From Corallococcus coralloides DSM 2259 (GTDB lineage: Bacteria; Myxococcota; Myxococcia; Myxococcales; Myxococcaceae): a DNA stretch of 64,000 bases. This document shows, piece after piece, positions 1-64,000 of this stretch. A model generated the notes under the pieces. It had not been told where the DNA came from and made no database searches. It saw only the letters and a list, made by a program, of their open reading frames with translations. Made by a program: the position numbers and the translations under genes. The stretch spans positions 744,001-808,000 of the forward strand of contig NC_017030.1 of NCBI RefSeq assembly GCF_000255295.1, in the 5' to 3' direction. Position 1 is the stretch's first letter; each line of letters opens with the position of its first letter.

Positions 1-475
1 GCGCTTCGCGGACGCGTTCCGCGATGGCGGCCTCTACGTGCCGCCCGGCAAGGAGCAGGCGCAGTACGCGAACAACGCGGCCATGCTCACCGCGTTGGAT
101 CCGAAGCGGCGCATCACCTACACCGTGGTGATGATGCCGCAGCCGGACGGCACCACCACGCTGTACCTGGGTGAAGCCAACCACGCGCTGGCGCGTCCGC
201 AGAATGCGGCCGGGGACTTCGCGCCGCTGCCGCCGCAAGCGAACGGCGTGCTGCGCGTCAACGCGGAAGGGTCGCGCACGCTCACCTTCCAGGTGCCGCT
301 CACGGGGCCGCAGGTGGACGCCTTCTACGAAGACGCCCTGGTGAAGAGCGGGTGGAAGCGCGGCGACGAGCCCGGCCTGTACTCCCGGACTGGCGCGGAG
401 CTGCGGCTCACGCACCAGCCCTCCAAGGAGGGGCAGCGCGACGTGGTGCTCATCTATCAGGAACGCGCGCGCTGA
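1..475 (+). CDS. Hypothetical protein, 5'-truncated by the window edge
   Basis: The reading frame is open from base 2, so the first visible GTG at base 38 is probably internal and the gene begins outside the window. About 157 C-terminal residues are seen. They contain a stretch that looks like alternating beta strands (ITYTVVMMPQPDGTTTLYLG), then a proline/alanine linker and a second small folded unit ending in DVVLIYQERAR. No family, catalytic motif or membrane segment was recognised. The gene converges on the minus-strand gene ending at 503 with about 27 bp between stops. Function unknown; coding status is supported by the strong G/C third-position bias. Confidence 0.7.
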   Translation, partial: RFADAFRDGGLYVPPGKEQAQYANNAAMLTALDPKRRITYTVVMMPQPDGTTTLYLGEANHALARPQNAAGDFAPLPPQANGVLRVNAEGSRTLTFQVPLTGPQVDAFYEDALVKSGWKRGDEPGLYSRTGAELRLTHQPSKEGQRDVVLIYQERAR

Positions 476-502
476 CGGCGCGGGCATCAACGCGCGTGCT
501 GC

Positions 503-1057
503 TCAGGCGCGCAGCTTCTCGCGCAGCGCCTTGGCGCGGCCCTGCATGTCGGGGTCCAGGCTGGTGATCTCAATGGACTTCAGCCGCTGGTCCAGGCTCT
601 TGGGCAGCTTCTTCTGGAGCGTGCCCGCCTCCTGGAGCGACTCCAGCTTCGCCAGCGCCTTGTCCACGATGCGCTCGCGCGGGTGGTCCAGGAGGCTGTC
701 GAGGAAGTACGCGTCCTCGGGCATGTCCGGATACTTCTCCAGGTAGTCCACCACGCCCTTCACCCAGTCCGCGCGCGTCTCCGACTCCTGCACCTTGCGC
801 AGGGCGTCCTTCTGGGCCTTGCGCTTGCCTTCGGGGTCGAACGTCTTCGCGAGCCCCTCCGGCAGCTCGCCGCCGGTGAAGAGGGCGTCCGCGGCCGTCT
901 TGTATTTCTGGTAGCTGGCGCTGCGCTCCAGCTTCTGCTGCGCCGGGTCGTCCTGGCGCGAGTGGTACTTGCTCTTGCCGCGCTGCGCGTCCAGCTCGCG
1001 GTAGGACTTGTTGCGCTTGCCGGTGAAGCCACCACCGTCGTTGTCGTCTCGGGCCAT
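503..1057 (-). CDS. Conserved hypothetical protein, charged and helical
   Basis: This 184-residue protein is highly charged and predicted soluble. A disordered Gly/Lys/Arg-rich N-terminus (MARDDNDGGGF...KRNKSYREL) is followed by a mostly helical, Lys/Glu-rich body with segments resembling short helical repeats (VVDYLEKYPDMPEDAYFLDSLLDHP). No signal peptide or transmembrane segment is visible. I chose the ATG at 1057 because an AAGGGGAG ribosome-binding site lies at the right distance and the upstream gene stops 2 nt before it; a longer reading to 1084 would overlap that gene. It is probably co-transcribed with the gene at 1060-1821. Family not recognised, function unknown. Confidence 0.75.
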   Translation of the reverse strand: MARDDNDGGGFTGKRNKSYRELDAQRGKSKYHSRQDDPAQQKLERSASYQKYKTAADALFTGGELPEGLAKTFDPEGKRKAQKDALRKVQESETRADWVKGVVDYLEKYPDMPEDAYFLDSLLDHPRERIVDKALAKLESLQEAGTLQKKLPKSLDQRLKSIEITSLDPDMQGRAKALREKLRA

Positions 1058-1059
1058 CT

Positions 1060-1821
1060 TCATCTCCCCTTGCGGGCGCGCCACAGCGCCGCCAGTCCCC
1101 GCCGGACGAGGGTGCGCACCTGCGCCAGCTCCTCGGGGGCGAGGGGGTGCTCCTCGTCCTGCTCCGCCTCGAACAGCGCTTCCGTCACGTATTCCTGGAG
1201 GGCATCCGGCGCGGGCGGCGCATCCGGTTCCCTGTCCAGGGCCCTGGCATCCACGGCCGAGAGCCCCGGCGGCCAGCCCAGCTCCAGCATGGCGTGCAGC
1301 TCGAAGAGCAGGTGGCGGGCGACCCCATAACCTTCGTCCGTGAGGCCAGCGGCGTCAAGCGCACCCAGCAAGCCGTCCTGCCGGTTCTCGAAGGCATGCA
1401 TCAGCCGCGTGCGCGCCTTGTCGTCGTCCTCCAGATAACGCCAGGCGGCCTCCACGAATTCGCCGGAGGGCTCGTCCGGATGGAAGGGCGCGGGCGGCTG
1501 CAGCCGCTCCTTCTTCGGGCGCGGAGGGCGGGGGCCGTCCTCCAGCCGCACCGCCTTTCCCTCCAGCACCGCGTCCCAGAGGCCCAGCAGGTTCTGGTAC
1601 AGGCGGCGCGCCAGGTCCGGGTCCGGGAAGCGGGGCTCCCCCTCGAAGAGGGTGGGAATCACCTGGCTGGCATCGGCGCCTTCCGCGCGCGCCTCGCGCA
1701 TGCGCTCGAGCACGTCGGCGGTGTCGCAGGGACTGCCAGACAGCTCCAGCAATCCGTCGAGCGTCTGTGCACCCTCGAACTGGCGGACGAAGTCGGGGGC
1801 TCTGTTCTTGGAGCGGCTCAT
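1060..1821 (-). CDS. Conserved hypothetical protein
   Basis: This 253-residue protein has no signal peptide or membrane segment. It starts MSRSKNRAPDFVRQFEG and contains a Lys/Pro-rich hinge (PRPPKPKKERLQPP-like, about residues 110-125) between two acidic helical halves. The C-terminal half is rich in Glu and Asp before a basic end (RRGLAALWRARKGR). The ATG at 1821 is preferred to an upstream in-frame start at 1872 because it is preceded by TACCGT on the minus strand, 10 nt upstream, a -10-like hexamer also found ahead of other genes here. No Shine-Dalgarno sequence is visible. Two nucleotides separate its stop from the next gene, so the pair is likely one operon. Function unknown. Confidence 0.7.
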   Translation of the reverse strand: MSRSKNRAPDFVRQFEGAQTLDGLLELSGSPCDTADVLERMREARAEGADASQVIPTLFEGEPRFPDPDLARRLYQNLLGLWDAVLEGKAVRLEDGPRPPRPKKERLQPPAPFHPDEPSGEFVEAAWRYLEDDDKARTRLMHAFENRQDGLLGALDAAGLTDEGYGVARHLLFELHAMLELGWPPGLSAVDARALDREPDAPPAPDALQEYVTEALFEAEQDEEHPLAPEELAQVRTLVRRGLAALWRARKGR

Positions 1822-1831
1822 CGTGGAATGG

Positions 1832-1837
1832 ACGGTA
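1832..1837 (-). promoter_or_regulatory. Putative -10 hexamer (TACCGT) for a short-leader transcript
   Basis: TACCGT on the minus strand ends 10 nt before the ATG at 1821, and no ribosome-binding site is visible between them. It fits the recurrent TAnnnT pattern near starts in this window. No convincing -35 was found. Confidence 0.3.
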
Positions 1838-1912
1838 GGCACAAGGCGGGCATCCGCGCACGGGGCAATCACGCCATGGCGGGCGCGGCTTCCGTTTCGG
1901 ACGCGGCGCCCC

Positions 1913-1918
1913 TACTCT
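1913..1918 (+). promoter_or_regulatory. Putative -10 hexamer (TACTCT) for a short-leader transcript
   Basis: TACTCT lies 9 nt before the ATG at 1928, with no Shine-Dalgarno sequence in between, so transcription would start within a few bases of the initiation codon. No consensus -35 is visible. Confidence 0.35.
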
Positions 1919-1927
1919 GCGGCAGTC

Positions 1928-2650
1928 ATGGCCGTGGAAACTTCGTCCGACCCCTTGAAGTCCGCGATGCAGGAGCTCTACCGCGCTCGCGCGGTGGAGG
2001 GCCCGCTGGGGGAGAACGGCCTGCGCACCGTCTGGCACCTGTCTCCCCAGGGCGCGGAATTGATGTCGCTGGTGGACGGGGACGGCCGGGTGCGCCGCCA
2101 GGAGCTGACGCTCTTGGATGAACACTGCATCTGGGCCAGCGGCCAGGGCGTGCGCACCGGCCGGGTGGAAGCGGGCGAGGCGCGGCCCGTGTCCACGGAG
2201 GTGCGCGCGGACCCGGAGCTGGTGCCGCAGCGGCTGGTGCGCGCCGCGCAGGCGCTCGCCACCTACGAAGGCCACGACCGTTACATCCTGCACATGCAGC
2301 GCGTGCTGGCGCTCGCGCGCGAGGGGCTGGAGATGTCCAGCGTCACGTCGCCCGAGCACCTGGCGGGGCCGCCGGGCCGCGCCTCCGGCACGCGGGACAC
2401 CGTCGCCACCCGGACCGTGACCTTCACGCCGGTGGCGCCGCCGCCGCGCGAAGACACTCCCGCTTCAGCGCCCGCGCCGCACGGGGCCCCGGAGCCGGAG
2501 CCCGTGGTGCTGCGGCACGGTCAGCCGCTGCCCAACGAAGTCCTGCCCCCGGTGGTGCGCAAGTCGGAGGGGCTGGTGATGGTGGCCGTCTTCGGCTTCG
2601 CCGTCGTGGTGGGGCTCATCATGCTGTTCGTGCTGTCTCAGGGAAGCTGA
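1928..2650 (+). CDS. Putative C-terminally tail-anchored membrane protein of unknown function
   Basis: The 240-residue product has a soluble N-terminal domain of about 150 residues (MAVETSSDPLKSAMQELY...), a Pro/Ala/Glu-rich linker (about 160-200) and one hydrophobic helix at about 217-236 (VMVAVFGFAVVVGLIMLFVL). It ends four residues after that helix. There is no signal peptide, so the topology is that of a tail-anchored protein facing the cytoplasm. An in-frame upstream extension back to 1652 is antisense to the preceding gene and was rejected. Its last 32 bp overlap the 3' end of the convergent gene at 2619-3596. Function not recognised. Confidence 0.75.
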   Translation: MAVETSSDPLKSAMQELYRARAVEGPLGENGLRTVWHLSPQGAELMSLVDGDGRVRRQELTLLDEHCIWASGQGVRTGRVEAGEARPVSTEVRADPELVPQRLVRAAQALATYEGHDRYILHMQRVLALAREGLEMSSVTSPEHLAGPPGRASGTRDTVATRTVTFTPVAPPPREDTPASAPAPHGAPEPEPVVLRHGQPLPNEVLPPVVRKSEGLVMVAVFGFAVVVGLIMLFVLSQGS

Positions 2651-3596
2651 GCCGCACGGGCGAGCGCTCGCCCATCAGGTGTGTCACGTCCGCGTCGGTG
2701 GGAACGGGGCCGGACGCCCTGCGGCCGGTGGTGACGCGCTCCGGGCCCAGCGTGGTGTGCAGCGGGTGCGCGTCCAGCACCAGCAGCACGGCCACCGCGG
2801 CGGTGAGCACCAGGCCGCCCACCCACTCCAGCGCGCGGGTCCGCCGGGCCTCCGCCGCGCGGTACGTCATCAGCCAGGCGAAGCCCAGCACCAGCAGGCA
2901 GGAGAAGCAGCTCCAGCGCACCGTGCGCAGTCGCGCCGCCTGCGCCATGCCCTCCGCCATCAGGTCCGGGCGGAGCTCGCCGGGGGCCCGCGACAGCCGC
3001 GACAGCAGCGTGAAGAGGTGGTGCGCCTCCAGCGTGCCCACCACCGCCATGCCCGCCAGCGCCGCGGACACCAGGCTGCCCAACAGCAGGCTGCGGCGCG
3101 TGTGGTCCTGCACCGCCCGCGCGGTGTTGTAGCGCGCCATGCCCAGCGCCACCGACAGCGCGCCCAGCAGCACCGCGCTCGTCCAGGCGCCCAGCAGCCG
3201 CGGGGCCATCGCCTTGCCCAGCCCCGCCGTCAACGCGATGCCCGCGTCCGTGGCGGACACCATGGGCAGCGCCACCTGCATCCGCTCCAGCGCCACCTCC
3301 GTGCCCAGGAGCCCCAGCGTCCACGGCACCGTCGCCATGCCCACCATCACCGCCAGCGGCACCGTGCGGCCCAGCAGCGTGGAGCCCGTCGCCAGCATCA
3401 GCAGGGGCACCTCCACCACCAGCGTCAGCACCAGCAACGCCGCGAAGGGCCCCGCGGAGGTCACCACGCTCACCAGTCCGGCGGGACTGCCCAGGAGCAC
3501 CGGCAGCGTGCCCCCCAGCACGCACACCATGGTGGGGACGGCCAACGCCACGACGAACGGCCCGGGCGCGACGTGAGGTCTGACTGGAACAAGCAT
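2619..3596 (-). CDS. Polytopic membrane protein of unknown function
   Basis: This 325-residue protein has about seven hydrophobic segments separated by short loops (for example FVVALAVPTMVCVLGG, AALLVLTLVVEVPLLMLA and GGLVLTAAVAVLLVLDAH). The longer reading to 4190 runs antisense through, or out of frame with, the neighbouring membrane protein and was discarded. The ATG at 3596 (MLVPVRPHVAPGP) places the first helix near the N-terminus, though no good ribosome-binding site is visible. It follows the 3634-4107 gene after 37 bp on the same strand, so the two membrane proteins may be co-expressed. Its 3' end overlaps the convergent gene by 32 bp. No transporter or enzyme signature was recognised. 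Confidence 0.7.
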   Translation of the reverse strand: MLVPVRPHVAPGPFVVALAVPTMVCVLGGTLPVLLGSPAGLVSVVTSAGPFAALLVLTLVVEVPLLMLATGSTLLGRTVPLAVMVGMATVPWTLGLLGTEVALERMQVALPMVSATDAGIALTAGLGKAMAPRLLGAWTSAVLLGALSVALGMARYNTARAVQDHTRRSLLLGSLVSAALAGMAVVGTLEAHHLFTLLSRLSRAPGELRPDLMAEGMAQAARLRTVRWSCFSCLLVLGFAWLMTYRAAEARRTRALEWVGGLVLTAAVAVLLVLDAHPLHTTLGPERVTTGRRASGPVPTDADVTHLMGERSPVRLSFPETARTA

Positions 3597-3633
3597 TTCC
3601 AGTGAGGATAGGGGGTCCGTGATTCCTTGTAAT

Positions 3634-4107
3634 TCAGACGGGGGGACGGCCCACGAGCCAGTACACGACAGAGCAGACAGCGCCGGCCACGGGAGCCAGC
3701 ACGATGCTCCAGAGCAGCGTCTGTCCGCAGTCCGCGCCCTCGCAGCCGATGCGCCCGTAGGCGAGCACTCCGCCCGCGAGCATGGGCACGTGCATGCCCG
3801 CGATGAACAGGCCCAGGCCGCGCAGCACGAGCCCCCGGTACCAGGGCCGCGTCCACAGCCGGAAGACGAACGGGACGAGCACCAGCGTGCCGGTGAACGC
3901 GGCGGCCAGCGCGAAGTGCCGGGCGGCCACCGCGACGCACGCGCCCGCGGCCAGCAGCAGGGCGGGCACCAGCAGGAGCGCGTTGAGCGACAGGGGCTCT
4001 CGTTCGCGGGGCGGCGTCTGAGGCATGGGCCAGGGCAAAAGGCTCGCAGGGCGTGCCCGGTCGCGCAAGGTCGGCAATGGCGTGGAGCGAATGGGCACGG
4101 GGCCCAT
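3634..4107 (-). CDS. Small integral membrane protein of unknown function
   Basis: The product (about 157 residues) has four likely transmembrane helices: ALLLVPALLLAAGACVAV, ALAAAFTGTLVLVPFVF, LVLRGLGLFIAGMHVPMLAG and VLAPVAGAVCSVVYWLVG. A loop with two cysteines (RIGCEGADCGQ) sits between the last two and could form a disulfide if periplasmic. The ATG at 4107 is favoured by a GAAGGGGTG upstream; an alternative ATG at 4026 would remove about 27 polar N-terminal residues. It lies directly upstream of another membrane protein on the same strand. Function unknown. Confidence 0.65.
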   Translation of the reverse strand: MGPVPIRSTPLPTLRDRARPASLLPWPMPQTPPREREPLSLNALLLVPALLLAAGACVAVAARHFALAAAFTGTLVLVPFVFRLWTRPWYRGLVLRGLGLFIAGMHVPMLAGGVLAYGRIGCEGADCGQTLLWSIVLAPVAGAVCSVVYWLVGRPPV

Positions 4108-4152
4108 GAACACCCCTTCGCGAGTGAAGGCCATGGCCCCGCGGGGCGGCGT

Positions 4153-5937
4153 TCAGGCGGCGACGGCGCCTTCGCCCAACAGGCGCGCATAGCGGCCCCG
4201 CAGCGCGAGCAACTGCTCGTGCGTGCCGGCCTCCACCACCTGTCCGCCCTCCACCACGGCGATGAGGTCCGCGTCGCGCACGGTGCTGAGCCGGTGCGCG
4301 ATGACCAGCACCGTGCGGCCCTTCATCAGCGCCTGGAGCCCCGCGCCCACCGCCGCCTCGCTGGTGGCGTCCAGGGCGCTCGTGGGCTCATCCAGCAGCA
4401 GCAGTGACGGGCGGCGCAGGAAGGCGCGCGCCAGGGCCAGCCGCTGCCGTTGTCCGCCGGACAGGCGGCTGCCCCGCTCGCCCACGGGCTCATCCAGGCC
4501 GCCGGGCAGCGCGCGCACGAAGTCCTCCGCGTGCGCCAGCCGCAGCGCTTCCCACAGCGCGTCGTCCGTCGCGTCCGGCTGGCCCAGGCGCAGGTTGTGG
4601 CGCACGGTGCCGGAGAAGAGCACCGGCTCCTGCGGCACCCACGCCAGCTGCGCGCGCACGCTGGACGCCTTGAGCGAGGACAGCGGCACGCCGTCCCACT
4701 TCACCTCACCGCCGCTCGGCGGCAGGAAGCCCAACAGCACGGAGAACAACGTCGTCTTGCCCGCGCCGGACGGGCCCACCAGCGCCACGCGCGCGCCCGC
4801 GGGAATCGTCAGGTCCACGCCCTTGAGGGCCTCGCGTCCATCCGAGTAGGTGGCGCGCACGCCGGACAGCTCCAGGGCGCGCGACAGGGGAGGGGCCTCC
4901 GCGCCCACGTCCGGCGGCACCGGCGAGTCCGCGAGCGCGAACAGGCGCTCCGCCGCCGCCAGCCCCGTGAGCACCTGGGACAGCGTGCCGCTCAGCGACT
5001 TCACCGGCTGGTAGAGCAGGAGCGCCGCCGCCATGAAGGACAAGAGCCGCCCGGCCAGCGTCGGATCCATGGACACCGCGCGGGCGCCCCACGCCACCGC
5101 CACCGCCACGCCGACGATGCCCAGCAGCTCCACCGTGGGGCTGAAGGCGCCGCGGATGAAGAGCGAGCGGCGCATCTCCGTGAGGTACGCCTCGGCCTCC
5201 GCGTCGAACGACTCCAGCGCGCGAGGCACCGTGCCGTAGGCCTGCACCACGGGGAGGTTCTGTAGCTGCTCGGCGGTGATGGCGCTGAGCGCGCCCAGGT
5301 TCGCCTGCGAGCGGGTGGCCACCTTCTTGAGCGACCGCGCGAAGCGGCTCACCGGCACCACCGTCACGGGCACGACGACGAACGTGAAGAGAAAGAGTTT
5401 CGCGTCGATGAGGAAGCAGGTCGCCAGCAGTGCGCAGATCTGCAGCCCATCCCTTACGTACGATGACAGCGCCTGGGTGACAGAGAACTCCACCAGGGGT
5501 ACGTCCGAGGTGAACCGGGAGACAAGTTCTCCAGAGTGCCGCTGCTCGAAGAACGCCGGTGGCTGGGCGAGCAGGCGGCCGTAGAGAAAGCCCCTCAGGT
5601 CGGCCATCACCCGCTGGCCCAAGCGCTGCATCAGGCCGCCCTGGAGGAACTGGGCCGTGGCCTTCACCAGTGCGACCGCGACGACCAGCAGGGGCAGCCG
5701 TGACAGCAGGGCCTCCGGCGCCAGGGTCATCCCCGCGACGGTGACGGGGGCGCCGGTGAGGACGGCGCGCAGCAGGGGCCCGACGACCCACGCGTACGCG
5801 GCGGTCGCGGCCGCGGCGGTGAGCGAGGCCAGCGTGCCCGCGAGCAGCAACCGGCGGTACGGGCGGAGGTAGCCCAGGAGCCGGCGATAGACGTGCGCGG
5901 AGGGACGGGGGGCCACGGAGGGGGCGCACTCTGTCAC
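4153..5937 (-). CDS. ABC exporter, MsbA-like half-transporter
   Basis: This is an export-type ABC protein with a fused membrane domain and ATPase domain, 594 residues, the usual size for the MsbA/LmrA class. The N-terminal half has six hydrophobic helices (one begins about residue 35 at LLLAGTLASLTAAAATAAYAW). The nucleotide-binding domain shows Walker A (GPSGAGKTT), Q-loop (WVPQEP), signature (LSGGQRQRL), Walker B with catalytic Glu (LLLLDEPTSALD) and H-loop (IAHRLSTV), so ATP hydrolysis should be intact. It probably works as a homodimer because no partner is adjacent. The GTG at 5937 was chosen; ATGs at 5988 and 6003 are alternatives. The family includes lipid A flippases and drug or peptide exporters; the substrate cannot be read from the sequence. 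Confidence 0.9.
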   Translation of the reverse strand: MTECAPSVAPRPSAHVYRRLLGYLRPYRRLLLAGTLASLTAAAATAAYAWVVGPLLRAVLTGAPVTVAGMTLAPEALLSRLPLLVVAVALVKATAQFLQGGLMQRLGQRVMADLRGFLYGRLLAQPPAFFEQRHSGELVSRFTSDVPLVEFSVTQALSSYVRDGLQICALLATCFLIDAKLFLFTFVVVPVTVVPVSRFARSLKKVATRSQANLGALSAITAEQLQNLPVVQAYGTVPRALESFDAEAEAYLTEMRRSLFIRGAFSPTVELLGIVGVAVAVAWGARAVSMDPTLAGRLLSFMAAALLLYQPVKSLSGTLSQVLTGLAAAERLFALADSPVPPDVGAEAPPLSRALELSGVRATYSDGREALKGVDLTIPAGARVALVGPSGAGKTTLFSVLLGFLPPSGGEVKWDGVPLSSLKASSVRAQLAWVPQEPVLFSGTVRHNLRLGQPDATDDALWEALRLAHAEDFVRALPGGLDEPVGERGSRLSGGQRQRLALARAFLRRPSLLLLDEPTSALDATSEAAVGAGLQALMKGRTVLVIAHRLSTVRDADLIAVVEGGQVVEAGTHEQLLALRGRYARLLGEGAVAA

Positions 5938-6074
5938 CGAGGCGACGGTGCAGTCCAAGCCAAAGGGACGTGGGAAGCGCGCGTGCATGCCCGCCCGCCC
6001 CACGGCCGGTCAGGGAGCGCTCGCGCCCGCCTGCGTTGCCGCATCCCACACACGCGGACAGCTTGAGATGCGCC

Positions 6075-6515
6075 ATGGAAACCAACTCCGAGAAAGAAGT
6101 CCTGTTCAATCCCGGCTGCGAGTCGGTCGTGGATGACGAAGAGCGTCGCCGTCTGCTCTGGCTGATGGCCGAGTACTTCCGCACCATCGGTTACTCGGAC
6201 ATCAAGGCCCGGCTCCCTGGCTTCATGCCGCCGCCCGTACTCTCCGGCACCATTGAAGATCACCGGCCGGACTTCACCTGTCGCCAGTCCGACTCCGCCC
6301 GCACGCCCATCATCCTGGAGATCGTCACCCCGGGCATGGTGGATGATCCGACCGCGGAGAACCGCTGGAGCCTGCTGGCGAGCGCCGCGAAGCTCTACAA
6401 CGCGGAGCTGCACTTCGTGGTCCCCAAGTGGTCCATGAACGGCCCCGTGGACCCGGCCCTCAAGCGCCGGCTTGCTCGCATGGAGCTGACGGTCAACCGC
6501 GTCTGGACCGTGTAG
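6075..6515 (+). CDS. Conserved hypothetical protein, possibly restriction-endonuclease-like fold
   Basis: A 146-residue soluble protein starting METNSEKEVLF. An N-terminal helical segment (RRLLWLMAEYFRTIGYSDIKARL) is followed by RPDF (about residue 70), about 15 residues, then a hydrophobic strand and glutamate (IILEIVTP), and a further strand pair. Pro-Asp, a strand, then an acidic residue within another strand resembles the PD-(D/E)XK nuclease core, but the lysine of the ExK motif is absent, so the resemblance is suggestive only and activity is doubtful. The gene is divergent from the ABC exporter and lies just upstream of the dnaJ promoter region. Confidence 0.65.
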   Translation: METNSEKEVLFNPGCESVVDDEERRRLLWLMAEYFRTIGYSDIKARLPGFMPPPVLSGTIEDHRPDFTCRQSDSARTPIILEIVTPGMVDDPTAENRWSLLASAAKLYNAELHFVVPKWSMNGPVDPALKRRLARMELTVNRVWTV

Positions 6516-6557
6516 CGCACAACCCCTGCTTCACGAAGGGTTGGACCCGGGCCTGGA

Positions 6558-6585
6558 TTGCTGGCGTGTTTCGCTGCGTTATAGT
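6558..6585 (+). promoter_or_regulatory. Putative sigma-70-type promoter for dnaJ
   Basis: TTGCTG (6558-6563) and TATAGT (6580-6585) are separated by 16 nt. Transcription would start near 6592, giving a leader of about 50 nt that carries AGGGG 9-10 nt before the dnaJ ATG. The -35 element lies inside the left arm of a 10-bp inverted repeat. Confidence 0.45.
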
Positions 6586-6622
6586 GACTCCGATTCTCTA
6601 CGTAGCTTGAAAACGCCAGCAA
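6558..6622. repeat. Spaced 10-bp inverted repeat flanking the dnaJ promoter
   Basis: TTGCTGGCGT at 6558-6567 is repeated as a perfect reverse complement, ACGCCAGCAA, at 6613-6622, with similarity continuing into the flanks (GTTTC / GAAA). The arms are 45 nt apart and bracket the predicted -10 and start point. They are too far apart and wrongly placed for a terminator. They could be two binding sites for a regulator of dnaJ. They do not match the CIRCE element. Confidence 0.5.
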
Positions 6623-6641
6623 ATTCCAGGGGTTCGATTCA

Positions 6642-7763
6642 ATGGCAGGGGCCGCAGGGCAGAAGCGCGACTACTACGAGGTCCTGGGCGTCCAGAAGAA
6701 CGTTACGGCGCAGGACCTGAAAAGCGCGTTCCGGAAGGTCGCGTTGCAGTACCACCCGGACCGCAACCCCGGGAACCACGAGGCCGAGGAGAAGTTCAAG
6801 GAAGCCTCGGAGGCCTACGAGGTCCTGAGCGATCCGGACCGGCGCACGAAGTACGACCGCTTCGGACACGCGGGCAATCCCTTCGGGGACGCGGGCGGCG
6901 GCTTCCAGGGCGTCAACATCAACGACATCTTCGGAGAGATCTTCGGCGACATCTTCGGGGGTGGCGGCGGGCGTGGCCGGCAGCGGCAGAGCCGGGGCGC
7001 GGACCTGCGCTACAACCTGGAGATCAGCTTCGAGGAGGCGGCGTTCGGCTGCCGCCCGAAGGTGACCATCCCCCGTCCGAAGAAGTGCGAGACCTGCTCC
7101 GGCTCCGGCAGCAAGAGCGGCGCGGCGCCCCGGCAGTGCGCGGCGTGCGGCGGCAGCGGGGAATTGCGCTACTCGCAGGGCTTCTTCGCGGTGTCCCGTC
7201 CGTGCGGCGACTGCGGCGGTTCGGGCGCCACCATTCCGGATCCGTGCGCCAAGTGCCGGGGCTCCGGGAAGACGCCGTCCGAAGAGGTCATCGAGGTCGC
7301 CATCCCGGGCGGCGTGGACAACGGCACGCGCGTGCGGCTGGCGGGCATGGGTGAGCCGGGAGACCGGGGCGCGCCCGCGGGCGACCTGTACGTGACGGTC
7401 ATCGTGCGCGAGCACCCGCTGTTCCAGCGCGAGGAGTACGAGGTCTTCTGCGAGGTGCCGGTGTCCTTCACGCAGGCGGCGCTGGGGGCGAAGATCGACG
7501 TGCCCACGCTGGACGGCAAGGTGAAGATGACCATCCCGGCGGGGACCCAGTCCGGCAAGGTGTTCCGCCTGCGCGGCAAGGGCATCCCGCACCTGCACAG
7601 CCAGCAGCGCGGGGATCAGCACGTGCGCGTCATCATCGAAACGCCCACGGAGCTGTCCTCCAAGCAGCGCGAGCTGCTGGAGCGCTTCGCGGAGGTGTCC
7701 GGCGAGGAGACCCATCCCCAGTCGAAGTCCTTCTTCGACAAGGTGAAGGAGCTCTTCGGCTAG
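6642..7763 (+). CDS. dnaJ: Chaperone protein DnaJ (Hsp40)
   Basis: DnaJ stimulates the ATPase of DnaK and delivers unfolded clients. All type-I domains are present in 373 residues: the J domain (about 9-75, with HPD at 38-40), a Gly/Phe-rich linker (about 80-115, including GGGGGRGRQ), four zinc-binding repeats (CETCSGSG, CAACGGSG, CGDCGGSG, CAKCRGSG) and the C-terminal substrate-binding and dimerisation domains. The length matches the family. The ATG at 6642 is supported by the AGGGG upstream and the tight fit of the J domain to the N-terminus. No dnaK or grpE lies nearby, so it is a stand-alone unit here with its own promoter region. Being a full-length type I protein, it could be the main DnaJ or one of several paralogues. 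Confidence 0.97.
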   Translation: MAGAAGQKRDYYEVLGVQKNVTAQDLKSAFRKVALQYHPDRNPGNHEAEEKFKEASEAYEVLSDPDRRTKYDRFGHAGNPFGDAGGGFQGVNINDIFGEIFGDIFGGGGGRGRQRQSRGADLRYNLEISFEEAAFGCRPKVTIPRPKKCETCSGSGSKSGAAPRQCAACGGSGELRYSQGFFAVSRPCGDCGGSGATIPDPCAKCRGSGKTPSEEVIEVAIPGGVDNGTRVRLAGMGEPGDRGAPAGDLYVTVIVREHPLFQREEYEVFCEVPVSFTQAALGAKIDVPTLDGKVKMTIPAGTQSGKVFRLRGKGIPHLHSQQRGDQHVRVIIETPTELSSKQRELLERFAEVSGEETHPQSKSFFDKVKELFG

Positions 7764-7778
7764 GTGGCCGGGCGTGCG

Positions 7779-7819
7779 TCCGGGGCCGCGCGAAGGCGTG
7801 GCTCCGGGGCCGCACGAAG
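7779..7819 (+). repeat. Short tandem direct repeat after dnaJ
   Basis: TCCGGGGCCGCGCGAAG (7779-7795) recurs as TCCGGGGCCGCACGAAG (7803-7819), 16 of 17 bases identical with a 24-bp period. It lies in the 188-bp gap between dnaJ and the next gene. It has no dyad symmetry strong enough to call a terminator. Confidence 0.5.
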
Positions 7820-7951
7820 CGGGGGGAGGGCGGGGGCTCCCCTCGGTGACGCACGCGGGCATGCGCGGTGCACTGAAGCGGACGTTCCAGGGGAATCTTC
7901 CCCCCGCTCAAGTGTCGACGGAGCCTCACCCGCGCTGCTATGCACTTCGCC

Positions 7952-10096
7952 ATGGAAGTCCTCTCCGCATCGCGCCGCGCGCTCGTCGCCGCGCTGGCCC
8001 TGACGTTGACCGCCTGCCCCAAGACGCCTTCCCGCACCGACAGCCGGGACGACACCTCCGGGGGCGACTCCACCCAGCCCAACCGGCCGCGCGTGGAGGT
8101 GAAGCAGGACGCCACCGCGAACGCCGCGCTCGCGCAGGCCCGCACCCAGGCGCAGGCGAACCCGGACAAGAAGCAGGCCGCGGAGGCCTACCTGTCCGTG
8201 CGCAAGGCGTACCCCGCCACCACCGCCGGCCAGGACGCGCTCTACAACGCGGGCGTCCTCTACTTCGAGGCGAAGGACTACGCGAACGCGCGCAAGACCT
8301 TCAACGAGCTGCTCTTCGAGAACCCCCTCCACGCCCAGGCCGAGGACGCCAAGCACAAGCTCGCCGTCTCCGCCATGGAGGTGGGCGCCTACCGCGACGC
8401 GTACCAGACGCTCACCAGCCTGGCCGAGCGCGCGGAGGGCGCGGAGAAGGAGCAGCTGCTGAAGGAGGCCGCGCGCGCGGCGGAAGGCGCGGGCCTGTAC
8501 ACGCAGGCGCTGTCCTCCGCGGTCAAGGAGGCGGGCGACGCTCGGACGGAGGAGGAGAAGGCCGCCGCGGTGAAGAAGGTGGAGCAGCTGGTGGAGGGCC
8601 GCGCCAGCTTCCTCGACATCGCCCGCGTGCAGGAGGGGCTGTCCCCGTCCAACCCCGCGTGGCCGGTGCTCCAGTTCAAGCTGGCGCGCATCTACTACCA
8701 CCTGCGCGACTGGACCCGCCTGGAGGAGACGCTCCAGACGTACCTGCGCGAAGCGCCCAACAGCACCTTCGCGCCGCAGGCCAAGGAGCTGCTCGCGCGC
8801 GCCACCCGCCGCGTGGAGGTGCGTCCGCGCACCGTGGCGGTGCTCTTGCCCATGACGGGCCGCTACCAGCCCATCGGCGAGGCGGTGCTGCGCGGCGTGA
8901 AGCTGGGCCTGCAGGGCAGCGACATCGAGCTGGTGGTGAAGGACACGCAGGGCGACGTCAACAAGACGGGCACCGCGATGGAGCAGCTGGCCTTCGACGA
9001 CGGCGCCATCGCGGCCCTGGGCCCGCTGCTGGTGGATGACACCAAGCGCGCGGCGCTGCTGGCGGAGGAGCTCCAGGTGCCGCTGCTGACGCTGAGCCGT
9101 CAGGAGGGCATCACGGACATTGGCCCGTACGTCTTCCGCAACATGCTGACGAACTCCGCGCAGGCGCGCGCCATCGCGGACTACGCGATGAACGTGAAGG
9201 GCTACAAGCGCTTCGCGGTGCTCTACCCGAACATCCCCTACGGGGTGGAGCTGGCGAACGAGTTCTGGGACGACGTGGTGTCGCGCGGCGGCGCGGTGCG
9301 CGGCGCGGAGTCGTACTCCTACGACCAGACCACGTTCACCAGCGAGGCCAAGCGCCTGGTGGGCCGCTACTACCTGGAGGACCGCGGCGACTACGCGGAG
9401 GCCGTGCGCGACGTGCAGGGTGAGAACATCACGGACGCGTACCGCCGCCGCAAGGCGATGGAGAAGGCCCGCAGCGGCGTGGAGCCCATCATCGACTTCG
9501 AGGGCCTCTTCATCCCGGACGACTGGCGCCGGGTGAGCCTGGTGACGCCCGCGCTCGCGGTGGAGGACATCGTCACCAACGCGTGCGATCCGCGCGACCT
9601 GGAGCGCATCCGCAAGACGACGGGCAAGAAGGACCTGAAGACCGTCACGCTCTTCGGCACCAACCAGTGGTCCAGCCCCAAGGGCCGCTCGGGTCTGCCG
9701 GAGCTCTTGGAGCGCGGCGGCAAGTTCGTCACCTGCTCGGTGTACGTGGACGGCTTCTTCGTGGACTCGCAGCGGCCGGCGACGCAGAAGTTCGTGAAGA
9801 GCTACCGCGACGCGTACAAGGAGACGGGCCGCGACCCGGGCCTGCTGGAGGCCATCGGCTACGACTCGGCGCGCATGGTGCGGCAGGTGCTGGACAAGCA
9901 GCGGCCCAACACGCGCGCGGCGATGCGTGAAGCCCTGGCGGGGCTGAAGGACTTCGACGGCGCCACCGGCCGCACCTCGTTCAACGACAAGCGTGAAGCG
10001 GACAAGCAGCTGTTCCTCTTGTCCGTGGACAACAAGGGCGTGAACGAGATCAACGTCGACAAGGAGAAGGCCGCCGTCCGCGGCTCGGGTTCATGA
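7952..10096 (+). CDS. Lipoprotein with TPR-like N-domain and periplasmic-binding (LpoA-like) C-domain
   Basis: The 714-residue product begins with a lipoprotein signal (RALVAALALTLTAC, with the lipobox LTAC), so it should be membrane-anchored in the periplasm. Residues of roughly 50-280 are helical and repeat-like (QDALYNAGVLYFEAKDY, NARKTFNELLFENPL), as in TPR proteins. From about 290 a Leu/Ile/Val-binding-protein-type fold begins (RTVAVLLPMTGRYQPIGEAV) and runs nearly to the end. A helical N-domain plus a Peripla_BP_6-like C-domain is the architecture of LpoA, the outer-membrane activator of penicillin-binding protein PBP1A. That role is an inference from layout only; ligand sensing is an alternative. 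The stop overlaps the start of the next lipoprotein gene (ATGA). The ATG at 7952 is preferred; one at 7940 adds four residues. Confidence 0.8.
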   Translation: MEVLSASRRALVAALALTLTACPKTPSRTDSRDDTSGGDSTQPNRPRVEVKQDATANAALAQARTQAQANPDKKQAAEAYLSVRKAYPATTAGQDALYNAGVLYFEAKDYANARKTFNELLFENPLHAQAEDAKHKLAVSAMEVGAYRDAYQTLTSLAERAEGAEKEQLLKEAARAAEGAGLYTQALSSAVKEAGDARTEEEKAAAVKKVEQLVEGRASFLDIARVQEGLSPSNPAWPVLQFKLARIYYHLRDWTRLEETLQTYLREAPNSTFAPQAKELLARATRRVEVRPRTVAVLLPMTGRYQPIGEAVLRGVKLGLQGSDIELVVKDTQGDVNKTGTAMEQLAFDDGAIAALGPLLVDDTKRAALLAEELQVPLLTLSRQEGITDIGPYVFRNMLTNSAQARAIADYAMNVKGYKRFAVLYPNIPYGVELANEFWDDVVSRGGAVRGAESYSYDQTTFTSEAKRLVGRYYLEDRGDYAEAVRDVQGENITDAYRRRKAMEKARSGVEPIIDFEGLFIPDDWRRVSLVTPALAVEDIVTNACDPRDLERIRKTTGKKDLKTVTLFGTNQWSSPKGRSGLPELLERGGKFVTCSVYVDGFFVDSQRPATQKFVKSYRDAYKETGRDPGLLEAIGYDSARMVRQVLDKQRPNTRAAMREALAGLKDFDGATGRTSFNDKREADKQLFLLSVDNKGVNEINVDKEKAAVRGSGS

Positions 10097-11721
10097 GCCC
10101 TCGCACCGGGGGCTTCGTGCTCGCGGGCGTGCTGACGCTCACGGGCTGCGCGCACACGGCCGCGGGCCTGGCGCCGGACACGCAGGGCCGGTTGGAGTCC
10201 ACGCCCGGAGCCTTCCTCTCCGGCGCGGTGGAGGGCTTCGACGGGGAGCCCACCGTGCTCAACCGCAAGGACTTCATCTGGGCGCTGGACTTCGCGCCGC
10301 GCGGCCAGCGCGTGGCGTACACGCGCCTGGGGGACAAGGCGTACCACGTCTCCATCTGGGACCTGGCGAAGTCCGGGGGCTCCGGCGCGCCGATGATGCG
10401 CGCGGATCCGTCGGTCAACATCCAGCAGTACGACCTGGAGGGCGTGACCTTCTCGCCAGATGGCGCGCGCGTGGCCACGGTGAGCCGCAGCGGCGCGGTG
10501 CAGCTCTTCGACGCGGCGACGGGCTCTCAGGTGGGGGCGCTCGCCACGGAGGAGCCGCTGGTGTCGGTGGCCTTCCATCCGGACGGCAAGTGGCTGGCGG
10601 TGGGCAGCGCGCAGGGGCTGGTGTCCCTGCTGTCCGTGCCGGAGCTCTCGTTCGGCGCGGAGGCGCGGCTGCACGCGGGGCCGGTGAGCGCGCTGGCGTT
10701 CGCGGCGGACGGGACGCTGTACTCGGGCGGCTGGGACAAGCACGTGCGCGCGTCGGACACGCCCGAGCAGACGCTGAAGCCAGACGTGGCGCGCACGCAC
10801 TTCGAGCGGCGCGGCGGGTTCGCGGCGGTGCAGGGCCGCGTGGACAGCGGGCCGCCGGTGGTGCTGGCGCTGGACTCGCGCACGCCGGTGGTGGTGCTGA
10901 CCACGGCGGCGGCCACGGCGTCCGGCATCGACGTGGCGTTCCTGAAGGACACCGTCACCGTGCCGGGCGCGCTGGGCAACACCGTGGCGCGGCTGTCGCG
11001 CGGGCGCACGCTGCGCTTCAAGCAGCTGACGCTGCCGGGCGTGGACGTGGCGGTGTGCGACGCGTGCGTGCCGCAGGGCAGCCAGGGCGTGCTGGGCGCG
11101 CCCTTCGCCGAGCGCGTGGACACGGTCTTCGACGAGACGACGGCGGAGGCCGTGCTCACGCTCAAGGGCGGCGTTCCGGAAGGGGCGACCGCGACGACGG
11201 CGCGGACGCTCACGCCGCGCCTGGACTTCACCTTCCCGGCGCACGTCAACGACGTCACCGTGGACGCGTGGGGAAAGCGGCTGGGCGTGGCCTTCAGCCA
11301 GGAGAAGGCGGAGCGCAACCGCACGGTGTACGAGCGCGAGCGCAAGGGCATCCAGGAGCCCCAGGGCCCGTGGAACGCGGGCGCGCTGGTGGACGCGGCC
11401 TCCGGGCAGGTGCTGCACAAGTGGGAGTTGCACCACGGCGTGGTGTCCACCGCGGCCATCTCGCCGGATGGGCGCTCGCTGGTGTCGGGCGGATGGGACC
11501 GGCGCGTGTATCTCTTCGCCGAGGGCGCGCCGGAAGCGAAGGGCGAGCTGGAGTTCGGCTGGTCCGTGCGGCGCGTGCGCTTCTCCCCGGAGGGGCATCA
11601 GGTGGGCGTGGGCGCATGGACGCCGCAGAAGGCCACCGGAAGCCAGGAGAGCGACCCTTCGGCGGTGGTGGTGGGCGTGCGCTACGCGTCTCCCACCGTC
11701 GAGACGCGAGCGGCTCAGTAG
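10093..11721 (+). CDS. WD40-repeat (beta-propeller) lipoprotein
   Basis: This 542-residue protein starts with a lipoprotein signal (MSPRTGGFVLAGVLTLTGCA, lipobox LTGC). The body contains WD40-like blades, each with a strand pattern followed by a turn such as FSPDGARVATVSRSG, FHPDGKWLAVGSAQG, FAADGTLYSGGWDK, ISPDGRSLVSGGWDR and FSPEGHQVGVGAW. A less regular section (about 250-410) may be inserted blades or a separate domain. Propellers of this kind usually act as interaction platforms. The start overlaps the stop of the LpoA-like lipoprotein gene, so the two are translationally coupled and may work together at the envelope. The 3' end overlaps the convergent gene at 11715 by 7 bp. Confidence 0.85.
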   Translation: MSPRTGGFVLAGVLTLTGCAHTAAGLAPDTQGRLESTPGAFLSGAVEGFDGEPTVLNRKDFIWALDFAPRGQRVAYTRLGDKAYHVSIWDLAKSGGSGAPMMRADPSVNIQQYDLEGVTFSPDGARVATVSRSGAVQLFDAATGSQVGALATEEPLVSVAFHPDGKWLAVGSAQGLVSLLSVPELSFGAEARLHAGPVSALAFAADGTLYSGGWDKHVRASDTPEQTLKPDVARTHFERRGGFAAVQGRVDSGPPVVLALDSRTPVVVLTTAAATASGIDVAFLKDTVTVPGALGNTVARLSRGRTLRFKQLTLPGVDVAVCDACVPQGSQGVLGAPFAERVDTVFDETTAEAVLTLKGGVPEGATATTARTLTPRLDFTFPAHVNDVTVDAWGKRLGVAFSQEKAERNRTVYERERKGIQEPQGPWNAGALVDAASGQVLHKWELHHGVVSTAAISPDGRSLVSGGWDRRVYLFAEGAPEAKGELEFGWSVRRVRFSPEGHQVGVGAWTPQKATGSQESDPSAVVVGVRYASPTVETRAAQ

Positions 11722-12407
11722 TTGAGGAACACGGCGCTGCGCGGAACGCCGCGCTGGGCCAGCTGGGCCATCACGTCCTGCACCATGTCCGAGGGGCCGC
11801 ACACGAAGGCGATGGCGTGCTCCAGCCGCTCCTCGCCCAGGTGGGCCTGCACGTAGCCGGTGAGGCCCTGCCAGCCGCTGGCGCCGGGGCGGCTCACGGT
11901 GCACAGCACGCGCACGCCGTCCGCCATCCACTGCTGCAGTTCGTGCTGGTACGCGAAGCCGCTCGCCGTGCGCGCGCCGAAGTACAGCGTCACCTGGCCA
12001 TACGCGCCGCGCTCCTGGCGCACGGCGGCGATGACGGGGCGGATGGCGGAGATGCCGGAGCCGCTGGCGAACAGCAGCAGGTTTCGGCCGCGCGCCTTCT
12101 CCATGGGGAAGCCGGGGCCCGCCGGCCGCGTCACTTCGACATGCGCGCCCAGGGGCAGGTGCAGGAGCGCGGACGGCAGCGTGCCTTCGTCCTTGAGCAG
12201 GAACTCCCACCGCGTGCCATTGGGGGCGGGCGGCGAGGCGATGGCGAACATGCCCGGCTGCCCGCCGGGAAGGCGCAGCTGGACGTACTGCCCCGGGTGG
12301 GCGTGCGAGCCCACGAGCGGCGTGCCGCCAATGTCGAGCACCCAATCGGTGAGGCCATCCGCCGCAGGGTTGCGGGCGGTGACGGTGGCGGTGTGCCAGT
12401 CGCTCAT
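11715..12407 (-). CDS. FAD/NAD(P)-binding oxidoreductase, ferredoxin reductase (FNR) type
   Basis: A 230-residue flavin oxidoreductase domain without a fused ferredoxin. The N-terminal half is the FAD barrel (HPGQYVQLRL, FAIAS in place of the usual RxYS). The C-terminal half is the NAD(P) fold (LLLFASGSGISAIRPVI, LYFGARTASGFAY, FVCGPSDMVQDV), with the CGP motif and a C-terminal Tyr (FLNY) that could stack on the flavin. Such modules pass electrons between NAD(P)H and a partner redox protein, but no ferredoxin or cytochrome gene is adjacent. The altered RxYS motif makes FAD-phosphate contacts uncertain. The start ATG at 12407 lies close behind a TTAGAA sequence on the minus strand. Confidence 0.85.
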   Translation of the reverse strand: MSDWHTATVTARNPAADGLTDWVLDIGGTPLVGSHAHPGQYVQLRLPGGQPGMFAIASPPAPNGTRWEFLLKDEGTLPSALLHLPLGAHVEVTRPAGPGFPMEKARGRNLLLFASGSGISAIRPVIAAVRQERGAYGQVTLYFGARTASGFAYQHELQQWMADGVRVLCTVSRPGASGWQGLTGYVQAHLGEERLEHAIAFVCGPSDMVQDVMAQLAQRGVPRSAVFLNY

Positions 12408-12449
12408 GGGGACTTTCTAACCCGTCCTCCTGGCGCGTGCCTGCCCTGC

Positions 12450-12455
12450 TAGAGT
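12450..12455 (+). promoter_or_regulatory. Putative -10 hexamer (TAGAGT) adjacent to a start codon
   Basis: TAGAGT ends 7 nt before the GTG at 12463, and no ribosome-binding site is present between them. Transcription would begin at or very near the GTG. This is part of the window-wide TAnnnT pattern. Confidence 0.4.
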
Positions 12456-12462
12456 CTTGCCC

Positions 12463-13248
12463 GTGAAGACTGTGTTCTGGCTGTTCATGTTTCTTGTCGG
12501 CCTGGCCGGCGTGGTGATTCCGATCACGTACCTCTACACGGCCAGCAAGCTGCCGCGCCTGGAGAGCGAGTTCGACGTCGAGAGCCAGCTGCGCCATCGC
12601 ATCGAGGGCGACCGGATGAGCGTCCTGGCGGGCCGGATGGACCAGGGCATCCGGGATCGCTCGTCGGTGACGTTCATGCGGCCGGACTTCTCGCGGATGC
12701 CCAAGGACCTGGTGGCGCTCTACATCCGCCAGATGGAGTGCCCCACCTACTTCCAGACGCCGCGCGAGGACGGCCGCGCGTGGGCATGGCGCCTGTTCGC
12801 CGGCGTGACGCTGGGCACGGCGCCCCCCGGGGATGGCGCCTGCGAGCGGCTCCTGGCCATGCGCATCGCGCGGGAGATGGGCATCGAAGGGGACCTGCAG
12901 CTGTCCGTGGCCGCGCACCGGCTGCACGCCTTCTTCCAGAAGGACCAGCTCGTCGCCTACGACCTGTCCATCATCCGCTTCGAGCGCGGCGTCGTCGGCG
13001 TGGAGGACGCGGCCCGCAAGCTCTTCCACCGCGAGCTGGGGGAGCTCCAGCTGTCGGAGCTGGCGGAGCTGCAGTTGGCGCTGCCGCCGTATGGCTTTTA
13101 CGGCGACATCAAGGCCTGCAAGAACGCGAGCCTCATCCGCCAGAACCGCGACATGCTGCTGCAGGACCTGGCGGGCTACGCGCTGGTGAGCGAGGAGCGC
13201 GCGCGCAACGCCATCGCGCAGCCGGTGGCGTGCCTGTCGGTGAAGTAG
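12463..13248 (+). CDS. Membrane-anchored GT51-like protein lacking the catalytic motif
   Basis: The 261-residue product has an N-terminal membrane anchor (VFWLFMFLVGLAGVVIPITYLY). Its C-terminal 90 residues resemble the end of the peptidoglycan glycosyltransferase (GT51) domain of class A PBPs: GVEDAARKLFHRELGELQLSE followed by LAELQLALPPYGFY, then Arg-Asn-Arg-Asp and a YALVSEERARNAI helix. The catalytic ED-x-x-F-x-x-H-x-G motif expected in the N-terminal half is not present. It may be a non-catalytic regulator or a structural relative; this assignment is pattern-based. The start is GTG at 12463 (a TTG at 12457 is possible). It converges on the RuvC-fold gene, with 7 bp between stops. Confidence 0.65.
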   Translation: MKTVFWLFMFLVGLAGVVIPITYLYTASKLPRLESEFDVESQLRHRIEGDRMSVLAGRMDQGIRDRSSVTFMRPDFSRMPKDLVALYIRQMECPTYFQTPREDGRAWAWRLFAGVTLGTAPPGDGACERLLAMRIAREMGIEGDLQLSVAAHRLHAFFQKDQLVAYDLSIIRFERGVVGVEDAARKLFHRELGELQLSELAELQLALPPYGFYGDIKACKNASLIRQNRDMLLQDLAGYALVSEERARNAIAQPVACLSVK

Positions 13249-13255
13249 CGGGCGG

Positions 13256-13738
13256 TCAGCGCCGGACTTCCGCGGGCACCTGCGGAAGCCAGCCCACCTC
13301 CAGCGCGCCCCACAGGCCCAGCAGGATGGCCTCCGCGGCGTCGTGGCGCAGCGAGGTGGGGCGGGGCGCGTGGGACCAGTCGATGACCCGCCGCGCGAGC
13401 GTGTCCGCGGCGTCCTTGGCCTGTGAGCCGCTGCGCTGCTCCCGCGCGTAGAGCAGCCGGTGGCGCCAGTCCTCCGCGGCCACGCGAAGCACGGGCAGGG
13501 CGCGGCGCAGGGCCTCGCGCTCCCAGACGTCCGCGATGGGGCCACCGCCCTCCAGCACCAGCCACGCGAGCGGGGACGCGTCCTGGAGCACGGCGGGCAC
13601 CGCGCGCTTGAGCCGCGCGTGCGTGCCGAAGTTCTGCGAGCGGTACCACTGCAGCCGCCCGTCCGCGCCGAAGCGCGCGAGCCCGCAGCGCAGGCCCAGG
13701 TCCACCGCGAGCAGCGCAGGACCTGGGGGCGCGGTCAT
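13256..13738 (-). CDS. RuvC/RNase H-fold nuclease-like protein
   Basis: A 160-residue single-domain protein with the spaced acidic residues of RuvC-type Holliday-junction resolvases: Asp13 in LAVDLGLRCGLARF (strand 1), Glu63 in WLVLEGGGPIAD, and the HDAAEA helix (His132, Asp133, Glu136) near the C-terminus. A Lys-Asp-Ala-Ala segment (AKDAADTLARRVID) also resembles RuvC. It is too divergent to be called RuvC, and no ruvA or ruvB is adjacent. The known family cuts branched DNA with two metal ions; here activity is inference. It starts 10 nt after the Ser/Thr kinase stop on the same strand and may be co-transcribed with it. Confidence 0.7.
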   Translation of the reverse strand: MTAPPGPALLAVDLGLRCGLARFGADGRLQWYRSQNFGTHARLKRAVPAVLQDASPLAWLVLEGGGPIADVWEREALRRALPVLRVAAEDWRHRLLYAREQRSGSQAKDAADTLARRVIDWSHAPRPTSLRHDAAEAILLGLWGALEVGWLPQVPAEVRR

Positions 13739-13748
13739 GGCGTGGCGC

Positions 13749-15479
13749 TTACTTGAGGTACTGCTGCTTCCAGCCGCGGAGCTCGCTGAGGATCTCCGTG
13801 CGGCCCGCCGCGTCGTCCGCGTTCTCCAGCCGCTTCAGCTGCCGGTCCAGGTAGTTGCGCGCGGCCTGCCGGGTGAGCCCCTTGTGGACCTTGTTGTCGG
13901 CGTACAGGGGGCTGCTCTCGACCTGACTCACGGCGGCCATGATCTGATCCCGCACGGCGGACTCGCTCGCGGACTCCGTGCGCTTGGGCGCGGGGACGTC
14001 GCGGACGGTCTTCACGGCCACGGCCTTGACGGTGGGCGGCTCCGGTTTCGCGACAGGGGGCTCCTCGACGACAGGCGCGGGAGGAGGCTCCTGCTCGGGC
14101 GCGGCGACGACCTCGGGCGCGGGCGGCGTGGGTTCCACCTTCGGGGCGGGCGGCGGCGGAGTGGCGACGGCGACGACCGGCGGAGGCGTCTCTCCACCCC
14201 CGCGCGTGGCGATGACCACGCCCACGGCGGCGAACAGCACGGCCGCGCCCACGGCGATGGGCGCGAAGCGGCGCAGGGACGACGTCTCCTCCTGCGGCAC
14301 CATCAGGTCGTCCGGAGGAACTGGCGGCGGCACCTGGGTGGTGGGGCGGCGCGCGTCCGCGTCGCTGACGACGACAGCGGCGGGGGCCGGGGCAGGGGCG
14401 GGCCTGGACGGCGCGGGCTCGACGGGAGCGGGCGCGGTGGGGTTGGTGCGCGTGGCGCGCAGGGTGCGGCGCAGCTTGGACAGGTGCTGACGCAGGGCAT
14501 CCGCGGAGTTGGGGCGCGTCTCCGGGTCCTTGGTGAGCATCTGCAGGATGAAGGCGTCCACCGCGGGCGGCAGGTCGGGGACGAACTCCGAAGGCCTGGG
14601 AGGGCGCGCCTCCACGTGCTTCATGAGCAGGTCCACCGGGGAGCTGCCGATGAAGGGCAGCCGGCCGGTGACGATCTCGAAGGTGACGACGCCCATGGCG
14701 TACAGGTCCGTCATGGGCCCCACGGACTGGCCGCGGGCCTGCTCGGGCGCCATGTACTCCGGAGTGCCGACGACCATGTCGGTGCGCGTCTGCGCGGTGC
14801 GGCCGGTGGGGCCTTCGCCGCGCTTGGCGAGCCCGAAGTCCAGCAGCTTCACGTAGCGCGAGCCGTCCGGCTGGCGCACGAGGAAGATGTTGCTGGGCTT
14901 CAGGTCGCGGTGCACCACGCCCGCGCCGTGCGCGGCGCCCAGGGCGGCGAGCACCTCATCCAGGAGGGACAGGGCCTCCGGGACGGGGAGGCGGCCCTTC
15001 TCCGCGAGGATGGCGTCCAGCGGCTGGCCTTCCAGGTACTCCATGACGATGTACTGGCGACCGTCGGGGAGCTGGCCGAAGCCGAAGATGTCGATGATGC
15101 CGCGGTGGCGGATGGCGTTGACGGCGCGGGCCTCCGCGAGGAGGCGGGCCACCTGTTCGGACGAGTGCGCCAGCTCGGGGCGGAGCACCTTCACGGCGAC
15201 GCGCTTGCCGATGAGGGGCTGGATGCCCTCGTAGACGAGCCCCATGCCGCCCACGCCGATGCGTGCGCGCAGCTCGTACTCGCCCAGCTTCAGGCCGATG
15301 AGGGGGTCGGTGATGGCGGTCGCTTCGGTACCGGGGTGCTCCACGATGACCTTCGGTTCCGGTGGAGTCGGCTGGAACGACGACAGCACGACGGTGCCAT
15401 CGCGAGGGCATACCGCCGTCTCGGACGGAACGGTGAGGCCGCAGGTTTCGCAGATCAGCTCGGAAGACATCTCCACCAC
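13749..15479 (-). CDS. Hanks-type Ser/Thr protein kinase, membrane-anchored, with N-terminal zinc ribbon
   Basis: This 576-residue kinase begins with a small zinc-ribbon-like motif (CETC ... CPRDG, residues 10-28). The catalytic domain is complete: Gly loop GVGGMG (about 75), VAVKVL Lys, HRDLKPSNIF catalytic loop (about 190), DFGLAK (about 213) and the GTPEYMAPE activation segment end. It is followed by a Pro/Ala-rich region, one transmembrane helix (APIAVGAAVLFAAVGVVIA, about 410) and a Pro/Glu-rich outer part ending in a helical domain (LRGWKQQYLK). The kinase should be cytoplasmic with an extracytoplasmic tail. GTG at 15479 or ATG at 15470 may start it; neither has a clear ribosome-binding site. 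Substrates are unknown. Confidence 0.95.
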   Translation of the reverse strand: MVEMSSELICETCGLTVPSETAVCPRDGTVVLSSFQPTPPEPKVIVEHPGTEATAITDPLIGLKLGEYELRARIGVGGMGLVYEGIQPLIGKRVAVKVLRPELAHSSEQVARLLAEARAVNAIRHRGIIDIFGFGQLPDGRQYIVMEYLEGQPLDAILAEKGRLPVPEALSLLDEVLAALGAAHGAGVVHRDLKPSNIFLVRQPDGSRYVKLLDFGLAKRGEGPTGRTAQTRTDMVVGTPEYMAPEQARGQSVGPMTDLYAMGVVTFEIVTGRLPFIGSSPVDLLMKHVEARPPRPSEFVPDLPPAVDAFILQMLTKDPETRPNSADALRQHLSKLRRTLRATRTNPTAPAPVEPAPSRPAPAPAPAAVVVSDADARRPTTQVPPPVPPDDLMVPQEETSSLRRFAPIAVGAAVLFAAVGVVIATRGGGETPPPVVAVATPPPPAPKVEPTPPAPEVVAAPEQEPPPAPVVEEPPVAKPEPPTVKAVAVKTVRDVPAPKRTESASESAVRDQIMAAVSQVESSPLYADNKVHKGLTRQAARNYLDRQLKRLENADDAAGRTEILSELRGWKQQYLK

Positions 15480-15610
15480 GGGGGAGCGTAACAGGTGAAA
15501 TCCCGGGAAGCGAAGTCAGGGCCCGGTGCACGCCGGGCAAGCAAACAGGCACCTGCCCCCAGGTCGCGTTTTCTCACCCGCTGGTGTCACCCAGCGGGCG
15601 ATGCAGTGAG

Positions 15611-17329
15611 TCAGGGCGTTCCGGCGTCGACGAAGGTGCAGTCGATGGATTCCCGAGAGACACCTACAACGCCGGCATCAAGTTCGCTGATGCCACCCGG
15701 TCCTCCAGGACCAATTTTCGCATCGAACGGTTGTGACCTGACGATGGTCGAGCTGACACACCACGTGCCGACCGAAGGCCCTCCTCCGCCACCTCCTCCG
15801 GCACCTCCCTTGCCACCCTGACCACCACTGCCTCCCTGACCCCCGACGCCGCTTTCGATGATGACGTCGTTGGGAGCAACGGTGGTGGTCTCTTTGGCGC
15901 CCGCTCCACCCACGCCGCCCTGCCCACCCTGGCCACCCACTCCTCCAGGGCCACCCATTCCTCCTTGGCCGCCGCCGTGGACGATGAGCTTCAACTCCCG
16001 TCCGATGATGACTTGTGAGTTGCGGGTCAGGAGGCCAATGGAAGCTCCACCGCCTCCACCACCTGTGCCTCCTGTTCCGCCACAGCCACCACCGCCGCCG
16101 CCGCCACCGCCACCAGCGATGGGCTTCTTGATCGCGGGGTTGTTCTCTTTGCAGGCTCCTCCCCCGCCACCGCCGCCTCCTCCATGTCCAGGCAGGCCGG
16201 TTTCGCCTGTGCCCCCTTGCTGGTCTGGCTCCCAGAGAACATCGGCGGCGCGGATGCGCCCCATCCCTTCACCAGGGCGCCCTTCGGCCCCGGTGTCACC
16301 CATGAGACCGTTGCTGCCGACTCCGCCGTCGCCGGCATCGCAGCGGCAGACCCTGTTCAGGCACACCTTATCAACCTCTGCTGAAGGTCCAGCCGTGCCC
16401 CCCGTTGTATTGGGCTGGCCAGGGCTGCCGGCGCTGCCTTCACCGTTGGATGCCCCAACGCCTCCGAATCCTCCCGAAAAGCCATCGCCGCATTGGGGTT
16501 TGCCATCCGAGCCACCAATGAACAGGCCCGCGTCCGCATTGGGGCCTGCGCCTCCGTTGCCTCCATCCAGCCCCGAGTTCCCTGGTTGTCCGCCGACACC
16601 CGGTGCACCGCGACCGGACTCAAGGACCATGTCGTGCAAGCTGAGTTCTCGGACGTTCAGGGCACGGAGCGCGATGGAGGGCTGTCCGGCCTCAGTGGCA
16701 TCCAGGGACTTGATGTGGAAAGAGTCCAGGACGACTCGTTCGTCTTGCGCGCTGACGTCACGTACGAGGAATGCCTGCGTGCCGCCATTGAAGCGGGTGG
16801 TTGTTCCGCCATCCAGGAACCGGTCCCAATAGGGGTTCCCGTTCTTGCGCCACGTGTATCCGCCGTAGAGCGAAACGGGCATGTCCACCACGGGGGCGGG
16901 CTCGTTGTACGTGCCGGTGCCCAGGTACACGATGTCGCGCCCCGTGCCACCGTCGCGGATCTCCCGGAGAGCCCGGTCCAAGGTCTTGAACGGCTTCTCT
17001 CGGGTCCCGTCGTTGTCGTCCTGGCCGCCCTCTGGATCCACGAAGTAGCCAGCGTCCGCGACACCGTCGATGCCGTCGCAGTCGTTGTCGAAGCCCATCA
17101 GGTCGGGGTAGTCCGTTCCCCCATCGCCGCACTCAGGAGGCGTCAGGTCTCCGGCATCCACACCGGAGTCCGTGCCGCCATCGGTCCCGGCATCCGCGGT
17201 CGTCTGCGGTCCGCAGCGACCTTCGCCCTGACAGTTTTCATAGGCCGCTTGGAAATCACTGCAGCCACCCACGCTGAGCACCGCACCGAACACCGCGCCC
17301 AGCGCGCCGACCTTCCAGAGGTTCCGCAT
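15611..17329 (-). CDS. Glycine-rich collagen-like lipoprotein with beta-helix-type region
   Basis: The 572-residue protein has a lipoprotein signal (MRNLWKVGALGAVFGAVLSV, then GGC). Mature residues first hold an Asp/Gly/Thr-rich linker (TDAGTDGGTDSGVDAG) and an FDNDCDG calcium-binding-like motif. A DUF1565/parallel-beta-helix-like section follows (GTREKPFKTLDRALREI, IVYLGTGTYNEPAPV). The C-terminal half is packed with Gly-Gly-X and Gly-X-Y repeats, including two poly-glycine runs, interrupted by Cys-containing segments (CKENN, CLNRVCRCDAG). It is likely exposed on the cell surface. The ATG at 17329 directly follows the signal logic; a GTG at 17347 overlaps the upstream stop. It is transcribed after the 17344-18312 gene. 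Confidence 0.85.
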   Translation of the reverse strand: MRNLWKVGALGAVFGAVLSVGGCSDFQAAYENCQGEGRCGPQTTADAGTDGGTDSGVDAGDLTPPECGDGGTDYPDLMGFDNDCDGIDGVADAGYFVDPEGGQDDNDGTREKPFKTLDRALREIRDGGTGRDIVYLGTGTYNEPAPVVDMPVSLYGGYTWRKNGNPYWDRFLDGGTTTRFNGGTQAFLVRDVSAQDERVVLDSFHIKSLDATEAGQPSIALRALNVRELSLHDMVLESGRGAPGVGGQPGNSGLDGGNGGAGPNADAGLFIGGSDGKPQCGDGFSGGFGGVGASNGEGSAGSPGQPNTTGGTAGPSAEVDKVCLNRVCRCDAGDGGVGSNGLMGDTGAEGRPGEGMGRIRAADVLWEPDQQGGTGETGLPGHGGGGGGGGGACKENNPAIKKPIAGGGGGGGGGGCGGTGGTGGGGGGASIGLLTRNSQVIIGRELKLIVHGGGQGGMGGPGGVGGQGGQGGVGGAGAKETTTVAPNDVIIESGVGGQGGSGGQGGKGGAGGGGGGGPSVGTWCVSSTIVRSQPFDAKIGPGGPGGISELDAGVVGVSRESIDCTFVDAGTP

Positions 17330-17343
17330 GGCTTTCCCCGTGC

Positions 17344-18312
17344 TCACTGCCACGTCCCGGCGAAGCTCAAACCACCACCCTGCGGCGTGAGCGTCACGGA
17401 CGGCTGAACGTTCGTCTGCTTCACCGGCAGGAAGTACATCAGCGCGCCCGCCGCGATGGCCGCCGCGCCCACCCCGATCCCCACCACGCCCATCGTCTGC
17501 GAGCGCTTGCCGGAGTCGCGCACCTGCTCCGCTTCCGCCAGCGTCGGGAACTCGTTGTTGTTCAGGTCGTTGAGCTTCCCGCGCGACTGCACGAAGAACA
17601 CCGTCCCCACGCCCGCGAGCACCACGCCGCCCGCCGCGGGCACCCAGGCCCACTTGCGGCGTCCCGGCGTCTCCACCGTCGGCGTGTCACTCAGGCCCAG
17701 GTCCGTGGGCGGCTGCACGCCCGGCGTCAGGTCCGGCCCCGGCACCGGCTGCTTCTCCCCCGGCGTCACGTTGGGCGTCTGCTGCGCCACGGGCGGCGTC
17801 ACCGGCGGCGCCACCGGCTCCGGACGCAGCACCCGCAGCGTGCGCGGCACCACCACGTCCAGCGACTTGTTGAGCGCGTCCAGCACCTGGTCCTCGCTCA
17901 CGCCAGGGACCGACTCCTCGACGAGCGGCGCGCCGTCCTGCGCCGTGTACACGCGCACGCCCGCCTTGTACGCGTTCAGGTACGGACCAATCTCCGTCAC
18001 CATCACCACGTCCGTCTTCGCCGCCATACCCAGCGACGCGATGCAGGACGGCTGCGTGCGGTTGCAGCGCATCATCGCCGTGCGCTTCTTCTTCGGCAGC
18101 GTGCGCGTCACGTCCTCCACGCGGATCACCTCCAGGCCTCGGGCCTTGAGCTGCTCGGCCACGTGCTCCTGGGCGGTTCCAACGAGGTAGCGCGGCGTTC
18201 CCCGCGTCACGTCCGTGGGCGCCAGCAACACGGTGACGGGTTTCGCGGAGGAGGTTGGTGCGGGCGCCTGGGCGACCACCAGGGTGAGCGCGGCGAGGAA
18301 GGGGATCAACAC
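17344..18312 (-). CDS. Exported envelope protein with two C-terminal membrane helices
   Basis: This 322-residue protein has an N-terminal export signal (VLIPFLAALTLVVAQAPA). Residues of about 30-165 form an alpha/beta domain (KPVTVLLAPTDVTRGTPRYL ... LKARGLEVIRVEDV) with two cysteines in MRCNRTQPSCIAS. This part resembles the N-domain of proteins that sum up subunit status, but I do not recognise a family. A Pro/Val/Thr linker follows, then two hydrophobic helices (WVPAAGGVVLAGVGTVFFV and GVVGIGVGAAAIAAGALMYF). The GTG at 18312 was chosen because it begins the signal peptide. Its stop overlaps a possible GTG of the collagen-like lipoprotein gene, so these are probably one operon. Confidence 0.75.
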   Translation of the reverse strand: MLIPFLAALTLVVAQAPAPTSSAKPVTVLLAPTDVTRGTPRYLVGTAQEHVAEQLKARGLEVIRVEDVTRTLPKKKRTAMMRCNRTQPSCIASLGMAAKTDVVMVTEIGPYLNAYKAGVRVYTAQDGAPLVEESVPGVSEDQVLDALNKSLDVVVPRTLRVLRPEPVAPPVTPPVAQQTPNVTPGEKQPVPGPDLTPGVQPPTDLGLSDTPTVETPGRRKWAWVPAAGGVVLAGVGTVFFVQSRGKLNDLNNNEFPTLAEAEQVRDSGKRSQTMGVVGIGVGAAAIAAGALMYFLPVKQTNVQPSVTLTPQGGGLSFAGTWQ

Positions 18313-18490
18313 GGGAGCACTTTCTCCCTGACCCGCCCTCCTCGCAAGGTCAGGATTCGCGGAGGGGCGTGGTGGGACAGGGCCCCACCCACCCGGGGGC
18401 GACACCGGTGTCCGGCGCCGGGCTCCCCGCGTGGATGTTTCACGTTGTCGCGGCCCGGGAAACCCGGAAGGGCTCCCGCGCCGTCGGAGG

Positions 18491-20206
18491 CTACCGGCGC
18501 GGACGCTCCGGCGCCGGGCGGATCTGCGTCTTCTCAGACGTGTTCAGCTCCGTCTTCGGCCGGTCGTCGTCCTCGTCCTCATCGTCGTCCGAGGGCGGTG
18601 GCGGCGGACCCGGCGGACGGCGCGTGGGCGTGGCACCCGCGCGCAGCGTGTTGGACGGCGGAGCGGGACGCGCGGGGGCCGGCGGCGGACGGCGCGGCGG
18701 CGGCGTGTTGCGCGCGGGGGGCGCCTCCGCGAGCAGGTCCTCGGACACCTGCACCAGCGGCTCGGACGCGGGCGTCGCGCGGGTGTCCTCCTGCTCCGCG
18801 AACGGGTTGCGCGTGGGCGGCGGCGTCTTGTCGTCGTCCTGCGGCGGCGGGCGCGGCGGCAGCGAGGGGCGCAGCGCCGGGGCGGCCTTCGCGGGAGGCG
18901 GAGGCGCGGCGGGCTTGGGCGGGGTCGCCGCCGGCTTGGGGCCGCCGACCGGGCCGTCCGGGGCCGCGTTGCGGAGCACCTGCTCGAACTTCGCCCAGTC
19001 CTCCTTGAAGTGCGCCGGGTCCGGCAGCCCCTGCTCGCGGTGCTTCAGGGACGGGGCCCAGCGCAGGGCGTACGCCTCGCCCACGTGGAAGCTGGGCGGG
19101 GGCGGCACGCCGTAGGTGGCCGGGTCGAAGAAGGCGTCGTCCAGGTCGTCGAAGCCGTACGCGCGCGCCTTCTGGATGAAGTTGGGGATGATGCCGGTGG
19201 GCGCGTGGTAGCCCAGGATGTTCTCGTGCTCGTCCTTGGCGACGGGCGTGAAGACGAAGATGTCCTGGGTGCGGTACTCGCCCTTCTCGTTGAGGGGCAG
19301 CACCTCCGACAGGGCAATCGTCTTGCGGCTGCCGTCGTGGAGGCGCTCGCAGCAGATGATGAAGTTGATGGCGCTGGCCACCTGGGCGCGCACCGCGACC
19401 ATGGGCAATTCCACGGACGACATGAGGCACAGGGATTCAATGCGGCGCAGCGTGTCCGTGGGCGTGTTCGCGTGCGTGGTGGCCAGCGAGCCGCCGTGGC
19501 CGGTGTTCATGGCCTGCATGAGGTGGAAGGCCTCGCCGCCGCGCACCTCGCCCACCACGATGCGGTCGGGGCGCAGACGCAGCGCGGAGTGCAGCAGGTC
19601 TCCCATGTCCACGGCGCCCTTGCCGAACTTGTCGGCGGGGCGGGATTCGAAGGCCACGATGTGGGACTGGTTGAGCTGGAGCTCGGCGGAGTCCTCGATG
19701 GTGAGGATGCGCTCTTCGTCCGGGATGAGGGACGAGACGATGTTGAGCAGCGTCGTCTTTCCGGAGCCCGTGCCGCCGGCCACCAGCATGTTGAGCTTGG
19801 TGGCGATGCCGGCCTCGATGAGGCGCGCCATGGGCTTGGTCAGCGACTTGAACTTCAACAGCGAGTCGATGGTCAGCTTGTCCTTGAAGAACTTGCGGAT
19901 GGAGATGGTGGTGCCGTTGCGCGCGATGGGCGGAATCACCACGTGGATGCGGCTGCCGTCGGGCAGGCGCGCGTCCAGGCGGGGGCGCTCCTCGGACAGG
20001 GGGCGGCCCACGAACTGGGCCATGTTGCGCGCGGCGCCCAGCAGACCTTCATCGGAGAAGGAGGCATCCGTCTTGATCAGCCGGCCCTTGCGTTCGATCC
20101 ACACGTCGGTGGGGCCGTTGATCATGATTTCCGACACCGACTCGTCGTCCAGGTAGGGGAGGACGGGCTTGAGGAAGGCGCGGAGCGACTCGGTGTACAT
20201 CGTCAT
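18491..20206 (-). CDS. CpaF/TadA-family secretion ATPase with long C-terminal extension
   Basis: CpaF-type ATPases power assembly of Flp/Tad pili or related type II/IV systems. The 571-residue product has the N-terminal domain (about 1-110), Walker A GGTGSGKTT at 144-152, the Asp box (ILTIEDSAELQL), Walker B (RIVVGEVRGGEA) and the His box (HGGSLATTHANTP). The core ends near residue 400. It is followed by about 170 residues rich in Pro, Ala and charged residues (PPRPPPQDDDKTPPP, DDDEDEDDDRPKTE) that the family normally lacks. No pilin, tadB/C or secretin gene is adjacent, so the ATPase is an orphan here. The ATG at 20206 starts MTMYTESLRAFLKP; upstream sequence in frame is unconvincing. Confidence 0.93.
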   Translation of the reverse strand: MTMYTESLRAFLKPVLPYLDDESVSEIMINGPTDVWIERKGRLIKTDASFSDEGLLGAARNMAQFVGRPLSEERPRLDARLPDGSRIHVVIPPIARNGTTISIRKFFKDKLTIDSLLKFKSLTKPMARLIEAGIATKLNMLVAGGTGSGKTTLLNIVSSLIPDEERILTIEDSAELQLNQSHIVAFESRPADKFGKGAVDMGDLLHSALRLRPDRIVVGEVRGGEAFHLMQAMNTGHGGSLATTHANTPTDTLRRIESLCLMSSVELPMVAVRAQVASAINFIICCERLHDGSRKTIALSEVLPLNEKGEYRTQDIFVFTPVAKDEHENILGYHAPTGIIPNFIQKARAYGFDDLDDAFFDPATYGVPPPPSFHVGEAYALRWAPSLKHREQGLPDPAHFKEDWAKFEQVLRNAAPDGPVGGPKPAATPPKPAAPPPPAKAAPALRPSLPPRPPPQDDDKTPPPTRNPFAEQEDTRATPASEPLVQVSEDLLAEAPPARNTPPPRRPPPAPARPAPPSNTLRAGATPTRRPPGPPPPPSDDDEDEDDDRPKTELNTSEKTQIRPAPERPRR

Positions 20207-20349
20207 GGCGGGCGCAAGGCTAGCGCGCTCCGGCCCGGGCCCCAAGCTCCCGCCTTGAGTGCCTGCTCGCTTTCCGATGCGGCGTTCCGGCACGATGCCG
20301 CCCGGGGACGGTCATCCGCCCTCCATTGCCGAGGAAGGGGTGCCAGCCC

Positions 20350-21102
20350 ATGCGCGGTCCCTGGTGGTGCTGCCTGGTGTGCTGGCTTGGGGGCTGCGCG
20401 TCCTCCACCGTGCTCGACCCGGACCTCGTGCGACCCGAGCCCGGGGCTCCCTTCCTGGAGGAAATCCCAGGTCCCCTGCTGGGGCCGTTCGAGTCGGCAT
20501 CGGATGCGCTCCTGGCCGCGTGCGGAAAGATTCTCTCGAAGCCCCACGCCAGCGCGGGCCGTCCGGATCATCCCAGCTTCAGCACCCACTGGCGCGTCTC
20601 CAGCGAGTACTGCGCATGGCTGTACTACACGCCGGAGCATCAGTACGCCGTCAGCCGGCTCACCGACCAGTCGAAGGTCGATCCCGCTCAGCGGAGCAAG
20701 AGTTGCCTGTTGCCCTCCAAGGTCGCGGATGCGCGCTATCCCGCCGACTCGATCCGCTACATCTACGCCCTCCACAACCATCCCTATGGCAGTGCGCTGT
20801 CCTCGAATGACCTGCGCTTCATCGTCTCCGAAGGACGGGTGCACGGCTTCGAGACCGAAACAAAGGGCGGACGTGTGAGGCTCTCCATCGTCGCGTTCTT
20901 CTCCAATGCGATGGAGCCCGCGTCGTGTGACGGCTTCCACCAGTACATTCCCCTCACGGGTCAGTTGCTGAAGTGGACACGCACCGCATCGGCGGGATGG
21001 CAATGCGAGCAGACGGGGCGCGTCACATGGCACGATGCGGACGCATTGGATTTCACCCTCCAGAAACTCCAGGGCCCCTGTTTGAGAGGGGCGGGACCAT
21101 GA
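20350..21102 (+). CDS. Lipoprotein with JAB/DUF4329-like metal-binding motif
   Basis: This 250-residue protein starts with a short lipoprotein signal (MRGPWWCCLVCWLGGC, acylated Cys16). The mature domain holds HNHPYGSALSSNDL (His142, His144, Ser151, Asp154), following a hydrophobic strand (SIRYIYAL). That is close to the H-x-H-P ... S-x-x-D zinc site of JAB/RadC/DUF4329-type hydrolase folds, with one residue less between His and Ser than in JAMM peptidases. A second domain follows (VRLSIVAFFSN), with cysteines that could form disulfides outside the cytoplasm. An AAGGGG ribosome-binding site supports the ATG at 20350. The stop overlaps the next gene's start (ATGA). Periplasmic or surface hydrolase is a guess. 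Confidence 0.7.
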   Translation: MRGPWWCCLVCWLGGCASSTVLDPDLVRPEPGAPFLEEIPGPLLGPFESASDALLAACGKILSKPHASAGRPDHPSFSTHWRVSSEYCAWLYYTPEHQYAVSRLTDQSKVDPAQRSKSCLLPSKVADARYPADSIRYIYALHNHPYGSALSSNDLRFIVSEGRVHGFETETKGGRVRLSIVAFFSNAMEPASCDGFHQYIPLTGQLLKWTRTASAGWQCEQTGRVTWHDADALDFTLQKLQGPCLRGAGP

Positions 21103-21665
21103 AACGGCTGCTGCTCGTAGGCGCGGTCCTGTTCGCCGGGTGCATGCGACGCGAGGCGAGTCCACCCGATTCGCTGGCGTCGGAGGACCGCTCCATCGTC
21201 TTCCCGGAGATGTTCGCGCGAGAGGCGCTGACCGTCGGGGCGCCGGGGCAGCCGTACTCACTGGAGGGCAGCCTGCTTCGGGCCATGGTCGTGGCGGCCG
21301 ATGACTTCCTTCCCCGTCAGCAGGAGGGACGTTCCTGCTGGAGCAGGAGGGAGGCGCATCGCTTCCGGCTCCTCCGTGAACGAGACATCGTCTTCATTCG
21401 CATGGACCTGGACCCGCGTGCCTGTGAGCCCGGCGGGCTGCTGCTGGACGGAGGCGCCACCTACGCGGTCCGACTGTCGGACGGACGCATCCTGCGGCGG
21501 CTCCATGATGGCGAGCCGGATGGACCGCTCATCCCTGGCGGCACCGATGCGGGGGTGCCCACCGGCCCTTCGGACCCGTCCATCTCCGTGGGAGACACCT
21601 CCTGGGGTGAGCCGCAGCCCTCGTTTCCATCCCAATGGCTGGACGCCGGAAGCCCCCATCCCTAA
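21099..21665 (+). CDS. Small lipoprotein coupled to the JAB-like lipoprotein
   Basis: The 188-residue product has a short lipoprotein signal (MKRLLLVGAVLFAGC). The mature domain contains an Arg-rich stretch with cysteines (RSCWSRREAHRFRLLRERD) and a beta-rich part (DIVFIRMDLDPRACEPGG), then an Asp/Gly/Pro-rich low-complexity tail. No family was recognised. Its ATG overlaps the stop of the preceding gene, so translation is coupled and the pair probably acts together at the envelope, perhaps as an enzyme with a dedicated partner. Confidence 0.75.
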   Translation: MKRLLLVGAVLFAGCMRREASPPDSLASEDRSIVFPEMFAREALTVGAPGQPYSLEGSLLRAMVVAADDFLPRQQEGRSCWSRREAHRFRLLRERDIVFIRMDLDPRACEPGGLLLDGGATYAVRLSDGRILRRLHDGEPDGPLIPGGTDAGVPTGPSDPSISVGDTSWGEPQPSFPSQWLDAGSPHP

Positions 21666-21721
21666 GCGGGCCGCCTCAGAACGCGCGCGCTGGTCTAGGG
21701 TGCAGCCCTGGGAGGGACACA

Positions 21722-22402
21722 ATGAGCCTGGCGGACGGGTTGCCCGAGGATTGGAAGGAAGTACTGCATGACGCCATCCACGCTCCGTCGTTCAAGGAGC
21801 TGGAGAAGTTCGTGCGCAAGGAGCGCCAGGAACACACCGTGTTCCCTTCGGAGGACGACCTGTTCTCCGCGTTCCGCTTCACGCCCTACGCGGACGTGCG
21901 CGTGCTGCTCCTGGGCCAGGACCCCTACCACGGCCCGGGACAGGCCCATGGCCTCGCCTTCTCCGTGCAGCCCGGCGTGCCTCCTCCGCCCTCGCTCGTG
22001 AACATGTTCAAGGAGCTCCAGAGCGACGTGGGCGCGCCGAAGCCTCGCGATGGGTCGCTCATCCCCTGGGCGAAGCAGGGCGTGTTCCTGCTCAACACCG
22101 TGCTCACCGTGCGCCAGGCCTCCCCCAACAGCCACGCGAAGCACGGCTGGGAGCCCTTCACCGACGCCGTCATCCGCGCCGTCAGCGCCAAGGAGGACCC
22201 CGTCGTCTTCCTGCTCTGGGGCAAGCCCGCGCAGAAGAAGAAGGCCCTCATCGACGCGAAGCGCCACATCGTCCTGGAGGGCGTGCACCCCTCGCCGCTG
22301 TCCGCCAGCAAGGGGTTCTTCGGCAGCAAGCCGTACAGCACCACCAACGCCGCGCTGAAGAAGCACGGCCAGCACACCATCGACTGGGAGCTGCCCTCGT
22401 AG
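21722..22402 (+). CDS. ung: Uracil-DNA glycosylase
   Basis: Ung removes uracil from DNA as the first step of base excision repair. The 226-residue length is normal for family 1. The water-activating motif GQDPYHGPGQAHGLAFSV is present, with Asp67 as the catalytic residue. The leucine-insertion motif HPSPLSA is near the C-terminus, with FLLNTVLTV and LLWG in between. The start ATG at 21722 follows GGGAGG at good spacing. A TAGGGT hexamer about 20 nt upstream could be its -10 element. It is followed after 38 bp by an unrelated membrane-protein operon. Confidence 0.97.
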   Translation: MSLADGLPEDWKEVLHDAIHAPSFKELEKFVRKERQEHTVFPSEDDLFSAFRFTPYADVRVLLLGQDPYHGPGQAHGLAFSVQPGVPPPPSLVNMFKELQSDVGAPKPRDGSLIPWAKQGVFLLNTVLTVRQASPNSHAKHGWEPFTDAVIRAVSAKEDPVVFLLWGKPAQKKKALIDAKRHIVLEGVHPSPLSASKGFFGSKPYSTTNAALKKHGQHTIDWELPS

Positions 22403-22423
22403 GAGCGTGTCGCGTGGGTTGGC

Positions 22424-22429
22424 TATAGT
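22424..22429 (+). promoter_or_regulatory. Putative -10 hexamer (TATAGT) for the TPM/Tim44 operon
   Basis: TATAGT ends 11 nt before the ATG at 22441 with no Shine-Dalgarno sequence between. The transcript leader would be only a few nucleotides. No consensus -35 is visible at the expected position. Confidence 0.4.
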
Positions 22430-22440
22430 GCCCGCCCACG

Positions 22441-23070
22441 ATGGCCACGACCTTCCTCGAAGACGCCGCACGCACGCAGGCCGCCGAAGCCGTCGCGGCC
22501 ATTGAGTCCCAGACCGCCGCGGAGGTCGTGGTGTCCGTGCGCCGCGCCTCCGGCGACTACGCCCACACCGATGCACGGCTGGGCGCGGCCGTCGCCTTCG
22601 TCATGTTGCTGGTCCTCCTGTTCATCCCGCAGGAGGTCCACCTCTTCGCCTTCCCGCCCGTCGTGCTCCTCTCCTACGCCGCGGGCGTGATGGGGGGCCG
22701 CCTGCTGCCGTCGCTGCGCCGCGCGCTCACCCCGCGCAAGCTCCAGGAGGACTCCGTGCGCACCGCCGCGAAGGCCGCCTTCACGGAGCTGGGCGTTTCG
22801 CACACGTCGCGCCGCACCGGCATCCTGGTGTTCGTCTCCCTCTTCGAGCGCCGCGTGGAGGTCGTCACCGACTACGGCGTGGACACCTCGCTCATGGGCG
22901 CCGAGTGGCAGGAAGCGCTCACGCAGCTGTCCGCCGCGCTGTCCGCGTCCCCCGCGCCCGAGCCCTTCTTCCAGGCCCTGCGCCGCGTCCAGGCACCGCT
23001 TTCGCGCGTGCTGCCCCGCCTGGAGGATGACGTGAACGAACTGCCGGACATGCCCGGAGCCGTGGCGTGA
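22441..23070 (+). CDS. TPM-domain (DUF477) membrane protein
   Basis: This 209-residue protein carries two adjacent hydrophobic helices (AVAFVMLLVLLFIP and LFAFPPVVLLSYAAGVMGG, about residues 52-85) preceded by a helical segment (AAEAVAAIESQTAAEVVVSV). The C-terminal half resembles TPM/DUF477 domains (TGILVFVSLFERRVEVVTDYGVD). Proteins with this domain are found in membrane-associated complexes, including photosystem II repair in plants, but bacterial roles are poorly known. Its stop overlaps a GTG start of the next gene (GTGA), so the two are translationally coupled. Confidence 0.85.
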   Translation: MATTFLEDAARTQAAEAVAAIESQTAAEVVVSVRRASGDYAHTDARLGAAVAFVMLLVLLFIPQEVHLFAFPPVVLLSYAAGVMGGRLLPSLRRALTPRKLQEDSVRTAAKAAFTELGVSHTSRRTGILVFVSLFERRVEVVTDYGVDTSLMGAEWQEALTQLSAALSASPAPEPFFQALRRVQAPLSRVLPRLEDDVNELPDMPGAVA

Positions 23071-24704
23071 GGCGCTCCCAGTCCGTCCTCCTCCTCGCCG
23101 TCGCGCTGTTCCTCGGGCTGGGGCTCGCCTCCCTCCCGGACGCCGAGGCGCGCCCCGGTGGAGGCAGCTCCTATCGGGGCTCCAGCCGCAGCTCGTCCAG
23201 CAGCCGGAGCTCGTCGAGCAGCCGCAGCTCGTCCAGCTCCAGCAGCCGGTCCTCCTCCTTCGGCTCCAGCAGCAGCCGGTCCTCCTCCTCCTACAGCTCC
23301 GGCCCCCGCGCCTATAGCTCCGGCGGCTACAGCTCCGGTGGCTCGTCCTCGGATGGAGGCGGGGCGTTCGGTGGCTTCTGCCTGCTCATCGTCATCATGG
23401 GCGTGGTGGCCATCGTCGTCATGAACGTGAAGTCGGGCGCGGGGCAGCAGGACTGGAGCACCACCACGCCCCATGCGCCTCCGCCGCCCCAGCGCCAGGG
23501 CTCGCTGCGCACGAAGCTCGCGCGCCTGGCCCGCGTGGGCCCCAAGGGTTCGGACGGGTCGACGCAGCCGTTGGATCCGGAGTTCTCCATCGTCCTCTTC
23601 GAGGACTTCGTCTATTCGCTCTTCGCCCGCGTGCACGAGGCGCGCGGCGGCGACCGGCTGGACACGCTGGGCGGCTGGCTGTCCGACGGCGCCATCGCGT
23701 CGCTCCAGCAATTGGGCACACCGGACGCGGTGAAGGCCGTGGTGGTGGGCGCCGTCACGTACGAGGCCGTGGAGGGCATCAGCGCGAACAGCCGGCGCGT
23801 CCGCGTCGTCCTGCGCTTCGAGGCCAACTACACGGAGGTCACCTCCGGCTCCGAGCAGAGCTGGTACGTCGCGGAGGAGTGGCTGCTGGAGCGCGACGCG
23901 TCCGCGAAGTCCCGGGCGCCCGAGGACGCGCGTGCGTTCAAGTGCCCGAACTGCGGCGCGCCGCTGGAGTCCGTGCACGGCCACAAGTGCTCGTACTGCG
24001 ACACGGTGGTGAACACCGGCGAGTTCGACTGGGTGGTGACGCGCGTGGGCTCGCTGGAGCGCGAGCGGCGCGGCCCCCAGCTCACCGGCACCACGGAGGA
24101 GCAGGGCACGGAGCTGCCCACCGTGAAGGACTCGCGCGCGCAGGAGCGGCTGAACGCGCTCTTGCATGACGACCCGGAAGCGACGCCGCTGGCGCTGCGC
24201 AAGCGCCTGGAGTTCATCTTCCACGAGATGCAGACCGCGTGGGCCGCGCGCGAATGGAAGGGCATGCGGCCCTTCCTCAGCGACAACCTCTTCCAGACGC
24301 AGCTGTACTGGATCAACGCCTACCGTGAAGCGGGCCTGCGCAACATCACGGAGAACGCGCACATCACGAACATCGTGCTCGCTCGGGTGACGCGGGATGA
24401 GTACTTCGACGCCGTCACCCTGCGCGTGTTCGCGTCCAGCCTGGACTACACGGTGCGGGACCGGGACGGACAGGTCGTGGGCGGCAGCCGTTCCCGGGAG
24501 CGCGCCTACAGCGAATACTGGACGCTCATCCGCGGCCGGGGCGTGCGGGGCAAGCCCTCCACGCAGAAGCAGTGCCCGTCGTGCGGCGCGCCGTTGTCCA
24601 TCAACATGGCGGGCCACTGCACGCACTGCCAGGCGCGCGTGACGTCCGGCGAGTTCGACTGGGTGCTCAGCCGCATCGAACAGGATGAGGCGTACCAGGG
24701 CTGA
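23067..24704 (+). CDS. Membrane protein with duplicated Tim44-like/zinc-ribbon modules
   Basis: The 545-residue product starts with a signal-like helix (SVLLLAVALFLGLGLASLPDA), then a low-complexity Ser/Arg and Ser/Gly/Tyr region (about 35-100) and a transmembrane helix (FCLLIVIMGVVAIVVMNV). Two similar modules follow. Each has a helical Tim44-like domain (FEDFVYSLFARVHEAR; LEFIFHEMQTAWAAREWKGM) and ends with a zinc ribbon: CPNCGAPLESVHGHKCSYC and CPSCGAPLSINMAGHCTHC, each followed by GEFDWV. This is an internal duplication. Tim44-like domains bind membranes or act in inner-membrane transport; function here is unknown. It is coupled to the TPM gene and followed after 3 bp by a secreted-protein gene. 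Confidence 0.8.
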   Translation: MRRSQSVLLLAVALFLGLGLASLPDAEARPGGGSSYRGSSRSSSSSRSSSSSRSSSSSSSRSSSFGSSSSRSSSSYSSGPRAYSSGGYSSGGSSSDGGGAFGGFCLLIVIMGVVAIVVMNVKSGAGQQDWSTTTPHAPPPPQRQGSLRTKLARLARVGPKGSDGSTQPLDPEFSIVLFEDFVYSLFARVHEARGGDRLDTLGGWLSDGAIASLQQLGTPDAVKAVVVGAVTYEAVEGISANSRRVRVVLRFEANYTEVTSGSEQSWYVAEEWLLERDASAKSRAPEDARAFKCPNCGAPLESVHGHKCSYCDTVVNTGEFDWVVTRVGSLERERRGPQLTGTTEEQGTELPTVKDSRAQERLNALLHDDPEATPLALRKRLEFIFHEMQTAWAAREWKGMRPFLSDNLFQTQLYWINAYREAGLRNITENAHITNIVLARVTRDEYFDAVTLRVFASSLDYTVRDRDGQVVGGSRSRERAYSEYWTLIRGRGVRGKPSTQKQCPSCGAPLSINMAGHCTHCQARVTSGEFDWVLSRIEQDEAYQG

Positions 24705-24707
24705 GCC

Positions 24708-25928
24708 ATGCACACGCCCCATTGGTTTTCGTTGGTTGGTCTCCTCGTCACGGCCACTCCGGCCGCCTCGGCTCCCCAGTCCTTCGGAGATTGGTTCGAT
24801 GCGCGCGTGAAGGCGGAGAAGGCCGTCGTCCGCGAGCGCTTCCAGCTCGACCTGGATGGGGATGGCCGGGCGGACGCTGTCGTTTGTTACGACTTCAAGG
24901 AGTCAGAAGGCCCCGGCACCACGACGCCCGTCATCCTGGTGGGGCTGGCCACCGGCGAGCGCTTCGCCATGCGTGGCGGGGGACTGGGGCCCATTGACCA
25001 TGTCGGGTGTCCCAGCGCGCCGTCATCGCAGACGAAGGGCCGGCCAGGCTCCCTCTACCTCGGCGGCAATGGCCTGACGGGTTACGTGGGAGGGGTGTCC
25101 CTGCTGTTCGACAACAAGGGGCCCCTGCTCGTGGGAGGCAGCACCGGTGACCGGTACCACGCGTGGAGCATGGACCTGATCTCCCAGAGGACGGAGCTCT
25201 CGTCCTACGAATACTCCGAATCGCAGACCGAGGACCCCGTCCCGAGCCGGTCCGCCGCGATGCTCGCCTCCGGTACGCAGGAGCCCGCGCCGCCCGCGCC
25301 GGTCTGGGTGAGCTGGGGGAAGAAGAACTGGAGCGGCGACGCGGACGCGGGCCTGAAGGTGCAGTGGCTGCGCAAGGGCGCCACGGTGACGGTCATCGCG
25401 ACGCTCCGCGACGACCAGCCGGTGCCCGCCGCGGATGCCAGCGCGAAGGCCATCCTCGGTGCGGATCACCTGGAGCTGTGGTGGAGCGAACCGAATGGGG
25501 ACTCCACTCGCGCGGTGCAGCTGGGCGTGGCGCGCACCGCCGGCGGCAAGCCCGTCGCCACGTGGTTCCAGCCTCCCGGGCGCAAGGACAAGGCGCTTCC
25601 CTCCATCCGGTGGACCGCTCCTGACCGGTTCGAGGTGGACCTCCCCGTGAGCTGGCTGGTTCCCAAGCCGAGGGAAGGGGCCGTGGTCCATGACGGCGAC
25701 ATGGAGCCACCGTCGGCGCTCGCGGCCTTCACGGTCGTCTTCTCCGACAGCGATGGGAAGGGACAGGAGACGCTCGTCTCCACCACGGAGAAGCGTCCCA
25801 GCGCTGAGAGCTCCAGCTCCCTCTACCTGGCGGAGCCCGGAAGCAGGTACCCCCGGTTGAGCAAGGGCGTCTTCAGCTGGGTGCCCATCCAGCAGGGCAC
25901 CACGCTGCGTGAACTCGTCATCCAGTAG
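24708..25928 (+). CDS. Secreted protein of unknown function, third gene of the TPM operon
   Basis: The 406-residue protein has a signal peptide (HWFSLVGLLVTATPAASA). Near residue 50 it carries DLDGDGRADAVVCYDF, an Asp-rich calcium-loop motif like those in FG-GAP or dockerin proteins. The rest is predicted beta-rich, with repeated DxDG-like turns and one long Pro-rich linker (TQEPAPPAPVWVSW). No catalytic signature was recognised. It starts 3 bp after the Tim44-like gene, so it is probably part of the same transcript and periplasmic or surface located. Confidence 0.75.
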   Translation: MHTPHWFSLVGLLVTATPAASAPQSFGDWFDARVKAEKAVVRERFQLDLDGDGRADAVVCYDFKESEGPGTTTPVILVGLATGERFAMRGGGLGPIDHVGCPSAPSSQTKGRPGSLYLGGNGLTGYVGGVSLLFDNKGPLLVGGSTGDRYHAWSMDLISQRTELSSYEYSESQTEDPVPSRSAAMLASGTQEPAPPAPVWVSWGKKNWSGDADAGLKVQWLRKGATVTVIATLRDDQPVPAADASAKAILGADHLELWWSEPNGDSTRAVQLGVARTAGGKPVATWFQPPGRKDKALPSIRWTAPDRFEVDLPVSWLVPKPREGAVVHDGDMEPPSALAAFTVVFSDSDGKGQETLVSTTEKRPSAESSSSLYLAEPGSRYPRLSKGVFSWVPIQQGTTLRELVIQ

Positions 25929-25972
25929 TGCCAGGGGCCCGCATCTCCCCGGGACATCCCCGCCGGGGACAC

Positions 25973-25978
25973 TAGGAT
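25973..25978 (+). promoter_or_regulatory. Putative -10 hexamer (TAGGAT) for the thioesterase gene
   Basis: TAGGAT ends 10 nt before the ATG at 25989, and there is no ribosome-binding site between them. The in-frame ATG at 25977 lies inside this hexamer, which favours the later start. Confidence 0.35.
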
Positions 25979-25988
25979 GCGGTGCATC

Positions 25989-26792
25989 ATGACCGCGCCC
26001 TTCCTCGTCGCCACCCTCGTTGAACCGCTGGAACCCGGGCACTACCGCTCGCGCTACGAGGCGCCCTGGTATCAGGGCCGGGGTGCCTACGGCGGCGTGG
26101 TGGCGGGACAGGTGCTGCGCGCGCTGGAGCACCACCTCAACGACGCCAACAGACAGGTGCGCTCGTTCACCGTGCACTTCTGCTCGCCCGCGGCGGAGGG
26201 CGTGGCGGACCTGCACACGCGCATCGAGCGCGCCGGCAAGTTCGTCACCCACGCCACCGCGCGGGTGGAGAGCGGCGGCGTGGTGGTGGCTGTCGCCACG
26301 GCGACCTTCGGCGCCGCTCGCGGTGGAGCGCCCGAGTACATGGACTTCGTCATGCCGGAGGTGCCCGCGCCCGGGACGCTCACGCCCGTCCCCGATGACG
26401 TGCCCATGCCGGACTTCTGCCGCTTCTTCGAGTACCGCTACTGCGTGGGCTCGCCGCCGTACTCGGGTGGGCCCGAGGCGGAGGTGGGCGGCTGGCTGCG
26501 GCCTCGCGTTCCCACGGCGCTGGACCCGGCGCTGTGCGTGGGCTTGATGGATGCGTATCCGCCGTCCGTGCTGTCGCGGCTGGACGGCTTCCGCGCGGCG
26601 GCGTCCGTGGACTTCAGCGTGCAGTTCTTCCAGACGTTCCCGGTGAAGGGCATCGCGCCGGACGCGCACTACCTGCGCACCGGCCGCTCGCGCCAGGCGG
26701 CGGACGGCTACACGGAAGAGACCCAGCTCCTCTGGGCGGAGGACGGCACGCTGCTCGCGCAGTGCCGTCAGCTCGTCGCCGTGCTCGGCTGA
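25989..26792 (+). CDS. TesB-like acyl-CoA thioesterase family protein
   Basis: The 267-residue product has the double hot-dog layout of TesB-type thioesterases. The first half has GAYGGVVAGQVLRALEHHL (the helix and loop after the first strands) and SFTVHFCSPAAEGVADLHTRIERAG. The second half has ASVDFSVQFFQTFPV and YTEETQLLWAEDGTLLAQCRQ. Such enzymes hydrolyse acyl-CoA esters; the substrate cannot be inferred. Its stop TGA directly abuts the stop of the convergent gene at 26793 (TGATCA shared). Confidence 0.85.
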   Translation: MTAPFLVATLVEPLEPGHYRSRYEAPWYQGRGAYGGVVAGQVLRALEHHLNDANRQVRSFTVHFCSPAAEGVADLHTRIERAGKFVTHATARVESGGVVVAVATATFGAARGGAPEYMDFVMPEVPAPGTLTPVPDDVPMPDFCRFFEYRYCVGSPPYSGGPEAEVGGWLRPRVPTALDPALCVGLMDAYPPSVLSRLDGFRAAASVDFSVQFFQTFPVKGIAPDAHYLRTGRSRQAADGYTEETQLLWAEDGTLLAQCRQLVAVLG

Positions 26793-27518
26793 TCAGGACA
26801 CCAGCTCGGCCACCACGGCGTGGTGGTCGGAGACGGCATCGGGCAGGCGCGCGTAGCGGGTGAAGCGCAGGGCGTGGGAGATGAGCACCTGGTCCAGGCG
26901 CTGACGCGCGTTCGGGACGGGGTACGTGGGCTCGCCTTCGGAGGGCGTGTGCAGCCCCAGCTCCGCGCAGAGGCAGGCCACGGGACCCTCCACGTCCTCC
27001 GCGTTGAAGTCGCCCATCACCACGCGAGGCCGCCGTGGCCGCTGGCGCAGGGCATGGATGAGCTGATCCACCTGCCGCCGCCGCACCGCCGCGGAGAACG
27101 GATCCAGGTGCAGGGACACGACCTCCGGTCCGTGCTCTCCGGCGAGCGCGGCCACGACGTAGCCCTTGTCCACGCGCCGGTCGCGGCCGAAGTGCGCCGT
27201 GTCGCATGACTCCAGCGGCTGCCGGCTCAGCAGCGCCGTGCCCTGCGCGAACAGTCCCGGGACGCCGGAGTGCACGCCGTGATGCACGTGCGGATACCCG
27301 GCCTGCTCCGCGATGCGGGCCACCTGATCCACCCGTCCGCTGAAGAGGCTGGACCGGTCCGCCTCCTGCAACGCCACCACGTCCGCGCCTTCACGGGCGA
27401 GCAGCGCCGCCACCCGGTCCAGCGTGCCCAGCAGCGCGGAGCGCCGCCGCAGGAAGGGCATGGGCACGGCGAACGGCGCACCGTGCGCCACGTTCAGGGT
27501 GAGGACCTTGAGTCGCAC
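26793..27518 (-). CDS. Endonuclease/exonuclease/phosphatase (EEP) family hydrolase
   Basis: A 241-residue EEP-fold phosphohydrolase. The expected motifs are visible: LTLNVAHG at the N-terminus, DVVALQEAD (metal-binding Glu), VVMGDFNAEDVEG (Asp/Asn pair) and SDHHAVVAEL with the terminal Asp-His. Family members cleave phosphodiesters in DNA or RNA, or phosphomonoesters in phospholipids and signalling molecules. No signal peptide is present, so it is cytoplasmic. The start is a GTG at 27518. The response regulator gene lies 23 bp upstream on the same strand. Confidence 0.88.
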   Translation of the reverse strand: MRLKVLTLNVAHGAPFAVPMPFLRRRSALLGTLDRVAALLAREGADVVALQEADRSSLFSGRVDQVARIAEQAGYPHVHHGVHSGVPGLFAQGTALLSRQPLESCDTAHFGRDRRVDKGYVVAALAGEHGPEVVSLHLDPFSAAVRRRQVDQLIHALRQRPRRPRVVMGDFNAEDVEGPVACLCAELGLHTPSEGEPTYPVPNARQRLDQVLISHALRFTRYARLPDAVSDHHAVVAELVS

Positions 27519-27541
27519 GGGGCCGGTGCGCGCGGAACGGC

Positions 27542-27901
27542 TCAGGCGGCGATCTGCTTGCGCAGCAGCCGCGTCAGCTCCGCGGGGTCCACCGGCTTGG
27601 GCAAGAGCTCCGCGCCGTAGCGGATGGCCACGGGCAGCAGGTCATCCAGGTCCGAGTGGCCGGTGAGGAAGATGAACGGCGCGCGGCACTCCTGCAGCTC
27701 GCGCATGGCGACGAGCACGTCGGAGCCGTTCATGTCCGGCATGTTGTAGTCGCACAGGATGGCGGCGACGCCGTTGAGGTCCAGGTGGAAGGCCTCGGCG
27801 GGGGACTGCACCGTGAGCACCGTGTAGCCCGCGCCCCGAAGGGTGTCTCCCACGGTCGCGAGCACGAAGAGGTCATCGTCGATGACCAGCACGGTTGGCA
27901 T
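27542..27901 (-). CDS. Single-domain response regulator (receiver only)
   Basis: A 119-residue receiver domain without an output domain, similar to CheY-like proteins. Acidic residues Asp8-Asp10 (VIDDDLF), the phosphoacceptor Asp51 in CDYNMPDMNG, the Thr in FLTGHSD and the Lys in LPKPVD are in place. It should relay phosphate between histidine kinases and a downstream partner or alter a protein by binding. No histidine kinase gene is adjacent, so the partner is elsewhere. The ATG at 27901 (MPTVLVIDDD) is the only start that gives the standard fold; the longer upstream frame is low-complexity. Confidence 0.93.
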   Translation of the reverse strand: MPTVLVIDDDLFVLATVGDTLRGAGYTVLTVQSPAEAFHLDLNGVAAILCDYNMPDMNGSDVLVAMRELQECRAPFIFLTGHSDLDDLLPVAIRYGAELLPKPVDPAELTRLLRKQIAA

Positions 27902-28049
27902 GGGCGGTCCTCCCGCGCCTGAGCGGCGCGCCGATGCGCGCGAGTGTATCCGAGCCCGCGCGTCCGCGCGCCACGCCCCACCGGGCAAGTCGCCGGGGTC
28001 GAGACCACCCCCGTCGTAGGGTGTGGGCGCGGCGGGCCCATCAGTGCGC

Positions 28050-29393
28050 TCAGTGTTTCGAGGGCGCGACAGGGGACGGGATGAGGATGAGCTGCTCCTG
28101 GGGTGGGTTGAGGTATTCGGCGCCGGTCTCCGTGATGACCGCCATCTCCTCCACGGAGAGGATGCGCAGCGCGTCCGGGCTGCTGCCGTCCTTCCACGCG
28201 TAGAAGCCGTCGAAGGCGAACACCTGCCCGGGCTGGAGCTTGCGCAGCGCGGAGCCCGCGGGCGGCTTGCCGGACGCCGCGCCGGACAGGGCGGGGCCCG
28301 CGTCATGGGCCCAGTAGCCCACGGGATGGCCGGTGCCCCACATCACGGGCTCGGAGCCCGCTTCACGCATCCAGTCGCGCTGGGCCTTGTCCACGTCGTA
28401 GCCGCGCACGCCGGGCTTCATCGCCGCGAGCGCGATGCGGCTGCCCTTCTTCGACTTCTCCCACTTCGCCAGCGCCTCCGCAGGAGGCTGCGTCTGCCCC
28501 GGCGCCAGCACGTACGCGAAGCGCTGGATGTCCGTCACCCACGTGCCTCCCACGCGGATGCCGAAGTCCGTCTGGATGAAGTCCCCCGGCTGGATGACGC
28601 GGTCGGTGGCGTTCGAGTGCCCGCGCGTGGGCCCGCTGTTCACATTGGGGTTCTGGTCCGGCTGCCACCCGTCCCCCACGCCCAGCTCCGCGATGCGCTT
28701 CTTGAGGAAGCGCGCCACGTCCGAGTCCCGCGTCTTGCCGGGCACCACGGTGCGGTACGCCTCCTCCTCCAGCTTCGCGGTGATGTCCGCGGCCTTGCGC
28801 ATGATGTCCACCTCCTCGGGCGTCTTCACGGACAGCCACTCGGAGACCAGGTCCTCGGAGGACACCAGCTTCTTGCGCAGCGCGGGGGACAGCGCCGCCT
28901 CCAGCTTCGCGCGCTGCGTGGCGGACAGGCCGTCCGCGATGGACATCCGCTCCGACGAATTGATGGCGACCTTGGTGGGCTTCGCCTTGGACAGGCGCGC
29001 GGCGATGAGCGCGTGCACGTCCGCGCCGCGCTCGAAGGCCACCACCTCGTCCACCACGCCCATGTCCCGGAGCGCGGTGGCCTCGCCCTCGGGGGAGAGC
29101 GCGGTGGAGCGCAGCGTTTCACCGTCGCGCAGGAACAGGAACGCGGCGGTGCCGCCCGCGTTCTCCCCGCCCACATGGCTGGCGAGCGGATCGTTGTCGT
29201 TCTCGCGGCAGAGCACCACCCACGCGTCCACGCCCGCGCGGGCCATGGCCTGGGGCAAGAGCTTCTGGAGGCGCTCCTTGCGCACGCGAGGCCACGCGCC
29301 TTCCGCGGCGGGCACGGCGGGCGCGGCGGTCGCAGCTTGGGCGAGGGAGGCAAACAGCAGGGCGGAGAGGAGGACGGGCCGGACACGCGTCAT
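28050..29393 (-). CDS. Exported M24-family metallopeptidase (Xaa-Pro aminopeptidase-like)
   Basis: The 447-residue product has a signal peptide (PVLLSALLFASLAQAATA). The N-terminal half resembles the creatinase-type domain. The C-terminal half is the pita-bread metal fold: QTDFGIRVGGTWVTDIQRFAY gives two Asp ligands, GTGHPVGYWAHDAGP the His, and VEEMAVITETG the final Glu. The usual IEPG glutamate appears as Asp in FAFDGFYAW, which may change metal binding or specificity. Peptidases of this family remove an N-terminal residue before proline. GGAAGAG supports the ATG at 29393. Convergent neighbours are unrelated. Confidence 0.88.
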   Translation of the reverse strand: MTRVRPVLLSALLFASLAQAATAAPAVPAAEGAWPRVRKERLQKLLPQAMARAGVDAWVVLCRENDNDPLASHVGGENAGGTAAFLFLRDGETLRSTALSPEGEATALRDMGVVDEVVAFERGADVHALIAARLSKAKPTKVAINSSERMSIADGLSATQRAKLEAALSPALRKKLVSSEDLVSEWLSVKTPEEVDIMRKAADITAKLEEEAYRTVVPGKTRDSDVARFLKKRIAELGVGDGWQPDQNPNVNSGPTRGHSNATDRVIQPGDFIQTDFGIRVGGTWVTDIQRFAYVLAPGQTQPPAEALAKWEKSKKGSRIALAAMKPGVRGYDVDKAQRDWMREAGSEPVMWGTGHPVGYWAHDAGPALSGAASGKPPAGSALRKLQPGQVFAFDGFYAWKDGSSPDALRILSVEEMAVITETGAEYLNPPQEQLILIPSPVAPSKH

Positions 29394-29667
29394 GGATGCG
29401 CTCTTCCTGGTGGGGGAGGGCGCGGATTGTTTCACGACCGCACGGCGCGGCAACCCACACGCCGTGCACCGCGTGGGCGCTTCACCTGGAAGTCCAGGAA
29501 TCACAAGAGACATGTCCGGGACGTGGGCCTGTTCGTGGATGGACGCGGCCCTGCCCCCGGGTCGCGGGCGCGGATGGCTGTCTGTCATTGCGCCGGGACC
29601 GCCGGGCGGGCGCGAACGGCGTCAAGGCTTGCGACCGTGCGCGTCGTCTCCAACCCCGGAGTCGCAC

Positions 29668-30513
29668 ATGCGTGTCGAAGAAAACAGTGCCGCCGCGGAG
29701 TACGTCCAGGGCAACGAGGACCGGGAGCTGCGACGGCTGATGCTCCAGGCCCAGGTGTACGCGCCGCTGACGGAGGGAGTGCTGCGCGCGGCCGGCCTCA
29801 AGCCCGGCATGCGCGTGCTGGACGTGGGCTGCGGCGTGGGGGACGTGTCCTTCCTCGCCGCGGAGCTGGTGGGCCCCACGGGCGAGGTGGTGGGCGTGGA
29901 CCGCGAGCCCCGCGTCCTCGCCTGCGCCCAGCGCCGCGTCGAGTCGCGCGGCCTGTCCCACGTGCGCTTCCAGCAGAGCAGCCTGGAGTCCCTGCCCGTC
30001 GAAGCCCCCTTCGACGCCATCATCGGCCGGCTGGTGCTGATGTTCCAGCCGGACCCGGTGACGTTCGTCCGCCGCATGGTGGAGCACCTGCGCCCCGGCG
30101 GCGTGCTGGCGATGCATGAGCTGGAGCTGGCGGCCATGGGCCTGGCGCACCCGAAGCTGCCGCTGTTCAACCGCGTCTGGGGCTGGATGCTGCCCACCTG
30201 CGAACGCGTGGGCATCAAGGTCCACATGGGCATGGAGCTGGTGTCCACGCTGCGGCGGGCCGGGCTGGTGGTGGATGACGGCGTGGTGGGCGGACGGCTG
30301 GGCGTGACGCCGGACGCGGAGACCACGCACGCCCTGGTGGAGACCGTGCGCACGCTGTTGCCCCACATGGAGCGGCTGGGCGTGGCGCTGGCCATGGAGG
30401 TGGACATCGACACGCTGGCCGCCCGCCTCACCGCCGAGCTGCGCGCCAACGGCGGCGTGCTGGTGCCCAGCCTCATGGTGGGCGTCTGGGGCCACCGTCC
30501 AGGCCCTGTCTGA
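29668..30513 (+). CDS. Class I SAM-dependent methyltransferase
   Basis: The 281-residue protein has motif I VLDVGCGVGDVSFLAAEL (about residue 50), the acidic strand-2 end (VVGVDREP), motif II-like SLESLPVEAPFDAIIGRLVL and post-motif EHLRPGGVLAMHEL. This is the UbiE/type 11 fold. The substrate is unknown; the C-terminal helices (VETVRTLLPHMERLGVA) could form a lid. The start ATG at 29668 follows a gap of 274 bp with no gene. No obvious ribosome-binding site is present. Confidence 0.9.
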   Translation: MRVEENSAAAEYVQGNEDRELRRLMLQAQVYAPLTEGVLRAAGLKPGMRVLDVGCGVGDVSFLAAELVGPTGEVVGVDREPRVLACAQRRVESRGLSHVRFQQSSLESLPVEAPFDAIIGRLVLMFQPDPVTFVRRMVEHLRPGGVLAMHELELAAMGLAHPKLPLFNRVWGWMLPTCERVGIKVHMGMELVSTLRRAGLVVDDGVVGGRLGVTPDAETTHALVETVRTLLPHMERLGVALAMEVDIDTLAARLTAELRANGGVLVPSLMVGVWGHRPGPV

Positions 30514-30591
30514 CGCCGCCGTCTCCGGACGACTTCGTCTTCACGACTTCGTCTTCGCACGACTTCACGAGCGGCGGGGGAGTGGGTCGCT

Positions 30592-30597
30592 TAGAGT
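30592..30597 (+). promoter_or_regulatory. Putative -10 hexamer (TAGAGT) six bases before a start codon
   Basis: TAGAGT ends 6 nt before the ATG at 30604, with GGCCCC between and no Shine-Dalgarno. Just upstream the motif ACGACTTCGTCTTC-like occurs in repeated form (30530-30570). A leaderless transcript is the simplest reading. Confidence 0.4.
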
Positions 30598-30603
30598 GGC
30601 CCC

Positions 30604-31368
30604 ATGGCAAAGACGGCATCCCGCAAGTCCCCCGCGAAGGCCAAGAAGCAGCCCGCGCGCCCCGCCGCGCCCGCGAAGACACCGGCCCGGCCGGTGAAGG
30701 CGAAGGTGGAGAAGGTCGAGCCCCGCCGCGCCTCCGCGTCGTCCCCGAAGCCCCCCGTGCTGGAGGCCGAGCCCGTCTTCGACTCCGGCCCCGTGGCCGA
30801 TCCCCGCGAGTCCGCGCCCAAGAGCCTGCCCGCTGGCGAGCCGAAGGGCCGGGTGCTGCCCTTCGAAATCGACCCGGCCCAGCTGGAGGCCGGCTTCCAG
30901 AAGCTCCGCGGCGAACTGGTCCACTGGACCAACAAGGGCCGCTACACCAAGGTCCGCTTCAAGTTCCGGGGCAAGCAGCTGCTGCCCGACCTGCCCCTGG
31001 CCGCCGTCGTCGCCGCCGAGGGCCTGTCGTTCTACTGGGGCGGCATCCTGCGCGTGCTCGTGGCCAACGTGGTGGGCAAGAGCGTGTTCGAGGTGGAGCT
31101 GGTCAACGACGCGGACAAGCGCGTCCTGGCGGGCCGCGAGGCGCTCCTGTCCGGTGATGTGGACCAGGCGCTCACGCTGTTCCGCGAAGCACTCGCCATG
31201 GACCGCGACAATGCCAGCGCACACTTCAACGTGGGCGTGGCGCTGAAGCTCCGCGGCGACCGCGAAGGGGCGCTCGCCGCGTTCGAAACCGCGAAGGCCA
31301 AGGACCCCGAAGGCGGCGTGGGCGCGGAGGCCGAACGGCTGGCCGCGAACCTCCGCCCGAAGGCGTGA
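30604..31368 (+). CDS. TPR-repeat protein with basic Lys/Ala/Pro-rich N-terminus
   Basis: This 254-residue protein starts with about 65 residues of Lys/Ala/Pro low-complexity sequence (SPAKAKKQPARPAAPAKTPA), similar to histone-like tails and possibly nucleic-acid binding. A middle segment is a folded unit of unknown type (GRYTKVRFKFRGKQLLPDLP). The C-terminal 80 residues carry two to three TPR units (LAGREALLSGDVDQALTLFREALAMDRDN and ASAHFNVGVALKLRGDREGALAAFETAKAKDP-type helices). The gene lies upstream of gyrA with a 264-bp gap. Function unknown. Confidence 0.8.
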   Translation: MAKTASRKSPAKAKKQPARPAAPAKTPARPVKAKVEKVEPRRASASSPKPPVLEAEPVFDSGPVADPRESAPKSLPAGEPKGRVLPFEIDPAQLEAGFQKLRGELVHWTNKGRYTKVRFKFRGKQLLPDLPLAAVVAAEGLSFYWGGILRVLVANVVGKSVFEVELVNDADKRVLAGREALLSGDVDQALTLFREALAMDRDNASAHFNVGVALKLRGDREGALAAFETAKAKDPEGGVGAEAERLAANLRPKA

Positions 31369-31449
31369 AAAACGGGCCTGAAAAACGGGCCCGGAATGGC
31401 CTGGAAACGGCCCCGGAAAACGGCCTCCGGTGGGGCTGAAAACGCACCG
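31366..31449 (+). repeat. Degenerate tandem repeat (GAAAACGGCC-like units)
   Basis: About seven copies of a 10-14-bp unit follow one another: GTGAAAAACGGGCC, TGAAAAACGGGCC, CGGAATGGCC, TGGAAACGGCC, CCGGAAAACGGCC, TCCGGTGGGGC and TGAAAACGCACC. The array begins on the stop codon of the TPR gene and ends about 180 bp before gyrA. Units can pair with each other (GGCC cores), so the RNA may fold. The remaining gap to 31632 holds a promoter-like element and an inverted repeat. Confidence 0.6.
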
Positions 31450-31528
31450 CCCGGATGTTCCATCCGGGTGCCCCGGAAAGGCCTCTTCCGACCCCTGGAA
31501 CCGGGCGGGCGGGCAGCCGTGGCGAATC

Positions 31529-31566
31529 CCCCCTGTTTCCCTTATTGACTGAGGGAAATCCGGGGG
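31529..31566. repeat. Imperfect inverted repeat upstream of gyrA
   Basis: CCCCCTGTTTCCCT (31529-31542) is followed after nine bases by AGGGAAATCCGGGGG (31552-31566). The inner seven bases pair perfectly and the outer five pair after a small bulge. The putative gyrA -35 box lies in the loop and right arm. No T-run follows, so a regulatory site is likelier than a terminator. Confidence 0.4.
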
Positions 31567-31573
31567 TTACGAA
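31545..31573 (+). promoter_or_regulatory. Putative gyrA promoter
   Basis: TTGACT (31545-31550) and TACGAA (31568-31573) are 17 nt apart. The -35 matches consensus at five of six bases; the -10 is weak (three of six). The transcript would have a leader of about 50 nt before the ATG at 31633. Confidence 0.35.
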
Positions 31574-31632
31574 CACTCTCCCATCGGGCGGAGCCCCCCA
31601 CGTGAGGGGCCCGTCCGCACCTTCCAGAGCCC

Positions 31633-34455
<2,823 letters not shown>

Positions 34456-34475
34456 GCCAGGCGGTAGAAACACGG

Positions 34476-34523
34476 GAGGGCCGGGCACGGGACGCGGGAT
34501 GCGCGCTCCGGGACCCGGCCCTC
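34476..34523. terminator. Bidirectional terminator between gyrA and the convergent gene
   Basis: GAGGGCCGGG (34476-34485) pairs perfectly with CCCGGCCCTC (34514-34523). The loop is 28 nt and may hold a second small hairpin. TTCGTTGG follows on the plus strand. It lies between two convergent genes, as expected for a shared terminator. Confidence 0.65.
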
Positions 34524-34539
34524 TTCGTTGGTGCGGGGG

Positions 34540-35172
34540 CTACTTCTGGGTGAGGTCCTTGGGCACGGTGAGGCCGGCGGTCTTCTCGTCGATCCAGAAG
34601 ATGTTCATCACCCACCAGCGCTGGCCGTCGTTGAAGAGCTGGATGCTGTTGACGCCCTTGGCGATGAGCGGCCCGTCCTGCGTGCCGCGCGCCTCATAGG
34701 TGCTCATGACCTGCACCAGCGCGCCGAAGGCGTGCGTCTGGCGCGCAATCTCCTTCTCGAAGAAGCCGTGCGTCGCGGTGCTCTCCTGGCCCCACGTCAC
34801 GTAGTCCTCCGGGGTGATGGGGCGGGCCGCCAGCGTGGTCGCGCCCGGCGGCTTCGCCAGCGGGATGAGCTGGGCGCCCGGATAGAAGAGGGAGCGGAAG
34901 CGCTGCCAGTCGCGAGGCGCGCCCGCCGGTCCGCTGATGACGTCGTAGAGCGCCTTGAGGATGGCGTCCTGGGACTTCACGTCCTCGGGCTTCGCCTTGG
35001 GCAGCTGGGCGAGCGCGGCCTGGGTGCGCTCCGCGGAGGCCTTGACCGGGTTGGGCTTCTCCGGAGCGGCGGGGGCGGCCGTGGCCTTGGGCTGCGGCGG
35101 AGGCGCAGCGGGGGCCTGGGCGAAGGACGCGGTTCCCAGCAGGACGGCACAAGCGACGAGCAGGCGCGACAT
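34540..35172 (-). CDS. Secreted SnoaL/NTF2-like protein
   Basis: The 210-residue protein has a signal peptide (LLVACAVLLGTASFAQAP), then an Ala/Pro/Lys-rich linker and a compact domain (about residues 65-205). The domain has the features of a nuclear-transport-factor-2/SnoaL cone: ALYDVISGPAGAPRDWQRFRSLFYPGAQLIP, ITPEDYVTW, VMSTYEARGTQDGPLIAKG and NDGQRWWVMNIFWIDE. The wide alpha+beta barrel in this family can hold many ligands, so function cannot be assigned. Its ATG at 35172 is preceded by an AGAGGGGA-like ribosome-binding site and a possible TAGGCT -10. Confidence 0.82.
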   Translation of the reverse strand: MSRLLVACAVLLGTASFAQAPAAPPPQPKATAAPAAPEKPNPVKASAERTQAALAQLPKAKPEDVKSQDAILKALYDVISGPAGAPRDWQRFRSLFYPGAQLIPLAKPPGATTLAARPITPEDYVTWGQESTATHGFFEKEIARQTHAFGALVQVMSTYEARGTQDGPLIAKGVNSIQLFNDGQRWWVMNIFWIDEKTAGLTVPKDLTQK

Positions 35173-35266
35173 GGGGACTCCCGGAAGAGGGGAAGGGCGA
35201 AGAGCCTAATCCCATGGCGCGGAAGCACTCGCTGGGATTCCCGTCCGCGGAGCGCACCGCATGAAC

Positions 35267-35285
35267 CTGTCCGACAGTCGGACAG
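35267..35285. promoter_or_regulatory. Perfect 19-bp palindrome (CTGTCCGAC-A-GTCGGACAG), likely operator
   Basis: Two 9-bp arms are exact reverse complements around a single central A (35276). The site lies about 28 bp upstream of a -35-like TTGGCC for the ABC ATPase gene at 35352 and about 95 bp from the divergent SnoaL-like gene start. It fits a dimeric regulator of TetR, MarR or Fur type. No regulator gene is adjacent. Confidence 0.65.
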
Positions 35286-35312
35286 CTTTGGACCGGGCCG
35301 GGCGGCCGGCGC

Positions 35313-35341
35313 TTGGCCAGGCCGGTGCCGCACCGTAGTGT
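35313..35341 (+). promoter_or_regulatory. Putative promoter of the orphan ABC ATPase
   Basis: TTGGCC (35313-35318) and TAGTGT (35336-35341) are 17 nt apart. The -10 ends 10 nt before the ATG at 35352, so the leader would be very short. The palindrome at 35267-35285 lies just upstream of the -35. Confidence 0.5.
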
Positions 35342-35351
35342 GCCCGCCGTC

Positions 35352-36407
35352 ATGGCCTTCCTCTCGCTCGATGCCCTCACCCTGAAGTTCCTCGGTGCCG
35401 CCGCCCCGGCGGTGCGGGACGCGTCGCTGGCGCTGGAGCCAGGGGACGCAGTGGCGCTGATGGGCACCTCCGGCTCCGGGAAGACGGCCCTGCTGCGGCT
35501 GGTCGCGGGCCTGGAGCAGCCGACGTCCGGCACCATCACGCTCGCGGGCCGCGTGGTCGCCGGGCCGGACGTGTTCGTGCCTCCGGAGCAGCGCCCCCTG
35601 CGCCGCGTCCTCCACGACGCGGAGCTCGAATCCGGCCTCACCGTGCGCGACGTGGTGATGGGCGTGCAGCCCAAGGGCGAGGGCCTGGCGCACGCGCGCG
35701 GCCTGCTGGCGCTGTTCCAGCTGGAAGACCTGGAAGGGCGCGCCTGCGGAACGCTCTCCCGGGGACAGCGGCAGCGCGTCTTGCTGGCGCGCGCGCTGGC
35801 CTCCGGGACGAAGCTGCTGGTGCTGGATGAGCCCTTCGCCGGCATGGACGCCGGCCTGCGCGCCAACATCCTCGGAGAGTGGCGCCGCGTGCTCAAGGCG
35901 CGAGGCGCCGCGGTGCTCTTCGCCACGCACGACGTGGGGGACGCGCTGGCCTTCGCGGACCGGTTGGTGCTGCTGCGCGCGGGCACGGTGGAACAGCAGG
36001 GCACACCCGAGTCCGTCTACGAAGCGCCGCGCAGCGCCTTCGCCGCGTACTTCCTGGGCGGCACCAACCTGCTGCCCGGTTCAGGCTTCGGCCGCGTCGC
36101 GCGCACGGCGCTGGGCAACCTGCCGCTGAGCACGGAGGCGCGCGGCGAGGTGATGCTCTCCCTGCGCCCGGAAGCCCTGCGGCTCGTCCCCGACACGGAC
36201 GGCGTCGCGGTGGGCGGCGCCCTTCGAGCGGAAATCCTGGAGCGCGCCTTCCGGGGCGCGCACGTGGACTTCACCGTGTCCTGCGCGGGCATGGCGCTGG
36301 TGGTGCGCGCCGCCTCCTCCGCGCCCTTTCGCGAGGGCGGACGCGCTCGCCTGGAGGTCGCGGGCCGCGCGGACGTGCTGGAGGAGACATCCGGGCTGGC
36401 CCGCTAG
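35352..36407 (+). CDS. ABC importer-type ATPase with TOBE domain (FbpC/ModC-like), orphan
   Basis: The 351-residue protein shows Walker A (GTSGSGKTA), Q-loop region (PEQRPLRRVL), signature (LSRGQRQRV, Arg in place of the usual second Gly), Walker B (LLVLDEPFAGMD) and H-loop (FATHDVGDAL). A C-terminal TOBE-like domain follows (LSLRPEALRLVPD, about residues 270-345), typical of importer ATPases for iron(III), molybdate, sulfate, polyamines or sugars. No permease or binding protein is next to it, so its partners are elsewhere. Of the family, FbpC-like iron(III) transporters are the best guess from the TOBE sequence, but this is weak. Confidence 0.85.
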   Translation: MAFLSLDALTLKFLGAAAPAVRDASLALEPGDAVALMGTSGSGKTALLRLVAGLEQPTSGTITLAGRVVAGPDVFVPPEQRPLRRVLHDAELESGLTVRDVVMGVQPKGEGLAHARGLLALFQLEDLEGRACGTLSRGQRQRVLLARALASGTKLLVLDEPFAGMDAGLRANILGEWRRVLKARGAAVLFATHDVGDALAFADRLVLLRAGTVEQQGTPESVYEAPRSAFAAYFLGGTNLLPGSGFGRVARTALGNLPLSTEARGEVMLSLRPEALRLVPDTDGVAVGGALRAEILERAFRGAHVDFTVSCAGMALVVRAASSAPFREGGRARLEVAGRADVLEETSGLAR

Positions 36408-36476
36408 TACACCAAGCGTGCAAGCACCCGGCACGAATGGTGCAATCACCCGCGTCCCCCATGCGTAGGGAGGGGT

Positions 36477-36794
36477 ATGAACATCGCAGGCCTTCGAGGA
36501 ATGGGAACCCGCTTCTTCCACTACGTGCGCGACCCCCAGGTGGCGACGTGGCGCAAGCTGGCCGGGCTGCTGGCTGTCCTGTACTTCGTGTCGCCCGTGG
36601 ACGCGATTCCGGACTTCATCCCCGTGGTGGGCTGGCTGGACGACCTGGGCGTGCTGTCCGCCGCCGCGTTCTTCATGGTGCGCGAGGTCCAGCGCTGGCG
36701 CCCCGGCACGCCCGCCGGTGTGCCTTCGTTCGACGGACTCCCGCGCGACGAGGAGGGCCGCACGCGCGAGCCCACGCTGCGCCGGCACTCCTAG
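36477..36794 (+). CDS. DUF1232 (YkvA-type) membrane protein
   Basis: A 105-residue protein with the DUF1232 signature: a hydrophobic helix and YFVSPVDAIPDFIPVVGWLDD, matching the SPxDxIPDFIPxxGxxDD pattern of the family. A second helix follows (LSAAAFFMVREVQRW), then a charged tail. The function of the family is not established. The GGGAGGGGT before the ATG at 36477 is a strong ribosome-binding site. The next gene converges, with 3 bp between stops. Confidence 0.9.
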   Translation: MNIAGLRGMGTRFFHYVRDPQVATWRKLAGLLAVLYFVSPVDAIPDFIPVVGWLDDLGVLSAAAFFMVREVQRWRPGTPAGVPSFDGLPRDEEGRTREPTLRRHS

Positions 36795-36797
36795 CCG

Positions 36798-37436
36798 TCA
36801 GTCGTTGCCGCCGCGGCGGTCCTCGAAGTGCACGAAGTCGATGAGGAACGTCGCGGCCACCACCAGCGTCCGCACGTGCGGGTCGTGCAGGCCGTTGAAC
36901 CGGACGCCGAAGTTGTCGGCGTCCGTGAACATCTCCTTGCCGAACCCGCTCCACTTCTTCGCGATGGTCCCCACCTCGCGCCCCTGCTGCTCCACGTTGA
37001 ACGTCCACGGCCGGAAGAACGGGCCGCTCAAGTGGGCCAGCTCCTCGTCGCGGGGCCCGAGCACGTCGTAGGCGCGGGTGAAGAAGCGGAAGCGCTGTTG
37101 GATGGTGCCCAGGTGCCGTCCCTCGCCGTCCTCCACCTCCAGCCGGGACAGCCAGAAGCGCCACGGGCGGCGCAGCCGCAGGAGCGTCTCTCCGCTCGCG
37201 GACTTGAGCTCCATCGTGAAGGGCCGCTTCGCCTTGAGGAAGCCGCGCAGGAGGAACAGGCCCAGCCCGCTGCCCACCTCGCCCGCGAAGAACAGCGGAC
37301 GTCCGTCGTCGCCCACGACTTCGTAGCGGTTGCGGCCCTCGAAGCCGGTGAGGATTTCGCCCCACTCCTTCACCTGCCGCACGCGCAGCGTGTGCTCGTC
37401 ACGCAAGAGGGTCAGCGCCTGGGACTCGACGGGCAT
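36798..37436 (-). CDS. Phospholipid scramblase/LURP-one-like protein
   Basis: This 212-residue soluble protein matches the scramblase-family beta-barrel fold: RVRQVKEWGEILTGFEGRNRYEV near the N-terminus, then FTMELKSASGETLLRLRRPWRFWLSRLEV-type strands (RRPWRFW), GTIQQRFRFFTRAYDVLGP, and a C-terminal hydrophobic helix (TLVVAATFLIDFVHFE) expected in this family. No palmitoylation or calcium site was identified. The ATG at 37436 (MPVESQALTL) is preferred to one at 37454. In bacteria the role is unknown; binding of a lipid in the barrel is a known property of the fold. Confidence 0.8.
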   Translation of the reverse strand: MPVESQALTLLRDEHTLRVRQVKEWGEILTGFEGRNRYEVVGDDGRPLFFAGEVGSGLGLFLLRGFLKAKRPFTMELKSASGETLLRLRRPWRFWLSRLEVEDGEGRHLGTIQQRFRFFTRAYDVLGPRDEELAHLSGPFFRPWTFNVEQQGREVGTIAKKWSGFGKEMFTDADNFGVRFNGLHDPHVRTLVVAATFLIDFVHFEDRRGGND

Positions 37437-37478
37437 GGGCGGCTCCGGAAGCAACGGAACAAAGCGGGCAGCTTAGGG

Positions 37479-38597
37479 CTAGAACTGGCCCAGCACCGCC
37501 AGCCCCAAGCCGCCGTGGCGTCCCAGCGTCGCCGGGACGACGGACACGGTGGGGACGTCATCCGGCGCATCGAAGTCCCGCGTGAGGAACGTCGCGGTCC
37601 CCAGGCCGGCCAGCACGCCCGCGGCGGTGCCCACCAGCAGCGCGTCCCCGTGGTCGCTGTCCAGCGCCAGGAACAGCGCGCTCAAGCCCACCAGGCCGCC
37701 CAGGATGCCGCCCGCGTCGATGAGCAGCACCCGGCCCCGGGAGATGTCCAGGTGGCGTGACACCAGCGCGAAGGTGATGAGGCCCGCGCCCACCACGCCC
37801 TGTTCGATGCCGAAGAACGCGCGCGTATCGCCGTTGCTCTGCGTGGCCAGCAGCAGCCCCGTCACCACGCCCGCCCACAGGCCGCCGGAGTTCGCCAGCG
37901 ACACCTGTCCGGCGGTGGGCCGCGCGAACTCCGCCACCAGGATGCCCAGCCCCGTGAAGCCCAGCGCCCCCGCCATCACCGCTCCCGTGGAGCTGTCCCC
38001 GTCCAGGTCGAACGAGCCAATGGACGCCAGACCATACCCGAAGCCCCACACCGTGCCGGAGTTGATGGCCGCCGCCTGGCCCTGCGTCAGTCCGCTCCGG
38101 GTGGCGAGCAGCGAAATCGCCGCCCCCGCGCCGCCGCCCAGCAGCGACACCGCCACGTACGCGCGCCCGTCCTGACAGTTGGAGATTTCGCACAGCAAGA
38201 TGCCCTGGGTGATGCCGTGCAGTGTCTGCACGACGGTCAGCGACGCCCGGGCTCCCTTCGACGGTCCCTCCACGGACGTCTCTGACTCCGCCACCACCGG
38301 CCGCGCCAGCGTGTCCCGCGCCAGCCGCGCGCCCGGCTCCAGCCGCGTCCGCGCCAGCCGCGCCAGCTCCGGTGCGTACGGATGCCCGGGGCACACCAGC
38401 ATCACGCGCTCCAGCAGCTCCAGGGCCTGGGCATCCTGTCCGCGCACCAGCGCGTCGAAGCCCGCCGCGTAGTCGGAATCGGCGGCGCAGGCCTCCTCGC
38501 TCGCCACGAGCGGCGGCGCGGACACGGTGCCTGAAGACGTGACGGGAGGGGCCTGTGCTGCGACGAGGACGGCCAGGACGAAGGGCGCGAGGACCAT
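37479..38597 (-). CDS. Exported or membrane protein with multiple hydrophobic helices
   Basis: The 372-residue product begins with a signal (MVLAPFVLAVLVAAQAP). A TPR-like segment follows (AAGFDALVRGQDAQALELLERVMLVCPGHPY). The C-terminal two-thirds contains about eight short, Gly/Ala-rich hydrophobic helices (VSLLGGGAGAAISLLAT, LGFTGLGILVAEFA, GGLWAGVVTGLLLA and others), like compact membrane proteins of unknown function. Two cysteines (CEISNCQDG) sit between the parts. The ATG at 38597 follows a TAGGGT hexamer by 10 nt and no ribosome-binding site is visible. No family was recognised. Confidence 0.75.
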   Translation of the reverse strand: MVLAPFVLAVLVAAQAPPVTSSGTVSAPPLVASEEACAADSDYAAGFDALVRGQDAQALELLERVMLVCPGHPYAPELARLARTRLEPGARLARDTLARPVVAESETSVEGPSKGARASLTVVQTLHGITQGILLCEISNCQDGRAYVAVSLLGGGAGAAISLLATRSGLTQGQAAAINSGTVWGFGYGLASIGSFDLDGDSSTGAVMAGALGFTGLGILVAEFARPTAGQVSLANSGGLWAGVVTGLLLATQSNGDTRAFFGIEQGVVGAGLITFALVSRHLDISRGRVLLIDAGGILGGLVGLSALFLALDSDHGDALLVGTAAGVLAGLGTATFLTRDFDAPDDVPTVSVVPATLGRHGGLGLAVLGQF

Positions 38598-38607
38598 GCG
38601 AACGCCC

Positions 38608-38613
38608 ACCCTA
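38608..38613 (-). promoter_or_regulatory. Putative -10 hexamer (TAGGGT) near the start of the 37479-38597 gene
   Basis: TAGGGT on the minus strand ends 10 nt before the ATG at 38597. No Shine-Dalgarno sequence is present in between. The same hexamer appears upstream of ung (about 21697), the M16 gene (58392-58397) and the small lipoprotein gene (45582-45587). Confidence 0.4.
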
Positions 38614-38699
38614 GTCGACCCCCGCGGAAAGACGGGAGACCCGGGACCCCGGTCCTCCCGGAGAGGAGGCACGGGGTCCGGGTGACGCCTCGCGGCGGC

Positions 38700-41402
38700 C
38701 TACCGCGTCGCCAGCGTCTCCATGTGCTGGCGGAGCGCGGCCATGTCCCCCAGCCGCCCGTCCAGGCCGGGAAGGGGCTTCGCGGCCTGCTCAATGCGGC
38801 CCCGCGTGCGCGGCCCCGCCGCCACCAGCCACGCCACGCCCAGCGCCAGCTCCGCCACGTCCGGCGCCTGGCCCAGCTGCGAGGCCAGTGCGAGCAGCGC
38901 GTCCACGGCCTTCTTCACCTGCGCGCCGTGCAGCGGGTGGCTGCTGGTGATGCCCTCGCGCAGGAGCACCAGGAGCACCCGCGCGGTGGCGCGGGCCTGG
39001 CGCACCGGCTCCGGCCCCTCACCCGTGCCGGCCCACAGCCCGTTCGCGAGCTGCTGGCCCAGGAGGCTGCCCACGTCCTCGGTGGCCATGGGCCCTTCCG
39101 CCACGGACAGCGGCTGGACCTCCTCCTGCTCGTAGAGCACCTCCGCCTTGCCCTTGATGACGCGCTCCAGCTCCGGGGCGGTCTCCAGGACGCGAGAGGC
39201 CTTGGACGGCCTTGCCGCGGACATCAGCCGGTCGAAGAAGCCGCCCTGGTCCTTCTTCGCGACCTCCTGCTCCCTGCGCTCCATGGGCGCGGCCCTGCCA
39301 CCCATGGGCCCGGAGCCATCCGCGAACTCCGCCTGGAAGGAGGAGCCGGTGGTGGGCTCCGGCCCCAGGTCGCCCGCGGGTGCGGGCGCGGGGGCAGCCA
39401 TGCTCGGAGGCGGCGGGGGCACCGCGCCGCCCCGGGAGCGGCCGACCCCTCCGGGCGCCGCCGCGGGCGCGGGCATCGGCTTCGAAGCCTTCCGCTTCAT
39501 CACACGCGTCTGCTCCGGCGCGAGCCCGCCCTCCGGCACGTATTCGTCGTCCATGTCCCGAGCGGCCTGGTTGAACATGCTCCAGCCCGCGGGCGCGTTC
39601 ACCGGCACCACGCGCGTGTCCGGCGTACCGGACGCGCGACGGTCGCCCTGGCGCTCCTCCACGACCACGAAGGACGTGTACTGCGTGGCCAACTGGTGCT
39701 CGATGGCGAGCCGCACGATGCGCTCCTTCATCGCCTCCGCGCGCCGGCCCACCAGCCCCGCATCCATCCAGCCCCGGATGCGCTCGGCGGCCCACAACTT
39801 CTCCACCACCGGCCGCTCCGACTGCGCGGGCAGGTCCAGCCGCACCGTGAGGGAGAAGGGCTCCCGGCCCGACTTCCCCTTCAGCGTCACGCTGCCCGTG
39901 CCCGCCTGCGCATAGCGCCCGAAGAGCGTCCACGGCGTGCCATCCACTAGCGGCGGCAGCGTGGCCGGCGCCAGCTCGCTGGCCTCCACGCCGTCGAAGC
40001 GCACCTCCAGGTCGGTGACGCGCGGCGCGAGCGCCCGCGAGAACTGCGCCACCACCTTCTCGTCGATGCGCTCCCCCGGGTGGATGAACTCCACCGCGCC
40101 ATCCGTGCGCCGCGCCAGGTCGCGCAGCAGCGCGTCGCTCACGTTGGTGCCGATGCCGAACGAGAACACCCGCCCCGTCCCGCGCGCCGCGAGCACCGCG
40201 TCGAGGATCTCGCGCTCGTTGCCCACCTGGCCGTCCGTCAGCAGCACCACCACGCCGTCCGGCGCGGCCTTCATCGCGGTGACCATCGGCTCCAAGAGCT
40301 CCGTGCCGCCATAGGCCTTCAGCCCCGCGACCCACGCGTCCGCCTGCTCCAGCGTGCGCTGGGTGAACGGCACCGTCTGCGCGGAGAAGGAGCGGAACGA
40401 GTTCTCGAACGCGATGACGTTGAAGCGGTCGCCTTCACGCAGGTGGCGCAGGCACAGCCGGAGCGCGGCCTGGGCCTGGGGCAGGCTGTCGCCGGACATG
40501 GAGCCGGACGTGTCCACCACGAACACCACCTCCTGCCGGGGCGGCGTCGTCGCCAGGTTCAGCAGGTCCGGCACCACCGTGAGCGCGAACGTGCCAGGAC
40601 CTTCCGCCTTCCGGTGGGTGACCACGGGCGTGAGCATCACGTCCGGGTTGGCGTTGCGCATCGTGAGCACCACGTCCCGGTCCAGCGCCACCTCGTTGCC
40701 CGCGAAGTCCTTGTGGAACGAATCGCGCTGGAGGTTCACCCGCATGCGGGTGCCTTCCTTGGTGACGGTGATGCGGTGGGACGGGCTCTCCACCACCACG
40801 TCCCGGCCCACGTCGATGAGCAGGTCCATGCGCAGCCCGTAGTCCACCGAGCCCGTGGGCGGGGTGATGCGGTCCGCGTCCGGCACCCGCGTCGTCGGGG
40901 CCGCGCTGCCGTGGCCGGTGCGGTCGCCGTGCACCGCGCCGGGGATGTACCGGGGCGCCACCAGCGTGGGCAGCATCCAGCGCACGCTGCCCTCTTCCGC
41001 GGTGAGCGTCTGGAGGAACTCCACCTCCACCAGCGTCTCCTCGCCCGGCAGCAGGTTGCCCACCTGCGCGGTGAAGACGTTCGCGCGCTCCTGGTCCAGC
41101 AGCGCCGCGCCGTGACCTTCGGTGATGGCGTCGTCGTAGGCGCGGAAGGCCGCCTCGCGCTCCTTCACCACGCCGGCCACGCGGCGGCCCGCGCACGTCA
41201 TGGAGAAGGCACTGAGCGTCGCGTCGGAGGGCAGGGGGAAGGTGTAGATGGCCTCTACCGGCTTCTTCTCGTCGTTGCGGTAGCGCTGCGTCACGCGCAC
41301 CCGCGCGTGCCCCCCGAGCAGCTCACCGGAGACTTCCACTCCCTGCAGGGGCACCTGGGCCCCCTCACGCGTGAACAGCCCACACTTCGCCTGCTCGTTC
41401 AT
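38700..41402 (-). CDS. VIT and VWA domain protein with C-terminal helical region
   Basis: This 900-residue protein has an N-terminal VIT domain (about 10-135: GVEVSGELLGGHARVRVTQRYRN). A VWA domain follows, whose MIDAS motif DTSGSMSG is at about 296-303, with the supporting Thr/Asp residues (GGTELLEPM; VVLLTDGQVGN). After about 640 the protein is Pro/Ala/Gly-rich (GGVGRSRGGAVPPPPP), and it ends in a helical domain (LLVLLREGITSS, KKAVDALLALASQL). No signal peptide or transmembrane helix is evident. VIT/VWA proteins are poorly understood in bacteria. Its ATG overlaps the stop of the MerR gene (ATGA), so translation is coupled to the regulator. Confidence 0.9.
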   Translation of the reverse strand: MNEQAKCGLFTREGAQVPLQGVEVSGELLGGHARVRVTQRYRNDEKKPVEAIYTFPLPSDATLSAFSMTCAGRRVAGVVKEREAAFRAYDDAITEGHGAALLDQERANVFTAQVGNLLPGEETLVEVEFLQTLTAEEGSVRWMLPTLVAPRYIPGAVHGDRTGHGSAAPTTRVPDADRITPPTGSVDYGLRMDLLIDVGRDVVVESPSHRITVTKEGTRMRVNLQRDSFHKDFAGNEVALDRDVVLTMRNANPDVMLTPVVTHRKAEGPGTFALTVVPDLLNLATTPPRQEVVFVVDTSGSMSGDSLPQAQAALRLCLRHLREGDRFNVIAFENSFRSFSAQTVPFTQRTLEQADAWVAGLKAYGGTELLEPMVTAMKAAPDGVVVLLTDGQVGNEREILDAVLAARGTGRVFSFGIGTNVSDALLRDLARRTDGAVEFIHPGERIDEKVVAQFSRALAPRVTDLEVRFDGVEASELAPATLPPLVDGTPWTLFGRYAQAGTGSVTLKGKSGREPFSLTVRLDLPAQSERPVVEKLWAAERIRGWMDAGLVGRRAEAMKERIVRLAIEHQLATQYTSFVVVEERQGDRRASGTPDTRVVPVNAPAGWSMFNQAARDMDDEYVPEGGLAPEQTRVMKRKASKPMPAPAAAPGGVGRSRGGAVPPPPPSMAAPAPAPAGDLGPEPTTGSSFQAEFADGSGPMGGRAAPMERREQEVAKKDQGGFFDRLMSAARPSKASRVLETAPELERVIKGKAEVLYEQEEVQPLSVAEGPMATEDVGSLLGQQLANGLWAGTGEGPEPVRQARATARVLLVLLREGITSSHPLHGAQVKKAVDALLALASQLGQAPDVAELALGVAWLVAAGPRTRGRIEQAAKPLPGLDGRLGDMAALRQHMETLATR

Positions 41403-41887
41403 GACAGCGTTCCTTCCTCGGACTCCTCGATGAGGGCGCGCACCCGCTCCGCCAGCGCCCGGACCTTCGCTTCCGCCTGCTCCGACACGTGCAATTCCAA
41501 CCCCGGCGCCAGGAGCCAGCGCTGGTAACGCGCCACCTCCACCGTCGGGTCTTTTCCCGGCCGCTTCGGAGGCATCCGGGGGACGTCCTCCGGTACCGGC
41601 AGCGTCCCCGCGCCCACCGGCGTCTCCGCCAGCCGGCGCAGCTCCTCCGGCGACAGCCGCAAGAGCTCCGCCTGGATGGCGTCCAGTGGCAGGAACCGGG
41701 CCTGGAGCACCCGGATGGCCTTGAGCCGCACCCGGTGCTCCTCTCCGTAGACCGTGTCCGGCCCCTTGAAGGGCGGCGCGGGCAGGAGGCCCCGCTGGAC
41801 GTAATAGCGGACCGTGCGAGGCGAGACGCCCACCTCCTCCGCCAGCGCGGCCAGCTTCCACTCCGTCTGTGTCTTGGGCGTGCTCAC
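41399..41887 (-). CDS. MerR-family transcriptional regulator
   Basis: A 162-residue regulator with an N-terminal winged helix-turn-helix (WKLAALAEEVGVSPRTVRYY) followed by VQRGLLPAPPF, standard for the family. After that comes a helical dimerisation region (RLKAIRVLQARFLPLDAIQAEL) and a C-terminal part with a Pro/Lys linker and a helix rich in Glu. No Cys-rich metal site is present, so the inducer is unlikely to be a thiolated metal. The GTG at 41887 (VSTPKTQTEWK) is taken as the start because the TTG at 41923 overlaps the promoter. It is the first gene of a two-gene operon with the VIT/VWA protein. Confidence 0.88.
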   Translation of the reverse strand: MSTPKTQTEWKLAALAEEVGVSPRTVRYYVQRGLLPAPPFKGPDTVYGEEHRVRLKAIRVLQARFLPLDAIQAELLRLSPEELRRLAETPVGAGTLPVPEDVPRMPPKRPGKDPTVEVARYQRWLLAPGLELHVSEQAEAKVRALAERVRALIEESEEGTLS

Positions 41888-41923
41888 GAACCTGACAGTA
41901 GGTTGTGACAGTTGGACTGTCAA
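41888..41923 (-). promoter_or_regulatory. Promoter with embedded palindromic operator, leaderless MerR gene
   Basis: On the minus strand TTGACA (41918-41923) and TACTGT (41895-41900) are 17 nt apart. The perfect inverted repeat TGACAGTTGGACTGTCA (41906-41922) overlaps the -35 and spacer, and a third half-site (TGACAGT, 41893-41899) overlaps the -10. The GTG start codon lies 7 nt after the -10, so the transcript should begin at or next to it. MerR regulators bind dyads between the -35 and -10, so autoregulation is the natural reading. Confidence 0.75.
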
Positions 41924-42004
41924 GACGTCGGTGGCGATTCGTCAGTGGCGGTGTCGGGATGCGGGAGGTGGCGGCCGGGCGGGCGGTGGGACAGAAGGGG
42001 GGCC

Positions 42005-42496
42005 ATGAACGTCGGCGTGGACGGCCTGGACCCCTCCTCCATCCAGCTCATCGGTACGGCGGTGACGCCCGCGGTGATGGTGTCCGGGTGCGGCATCCTG
42101 GCCACCGGCCTGGACAATCAGATTTCGCGCATCACCGCGCGCATGCGGGACATGGTCCGGGAATGGCGCACGCTGCCGGAGGGCCACGCGCGCCGCTCAC
42201 TGCTGCGCGAGGAGGTGGCCATCATGGACCGCCGCCACGCCATCCTCGCCCGGGCCATTGGCTTCACCTACGCGGCGCTCCTGTCCTTCGTGGTGACGTC
42301 GCTGCTGTACCTGCTGCGCCGCAGCGTCGCGGTGCCGGAGGGGCTGCCGGTGTTGTCCTTCTCCCTGGGCGTGGGGCTGCTGGGCTCCACGGCGGTGCTG
42401 GCCCTGGCCTCGCTGCGCTTGAGCCGCCGCGCCATCACGCTGGAGGGCGCTGAGCTGTTTCGTGACGGGCGGCCGGGCGACCCGCCCACGCCCTGA
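42005..42496 (+). CDS. DUF2721 membrane protein
   Basis: The 163-residue protein has three hydrophobic helices: SIQLIGTAVTPAVMVSGCGILATGL (N-terminal), IGFTYAALLSFVVTSLLYLL and LSFSLGVGLLGSTAVLALASL. The middle helical region (NQISRITARMRDMVREWRTLP, RREEVAIMDRRHAILARA-like) matches the DUF2721 family. The family's function is unknown. An AAGGGGGG ribosome-binding site precedes the ATG at 42005. It is divergent from the MerR gene but has no sign of sharing its operator. Confidence 0.88.
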   Translation: MNVGVDGLDPSSIQLIGTAVTPAVMVSGCGILATGLDNQISRITARMRDMVREWRTLPEGHARRSLLREEVAIMDRRHAILARAIGFTYAALLSFVVTSLLYLLRRSVAVPEGLPVLSFSLGVGLLGSTAVLALASLRLSRRAITLEGAELFRDGRPGDPPTP

Positions 42497-42636
42497 ATTT
42501 GTTCCGCAGCGCACGCGAAGGTGCTAGCGGGTGCCTCCGAGACGCGCGGGTCTGGTACGTCCCGGCCCGCGCGCCTGGTATCGCGCAGGATTCCTGAAGC
42601 CTCTGTGGCTCAACCCTCACCGTGGAGCACGTGAAC

Positions 42637-43152
42637 ATGGCAAACGCCAAGGTCTTCTTCGACATGTCGATTGGTGGCCAGCCCGCCGGCCGCATCGTGA
42701 TGGAGCTGTTCTCCGACGACGTTCCCAAGACCGCCGAGAACTTCCGCGCCCTGTGCACGGGTGAGAAGGGCGTCGGCAAGAGTGGCAAGGCGCTGCACTT
42801 CAAGGGGACGCCCTTCCACCGCGTCATCCCGAACTTCATGTGCCAGGGCGGCGACATCACGCTCGGCAATGGCTACGGCGGCGAGTCCATCTACGGTGAG
42901 AAGTTCGCGGACGAGAACTTCAAGCACAAGCACACCGGCCCGGGCATCCTCTCCATGGCCAACGCGGGCCCCAACAGCAACGGCTCGCAGTTCTTCCTCA
43001 CCACGGTCAAGACCGACTGGCTCGACGGCAAGCACGTCGTCTTCGGCAAGGTCGTCGAGGGCATGGACGTGGTGAAGAAGATTGAAGGCGTGGGCAGCCA
43101 GTCCGGCGCGACGCGCCAGCCCGTGAAGATCGAAGACAGCGGCCAGCTGTAA
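42637..43152 (+). CDS. Peptidyl-prolyl isomerase, eukaryote-like cyclophilin
   Basis: Cyclophilins interconvert cis and trans proline bonds. All active-site residues are seen, numbered here with human CypA in brackets: Arg62 (55), Phe67 (60), Met68 (61), Gln70 (63), Trp128 (121) and His133 (126). It contains the [18 protein letters not shown] loop (41-57) normally found in eukaryotic cytosolic cyclophilins and absent from the short bacterial PpiA/PpiB type. At 171 residues with no signal peptide it is cytoplasmic. GGAG nine bases upstream supports the ATG at 42637. The gene stands alone, with a strong terminator after it. Confidence 0.95.
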
Positions 43153-43175
43153 TCCCGCCGCTGCGTCTCACCCGA

Positions 43176-43210
43176 AAGGTCCATCCGTGCCTCGCGCACG
43201 GATGGACCTT
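43176..43210. terminator. Strong bidirectional terminator hairpin
   Basis: AAGGTCCATCCGTGC (43176-43190) and GCACGGATGGACCTT (43196-43210) are perfect 15-bp complements with a 5-nt loop (CTCGC). It lies between the convergent cyclophilin and slipin genes. The following T-run is short (CGTCGTTT). Confidence 0.85.
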
Positions 43211-43217
43211 CGTCGTT

Positions 43218-44039
43218 TCAAGACAGGCCGTGGGACGCGTCCTCGTCCTCCTCCTCGCGGGCCTCCTCCGGCGGACGGGGTCGCGAGGACATGGCGCCGA
43301 ACGCGCGCAATATCTCCAGGGGGATGGGCAGGATGGTGTGGTTGCCGCCGCCGGTGATCTCCACCAGCGTCTGCAGGTAACGCAGCTGGAGCGTGGCGGG
43401 GTTTCGGCTGAGCACGTCCGCGGCCAGGGAGAGCTTCTCCGCGGCCTGGTGTTCGCCCTCCGCGGCGATGATCTTCGCGCGGCGCTCACGCTCGGCCTCG
43501 GCCTGCCGCGCGATGGCCCGCTGCATCTCCAGCGGCAGGTCGATGTGCTTCACCTCCACGTTGGAGACCTTCACGCCCCACGGGTCGGTGCGCGCGTCGA
43601 GCACCTGCTGCAACTCGTGGTTGATGCGCTCGCGCTGGGACAAGAGGTCATCCAGCTCCACCTGGCCCAGGATGGCGCGCAGCGTGGTCTGCGCAATCTG
43701 GCTGGTGGCGTAGAGGTAGTCCTCCACCTGGAGCACGGCCTTGTCCGCCTGGATGACGCGGAAGTAGACGACGGCGTTGACCTTCACGCTGACGTTGTCC
43801 TTGGTGATGACGTCCTGCGGAGGCACGTCGCGCGCCACCGTGCGCAGGTCGATGATGACCATCCGCTCGATGAAGGGGATGAGCCAGCGGAAGCCCGCGC
43901 GCTTGAGGCCCACGTAGCGGCCCAGCCGGAAGACGACACCGTTCTGGTACTCGGTGACGATGCGCACGCCAGAGATGAAGAGGAGGAACAACACGGCCAC
44001 GGGGAGGAGCCACCCCAGCGCTCCGACCAGTTCGTTCAT
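43218..44039 (-). CDS. SPFH/stomatin-family protein (slipin)
   Basis: The 273-residue protein has one N-terminal membrane helix ([20 protein letters not shown]). The SPFH domain follows ([52 protein letters not shown]), then a coiled-coil helix ([25 protein letters not shown]) and an acidic C-terminus. Slipins are commonly found with NfeD-type proteases, as here: the stop of the NfeD gene overlaps this ATG (ATGA). They are believed to form ring-like membrane assemblies whose subunits NfeD can cleave. Confidence 0.95.
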
Positions 44040-45391
44040 GGCATCTGCTCCGCAACGGTGAGGGTGAGCCCTTCCACGGCACGCACCACGACCTGGGCGC
44101 CCTCGCGGATGGGAGTGAAGGAGACGGCGCGCCAGCGCTCGCCGTGGACGAACACCTCGCCGCCCGAAGGCGTGACGGGGGCCAGCGCCGTGCCGGCCTC
44201 GCCCACGAGCCCCGCGTCGCCGCCCCGCTGCGGCAGCTTGCGCGTCTGGGCGCTGCGGTACGCGACGAAGGCCGCGCTCCCCGCGAACACGAGCGCCGTG
44301 GGCAGCATCACGCCCCACGACAAGCGGAAGGACGGCTCCACGAACCAGCCCGGTTCGAAGCGGTCCACCAGGAACACGCCGCCCAATATCAACAGCCCCA
44401 CGCCCGCCGCGCCCAGGAGGCCACTGGTGACGAACAGCTCCGCGAGGATGAGCCCCACGCCCAGGAGCATCAGCACCAGCGCGCCCGAGCGCACCGGCAG
44501 CGTCGCCGAAGCCATCAACGCCAGCACCAGCGCCACGCCGCCAATGAGCCCCGGCGCCACCGCGCCCGGATGGGACAGCTCCACCACCAGGCCCAGCGCC
44601 GCGACGAGGAACAGCAGGTAGATGAGGGATGGCTGCGCGAGCGCATGCACCACCCGCTGTGACAGCCCCGGCTCCAGAGACACCACGTGGGCGTCACGCG
44701 TGGCGAGCGTCACGGTGTCACCGCCCGCCACCTCCACGCGGCGGCCATCGACGGCGGAGAGGAACTCGGCCTCGGTGGGAGCGACGAGCTCCACCACGCG
44801 AAGCTCCACGGCGCGGTCCGCGGGAACGCTGGCGCTGTCGCGCACGGCGGCCGCGGCCCACTCCGGATTGCGGCCCCGCTGCCGGGCGATGCCCTCGGCG
44901 AAGGCGACCGTGTCGTTCTCCACCTTGCGGGCAAGCTCCTCGCCACCCACCTGCTCCACGTCCTCGCCCCCAGGCCCCACGGGGTGCGCCGCGCCGATGT
45001 TCGTCCCCGGCGCCATGCCGCTCACGTTCGATGCGAGCGCGATGAACACGCCCGCGCTGCCGGCACGCGAACCGGAAGGCCCCACCCACACGAGCACGGG
45101 AACGCGCGAGCCCAGGAACGCGCGCACCACGGAGCGGGTGGCCTCCAACGAACCGCCCGGAGTGTCCAGCCGCACGAGCAGCGCCGAGGCGCCCCCATCC
45201 TCCGCGCGCTTCACGCAGTCCGTGAGGTACGCGCCCGAGCCGGCATCCACCACGCCCTCCAGCTCGCACCGCGCGACGAAGGACGGTGACGCGGGAGCCG
45301 CCGGAGCGGCGAGTCCCACGAAGAGGAACGCCAGGAGCCAGCCCCAGAGGACGTGACGGCGCCAGCTCATCCTGTCGACGTGGTCCCGCAT
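44036..45391 (-). CDS. NfeD-family membrane-bound serine protease
   Basis: The 451-residue product has an N-terminal signal-like helix ([19 protein letters not shown]) and a ClpP-class protease domain. The nucleophile is the Ser in [12 protein letters not shown], within the S-A-G motif expected for the PH1510 type; the general-base Lys is probably the one in [14 protein letters not shown]. Four to five transmembrane helices follow ([17 protein letters not shown] and others) and the C-terminal OB-like NfeD domain ([24 protein letters not shown]). It is upstream of and coupled to its partner slipin. Start ATG at 45391; an alternative at 45370 is equally plausible. Confidence 0.93.
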
Positions 45392-45557
45392 GTCCGCCCC
45401 CGGATGCGTGCCCCTCGCGCACACGCACTCGGACAACGATGTGCATCGGACCTTCGAATGACCGGGTCGCGAAGCCGGGGGCCTGGAGGGCAGGCGGGCG
45501 GGGAGGGCCCGGCGTCTCGCTTGTGAATCCAGTCCTGGACGTTGCTGGGGATGCGCG

Positions 45558-45587
45558 TTGCTGGAGGAGGACGCACCTCCTTAGGGT
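45558..45587 (+). promoter_or_regulatory. Putative promoter of the small lipoprotein gene
   Basis: TTGCTG (45558-45563) and TAGGGT (45582-45587) are separated by 18 nt. The leader of about 23 nt contains AGGAGG before the ATG at 45618. The 45392-45557 stretch upstream holds no gene I can support. Confidence 0.5.
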
Positions 45588-45617
45588 CGGCCTCTCGCTT
45601 TTCTCCCAGGAGGATTC

Positions 45618-45839
45618 ATGCGCCGTGCCGTGCTGCTCATCGCTGCTCTGGGCTTGTCCGTTGCTGGAGCGGTGGCCTGCAAGACCACCCAGCCCCCGGG
45701 GACGGAGGACCAGATGCCCATCCAGGGACCGGACACGGTTCGCGAAGAAATCCAGAACGTGCCCAACGAACCGGCGGGCCCCGCGGGTCCCGTCAATGCG
45801 CCGGACGTGGACGCTGGCATCCCCGAGGGCGGCGGGTAG
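45618..45839 (+). CDS. Small lipoprotein of unknown function
   Basis: This 73-residue gene encodes a signal peptide ending in a lipobox (AALGLSVAGAVAC), followed by a short polar tail of about 52 residues (KTTQPPGTEDQMPIQGPD, then a Pro/Gly/Ala-rich end). An ideal AGGAGG ribosome-binding site seven bases upstream supports it. No domain is recognisable; such short acylated peptides can be anchors for other proteins. The following amidohydrolase gene starts 11 bp later. Confidence 0.8.
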   Translation: MRRAVLLIAALGLSVAGAVACKTTQPPGTEDQMPIQGPDTVREEIQNVPNEPAGPAGPVNAPDVDAGIPEGGG

Positions 45840-45842
45840 TCT
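45837..45842 (+). promoter_or_regulatory. Putative -10 hexamer (TAGTCT) ahead of the amidohydrolase gene
   Basis: TAGTCT overlaps the TAG stop of the small lipoprotein gene and ends 8 nt before the ATG at 45851. No Shine-Dalgarno is present. Read-through from the lipoprotein promoter is the alternative. Confidence 0.25.
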
Positions 45843-45850
45843 CCCGCGCC

Positions 45851-47449
45851 ATGACGGCGGAGAGCACGGTCTACAGGGCGGAGCGCGTGTGGACGCTCGA
45901 TGCGGAGCGTCCGCGCGCGGAAGCGTTGGCGGTGCGGGACGGAAGGTTGCTCGCGGTGGGGACGCTCGCGGAAGCGCGTGCCGCCGCGGGGCCTGAAGCG
46001 CGTGAAGTGGATCTGGGCCGCGCCACGGTGGTGCCCGGCCTGGTGGACGCGCACGCGCACATCCATGGCCTGGGGAAGAGCCTGACCACGGTGCGCCTGG
46101 AGAAGGCGCCCTCGGTGGAGGACGTCCTCCAGCGTCTGGCGAAGGCGCCCGCATCGAGCTTCCAGGGGGACTGGCTGCTCGGCAAGGGGTGGGACCAGAA
46201 CGAATGGCCCGGCGCCGCGTTCCCTGGACGCAACGACCTGGATGCGCGCTTCCCCGCGACGCCGGTGTTCCTCATGCGGGTGGATCATCACGCGGCCTGG
46301 GTGAACGGCGAGGCGCTGCGCCGCGCGGGCATCACGCGGGACACGCCGGATCCGCCAGGAGGCCGCATCCTCAAGGGCGCGAACGGCGAGCCCACCGGCG
46401 TCCTCGTGGACAACGCGATGGACGTGGTGGAGGCCGCGATTCCCGCGCCCACGCGTGAGCAATTGGAGACCCGGTTGCGAGCCGCCCTGGAGCGGTGCGC
46501 GCAGGTCGGGCTCACGGGCGTGCACGACGCGGGCATGGACCTGCAGGCCTTCCGCACGTTGCAGGCGTGGGACGCCGCGGGGACCTTGCCCCTGCGCGTG
46601 TACGCGATGGCGGCGGGGCAGGGTGAACAGCGTCACGCCTATCTGGAGCAGGGCCCGTGGCAGGGGCGTCACCTGTCCATGCGCTCGGTGAAGTTCCTGG
46701 CGGATGGCGCGCTGGGAAGCCGGGGCGCGGCGCTGCACGACGACTACAGCGACGAGCCCGGCCAGCGCGGCCTGTTGCTCCTCTCACCCGAGGAGCTCGA
46801 AGCGCGCGCACAGGCCTTCATGGCGCGGGGCTTCCAGGTGTGCATCCACGCCATTGGAGACCGTGCCAATACATTGGTCGTGGACGTCCTCCTGCGAGGC
46901 GCGGAGCGGACGGGCACGCAGGCGCTGCGTCACCGGGTAGAGCACGCACAGATCCTGCGGCTGGAGGACATCCGGAGATTGGGCGCGGCGGGCCTGGTGG
47001 CCAGCGTGCAGCCCACGCACGCCACCAGCGACATGCCCTGGGCGGAGACGCGGCTGGGGCGCGAGCGGCTCAAGGGCGCGTACGCCTGGCGCACGCTGAA
47101 GGACTCAGGCGCGCACCTGGCATTGGGCAGTGACTTCCCCATCGAGAACCCGGACGTGCTCGCGGGGCTCTACGCGGCGCGCACGCGACAGGACGCGAAG
47201 GGCTGGCCGGAGGGGGGCTGGTATCCGGAGGAGCGCCTGAGCGCGGCGGAGGCGCTGGAGGGCTTCACGGTGGGGCCCGCGTGGGCGTCCTTCGAGGAGG
47301 CGCGGCGCGGAAGGCTGAAGCCCGGCCTGGACGCGGACTTCGTCGCGCTGTCGGAGGATCCGCTGGAGGGGCCCGCGGCGGCGCTGGTGGACGCGCGCGT
47401 GCTGGCCACGGTGGTGGCGGGCGCGGAGGTGTTCCGCGCGGCCGGGTGA
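45851..47449 (+). CDS. YtcJ-like metal-dependent amidohydrolase
   Basis: The 532-residue protein is an amidohydrolase-superfamily enzyme of the YtcJ group. The entry strand motif VVPGLVDAHAHIHGLG gives the metal-binding His pair. Inner motifs include LLGKGWDQNEWPG, FLMRVDHHAAWVNGEALR, HAIGDRANTL and HRVEHAQIL, and the closing metal Asp is in LGSDFPIENPDVL. The N-terminal beta sandwich (TVYRAERVWTLDAERPRAEALAVRDGRLLAVG) is complete. Family members hydrolyse amides or related C-N bonds; the substrate is unknown. It abuts the NhaR-like gene in convergent fashion. Confidence 0.92.
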   Translation: MTAESTVYRAERVWTLDAERPRAEALAVRDGRLLAVGTLAEARAAAGPEAREVDLGRATVVPGLVDAHAHIHGLGKSLTTVRLEKAPSVEDVLQRLAKAPASSFQGDWLLGKGWDQNEWPGAAFPGRNDLDARFPATPVFLMRVDHHAAWVNGEALRRAGITRDTPDPPGGRILKGANGEPTGVLVDNAMDVVEAAIPAPTREQLETRLRAALERCAQVGLTGVHDAGMDLQAFRTLQAWDAAGTLPLRVYAMAAGQGEQRHAYLEQGPWQGRHLSMRSVKFLADGALGSRGAALHDDYSDEPGQRGLLLLSPEELEARAQAFMARGFQVCIHAIGDRANTLVVDVLLRGAERTGTQALRHRVEHAQILRLEDIRRLGAAGLVASVQPTHATSDMPWAETRLGRERLKGAYAWRTLKDSGAHLALGSDFPIENPDVLAGLYAARTRQDAKGWPEGGWYPEERLSAAEALEGFTVGPAWASFEEARRGRLKPGLDADFVALSEDPLEGPAAALVDARVLATVVAGAEVFRAAG

Positions 47450-47455
47450 CGCGGC

Positions 47456-48355
47456 TCACCCGCCGAAGATGTGCGAGCGCGCGGCTTCCGCGATGGCGAC
47501 GACGGCGGGGTGGCGCAGGCGGCGCTCCACGGTGATGGCGTAGAAGCACTGCTCGATTTCGTCGGTGTGCCCGATGGCGGTGACGTTGAACTGCCGCTGC
47601 ACCTCGGCGTCGATGATGGAGGGCATGGCGAAGATGCCATGCCCCTTCTGTCCGAAGGCCTGGAGCAGCGCGCTGTCGTCGAAGTCACCGGCGATGAGGG
47701 GCCGGATGCCGAGCCGCTCGAACCACAGGTCCAGCGAGCGGCGCACCGACGACTCCTCCGACGGCAGCAGCATGGGAGCGCCGTCGAGCGAGCGCGGGAA
47801 GTCCTTGCGCAGGTGCGCGAGCGGCTGGGCGGCGAAGAACGTCACGCCGCACTTGCCCAGCAGGTGGTTGAAGGACCGGACGCTGACGGGCTCGGAGCCG
47901 GGCGCGTCCGCGAGCACCACGTCCAGCTCATGCAGCGCCAGCTGTGCGAGCAATTGGGGCAGGGGGCTCTCACGGCAGATGATGCGCAGCGAGGGGCCGG
48001 CATCCAGCGCGGGCTTGAGCAGCTGCTCGGCGACGAGCTTGGGGATGACGTCGAGCACGCCCACGTTGAGGCGCAGCTGCTGCCCGGTGGGCAGTCCGGA
48101 GACGACGTTCTTCAGCTCGTTGCCCAGGCGGAAGATCTCATCCGCGTAGCGCATGACGGTGCGGCCCACGTCGGACAGGACGAGCTTGCGGCCCTTGCGC
48201 TCGAAGAGCTGGTGGCCCAGCGACTCCTCCAGCAGCTTGATCTGCGCGCTGATGGTGGGCTGGGCGAGGTGCAGCTCTTCACTCGCCTTGGCGATGCTGC
48301 CTGCTCGCGCAACCGTCCAGAAATACAGGAGATGGTGGTAGTTGAGCCAGGCCAT
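47456..48355 (-). CDS. nhaR: LysR-family regulator, NhaR type
   Basis: The 299-residue regulator begins LNYHHLLYFWTVARAGSIAKASEEL, which closely follows the N-terminal helix-turn-helix of NhaR, the activator of the NhaA Na+/H+ antiporter gene. The rest is the LysR inducer-binding domain (about residues 90-295, including VLDVIPKLVAEQLLKP and MPSIIDAEV). No nhaA gene is visible nearby, so its target is probably elsewhere. It is divergent from the sigma-factor gene; the AACCGAAGGTT dyad in the intergenic region may be its site. ATG at 48355; no good Shine-Dalgarno was seen. Confidence 0.88.
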   Translation of the reverse strand: MAWLNYHHLLYFWTVARAGSIAKASEELHLAQPTISAQIKLLEESLGHQLFERKGRKLVLSDVGRTVMRYADEIFRLGNELKNVVSGLPTGQQLRLNVGVLDVIPKLVAEQLLKPALDAGPSLRIICRESPLPQLLAQLALHELDVVLADAPGSEPVSVRSFNHLLGKCGVTFFAAQPLAHLRKDFPRSLDGAPMLLPSEESSVRRSLDLWFERLGIRPLIAGDFDDSALLQAFGQKGHGIFAMPSIIDAEVQRQFNVTAIGHTDEIEQCFYAITVERRLRHPAVVAIAEAARSHIFGG

Positions 48356-48366
48356 GACTTAGGAAT

Positions 48367-48377
48367 AACCGAAGGTT
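48367..48377. promoter_or_regulatory. AACC-N3-GGTT dyad, possible LysR-type site
   Basis: AACC (48367-48370) and GGTT (48374-48377) form an 11-bp imperfect dyad 12 nt upstream of the nhaR-like start, within an unusually AT-rich stretch. LysR regulators often bind such dyads next to their own promoters. The short arm length makes this tentative. Confidence 0.3.
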
Positions 48378-48479
48378 TTCATCCAAACTAGCTCATTTTT
48401 TTAAGTGTCGCCTCCGCTTATCTCTACGTCCGTCACCGCGCGATGGGTGCGCGGGGGACTGCTTGGGGAGGTACGCGTC

Positions 48480-49283
48480 ATGGAAGCCATCTACGAGGAG
48501 CTCGAGTCCACGACGGTGGAGGGTGTGGAGACCGAGGTGGACTCGGCGGAAGTGGAGATGCGGGTGCGGGGGCACCTGGAGCTGGTCCGCCGGCTGGCCT
48601 GGAAGTACCGCTGGACGGGCCTGTCGCTGGAGGAGCTGATGGCGGAGGGCAACGTCGGCCTGGTGGAGGCGGCGCGCCGGTTCGAGGAGCGGGGAGTGCC
48701 GTTCGGCGCCTACGCGCAGCAGTGGATCCGCGCGCGCATCCGGGCGTACGTGTCCCGCACCTGGAGTGTGGCGGGAGGCCGCGCGCCGTGGATCGTCTTC
48801 CAGCTCCGCCGCGAGCGGGCGCGGCTGGAGGCCCGCTGGGGCGAGGGGCACCCGGAGGTGACGAAGCGGCTGGCCGAGGCGCTGGGCAAGAAGGAGGAGG
48901 ACGTGGTGCGGGGGACGGACGCGCTGGCGAAGGACGTGTCCCTGAACGCGCCCCTGGGCCTGGAGGGGGACGTGACGCGGCTGGACATGCTGGAGTCGGA
49001 GGAGGACTCGGCGGAGGAGCAGGCGGACCGGGGGGCCTGGGCGGAGAAGCTGCGCCAGAGCGTGGCGGCGGCCTGGCCGGAGCTGGACGCGAGGGAGCGG
49101 GCGCTGGTGAAGGAGCGGATGCTCGTGGAGGACGGGGTGAGCGCGGAGTTCCTGGCGAAGCGCTTCGGGGTGACGGCGGTGCGCATCCGGCAGATCGAAC
49201 AGGGGCTGCGCCAGAAGCTGCGCCAGCGGCTGACGGCGGGATGCACGGCCTGGGACGGCGAAGCGCCCCGGCTGGCGGCCTGA
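48480..49283 (+). CDS. Sigma-70 family factor, RpoH-like alternative sigma (SigB/SigC type)
   Basis: A 267-residue sigma factor without region 1.1. Region 2 is well conserved (RRLAWKYRWTGLSLEELMAEG, NVGLVEAARRFEERGVPFGAYAQQWIRARI). The middle has an RpoH-like segment and region 4 is complete (LVKERMLVEDGVSAEFLAKRFGVTAVRIRQIEQG). It resembles the heat-shock/development-type factors (RpoH, SigB, SigC) of myxobacteria more than the vegetative one. The ATG at 48480 follows GGGGAGGT, a good ribosome-binding site. No anti-sigma gene is adjacent. It is divergent from the nhaR-like gene. Confidence 0.93.
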   Translation: MEAIYEELESTTVEGVETEVDSAEVEMRVRGHLELVRRLAWKYRWTGLSLEELMAEGNVGLVEAARRFEERGVPFGAYAQQWIRARIRAYVSRTWSVAGGRAPWIVFQLRRERARLEARWGEGHPEVTKRLAEALGKKEEDVVRGTDALAKDVSLNAPLGLEGDVTRLDMLESEEDSAEEQADRGAWAEKLRQSVAAAWPELDARERALVKERMLVEDGVSAEFLAKRFGVTAVRIRQIEQGLRQKLRQRLTAGCTAWDGEAPRLAA

Positions 49284-49316
49284 GTGTCGGGCGAGGAAGA
49301 GGGTGGCGGAAAGAGG

Positions 49317-49345
49317 TTGACGTCGCGGGCCAGTAACCGTAAATC
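49317..49345 (+). promoter_or_regulatory. Promoter of tRNA-Phe
   Basis: TTGACG (49317-49322) and TAAATC (49340-49345) are 17 nt apart. A GC-rich discriminator (GGCGCTGCCG) follows, as in stringently controlled stable-RNA promoters. The tRNA begins 27 nt after the -10. Confidence 0.75.
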
Positions 49346-49372
49346 GGCGCTGCCGCTCGCGGTGCGCGGTAC

Positions 49373-49445
49373 GCCCAAGTAGCTCAGTCGGTAGAGCAGG
49401 GGACTGAAAATCCCCGTGTCGGTGGTTCGATTCCGCCCTTGGGCA
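49373..49445 (+). tRNA. tRNA-Phe (anticodon GAA)
   Basis: The 73-nt sequence folds as a full cloverleaf: acceptor GCCCAAG (49373-49379) with CTTGGGC (49438-49444), D arm GCTC/GAGC, anticodon stem GGGGA/TCCCC with loop CTGAAAA, and T arm GGTGG/CCGCC with TTCGATT. The anticodon GAA is at 49406-49408. The base after the acceptor is A, followed by CACCA rather than an immediate CCA, so CCA is probably added after transcription. A terminator follows 20 nt later. Confidence 0.97.
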
Positions 49446-49464
49446 CACCAGTACGAAGAATCTG

Positions 49465-49494
49465 AAGGGCGTCGGACTCCGGTCCGGCGCCCTT
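49465..49494 (+). terminator. Rho-independent terminator of tRNA-Phe
   Basis: AAGGGCGTCGGA (49465-49476) pairs with TCCGGCGCCCTT (49483-49494) through 12 positions, one a G-U pair, with a 6-nt loop. TTTTGCTTTTG follows. It ends the tRNA transcript and lies between it and the NAD-kinase-like gene. Confidence 0.88.
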
Positions 49495-49558
49495 TTGCTT
49501 TTGTGCCCGCAGCGGGCTGGGGGGCGGGCTCCAGAGGCGCCCGCCCACCCACGCCGGT

Positions 49559-50434
49559 TCACCAGACAGCGAGAAGCGGGGTCCGCGCGTTCCGGACGGA
49601 GACCACCGCCCCTCGGGGGATGGGAATCATGCGGTGCGGCAGATCCAGGTAGACGGCCGCGTCATCCATCAGCGAACGGATCTGCACCTTCTCCCCAGCC
49701 TCCAGGATGCCCTTGTTGAACTGATAGCTCTTGCCCGGGGGCGTGTAGGCCTCGCGCACGACGTATTGCATCTGGTCCGACCCCACGAACATCCGGCGTC
49801 CTCCCGCGGAGCGGATGGCCGCGGTGGAGCCCGGCGCGGGGGCGATCCACACGCCGGAGGACTTCTGCTCCTCGCGGCTCTTTCGCACGGTCAACTCGTA
49901 GCGAGACGTCCCCGCCGGCACCTGGTTCGCGAAGAGGATGTCATTGAGGACCAGCGGCGCTTGACGCACCCCGTTGATGTCCAGCTCCAGCCGGTTCAGG
50001 GGCTGAATCCTCGCCTTGCCCCGCAGGAACCGCTCCGCCTTCTCGAAGAAGTTGTCCGCGTGGCCCTTGCAGAAGAACCCCACGCTTTCCTGCGGCGCGG
50101 AGTTGACGCCCAGCAGATGGCCCTCCTTGAGGTAGTGCGCGGTCTCGAGGAACGTCCCGTCCCCTCCGACGCTGATGACCAGCTCATAGCCCTGGATGTC
50201 GGCCAGCTCGTCCCGGTACTGCACGTCGAAGGCGATGGCGAGCTGCTGGAGCGCCTGCGTCACCGCGTCCAGGGTGCTCTTGTGTGCATTGGCATTGCGC
50301 CGCGCGCGCAAGGCATCCGCGGTCCTCACCCGGTTGGGGCGGCTGGGGCTGCCTTCCGCGGGGCCCGGGGCCTTGGACTCGTACGCGCCTCTCTTGTAGA
50401 CGATGAGGGCTTTGGGAGAAGTACCTGGTTGCAT
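49559..50434 (-). CDS. NAD kinase-like protein
   Basis: The 291-residue protein has the diagnostic NAD kinase motif GGDGTFL at 90-96 (VISVGGDGTFLETAHYL), followed by LGVNSAPQESVGFF and a conserved second half (PLVLNDILFANQV, GVWIAPAPGSTAAIRSAGG). Asp92 would be catalytic. The N-terminus has a less common Arg-rich segment (SRPNRVRTADALRARRNA). It phosphorylates NAD if active; whether it is the main NadK of the cell or a second copy cannot be told from this window. The gene is the first seen downstream of tRNA-Phe, transcribed toward it, and divergent from the 50573 gene. Confidence 0.85.
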   Translation of the reverse strand: MQPGTSPKALIVYKRGAYESKAPGPAEGSPSRPNRVRTADALRARRNANAHKSTLDAVTQALQQLAIAFDVQYRDELADIQGYELVISVGGDGTFLETAHYLKEGHLLGVNSAPQESVGFFCKGHADNFFEKAERFLRGKARIQPLNRLELDINGVRQAPLVLNDILFANQVPAGTSRYELTVRKSREEQKSSGVWIAPAPGSTAAIRSAGGRRMFVGSDQMQYVVREAYTPPGKSYQFNKGILEAGEKVQIRSLMDDAAVYLDLPHRMIPIPRGAVVSVRNARTPLLAVW

Positions 50435-50572
50435 TGTGTCTGGCGCCGACCTTTGGGGTTGAGTCTACCTTGAAGCCTAGCGGGGCACGCCGTGTTCCCG
50501 GAAGCCTGCTCCGCTGGATGAAGGGGGAGAGATAAAGCCTGACTTGATGAGTCACGGTCTTCACGACTTGAC

Positions 50573-51904
50573 GTGAGGAGCAACTCTCTCCGATTCTTCT
50601 CGAATATGTCTTCCCGGGCCCCCACGCCACAACCTGCGGATGGCAACGGGCCCGCCTCCCCGGAGGCCGAGGACCTGAGACAGCTCATGGCCCGGGGCTC
50701 GGAGCTGCACGCATGGCTTTCCCGGTGCGCGCCGGGGAGTCACCAGCGCCTCCATGAGTGCGCGCCCTACCGGCACCTGCTCCATTACGCGCAGAACGAG
50801 CTGGGCGTCGTCTGCATTGAGTTCAGCCATTCCGACGAGAAGAACTTCTTCGAGCGCGCGGTGCCTGTCTTCGCCATTCCGGCCCACAAGCCTGGCGCCC
50901 ACTTCCCGTTCAACCTGCTCCATGACTTGAGGCACTACGCGGCGGGGGACTTCGTCCCCTATTGCTTCGCCGAGGACGGAAGCCTCCTGCCGCTCTCCAA
51001 GGAGGAATACACAGCCATCACCTGCCTGGATGAGTCCGACGCGACGTGGTTCTCGGACGTCTTCATTCCCAACCGGCTGGGGCACGGGTTCGTCGAGGAG
51101 ATGCTGGGGTGCATCTGCGGGGCCCACGCCTTCGAGGAACTGGGCATCACGGACGAAGCGCAGGTCCGTCAGGCGATGCGCTCGATTGAGTTCGAAGGCA
51201 TCGTGCCCGCCGGAATCCTGCGCCACGAGCGCTTCAGGGGGGAGGTGCGTGAGCTGCTCGTCAACCGCTACCTCCGCTACCACGTGCTGGACCGGCGCCA
51301 GGGACGCGCCCGGTACGAGGCGTGGATGCGCCAGCCCGCCACGGCGCTGACGTGGCTGCGCTTCTGCAACGTGTTCAACGACCCGAAGGCCTACGAAGCC
51401 AACCAGCAGGCCAGCCTGGAGCGGATCCTGGAGTACCGCGAGGCTTTCAATCCGTTGCGCGCGCTGATTGCCCGGACGCTCAACTTCCATCTGCGGGTGA
51501 CGGCGCTCTCCCTGGCCTTCGCCCGGGAGGTCCTCCTCCAGGACGGCGCGGCGCTGCTGGGAGGGGAGGAGCTGGGGGCGCTCGTCGCGAAGCTCGCGCG
51601 CGACGTCGACGCCCTTCACGACCGGTTCATCCAGCTCAAGGCGATGAGCCAACGCGTCCAGGGCTGCGAGCCCACCGCGGAGAATCTCCAGGGCCTGCGC
51701 ATGGCGCGTGAATTCCAGCGGGATGCCGCGGGGCTCCGCGAGGACCTCCGGCGGCTCCATGCGGATGCGCGGATGCCCGCGCGACTCCAGGCGATGCACG
51801 CCCGCGTGCTGTCCTTCTACGACGCGGAGCACGTGGACATGTCCGGCGTCGAGGAGGACATCGAGGCGTGTCTGGCCCGCAGCCGGGCGCTTGCCGGGCT
51901 GTAG
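50573..51904 (+). CDS. Protein of unknown family in the aminotransferase/ABC exporter cassette
   Basis: The 443-residue protein has no signal peptide or obvious membrane helix and was not recognised. It is largely helical with conserved-looking polar clusters: CIEFSHSDEKNFFERA (about 85-100), HDLRHYAAGDFVPY (about 125-138), CLDESDATWFSDVF and GHGFVEEMLGCICGAHAFEE (about 165-200), and MRQPATALTWLRFCN. The repeated His, Asp and Glu on helices could bind a metal, as in ferritin-like or heme-oxygenase-like diiron enzymes, but this is a guess. The start may be GTG at 50573 or ATG at 50606. The gene converges on the ABC exporter pair, with 20 bp between stops. Confidence 0.7.
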   Translation: MRSNSLRFFSNMSSRAPTPQPADGNGPASPEAEDLRQLMARGSELHAWLSRCAPGSHQRLHECAPYRHLLHYAQNELGVVCIEFSHSDEKNFFERAVPVFAIPAHKPGAHFPFNLLHDLRHYAAGDFVPYCFAEDGSLLPLSKEEYTAITCLDESDATWFSDVFIPNRLGHGFVEEMLGCICGAHAFEELGITDEAQVRQAMRSIEFEGIVPAGILRHERFRGEVRELLVNRYLRYHVLDRRQGRARYEAWMRQPATALTWLRFCNVFNDPKAYEANQQASLERILEYREAFNPLRALIARTLNFHLRVTALSLAFAREVLLQDGAALLGGEELGALVAKLARDVDALHDRFIQLKAMSQRVQGCEPTAENLQGLRMAREFQRDAAGLREDLRRLHADARMPARLQAMHARVLSFYDAEHVDMSGVEEDIEACLARSRALAGL

Positions 51905-51924
51905 CCGGACCTGCCGCCTTCGCG

Positions 51925-53727
51925 CTACGCGGCCGGGGGCTCGTAGTGGACTTCCTGGTGCCGGTAGAACTTCTCGTAGAGCTCGGCGTAGTAGCCCCCC
52001 TGCGCGAGCAACCCATCGTGCGTTCCCTGCTCGATGATGTGTCCCTGGCGCAGGGCCACGATGCGGTCGAGTCCCCGGACCGTGGACAGACGGTGGGCGA
52101 TGACGACGGCGGTCCGGCCCGCGAGCACGCTGCGCAGGCTCTCGTGGATCTGCACCTCCGTCAGCGGATCCACGCTGGCCGTGGCCTCATCCAGGATGAC
52201 GATGGCCGGGTCCAGCAGCAGGACCCGCGCCAGCGCGACCAGCTGGCGCTGACCGAGGGACAGGTTCCGGCCGTTCTCCCCCACCGCCGTGGCCAGGCCG
52301 TCAGGAAAGGCCGCCATCCATTGCCCGGCGCCGATGGACGCCGTGATGGCCGCGACCTCCTGCTCGGTGGCTTCCGGGCGGACGTAGCGGATGTTGTCCA
52401 GGATGGTGCCGTTGAGCAGCATGGGGTGTTGGGGAACGATGCCGAGCTGCCGCCGGTAGGCTCCCAGCTCGAACTCCCGGACATCGTGCCCGTCCACGAG
52501 CACCTCGCCCTCGGAGAATTCGTAGAAGCGCGCCAGCAGCCGGGTGAGGCTCGTCTTGCCCGAGCCCGTGTGGCCCACCAGCCCCACCTTCTCCCCCGCG
52601 GACACCACGAGGTCGAGGCCCTGGAAGACGTCGGCCTGTGAGCCGTAGCCGAAGCGGACGTTCTTGAACTCGATGCGCCCGGTGAACCGGGGAGGGAGCC
52701 GGTCCCCGCGCTGGACCACCCGGGGCTGCTGCTCAAGCAGGTCGAAGACCCGCTCCGCGGCGGCGAGCCCCAGCTGGAACTGGCTCCAGAAGGAGGCGAC
52801 CTCCGTCAACGGGAGCCAGAGCACGCCCAGCAGCTGCGTGGCGAGGAACCACTGGCCCGCGGTCGCGTCTCCAGAGAGGACGGCGCGGCTGCCCACGTAG
52901 ATGACCAGGCCCAGCCCCATCCCGGTGAGGACGTTGAGGATGGGCATGATGGAGGCGAAGACGAACCCCTGCCGGAGGCTCACGGTGTACAGCTGGGCAT
53001 TCGACTGCTGGAACCGCTCGTAGACGCGCTCCTCCCTGCGGAAGTTCTTCGCGATGAGGATGGCCCGGATGGACTCCTGCACCAGCGCGTTGACCGTCGC
53101 GAGGATGCTCCGGGCCTGCCGCGTCGTCGCCCGGCCCAGCTTGCGGAACCCCAGCGCCGCGATGATCAGGAGGACGGACATCCCCAGCGCCGCGAGCGCC
53201 AGGGCGGGGTGCACGTGGACGAGCACCGCCGCGACCAGGGCGACGAGCACGAGCTGCCCCAGGAAGTTCACCCCCAGGGTGATGACGCTGGCGAAGGCCT
53301 GGGTGTCGGCCGTGACGTAGCTGGCGATCTGCCCGCTCTTCCTCGTGTCGAAGAAGGACATGTCCTGCCGCAGCACGGCGGCGAAGGCCTGCTGCTGGAG
53401 CCGGAGGACGACGTTCCCGACGATGCGGGCCGTCTCGCGCTGGCGCACGTAGTGGCACGCCCAGGACGTCACGGTGGCCAGGAGGATGAAGCCCACGAGG
53501 CCCAGCAGCTTCGAGGGGGTGGCGGCGGTCTGGAGCCAGTCCACGCCGCGCGCGAGCAGCAGCGGCAGCGCGGTCTCCACCATGGCCCCCAGGACGATGG
53601 CGCCGGCCACGGCCAGGACCGCCCTTCGGTGGGGTTTGAAGTGGACGAGGATGCGGCGCAGCAACTCCCCATCGCTCCGGCGGCGCGTATGGCCCAGGTC
53701 CCGCAGCCCGCTGAGAAGGTCTCCCAT
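51925..53727 (-). CDS. ABC half-exporter with catalytic Glu (TM288-like partner)
   Basis: The 600-residue protein fuses an exporter membrane domain (about 25-320, six hydrophobic helices such as AVLAVAGAIVLGAMVETALPL) to an ATPase domain. Walker A is GHTGSGKTS, Q-loop IVPQHP, Walker B VILDEATASVD with the catalytic Glu intact, H-loop IAHRLSTV. The signature is LSLGQRQL instead of LSGGQ. In heterodimeric exporters the subunit with the altered signature faces the degenerate site of its partner, which fits the adjacent gene. It begins 3 bp after the partner gene's stop and ends the operon. Confidence 0.92.
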   Translation of the reverse strand: MGDLLSGLRDLGHTRRRSDGELLRRILVHFKPHRRAVLAVAGAIVLGAMVETALPLLLARGVDWLQTAATPSKLLGLVGFILLATVTSWACHYVRQRETARIVGNVVLRLQQQAFAAVLRQDMSFFDTRKSGQIASYVTADTQAFASVITLGVNFLGQLVLVALVAAVLVHVHPALALAALGMSVLLIIAALGFRKLGRATTRQARSILATVNALVQESIRAILIAKNFRREERVYERFQQSNAQLYTVSLRQGFVFASIMPILNVLTGMGLGLVIYVGSRAVLSGDATAGQWFLATQLLGVLWLPLTEVASFWSQFQLGLAAAERVFDLLEQQPRVVQRGDRLPPRFTGRIEFKNVRFGYGSQADVFQGLDLVVSAGEKVGLVGHTGSGKTSLTRLLARFYEFSEGEVLVDGHDVREFELGAYRRQLGIVPQHPMLLNGTILDNIRYVRPEATEQEVAAITASIGAGQWMAAFPDGLATAVGENGRNLSLGQRQLVALARVLLLDPAIVILDEATASVDPLTEVQIHESLRSVLAGRTAVVIAHRLSTVRGLDRIVALRQGHIIEQGTHDGLLAQGGYYAELYEKFYRHQEVHYEPPAA

Positions 53728-53730
53728 GCC

Positions 53731-55509
53731 CTACGCCCCTCCCCCGCCCGCCGCCAGCGCGGGGGCTTCGCGCGGGGCGGACGTGTTGAAGATGCGCCGG
53801 TAGATGTCACAGCGCCCGAGCAGCTCGTCGTGGGTGCCCTGGTCGTGGACCTCGCCGCCCATGAGCAGCACGATGCGGTCGGCCCGGCGGATCTGCGAAA
53901 GGCGGTGGGTGATCAACACCGTGGTGCGGCCCCGGGAGCCTTCGCGCATGGCGCGTTGGATCTGCTCCTCGGTGGCGCTGTCCACGGCGCTGGTGGCGTC
54001 ATCCAGGATGAGGACGGCCGGGTCCACGGCGAGCGCCCTCGCCAGGGCGACGCGCTGCCGCTGGCCGCCGGAGAGGGTCACGCCCCGCTCGCCGATGACG
54101 GTGTCGTAGCCCTCGCGGAAGCCGGTGATGAACCCGTGGGCCTGCGCCAGCCGGGCCGCCTCCTGGATGGGGTGCGGGTCCTGCTGCTCCAGGCCGAAGC
54201 CGATGTTCGCGTGGAGGGTGTCGGAGAGCAGGAGGATCTCCTGCTCGACGACGGCGATGCCGGTCCGGAGCGAGTCGAGCGCCCAGTCGCGGACGTCACA
54301 CCCGTCGATGAGGATGCGCCCGCCCTCCACGTCGTAGGTCCGGTTGATGAGCCGGGCCAGGGTGCTCTTGCCCGCCCCCGCCTGCCCGACGATGGCCACC
54401 GTCTCCCCGGGCGCGGCGCGGAAGGAGACGTTCTTCAGGATGGGCCTGCCCCCATGGGAGAAGGACACCTGGTCGAAGACGAGCTCGCCCCGGATCCGCG
54501 CCCGGTGTCCCGCGGCCTTGTCCTCCCCCGTCGCCTCTTCGTCCAGGACGGTGAGCACGCGGCGCGCGCCCGCGAATCCCTCCTGGATGACGGTGACCGC
54601 GGAGAGCAGCAGCTGGGTCGGTCCGCGGAAGGTGGTCATCAGGCCCATGTACGCCACGAAGCTTCCCACCGACAGCGCGCCCTGGCTGGCGCGCAGGGCT
54701 CCGTGGAGGAAGGCCAGCGTGAGGCAAAGCCCCAGGAAGAGGGGAGGCAGGTACCGGGCCTGCGCGGCGCCCTGGGAGATCATCAGGTCCCGGCAGCGCT
54801 CCGCCTGCAGCTGGATGCGCCGTGCCTCCTGCTCCTCCTGGCCGGACCACTTGGTCAACTCGATGCCGGACAGGGCCTCGACGACCTCCGCGTTCAGCAG
54901 GCCGTTCTGGCGGCGCAGGGCGGAGGCGATGGGGTTGAACCGCCGCGCGTGGAGCCGCGTGCCCACGAGCAGGCCTCCGGTGAACAGCAGCGGGGCCACC
55001 AGCAGCTCCGGTTCGATGCGGCCGATGAAGAACAGGCTCAACAGGATGCAGGCGAAGGCGTTGAACAGATGCGCCATGCCCGGGCTCATCATCGGGTCCA
55101 ACAGGCGCACGTCATCCGTGGTCCGCGCCATCAGGTCGCCCACGCGCTGGCGCTGGTGGAAGACCAGGTTCTTGTGCAGCAGCACGCCGTAGAACTCGGC
55201 GCGGGCGTCCCGCTCCAGGCGCTGCGCGAGGACCTCCATGGCGCCGCTCGCGACCAGCGAGGCGGCTCCCCGCAGCAGCACGGCGCCGAGGATGGCGAGC
55301 ACCAGGACGCCGATGCGGGAGCGGTCCGTCCCGGCCGAGAGCACCTCGTCGAAGGCGGCCCCGGTGAGCCACGGGATGGCCACCACCAGGAGGTTTCCCA
55401 GGGTCGCCATCCCCACGAAGGCCAGCACGTAGGCCCTGTTCCTCCAGACATGCGCGATGATCCACCGCGCCACCCTCGCGGTGGACGGGCCGGGCGGGGC
55501 GGCCGTCAT
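53731..55509 (-). CDS. ABC half-exporter with degenerate Walker B (TM287-like partner)
   Basis: The 592-residue protein has an exporter membrane domain (about 15-310) and an ATPase domain. Walker A is GQAGAGKST, the signature LSGGQRQRV and the H-loop ITHRLSQI are canonical, but Walker B ends LILDDATSAVD, with Asp where the catalytic Glu should be. The same Asp-Asp pattern marks the degenerate-site subunit TM287 of Thermotoga. Its ATG overlaps the stop of the aminotransferase gene (ATGA). The substrate is unknown; export of the product of the neighbouring PLP enzyme is an inference from context. Confidence 0.92.
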   Translation of the reverse strand: MTAAPPGPSTARVARWIIAHVWRNRAYVLAFVGMATLGNLLVVAIPWLTGAAFDEVLSAGTDRSRIGVLVLAILGAVLLRGAASLVASGAMEVLAQRLERDARAEFYGVLLHKNLVFHQRQRVGDLMARTTDDVRLLDPMMSPGMAHLFNAFACILLSLFFIGRIEPELLVAPLLFTGGLLVGTRLHARRFNPIASALRRQNGLLNAEVVEALSGIELTKWSGQEEQEARRIQLQAERCRDLMISQGAAQARYLPPLFLGLCLTLAFLHGALRASQGALSVGSFVAYMGLMTTFRGPTQLLLSAVTVIQEGFAGARRVLTVLDEEATGEDKAAGHRARIRGELVFDQVSFSHGGRPILKNVSFRAAPGETVAIVGQAGAGKSTLARLINRTYDVEGGRILIDGCDVRDWALDSLRTGIAVVEQEILLLSDTLHANIGFGLEQQDPHPIQEAARLAQAHGFITGFREGYDTVIGERGVTLSGGQRQRVALARALAVDPAVLILDDATSAVDSATEEQIQRAMREGSRGRTTVLITHRLSQIRRADRIVLLMGGEVHDQGTHDELLGRCDIYRRIFNTSAPREAPALAAGGGGA

Positions 55510-56741
55510 GGCGCCCTCGGGTCCCCTGACGCCCAGGCCGAGAGGCCCTCGAAGAACTGGGCCTCGAGCCGGCCCCAGTCCAGCGCCTGGTGGGCGAGGC
55601 AGGCATAGGAGGGATGCGCGTCCAGCAGCAGCACGCCCTGGTCGGCGAGGCTGCGGCGCAGGCGCTTGCGCTGCTCTTCATCGGCCAGGAGCGAGCCCCC
55701 GTAGACGAGCTCGAACAGGCTTCCTCCCAGGACCGCCTTCGCGGAGACCCGCTCCAGCAGGCCGTGGCGGCGGGAGGCCGCGTTGAAGCACTCGACGATG
55801 CGCTGCCCGGTCCGGGCGATGACCTGGTAGCCGTCCTGGGACTCGAGGATGTCGAAGGTCGCCAGGGCCGCGTAGATGGCGAACATCTCCTTGGAGAACG
55901 TGCCCCCCAGGCGGACCTGCTCCGTGGCCCGCAGCAGGTGCTCCCGGCCCACGATGAGGCTGATGGGCGCGCCGTTGGCCAGCGCCTTGCCCAGCACGAG
56001 CAGGTCGACGTCCAGCCCCGCGTCCATGGCGACGCCCAGCCGCGACACCCGTCCACCCGTCTTCGTCTCGTCGAAGATGGTGACGACCCCCGCCTTGCGG
56101 CACAGCGACAGCGCCTCGCGGAGGGTCGCCAGGTCCGTGAAGGACACCAGGTAGGCGTCGATGATGAAGGCCCCGATGCGCTCGCGGTGCTGCTCCAGCA
56201 GGGCCTCCAGCTCGGCCAGGTCGAAGCCCGTCCAGTTGAAGACGGGCTCGGAGTCGCTCACGCCCCGCATGCCTTCGGTGTACTTGACCTGCTCTCGCAG
56301 CGGCGAAGCCAGCGGCTCGTGCCAGCGGATGGAGTTGGCGAGCTGGGAGTCGTGCCAGCCCACGTAGCCGCAGCGGATGATGCCCAGCCGCTTCGTCGTC
56401 ACCGCGGCCAGGCGGAAGGCCCCCGTCACCGCCTCCGAGGCCGTCTTGAAGATGGACGCCCGCAGGTCGTCGTGCCCGGCCAGCAGCTTGGAGAGGTAGT
56501 CCAGATGCCAACGCGTAAACCCTGGCATCATGAGCCCGTTGTTCAACAGGCCCGCGACCCGTGTCTGGAACTCGGGCAGGGCGTGGCCCAGGATGATGGG
56601 GCCGTATCCCAGGACGAAATCGACGTAGGTGCGGCCCTGGGTGTCATGGACGAAGCCCTGCTCGCCGCGCTCGAAGACGATCTCCCGGCTGCCGAAGCGG
56701 GCCATCCTCGCGATGCCTGAGTGTGCAAGTGATTTGATCAT
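55506..56741 (-). CDS. Class III PLP-dependent aminotransferase, GSA-aminomutase-like
   Basis: The 411-residue enzyme has the class III signature: PLP Lys252 in LVLGKALANGAPIS and Asp224 in IFDETKTGGRVSRLGVAMD. The segment KTASEAVTGAFRLA corresponds to the GSEA helix of glutamate-1-semialdehyde aminomutase, and GGTFSKEMFAI is also family-typical. Such enzymes move amino groups within or between small molecules. Outside haem biosynthesis they appear in natural-product clusters, and here no hemL context is present. It is the first gene of a three-gene operon with two ABC half-exporters. The ATG at 56741 is used; a GTG at 56753 adds four residues. Confidence 0.9.
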   Translation of the reverse strand: MIKSLAHSGIARMARFGSREIVFERGEQGFVHDTQGRTYVDFVLGYGPIILGHALPEFQTRVAGLLNNGLMMPGFTRWHLDYLSKLLAGHDDLRASIFKTASEAVTGAFRLAAVTTKRLGIIRCGYVGWHDSQLANSIRWHEPLASPLREQVKYTEGMRGVSDSEPVFNWTGFDLAELEALLEQHRERIGAFIIDAYLVSFTDLATLREALSLCRKAGVVTIFDETKTGGRVSRLGVAMDAGLDVDLLVLGKALANGAPISLIVGREHLLRATEQVRLGGTFSKEMFAIYAALATFDILESQDGYQVIARTGQRIVECFNAASRRHGLLERVSAKAVLGGSLFELVYGGSLLADEEQRKRLRRSLADQGVLLLDAHPSYACLAHQALDWGRLEAQFFEGLSAWASGDPRAP

Positions 56742-56782
56742 GGAGGGCGCCACTCGGGAGCTTTCGGGGGAAATCGCAGCTT

Positions 56783-56807
56783 TCTATAGCGTCGCGGATT
56801 GTGTCAA
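56783..56807 (-). promoter_or_regulatory. Promoter-like elements upstream of the aminotransferase operon
   Basis: On the minus strand a perfect TTGACA (56802-56807) is followed by TATAGA (56783-56788), but only 13 nt separate them, too short for standard sigma-70 spacing. Either the true -35 lies elsewhere or an activator bends the DNA, as for MerR-type systems with abnormal spacers. The surrounding 20 bp are AT-rich relative to neighbours. Confidence 0.35.
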
Positions 56808-56885
56808 CGCGCTCGTGCCCCGCGCCACGGTGTCAATCACAGCAAGGACCTCCACGGGCGGAGGTCCCTTGCCGCGGGTGGGCCA

Positions 56886-57629
56886 CTACGGCGCGCAGTA
56901 GACGGCGCGGTCGATCTTGTCCGTCACGGTGACGATGGAGCCCGCGCGGACGACGTATTCGCTGGCGCCCACGTGCGTCTCCGCATTGCACCAGTCATAG
57001 GTATAGCCCAGCCCCGTCCACGGGTAGTGCGTGCTCTGCCAGAAGCCGTAGCTGGAGGCGTAATTGGCGTTGATCCAGTTCTTGTGCTCGGCGGTCGCGG
57101 TGGCGGGAAATTGCAGGCCGCACGCGGTGTCGTCGATCTCCGCGTCCGGGCACGGGCGGAACATGTCCCCCGGCTTGACCCACATCTCGACGAAGTAGCG
57201 GGCGTTGTCGCTGTCGGTGGCCGGAGGCAGGCCGAGGAACTGGTTGACGCGGGGCACGAGCTTCTCCGCGCTCACCGTCTTGCACAGCTCCTGGACCTGG
57301 GGCGCGGCGGTGACCCACACCTCGCGCGACAGCGTGTTGTCCCCGAGCGCGTAGCCCGTATACGTGGTCCAGACCACCATGCGCACCGCGGTCCGGTTCT
57401 CATTCCAGACGAGCCTGTCATTGGCGGGGCTGATGGCCCACAGGCCCGTATGGATGCTCTGCGCCGTGGGCTCGGCGGCCGTGCGGACCGCCTCGGAGTA
57501 GGTCTGCGCGTCGCAGACGAGTTCCGCGGGCTGCCGCGGCGGGTCCTGGGGGTCGTCACCGCATGCGGTCAAACACAGCAGGGCCGCCGCGGTGGTGAGT
57601 GAGAACGGGCGGAACAGGTGGACATTCAT
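56886..57629 (-). CDS. Lipoprotein of unknown function
   Basis: The 247-residue product has a lipoprotein signal (FSLTTAAALLCLTAC, lipobox LTAC). The mature domain is predicted mixed alpha/beta, with six further cysteines that could form disulfides (ELVCDAQTY, ELCKTV, CPDAEIDDTACGL, WCNAETH, VYCAP) and many aromatic residues in the C-terminal third (YASSYGFWQSTHYPWTGLGYTYDW). No enzyme motif was recognised. The GGAG about nine bases upstream of the ATG at 57629 supports this start. It lies 144 bp beyond the aminotransferase start and is probably independently transcribed. Confidence 0.78.
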   Translation of the reverse strand: MNVHLFRPFSLTTAAALLCLTACGDDPQDPPRQPAELVCDAQTYSEAVRTAAEPTAQSIHTGLWAISPANDRLVWNENRTAVRMVVWTTYTGYALGDNTLSREVWVTAAPQVQELCKTVSAEKLVPRVNQFLGLPPATDSDNARYFVEMWVKPGDMFRPCPDAEIDDTACGLQFPATATAEHKNWINANYASSYGFWQSTHYPWTGLGYTYDWCNAETHVGASEYVVRAGSIVTVTDKIDRAVYCAP

Positions 57630-57813
57630 CCAGTCATCTCCGGGAAGGAGACGCACTATACCGACGGCAGTGTGGAATACAATGAAGACATGTAAAGCTT
57701 GCTATGTGTGGAATCCATCGTGAGAGGGATTGGGCGGGTGGGGTGCGGCCGTGGAGGGGGTGCACATCCGGGCGCGACGCGGTAGATGGGTGTTCCGGAG
57801 GTTCATCAACGCA

Positions 57814-58356
57814 ATGGACGCGAACGTGGTGGCGGAGCTGGAGAAGGCGGGCGTGAAGGTGGAGGACCCCATGCGCCTGTTCATCCCCGTGGAACGGGAC
57901 GAGCAGGGCCAGGTGAAGCCCGTGGGCGACGAGGTGCCCGTGCGCTTCGGTGACGTCACCGCCCACGTGCGCCTGCAGCCCATCTCCGCGCTGTGGACCG
58001 GCAACAAGCAGCCCCCTGACTTCAGCCGGCCTCCCTTCCCCGAGTACGAGCCGTTCTTCTTCCTCATCGAGGCCACCGCCGCCGGCTTCTGCCGCGACAC
58101 CCGCCACGCGGAGGTCGACCAGGAGTTCTCCCAGCTCTACCGGCACCTCGTGCGCCGGCCCGACGGCCACCATAAGAACCCGCTCTTCTCCTACCTGCGC
58201 GCCGCCGCCCGCCTGTACCTGTCCCTGCGCGACGTCAGCCAGGCGGAGTTCGAGGCCGTCGCCCAGCGCCTCCACCAGTCCGCCAAGCTGCACGCGGGCC
58301 ACGTCGGCAGCACGAACTACTTCCAGGCCGTGCTGCGGCAGGTGCTGGGCGCCTGA
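57814..58356 (+). CDS. Conserved hypothetical protein
   Basis: The 180-residue soluble protein begins MDANVVAELEKAGVKVEDPM and has a beta-rich middle (MRLFIPVERDEQG, VPVRFGDVTAHVRLQP) and a mostly helical C-terminal half (EVDQEFSQLYRHLVRRPDG, LFSYLRAAARLYLSLRDV). No signal peptide, membrane segment or recognised motif was found. GGAGG lies about 12 bases before the ATG at 57814. The gene is 92 bp upstream of the M16 pair. Function unknown. Confidence 0.75.
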   Translation: MDANVVAELEKAGVKVEDPMRLFIPVERDEQGQVKPVGDEVPVRFGDVTAHVRLQPISALWTGNKQPPDFSRPPFPEYEPFFFLIEATAAGFCRDTRHAEVDQEFSQLYRHLVRRPDGHHKNPLFSYLRAAARLYLSLRDVSQAEFEAVAQRLHQSAKLHAGHVGSTNYFQAVLRQVLGA

Positions 58357-58448
58357 CGCTCCTCGGGGACACCCACGCGGCGTTTCTGGAATAGGGTGCG
58401 CCTTCGCCCGTTCCCGGGCGCCGCCGTGGTCCCTCCCCAGGAGCAAGG

Positions 58449-59855
58449 ATGTTCCGTCCGCCGTTGTCGTGGTTCGCCTGTCTGGCCCTCCTGGGTGCGC
58501 CCCAGGCCGGGGCCCAGGCCGTCTCCGAGCCTTCCGCGAAGCCCGCCGCTGGCTCCACCCCCGCCGCGAAGCTGGGCTCGGACATCCAGGCCCGCACGCT
58601 GAAGAACGGGCTCACCGTCATCGTCTGGCCGGACCACGACATCCCCAACGTGGCGCTCGCCAACTGGTTCCGCGTGGGCAGCCGCAACGAGCGCCCCGGC
58701 ATCACCGGCCTGTCCCACTTCTTCGAGCACATGATGTTCAACGGCGCGAAGAAGTACGGCCCCGGTGAGTTCGACCGCGTCATGGAGGCCAACGGCGGCT
58801 CCAACAACGCCTTCACCTCCGAGGACGTCACCGTCTACCTGGACTGGTTCCCCGCCTCCGCGCTGCCCCTCATCCTCGACCTGGAACAGGACCGGCTCCA
58901 GTCGCTCTCCTTCGACCCCAAGGTCATCGAGTCCGAGCGCGGCGTCGTCTACTCCGAGCGCCGCTCGGGCGTGGACAATGACAACAACGGCGCGCTCCAG
59001 GAGCAGCTGCAGGCCACCGCCTTCGTCGCGCACCCGTACCAGATTCCCGTCATCGGCTGGCCGTCCGACATCGAGTCCTGGCGCATGGAGGACCTCCAGC
59101 GCTACTTCAAGACGTACTACGCCCCCAACAACGCCACGCTCGTCCTCGCGGGCGACCTGGATCCAGCCCGCGTCTTCGAGCAGGTGGAGGCCACGCTGGG
59201 CACCATCCCCTCGCAGCCCGCGCCGGAGCCCGTGCGCACCAAGGAACCCGAACAGCAGGGCGAGCGGCGCATCGTCGTGAAGAAGCTGGCGCAGTCCCCG
59301 CTGCTCCAGGTCGCCTACCACGGCCTCGCCGCCAACGACCCGGACATGGAGACGCTGGAGCTCCTGGGCCTCATCCTCACGCACGGGGACTCGTCGCGCC
59401 TGCACCGCAAGCTGGTGGACGAGGCGCGCGTGGCCATCCGCGTCCGGAGCACCACCGCCGGGGGCTTCGACCCGTCGCTCGTCTGGTTCTCCGTGGACCT
59501 GACGCCGGGCGGCGACCTGGCGAAGACCGAGGCGCTGCTCAACGCGGAGCTGGCCCGCGTGGTGAAGGACGGCGTCACCGATGCGGAGCTGCGCAAGGCG
59601 CGCAACGTGGCCCTGTCCACCTTCTGGCGCAAGCTGGAGACCAACAGCGGCCGCGCCCGCGAATTGGGCAACGCCGCCACCTTCCGCGGAGACTGGAAGG
59701 CCCTGCTCGATGCGCCCGCGCGCTACGAGCAGGTCACCCGCGACGGCGTGAAGGCGCTGGCCGCCCGCATCTTCAACCCCGACCACCGCACCGTGGGCTG
59801 GCTCGTCCCCACCACGGCTCCCGCTGCCCCGGCCAGCAAGGAGGCCGCGCGATGA
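58449..59855 (+). CDS. M16-family zinc metallopeptidase, catalytic subunit
   Basis: The 468-residue product has a signal peptide ([15 protein letters not shown]) and a full M16 N-terminal catalytic domain. The inverted zinc motif HFFEH is at 90-94 and the third ligand Glu lies about 75 residues on, in [14 protein letters not shown]. It should be periplasmic and degrade peptides, with the partner domain needed to close the chamber supplied by the next gene. The ATG at 58449 follows AGGAG. A TAGGGT at 58392-58397 is a possible -10. Confidence 0.93.
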
Positions 59856-61384
59856 GTGCTCCCTTCCGCCTTCGCTTCTCCGGTCCCCCCATGATGCGCT
59901 CCGCCCTTGCCGCGCTGCTGTTCACCTCCGCGTGCGCGACCACGCCGGCGCCCGCTCCCACCGCCGCGCCCACGCCGCCTTCCTCGGCGCCGGAGACCCC
60001 GGCCACGCCCGCGCCCGCGGTCCCGCTGTCCACGAAGGGCGTGACGCTGCCGGAGACGACCTCCGTCACGCTGAAGAACGGCGTGCGGTTGCTCCTCGTG
60101 GAGAAGCACGAGCTGCCGCTGGTGTCCTTCAGCGCGTGGCTCAAGGGCGGCGCCGTCACCGACCCCGCGGGCAAGGAGGGCCTGGCCGCGCTCACCGCCG
60201 AGCTGCTCCAGAAGGGCGCGGGCTCCCGCAACGCGCAGCAGTTCGCCGACGCCGTGGACGGCGTGGGCGGCGAGCTGGAGATCACTCCAGGGCGCGAGGC
60301 GCTCGTCCTCAACGGCAGCTTCCAGTCCCGGGACACCGCGCTGATGGTGGAGCTGCTGTCGGACATGCTCGTGCGTCCCCGCTTCGACGCGCAGGAGCTG
60401 GAGAAGGCCCGCGCGCTGCGCGTGTCGGAGATCGCCTCCGCCAAGGACGGCGACCCGCGCGCGCTCATCGGCGTGTACTTCAACGCCTTCCATTTCCCTT
60501 CGCACCCGTACGGCGGATCCGCGGTGGGCAGTGAGGCGTCGCTGCCGGGCATCAGCCGGAGCGACGTGCTCGGCTGGGCGAAGGCGAACCTGGGCGGGGA
60601 CCGGCTCATCCTCTCCGTCGTGGGTGACTTCGACGCGAAGCAGCTGGCCGCGAAGCTGGAGGCCGCGCTGGGCGGATGGGCCCCGGCGGCACAGCCGCTC
60701 GCCCCGGTGCCTCCCACCGCGCCCACGAAGGGCCGCCACGTGCTGCTGGTGGACAAGCCCGACGCCACCCAGACCTACTTCGCCATTGGCAACACGGGCA
60801 TCCGCCGCACCGACCCGGACCGCGTCGTGGCGGAGCTGGGCAACACCGTGCTGGGCGGCCGCTTCACCTCGCTGCTCAACACCGAGCTGCGCGTGAAGAC
60901 CGGCCTCACCTACGGTGCGCGCTCCGCGCTGGCCACGGCGCTCCAGCCCGGCACCGTCACCCTCACGTCGTATACCCAGACGGCTTCCACGGGCCGTGCC
61001 ATCGACCTGGCACTGGATGTGCTCGCGCGCTACCGCCAGGACGGCATGGATGACGCCATGCTCGCCTCCGCCAAGGCCTACGTGCTGGGGCAGTTCCCGC
61101 CGACGCTGGAGACCGGGGAGCAGCTGGCCATGAAGCTGTCGGAGCTGGCCTTCTTCGGCATGGGCGAACAGGACGTGAACGGGTTCGCGGACGCCGTGTC
61201 CGCCTCCACCCGTGGCAGCGTCCACACCGTGCTCCAGCGCGTCCTGCCCGCCCAGGAGGACCTGACGTTCGTCCTCATCGGCAAGGCGGAGGCCCTGCGC
61301 GACGTGGCCCGCAAGTACGGTCCCGTCACGGAGATGAAGATCTCCGACAAGCGCTTCGCCCCGCCACCGGCGCCGGCGCGGTAG
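59852..61384 (+). CDS. M16-family protein, non-catalytic partner subunit (lipoprotein)
   Basis: The 510-residue partner overlaps the preceding gene by the ATGA start-stop. It has an M16 fold, but at the position of HxxEH the sequence reads [16 protein letters not shown], so the zinc ligands are missing, as in the beta subunits of M16 heterodimers. The Arg/Tyr pair near the end of the fold is recognisable ([13 protein letters not shown]). A lipobox (FTSAC) after an internal [10 protein letters not shown] suggests the true translation start may be near 59891, giving an outer- or inner-membrane-anchored subunit. It forms a hetero-complex with the catalytic partner by inference. Confidence 0.9.
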
Positions 61385-61396
61385 ATGTCAGACGCA

Positions 61397-61426
61397 GGTG
61401 GGCGCAAGCCTTGAATTGCGCCCACC
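61397..61426 (+). terminator. Terminator after the M16 gene pair
   Basis: GGTGGGCGCAA (61397-61407) and TTGCGCCCACC (61416-61426) are perfect 11-bp complements with an 8-nt loop. GGAATTACCCATCAAAAACC follows; there is no T-run in the plus direction, so a Rho-assisted or structural role is possible. Confidence 0.65.
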
Positions 61427-61547
61427 GGAATTACCCATCAAAAACCAAATAACCAGCAAGTCAGACCCTTCGCGTATAGCTTGGCGGTGTCTGGTCGGGG
61501 CCGGGACCGGACAAACACTGCCAAATTCCTGTCACGAAGGGGCATCC

Positions 61548-63164
61548 ATGTCCTTGCGACGTCTGTCTTTGTTGCTCGTCCCCACCTGCGCGGCCTGGCT
61601 GGGCTGCGGCGAAGCTCCGCCTCCCTCCGAGGAGGTGAACCCTCCCGGAATCGCCATGGACCCCCGCGAGGGGACCGCGGTCATCACCAACGAGGACATG
61701 CTGCCGGGCTGTGGTGAGCCCGATGCGGGCTCCGGTCCGGTGGACGCGGGCACGTCCGTGCTGGTGACGGCGGACACGCGCTTCCACTCCAGCGCCGGGG
61801 TGACGCGGGTGCCCCAGAACCTGGCCGGCCGCGACCTGGAGATCCTCGTCCCCAACGGCGTCTCCTTCGACCGGTACACCGGCACGCCGGTGGCGGGGGG
61901 CATGCGCTTCGACAACGTTCCGGACGGTGAGTACTTCCTGCGCTCGAGCCGGCACTACTTCCTGACGCGCGAGCGCCGCTTCGACCTGGGCGTCAACCGC
62001 ATTGGCCGGCCGGACGCCGTCTACGTGCCCGTCACCGAAACCCCCATGTCGGCGGAGCTCTTCAACCTGGCGCCCTGGCAGGACTATGCGTCCATCTCCG
62101 AGCCGGGCAGCTCCGTGCAGCTCATCAGCGCGGACGTGGACCTCTACAGCACGACGTACCTGTGGGCCCAGGCCGGTGACACGTCCATCGTCGACCCGTA
62201 CGCCTCCGCGTACTTCAGCACCGGCTACGGGGCGCCCGTCCTGGATGCGTCGAAGGGCGACCGCATCTACGTGAACCAGTTCAACTCCGTGCAGGCCGGC
62301 ACGCTGCCGAGCGGCGGGCCCCTGGCGTACCAGTCCGTGGTGAGCAGCGCGCACCTGCCGTCGTTCTCGTTCACGCCGGACGGCACCACTTCGCTGCCGA
62401 TCGAGGCTACGTTGGCGCCCGTGACGCAGACGCCCTTCTCCATGGAATGGCGCCTGAACGAGTTCGCCCGTTGGCGCTCGGATGCGAACCCCAGCGGCAT
62501 CCTCAACTATCCCTCGCTGTCGCTGGTGCCCGCGCCGTTCGGCTACCAGTCCGGCTGGGTGGGCTACCAGGGAGAGCTCTTCAACATGTGGCTGCCGCGC
62601 GGCGAGAATGGCGTCATCGCGAGCCGGCTCGCCTACGGCAATCCCTACCCGTCCAACTGGGGCGTGATCGGTTCCGTCGGCTATTCGTTCCGGTCCGCGA
62701 CGCCCGTCGCCGTGGGGAACCGGCTCCACTACCCCAGCGGCAACATCTACGTCACCGACCGGCTGGACCACCTCATCGCCGGTCCCATCCAGCCGCCCGT
62801 TTCGCCGCCGCGGGATCTGCGCATTGACGGGGTGGATGCCTATGTGTCGCGCGTCGTGGGCTCCAACCAGCCGGTCATCGACTGGCGAGCCCCTGTCATG
62901 GGCACGCCCCGGCACTACACCGTGTCCGTCATCCAGCTGATCGACACCTACGCGGCCAACCCGACGTTCCGCTTCTATGTGCCCGGTGACCGGACCCAGG
63001 TCCGCCTGCCGCCGGGCCTGCTGCTGCCCGGGACGACCTACTACGTGCGCGTGATGGCGGACAGCTCGCCGAACTACGAGCCCTCGCGCGCCCCGTACGT
63101 CACCGCGGAGCTGCTCCCCACGGCCACCGCGGACACGTTCAGCGCCGTCTTCACCACGCCGTAG
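61548..63164 (+). CDS. Large lipoprotein with C-terminal Fn3-like domain
   Basis: The 538-residue protein has a lipoprotein signal (RRLSLLLVPTCAAWLGC). The mature part begins with a Pro/Glu linker, then a beta-rich region with many aromatic and Asn/Asp turns (FDNVPDGEYFLRSSRHYFL, YASISEPGSSVQLISADVD). The final 100 residues form a fibronectin type III-like unit (QPVIDWRAPVMGTPRHYTVSVIQL, PGTTYYVRVMADSSPNY). No catalytic motif was recognised; a carbohydrate-binding or adhesive surface role is plausible. The AAGGGG upstream supports the ATG at 61548. Confidence 0.8.
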   Translation: MSLRRLSLLLVPTCAAWLGCGEAPPPSEEVNPPGIAMDPREGTAVITNEDMLPGCGEPDAGSGPVDAGTSVLVTADTRFHSSAGVTRVPQNLAGRDLEILVPNGVSFDRYTGTPVAGGMRFDNVPDGEYFLRSSRHYFLTRERRFDLGVNRIGRPDAVYVPVTETPMSAELFNLAPWQDYASISEPGSSVQLISADVDLYSTTYLWAQAGDTSIVDPYASAYFSTGYGAPVLDASKGDRIYVNQFNSVQAGTLPSGGPLAYQSVVSSAHLPSFSFTPDGTTSLPIEATLAPVTQTPFSMEWRLNEFARWRSDANPSGILNYPSLSLVPAPFGYQSGWVGYQGELFNMWLPRGENGVIASRLAYGNPYPSNWGVIGSVGYSFRSATPVAVGNRLHYPSGNIYVTDRLDHLIAGPIQPPVSPPRDLRIDGVDAYVSRVVGSNQPVIDWRAPVMGTPRHYTVSVIQLIDTYAANPTFRFYVPGDRTQVRLPPGLLLPGTTYYVRVMADSSPNYEPSRAPYVTAELLPTATADTFSAVFTTP

Positions 63165-63182
63165 TCCCGGCGTGGCGGCCCG

Positions 63183-64000
63183 CTACCGCGCAGGCTGGCG
63201 GTGGCGGGCCATGCACTGCTGGTAGCGGGCGTCCACCGACTTCGCGAACCACGCGGTGGAGCGCTCCCCGCTCAGCTTCACGCTCTTGAGCGTCACCTGG
63301 GGCAGCTGGGCGTAGGCGGGCGCCTGTCCCATCCGGTTCGCGTACACGCGCTTCACCGCCAGGTACGTGTCCGTCTTCTCGAGGTCCGCCGTCTTCTCCT
63401 CCTTCACGTCCCGGCGCACCCGGCGCTCGCTCAGGTCCGGCGCGTAGCGCTCACGGAAGAGGAGCAGCGCCTTGAGGCTCTGGCTGTCCTCGCCGCGCGG
63501 CTCACCGTCCTTGTCATACAGCTGGAGGTCGCCGTCGGTCGCCAGGGCGACGCCGGTGAGCCGGCTGACCTGGGCCTGGAGCGCGGCGTTGCGCGAGCTG
63601 TAGACGCCGCTGTTGTAGTCCGCGAAGCGGTAGAGCGGTGCGTCGTACGCGGCCTCGAAGCCCAGGAGCCGGGCGGTGCCGTAGCGCACGCCGCCCGCGC
63701 GCGTGTAGAGCGACTCGCGCACCGCCACCGGATCCGCGTCCGGGCCCGCCTTCTCCACCGCGTAGCGCACGCTGACCTGCATGGAGCCCGCGGTGGTGAC
63801 GGGGTTCTGCCCCGCGAACGAGGACGGACCGAACAGCGAGCTGGCCAGGTCCGCGGCCGCGTACGCCGCCGGGTACTCCTCCTCGTAGTACGCCAGCATG
63901 TCCCGGAAGAGCCGGTCCAGGTCCCGTTCCGTGCGCAGGGTGTCCAGCCGCGCCCCGAAGGTGCGCTTCGCCCCCTTCGGCTTCGCCGCGAGCACGTCCC
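63183..64000 (-). CDS. DUF1615-like protein, truncated at the window edge
   Basis: About 272 residues are seen; the frame remains open to base 64000, so the N-terminus lies outside. Features that recall the DUF1615 family are SSFAGQNPVTTAGSMQVSVRYAV and YRFADYNSGVYSSRNAALQAQV, and the C-terminal segment contains KSVKLSGERSTAWFAKSVDARYQQC. The family is thought to be envelope-associated but its function is not established. Assignment is by recall of conserved segments and should be checked. It converges on the large lipoprotein gene with 18 bp between stops. Confidence 0.7.
   Translation of the reverse strand, partial: DVLAAKPKGAKRTFGARLDTLRTERDLDRLFRDMLAYYEEEYPAAYAAADLASSLFGPSSFAGQNPVTTAGSMQVSVRYAVEKAGPDADPVAVRESLYTRAGGVRYGTARLLGFEAAYDAPLYRFADYNSGVYSSRNAALQAQVSRLTGVALATDGDLQLYDKDGEPRGEDSQSLKALLLFRERYAPDLSERRVRRDVKEEKTADLEKTDTYLAVKRVYANRMGQAPAYAQLPQVTLKSVKLSGERSTAWFAKSVDARYQQCMARHRQPAR

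Follow-up and report, generated by a model that had tools for sequence, protein, structure and literature searches.

An orphan gene of Corallococcus coralloides DSM 2259 in a strain-specific segment at tRNA-Phe, tentatively read as part of a small make-and-export cassette

The 64,000-nucleotide stretch of C. coralloides DSM 2259 DNA analysed here (the window) contains a gene for a 443-residue protein, hereafter the orphan, which faces a pair of ABC half-exporter genes. The locus raises the question of what this protein does and whether it has any part in the work of the genes around it. We find that the orphan gene lies in a strain-specific segment of about 8.26 kb just 3′ of tRNA-Phe, which had not been noticed before, and we tentatively read its product as a soluble cytoplasmic protein of a small make-and-export cassette that the strain gained at a tRNA-Phe hotspot (probability about 0.45). 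The features are collected in Table 1.

Table 1. Features of the tRNA-Phe site, in window coordinates.
Feature	Position	Strand	Remarks
tRNA-Phe (gaa)	49373-49446	+	segment begins ~55-75 bp 3′ of it
Strain-specific segment, ~8.26 kb	49502-57757		end uncertainty ~20 bp left, 1 bp right
NAD-kinase-like gene, extra	49559-50434	-	divergent from orphan, 138 bp between starts as called
Orphan gene, 443 aa	50573-51904	+	ORF and coding score; GTG start as called
HDLRH codons, residues 117-121	50921-50935	+	sole HDxxH-type candidate for a metal motif; putative function
ABC half-exporter, MsbA-type domain order	51925-53727	-	convergent with orphan
Second ABC half-exporter	53731-55509	-	3 bp from the other half-exporter
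Class III PLP aminotransferase	55506-56753	-	4-bp overlap with start of second half-exporter
Lipoprotein-like secreted protein, family not recognised	56886-57656	-	last segment gene; very weak family hits only

The orphan is a true gene by its codon composition. With a reference codon table drawn from eight window genes, of which four lie within the strain-specific segment, its frame scored +0.41 bits per codon and each of the remaining five between -0.20 and -1.58; its GC content at codon positions 1, 2 and 3 is 0.705, 0.437 and 0.885. That the frame is open merely by chance, as can happen where GC is high, is highly improbable given the sole positive score and the high third-position GC, even though the window is rich in long spurious frames and one of 423 codons runs antisense to the gene (50561-51832, -). 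The upstream in-frame stop ends at 50542, and the true start is uncertain: it may be ATG 50606 or ATG 50687 instead of GTG 50573. A scan of 50400-52000 found no promoter-like site and one terminator-like site, which lies inside the orphan gene and is at chance level. The highest 19-residue Kyte-Doolittle mean of the protein is 1.19, and hydropathy thus suggests a soluble protein with no membrane segment.

The initial annotation placed the protein in no recognised family, and this is borne out by every library used. Pfam (to E <= 10), NCBIfam, PHROG and PADLOC yielded no family match, and the PDB sequences no solved-structure match, with only alignments at E >= 0.24. No match at E <= 1e-3 was found in 58 relatives or in 194 other genomes of the phylum. 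Three further genome samples were drawn around Phormidium (L037, n = 386), Agrobacterium (L035, n = 398) and a Chloroflexi MAG (L036, n = 400), in which one, none and none of the genomes, respectively, passed the same threshold. At E <= 0.01, matches occurred in 2 of 194, 2 of 386, 6 of 398 and 3 of 400 genomes, where about 2, 4, 4 and 4 are expected from the per-genome E-values; the matches across these 1378 other genomes are at chance level. The best of them (G454, E 3.9e-4) covers 50 N-terminal residues and contains an internal stop, and the second best (G187, E 0.00112) lies in a locus with phosphotransferase and HPr-kinase-like genes, as read by eye. Phyla beyond the sampled ones, Actinomycetota among them, were covered through plasmids only, against which tblastn (E <= 0.01 and E <= 10) gave two matches at E 7, both at chance level and to a DnaB-like helicase. 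Nothing convincing was found among phages at E <= 1 or in three pattern scans of viral contigs, and a pattern scan of genome contigs returned 27 stretches, none of which was confirmed.

The site itself was compared over 18 kb around the orphan with five of 15 congeners, chosen for their long contigs. In all five, the left flank is 93-96% identical up to positions 49501-49519, and on the right alignable DNA returns at 57757/57758 with 90-97% identity. Between the flanks, the congeners carry about 0.63, 0.73, 2.35, 3.6 and 4.6 kb of DNA unlike the segment of the window, and tblastn of the six segment proteins against these five loci gave no match at E <= 1e-3. Because the five lengths differ and no segment protein is matched there, the tRNA-Phe site is a hotspot in the genus and the segment is strain-specific with respect to the five congeners read, in all of which it is missing as a whole from this site. 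All 16 genomes of the genus, the strain's own included, have the gene on the right-hand flank.

Two side observations concern the congener loci. One (L033) has an 859-aa helicase-like ORF at the site, recognised by eye, and another (G013, locus L030) carries about 4 kb more just past the conserved right-flank gene, between window positions 58352 and 58369.

To the left of the orphan, the segment contains a gene for an additional NAD-kinase-like protein. Against Pfam NAD_kinase (cut-off 25.5), this protein scored 24.7 bits in the protein scan and 26.2 bits, over the cut-off, in the genome scan; its closest PDB sequences are NAD kinase 2 and bacterial NAD kinases, and it retains GGDGT, LND and the PGSTA..SAGG stretch. 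An ordinary NAD kinase is encoded elsewhere in the genome (at 2658680, 65.3 bits), as it is in the congeners, and aligns with the segment's protein at 28% identity over 137 residues. The segment's protein has no match at 1e-50 in 15 congeners. A second NAD_kinase match over the cut-off occurs in one of nine congeners (G007) and aligns poorly in the C-terminal motifs of NAD kinases.

To the right of the orphan, on the opposite strand, the aminotransferase and half-exporter genes overlap or adjoin and are therefore on one message. The aminotransferase fits no named NCBIfam group (best score 119 bits, cut-off 525) and has no match at 1e-30 in 38 relatives. Proteins 39-42% identical to it were found in four loci only, two from Agrobacterium (L034 and L035), one from the Chloroflexi MAG (L036) and one from Phormidium (L037), where they sit among other biosynthesis-like genes; none of the four loci contains a relative of the orphan.

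The gene order just described, with a biosynthetic enzyme beside a coupled exporter (a 4-bp overlap with one half-exporter, the other 3 bp on), suggests the production and export of some amino-bearing compound, and it is the starting point for our tentative reading of the segment as a small pathway whose genes would work together. The class III aminotransferase would add an amino group to a small metabolite or move one on it, and the NAD-kinase-like enzyme would phosphorylate a substrate or a cofactor. The orphan would act as an enzyme, not as a regulator or an immunity protein, and would perform one further step, most likely tailoring, perhaps at a metal that H117, D118 and H121 would bind; the two half-transporters, expressed from the same message as the aminotransferase, would then pump the product out. 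Against such a cassette, a second instance of the gene set was not found, so the genes have not been seen to travel together, the orphan is on the strand opposite to the aminotransferase-exporter genes, and the hotspot may gather unrelated genes singly. A literature search yielded nothing on this locus and no paper joining an NAD kinase with a class III aminotransferase in a biosynthetic gene cluster.

The initial annotation had suggested a linked role for the orphan and the exporter from the 20 bp that separate their convergent ends. This distance was read correctly but, as convergent genes have no common promoter, it says little about linkage; what raises the plausibility of a link is that both genes lie within one strain-specific segment. 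The same site offers the strongest alternative, namely that the orphan is an unlinked passenger that entered the hotspot separately and is unrelated to the exporter and the aminotransferase, which is conceivable though doubtful. A hotspot like this one, whose flanks enclose 0.6 to 4.6 kb of other DNA in five congeners, would admit such a passenger, and the convergent orientation of the orphan and the exporter agrees with it, as do the relatives of the aminotransferase that have no orphan-like neighbour elsewhere. The GC content is about 0.63-0.66 over the 5′ half of the orphan and the kinase-like gene versus about 0.70-0.72 over the exporter and the aminotransferase, a dip that could mean two origins and would fit separate entry. 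On the other hand, no genome showed a boundary between the orphan and the exporter, and all six genes are jointly missing from the five loci read.

A narrower form of the preferred reading, which we weighed separately and consider unlikely, holds that the orphan of the cassette is a metalloenzyme, with a diiron site or another metal. The initial annotation had raised this idea from the motifs HDLRHYAAGDF, DESDATWFSD and GHGFVEEM, which are indeed present (residues 117-127, 153-162 and 170-177), and from a clustering of His, Asp and Glu at helix-like spacing, which shuffling did not uphold. Pairs of these residues at i+3 or i+4 number 23, against a mean of 27.7 in 5000 shuffles (0.89 of which reach the observed value), and His residues with a partner at these distances number 12, against 11.8 (fraction reaching the observed value 0.52). 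The densest 30-residue stretch contains 9 such residues against 10.5 (2000 shuffles; fraction 0.99), and at most 7 His fall within 60 residues against 5.8 (fraction 0.21), in a protein with 19 His among its 443 residues (4.3%). The spacing is thus at chance and the statistical basis of the proposal fails. HDLRH may still mark a metal site, a candidate that rests on a single HDxxH; 0.04 such motifs are expected by composition, for a motif that was chosen after inspection.

The ligand patterns of known metalloproteins were compared with the sequence. Classical diiron carboxylate proteins of the ferritin-like kind have two ExxH pairs on paired helices; in the whole orphan there is a single ExxH, at residue 83, and no Pfam family matches at E <= 10. 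Hemerythrin-like proteins and YtfE have HxxxE pairs in a four-helix bundle; in the orphan, HxxxE is found at 171 and 185 only, and neither this pattern nor ExxH occurs in the helical region 284-441. To haem-oxygenase-like diiron oxygenases (HDOs), the orphan has no match in Pfam or NCBIfam, the libraries that this comparison covered, but this family is very divergent.

The structure prediction that the initial annotation had proposed as a check yielded models too poor to place side chains. AlphaFold2 was run twice from the single sequence, without relatives, on the whole orphan (mean pLDDT 45.4, pTM 0.35) and on residues 30-300 (mean pLDDT 40.1, pTM 0.32). The description of the protein as helical finds a parallel in these low-confidence models only, and part of residues 69-140 is strand in the second of them; the best-predicted part is the helical C-terminal region, about 284-441, with pLDDT blocks up to 77. 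In VIA-align, this part aligned best with the iron-binding protein 6n63 (Z 12.1, 134 residues, rmsd 2.8), and the diiron protein YtfE was also among the partners (Z 9.3-9.8), both of which would be in line with a metalloenzyme. However, the partners are all of the helical-bundle kind, Cas12a, designed maquettes and others included, intermediate scores (Z 9-12) are also reached by de novo bundles and unrelated coiled coils, and by VIA-align's own caution Z values under about 13 carry little meaning for helical bundles. None of 325 Foldseek matches (E <= 10) reached E <= 0.001. We do not trust these modelled likenesses.

Three family leads came up, of which Coq4 was not supported and Amidase_2 was rejected. 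The Coq4 family (PF05019) has the metal motif HDxxH-x11-E, and its HD[LI]xH resembles HDLRH, with a Gly four residues past the second His in one of two Coq4 sequences (L047), as in the orphan. However, the Glu is at +12 from the second His in the two Coq4 members, where the orphan has A133, its E134 being at +13; there was no Pfam hit at E <= 10, and hhalign gave a probability of 0.3%, aligned elsewhere, with a profile of two sequences only (Coq4 was found in 2 of 60 genomes). An Amidase_2 (PF01510) lead arose from the sample of 398 genomes, in which two of the six orphan matches are amidases, aligned with orphan residues 78-148. Over residues 80-149 the orphan is 30% identical to these two selected proteobacterial amidases, and one of their Zn-ligand His corresponds to H105, but nothing in the orphan corresponds to the conserved HxH-type, WHAG and late H/K/D positions. 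The hhalign probability of 81% (E 1.2e-5) obtained with these two, which had been picked as best hits among the 398 genomes, fell to 0.5% when six amidases were added to make eight. Finally, HDLRH together with LGH at 169 recalls the box motif of tyrosine recombinases, which prompted a comparison; Pfam gave no Phage_integrase match.

If the orphan were not an enzyme, it could be a helical protein of immunity, sensing or regulation, with the product as its ligand or the divergent kinase-like gene under its control. Its start, which diverges from that gene at a distance of 138 bp, and its helical best-predicted C-terminal part are consistent with such a role, but no DNA-binding, sensor or defence family was matched, and we regard it as rather improbable.

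The boldest extension of the preferred reading appears equally hard to credit: the orphan would found a new family of HDxxH-metal enzymes in a cassette with the NAD-kinase-like enzyme, the class III aminotransferase and the two-part ABC exporter, and the extra kinase could even be a self-resistance copy, in which case NAD kinase would be the target of the exported product. Self-resistance is made less plausible by the low identity of the kinase-like protein to the strain's own NAD kinase (28%, as given above), and no paper was found on NAD kinase self-resistance to an antibiotic natural product.

What the locus means depends on which reading holds. As a mere passenger, the orphan would be one among many strain-specific orphan genes of the genus; a pan-genome paper on 24 genomes (PMC6306037) reports that over 75% of the accessory genes are found in fewer than four of them. 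As a member of a make-and-export cassette, it would belong to a compact metabolite pathway of a predatory soil myxobacterium, with recognised assembly-line enzymes absent among the six proteins scanned. One step of that pathway would be carried out by a protein that has no known relative, which would make the locus a definite target in the search for new chemistry.

Two kinds of known systems bear comparison with the segment. The clusters of Agrobacterium pAt1 and of the Chloroflexi MAG PMIP01000084 share with it a class III aminotransferase, 40-42% identical. They differ in having genes for OMP-decarboxylase-like, NUDIX, dTMP-kinase-like and weak radical-SAM proteins and for a class V aminotransferase, and they have neither the orphan nor the NAD-kinase-like gene. 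As an observation apart from the segment, these genes form, with the class III aminotransferase and a nucleotidyltransferase-like protein, a set common to L034 10719-19271 (Agrobacterium plasmid NZ_CP048575.1; from annotation and Pfam) and L036 3520-16582 (PMIP01000084.1; by eye from ORFs), which looks like an uncharacterised nucleotide-derived metabolite cluster.

tRNA-anchored genomic islands are a known kind of element. The segment differs from the form with an integrase and direct repeats: no integrase was found among its six proteins scanned (Pfam, NCBIfam), and no repeat of the tRNA-Phe end in the segment among the 20 of 28 repeat families listed. It resembles such islands in its place beside a tRNA gene, just 3′ of which it starts, in the different site and variable cargo of its relatives, and in the second, partial tRNA-Phe end that two of the congeners have (L031 7278-7360; L033 6242-6330).
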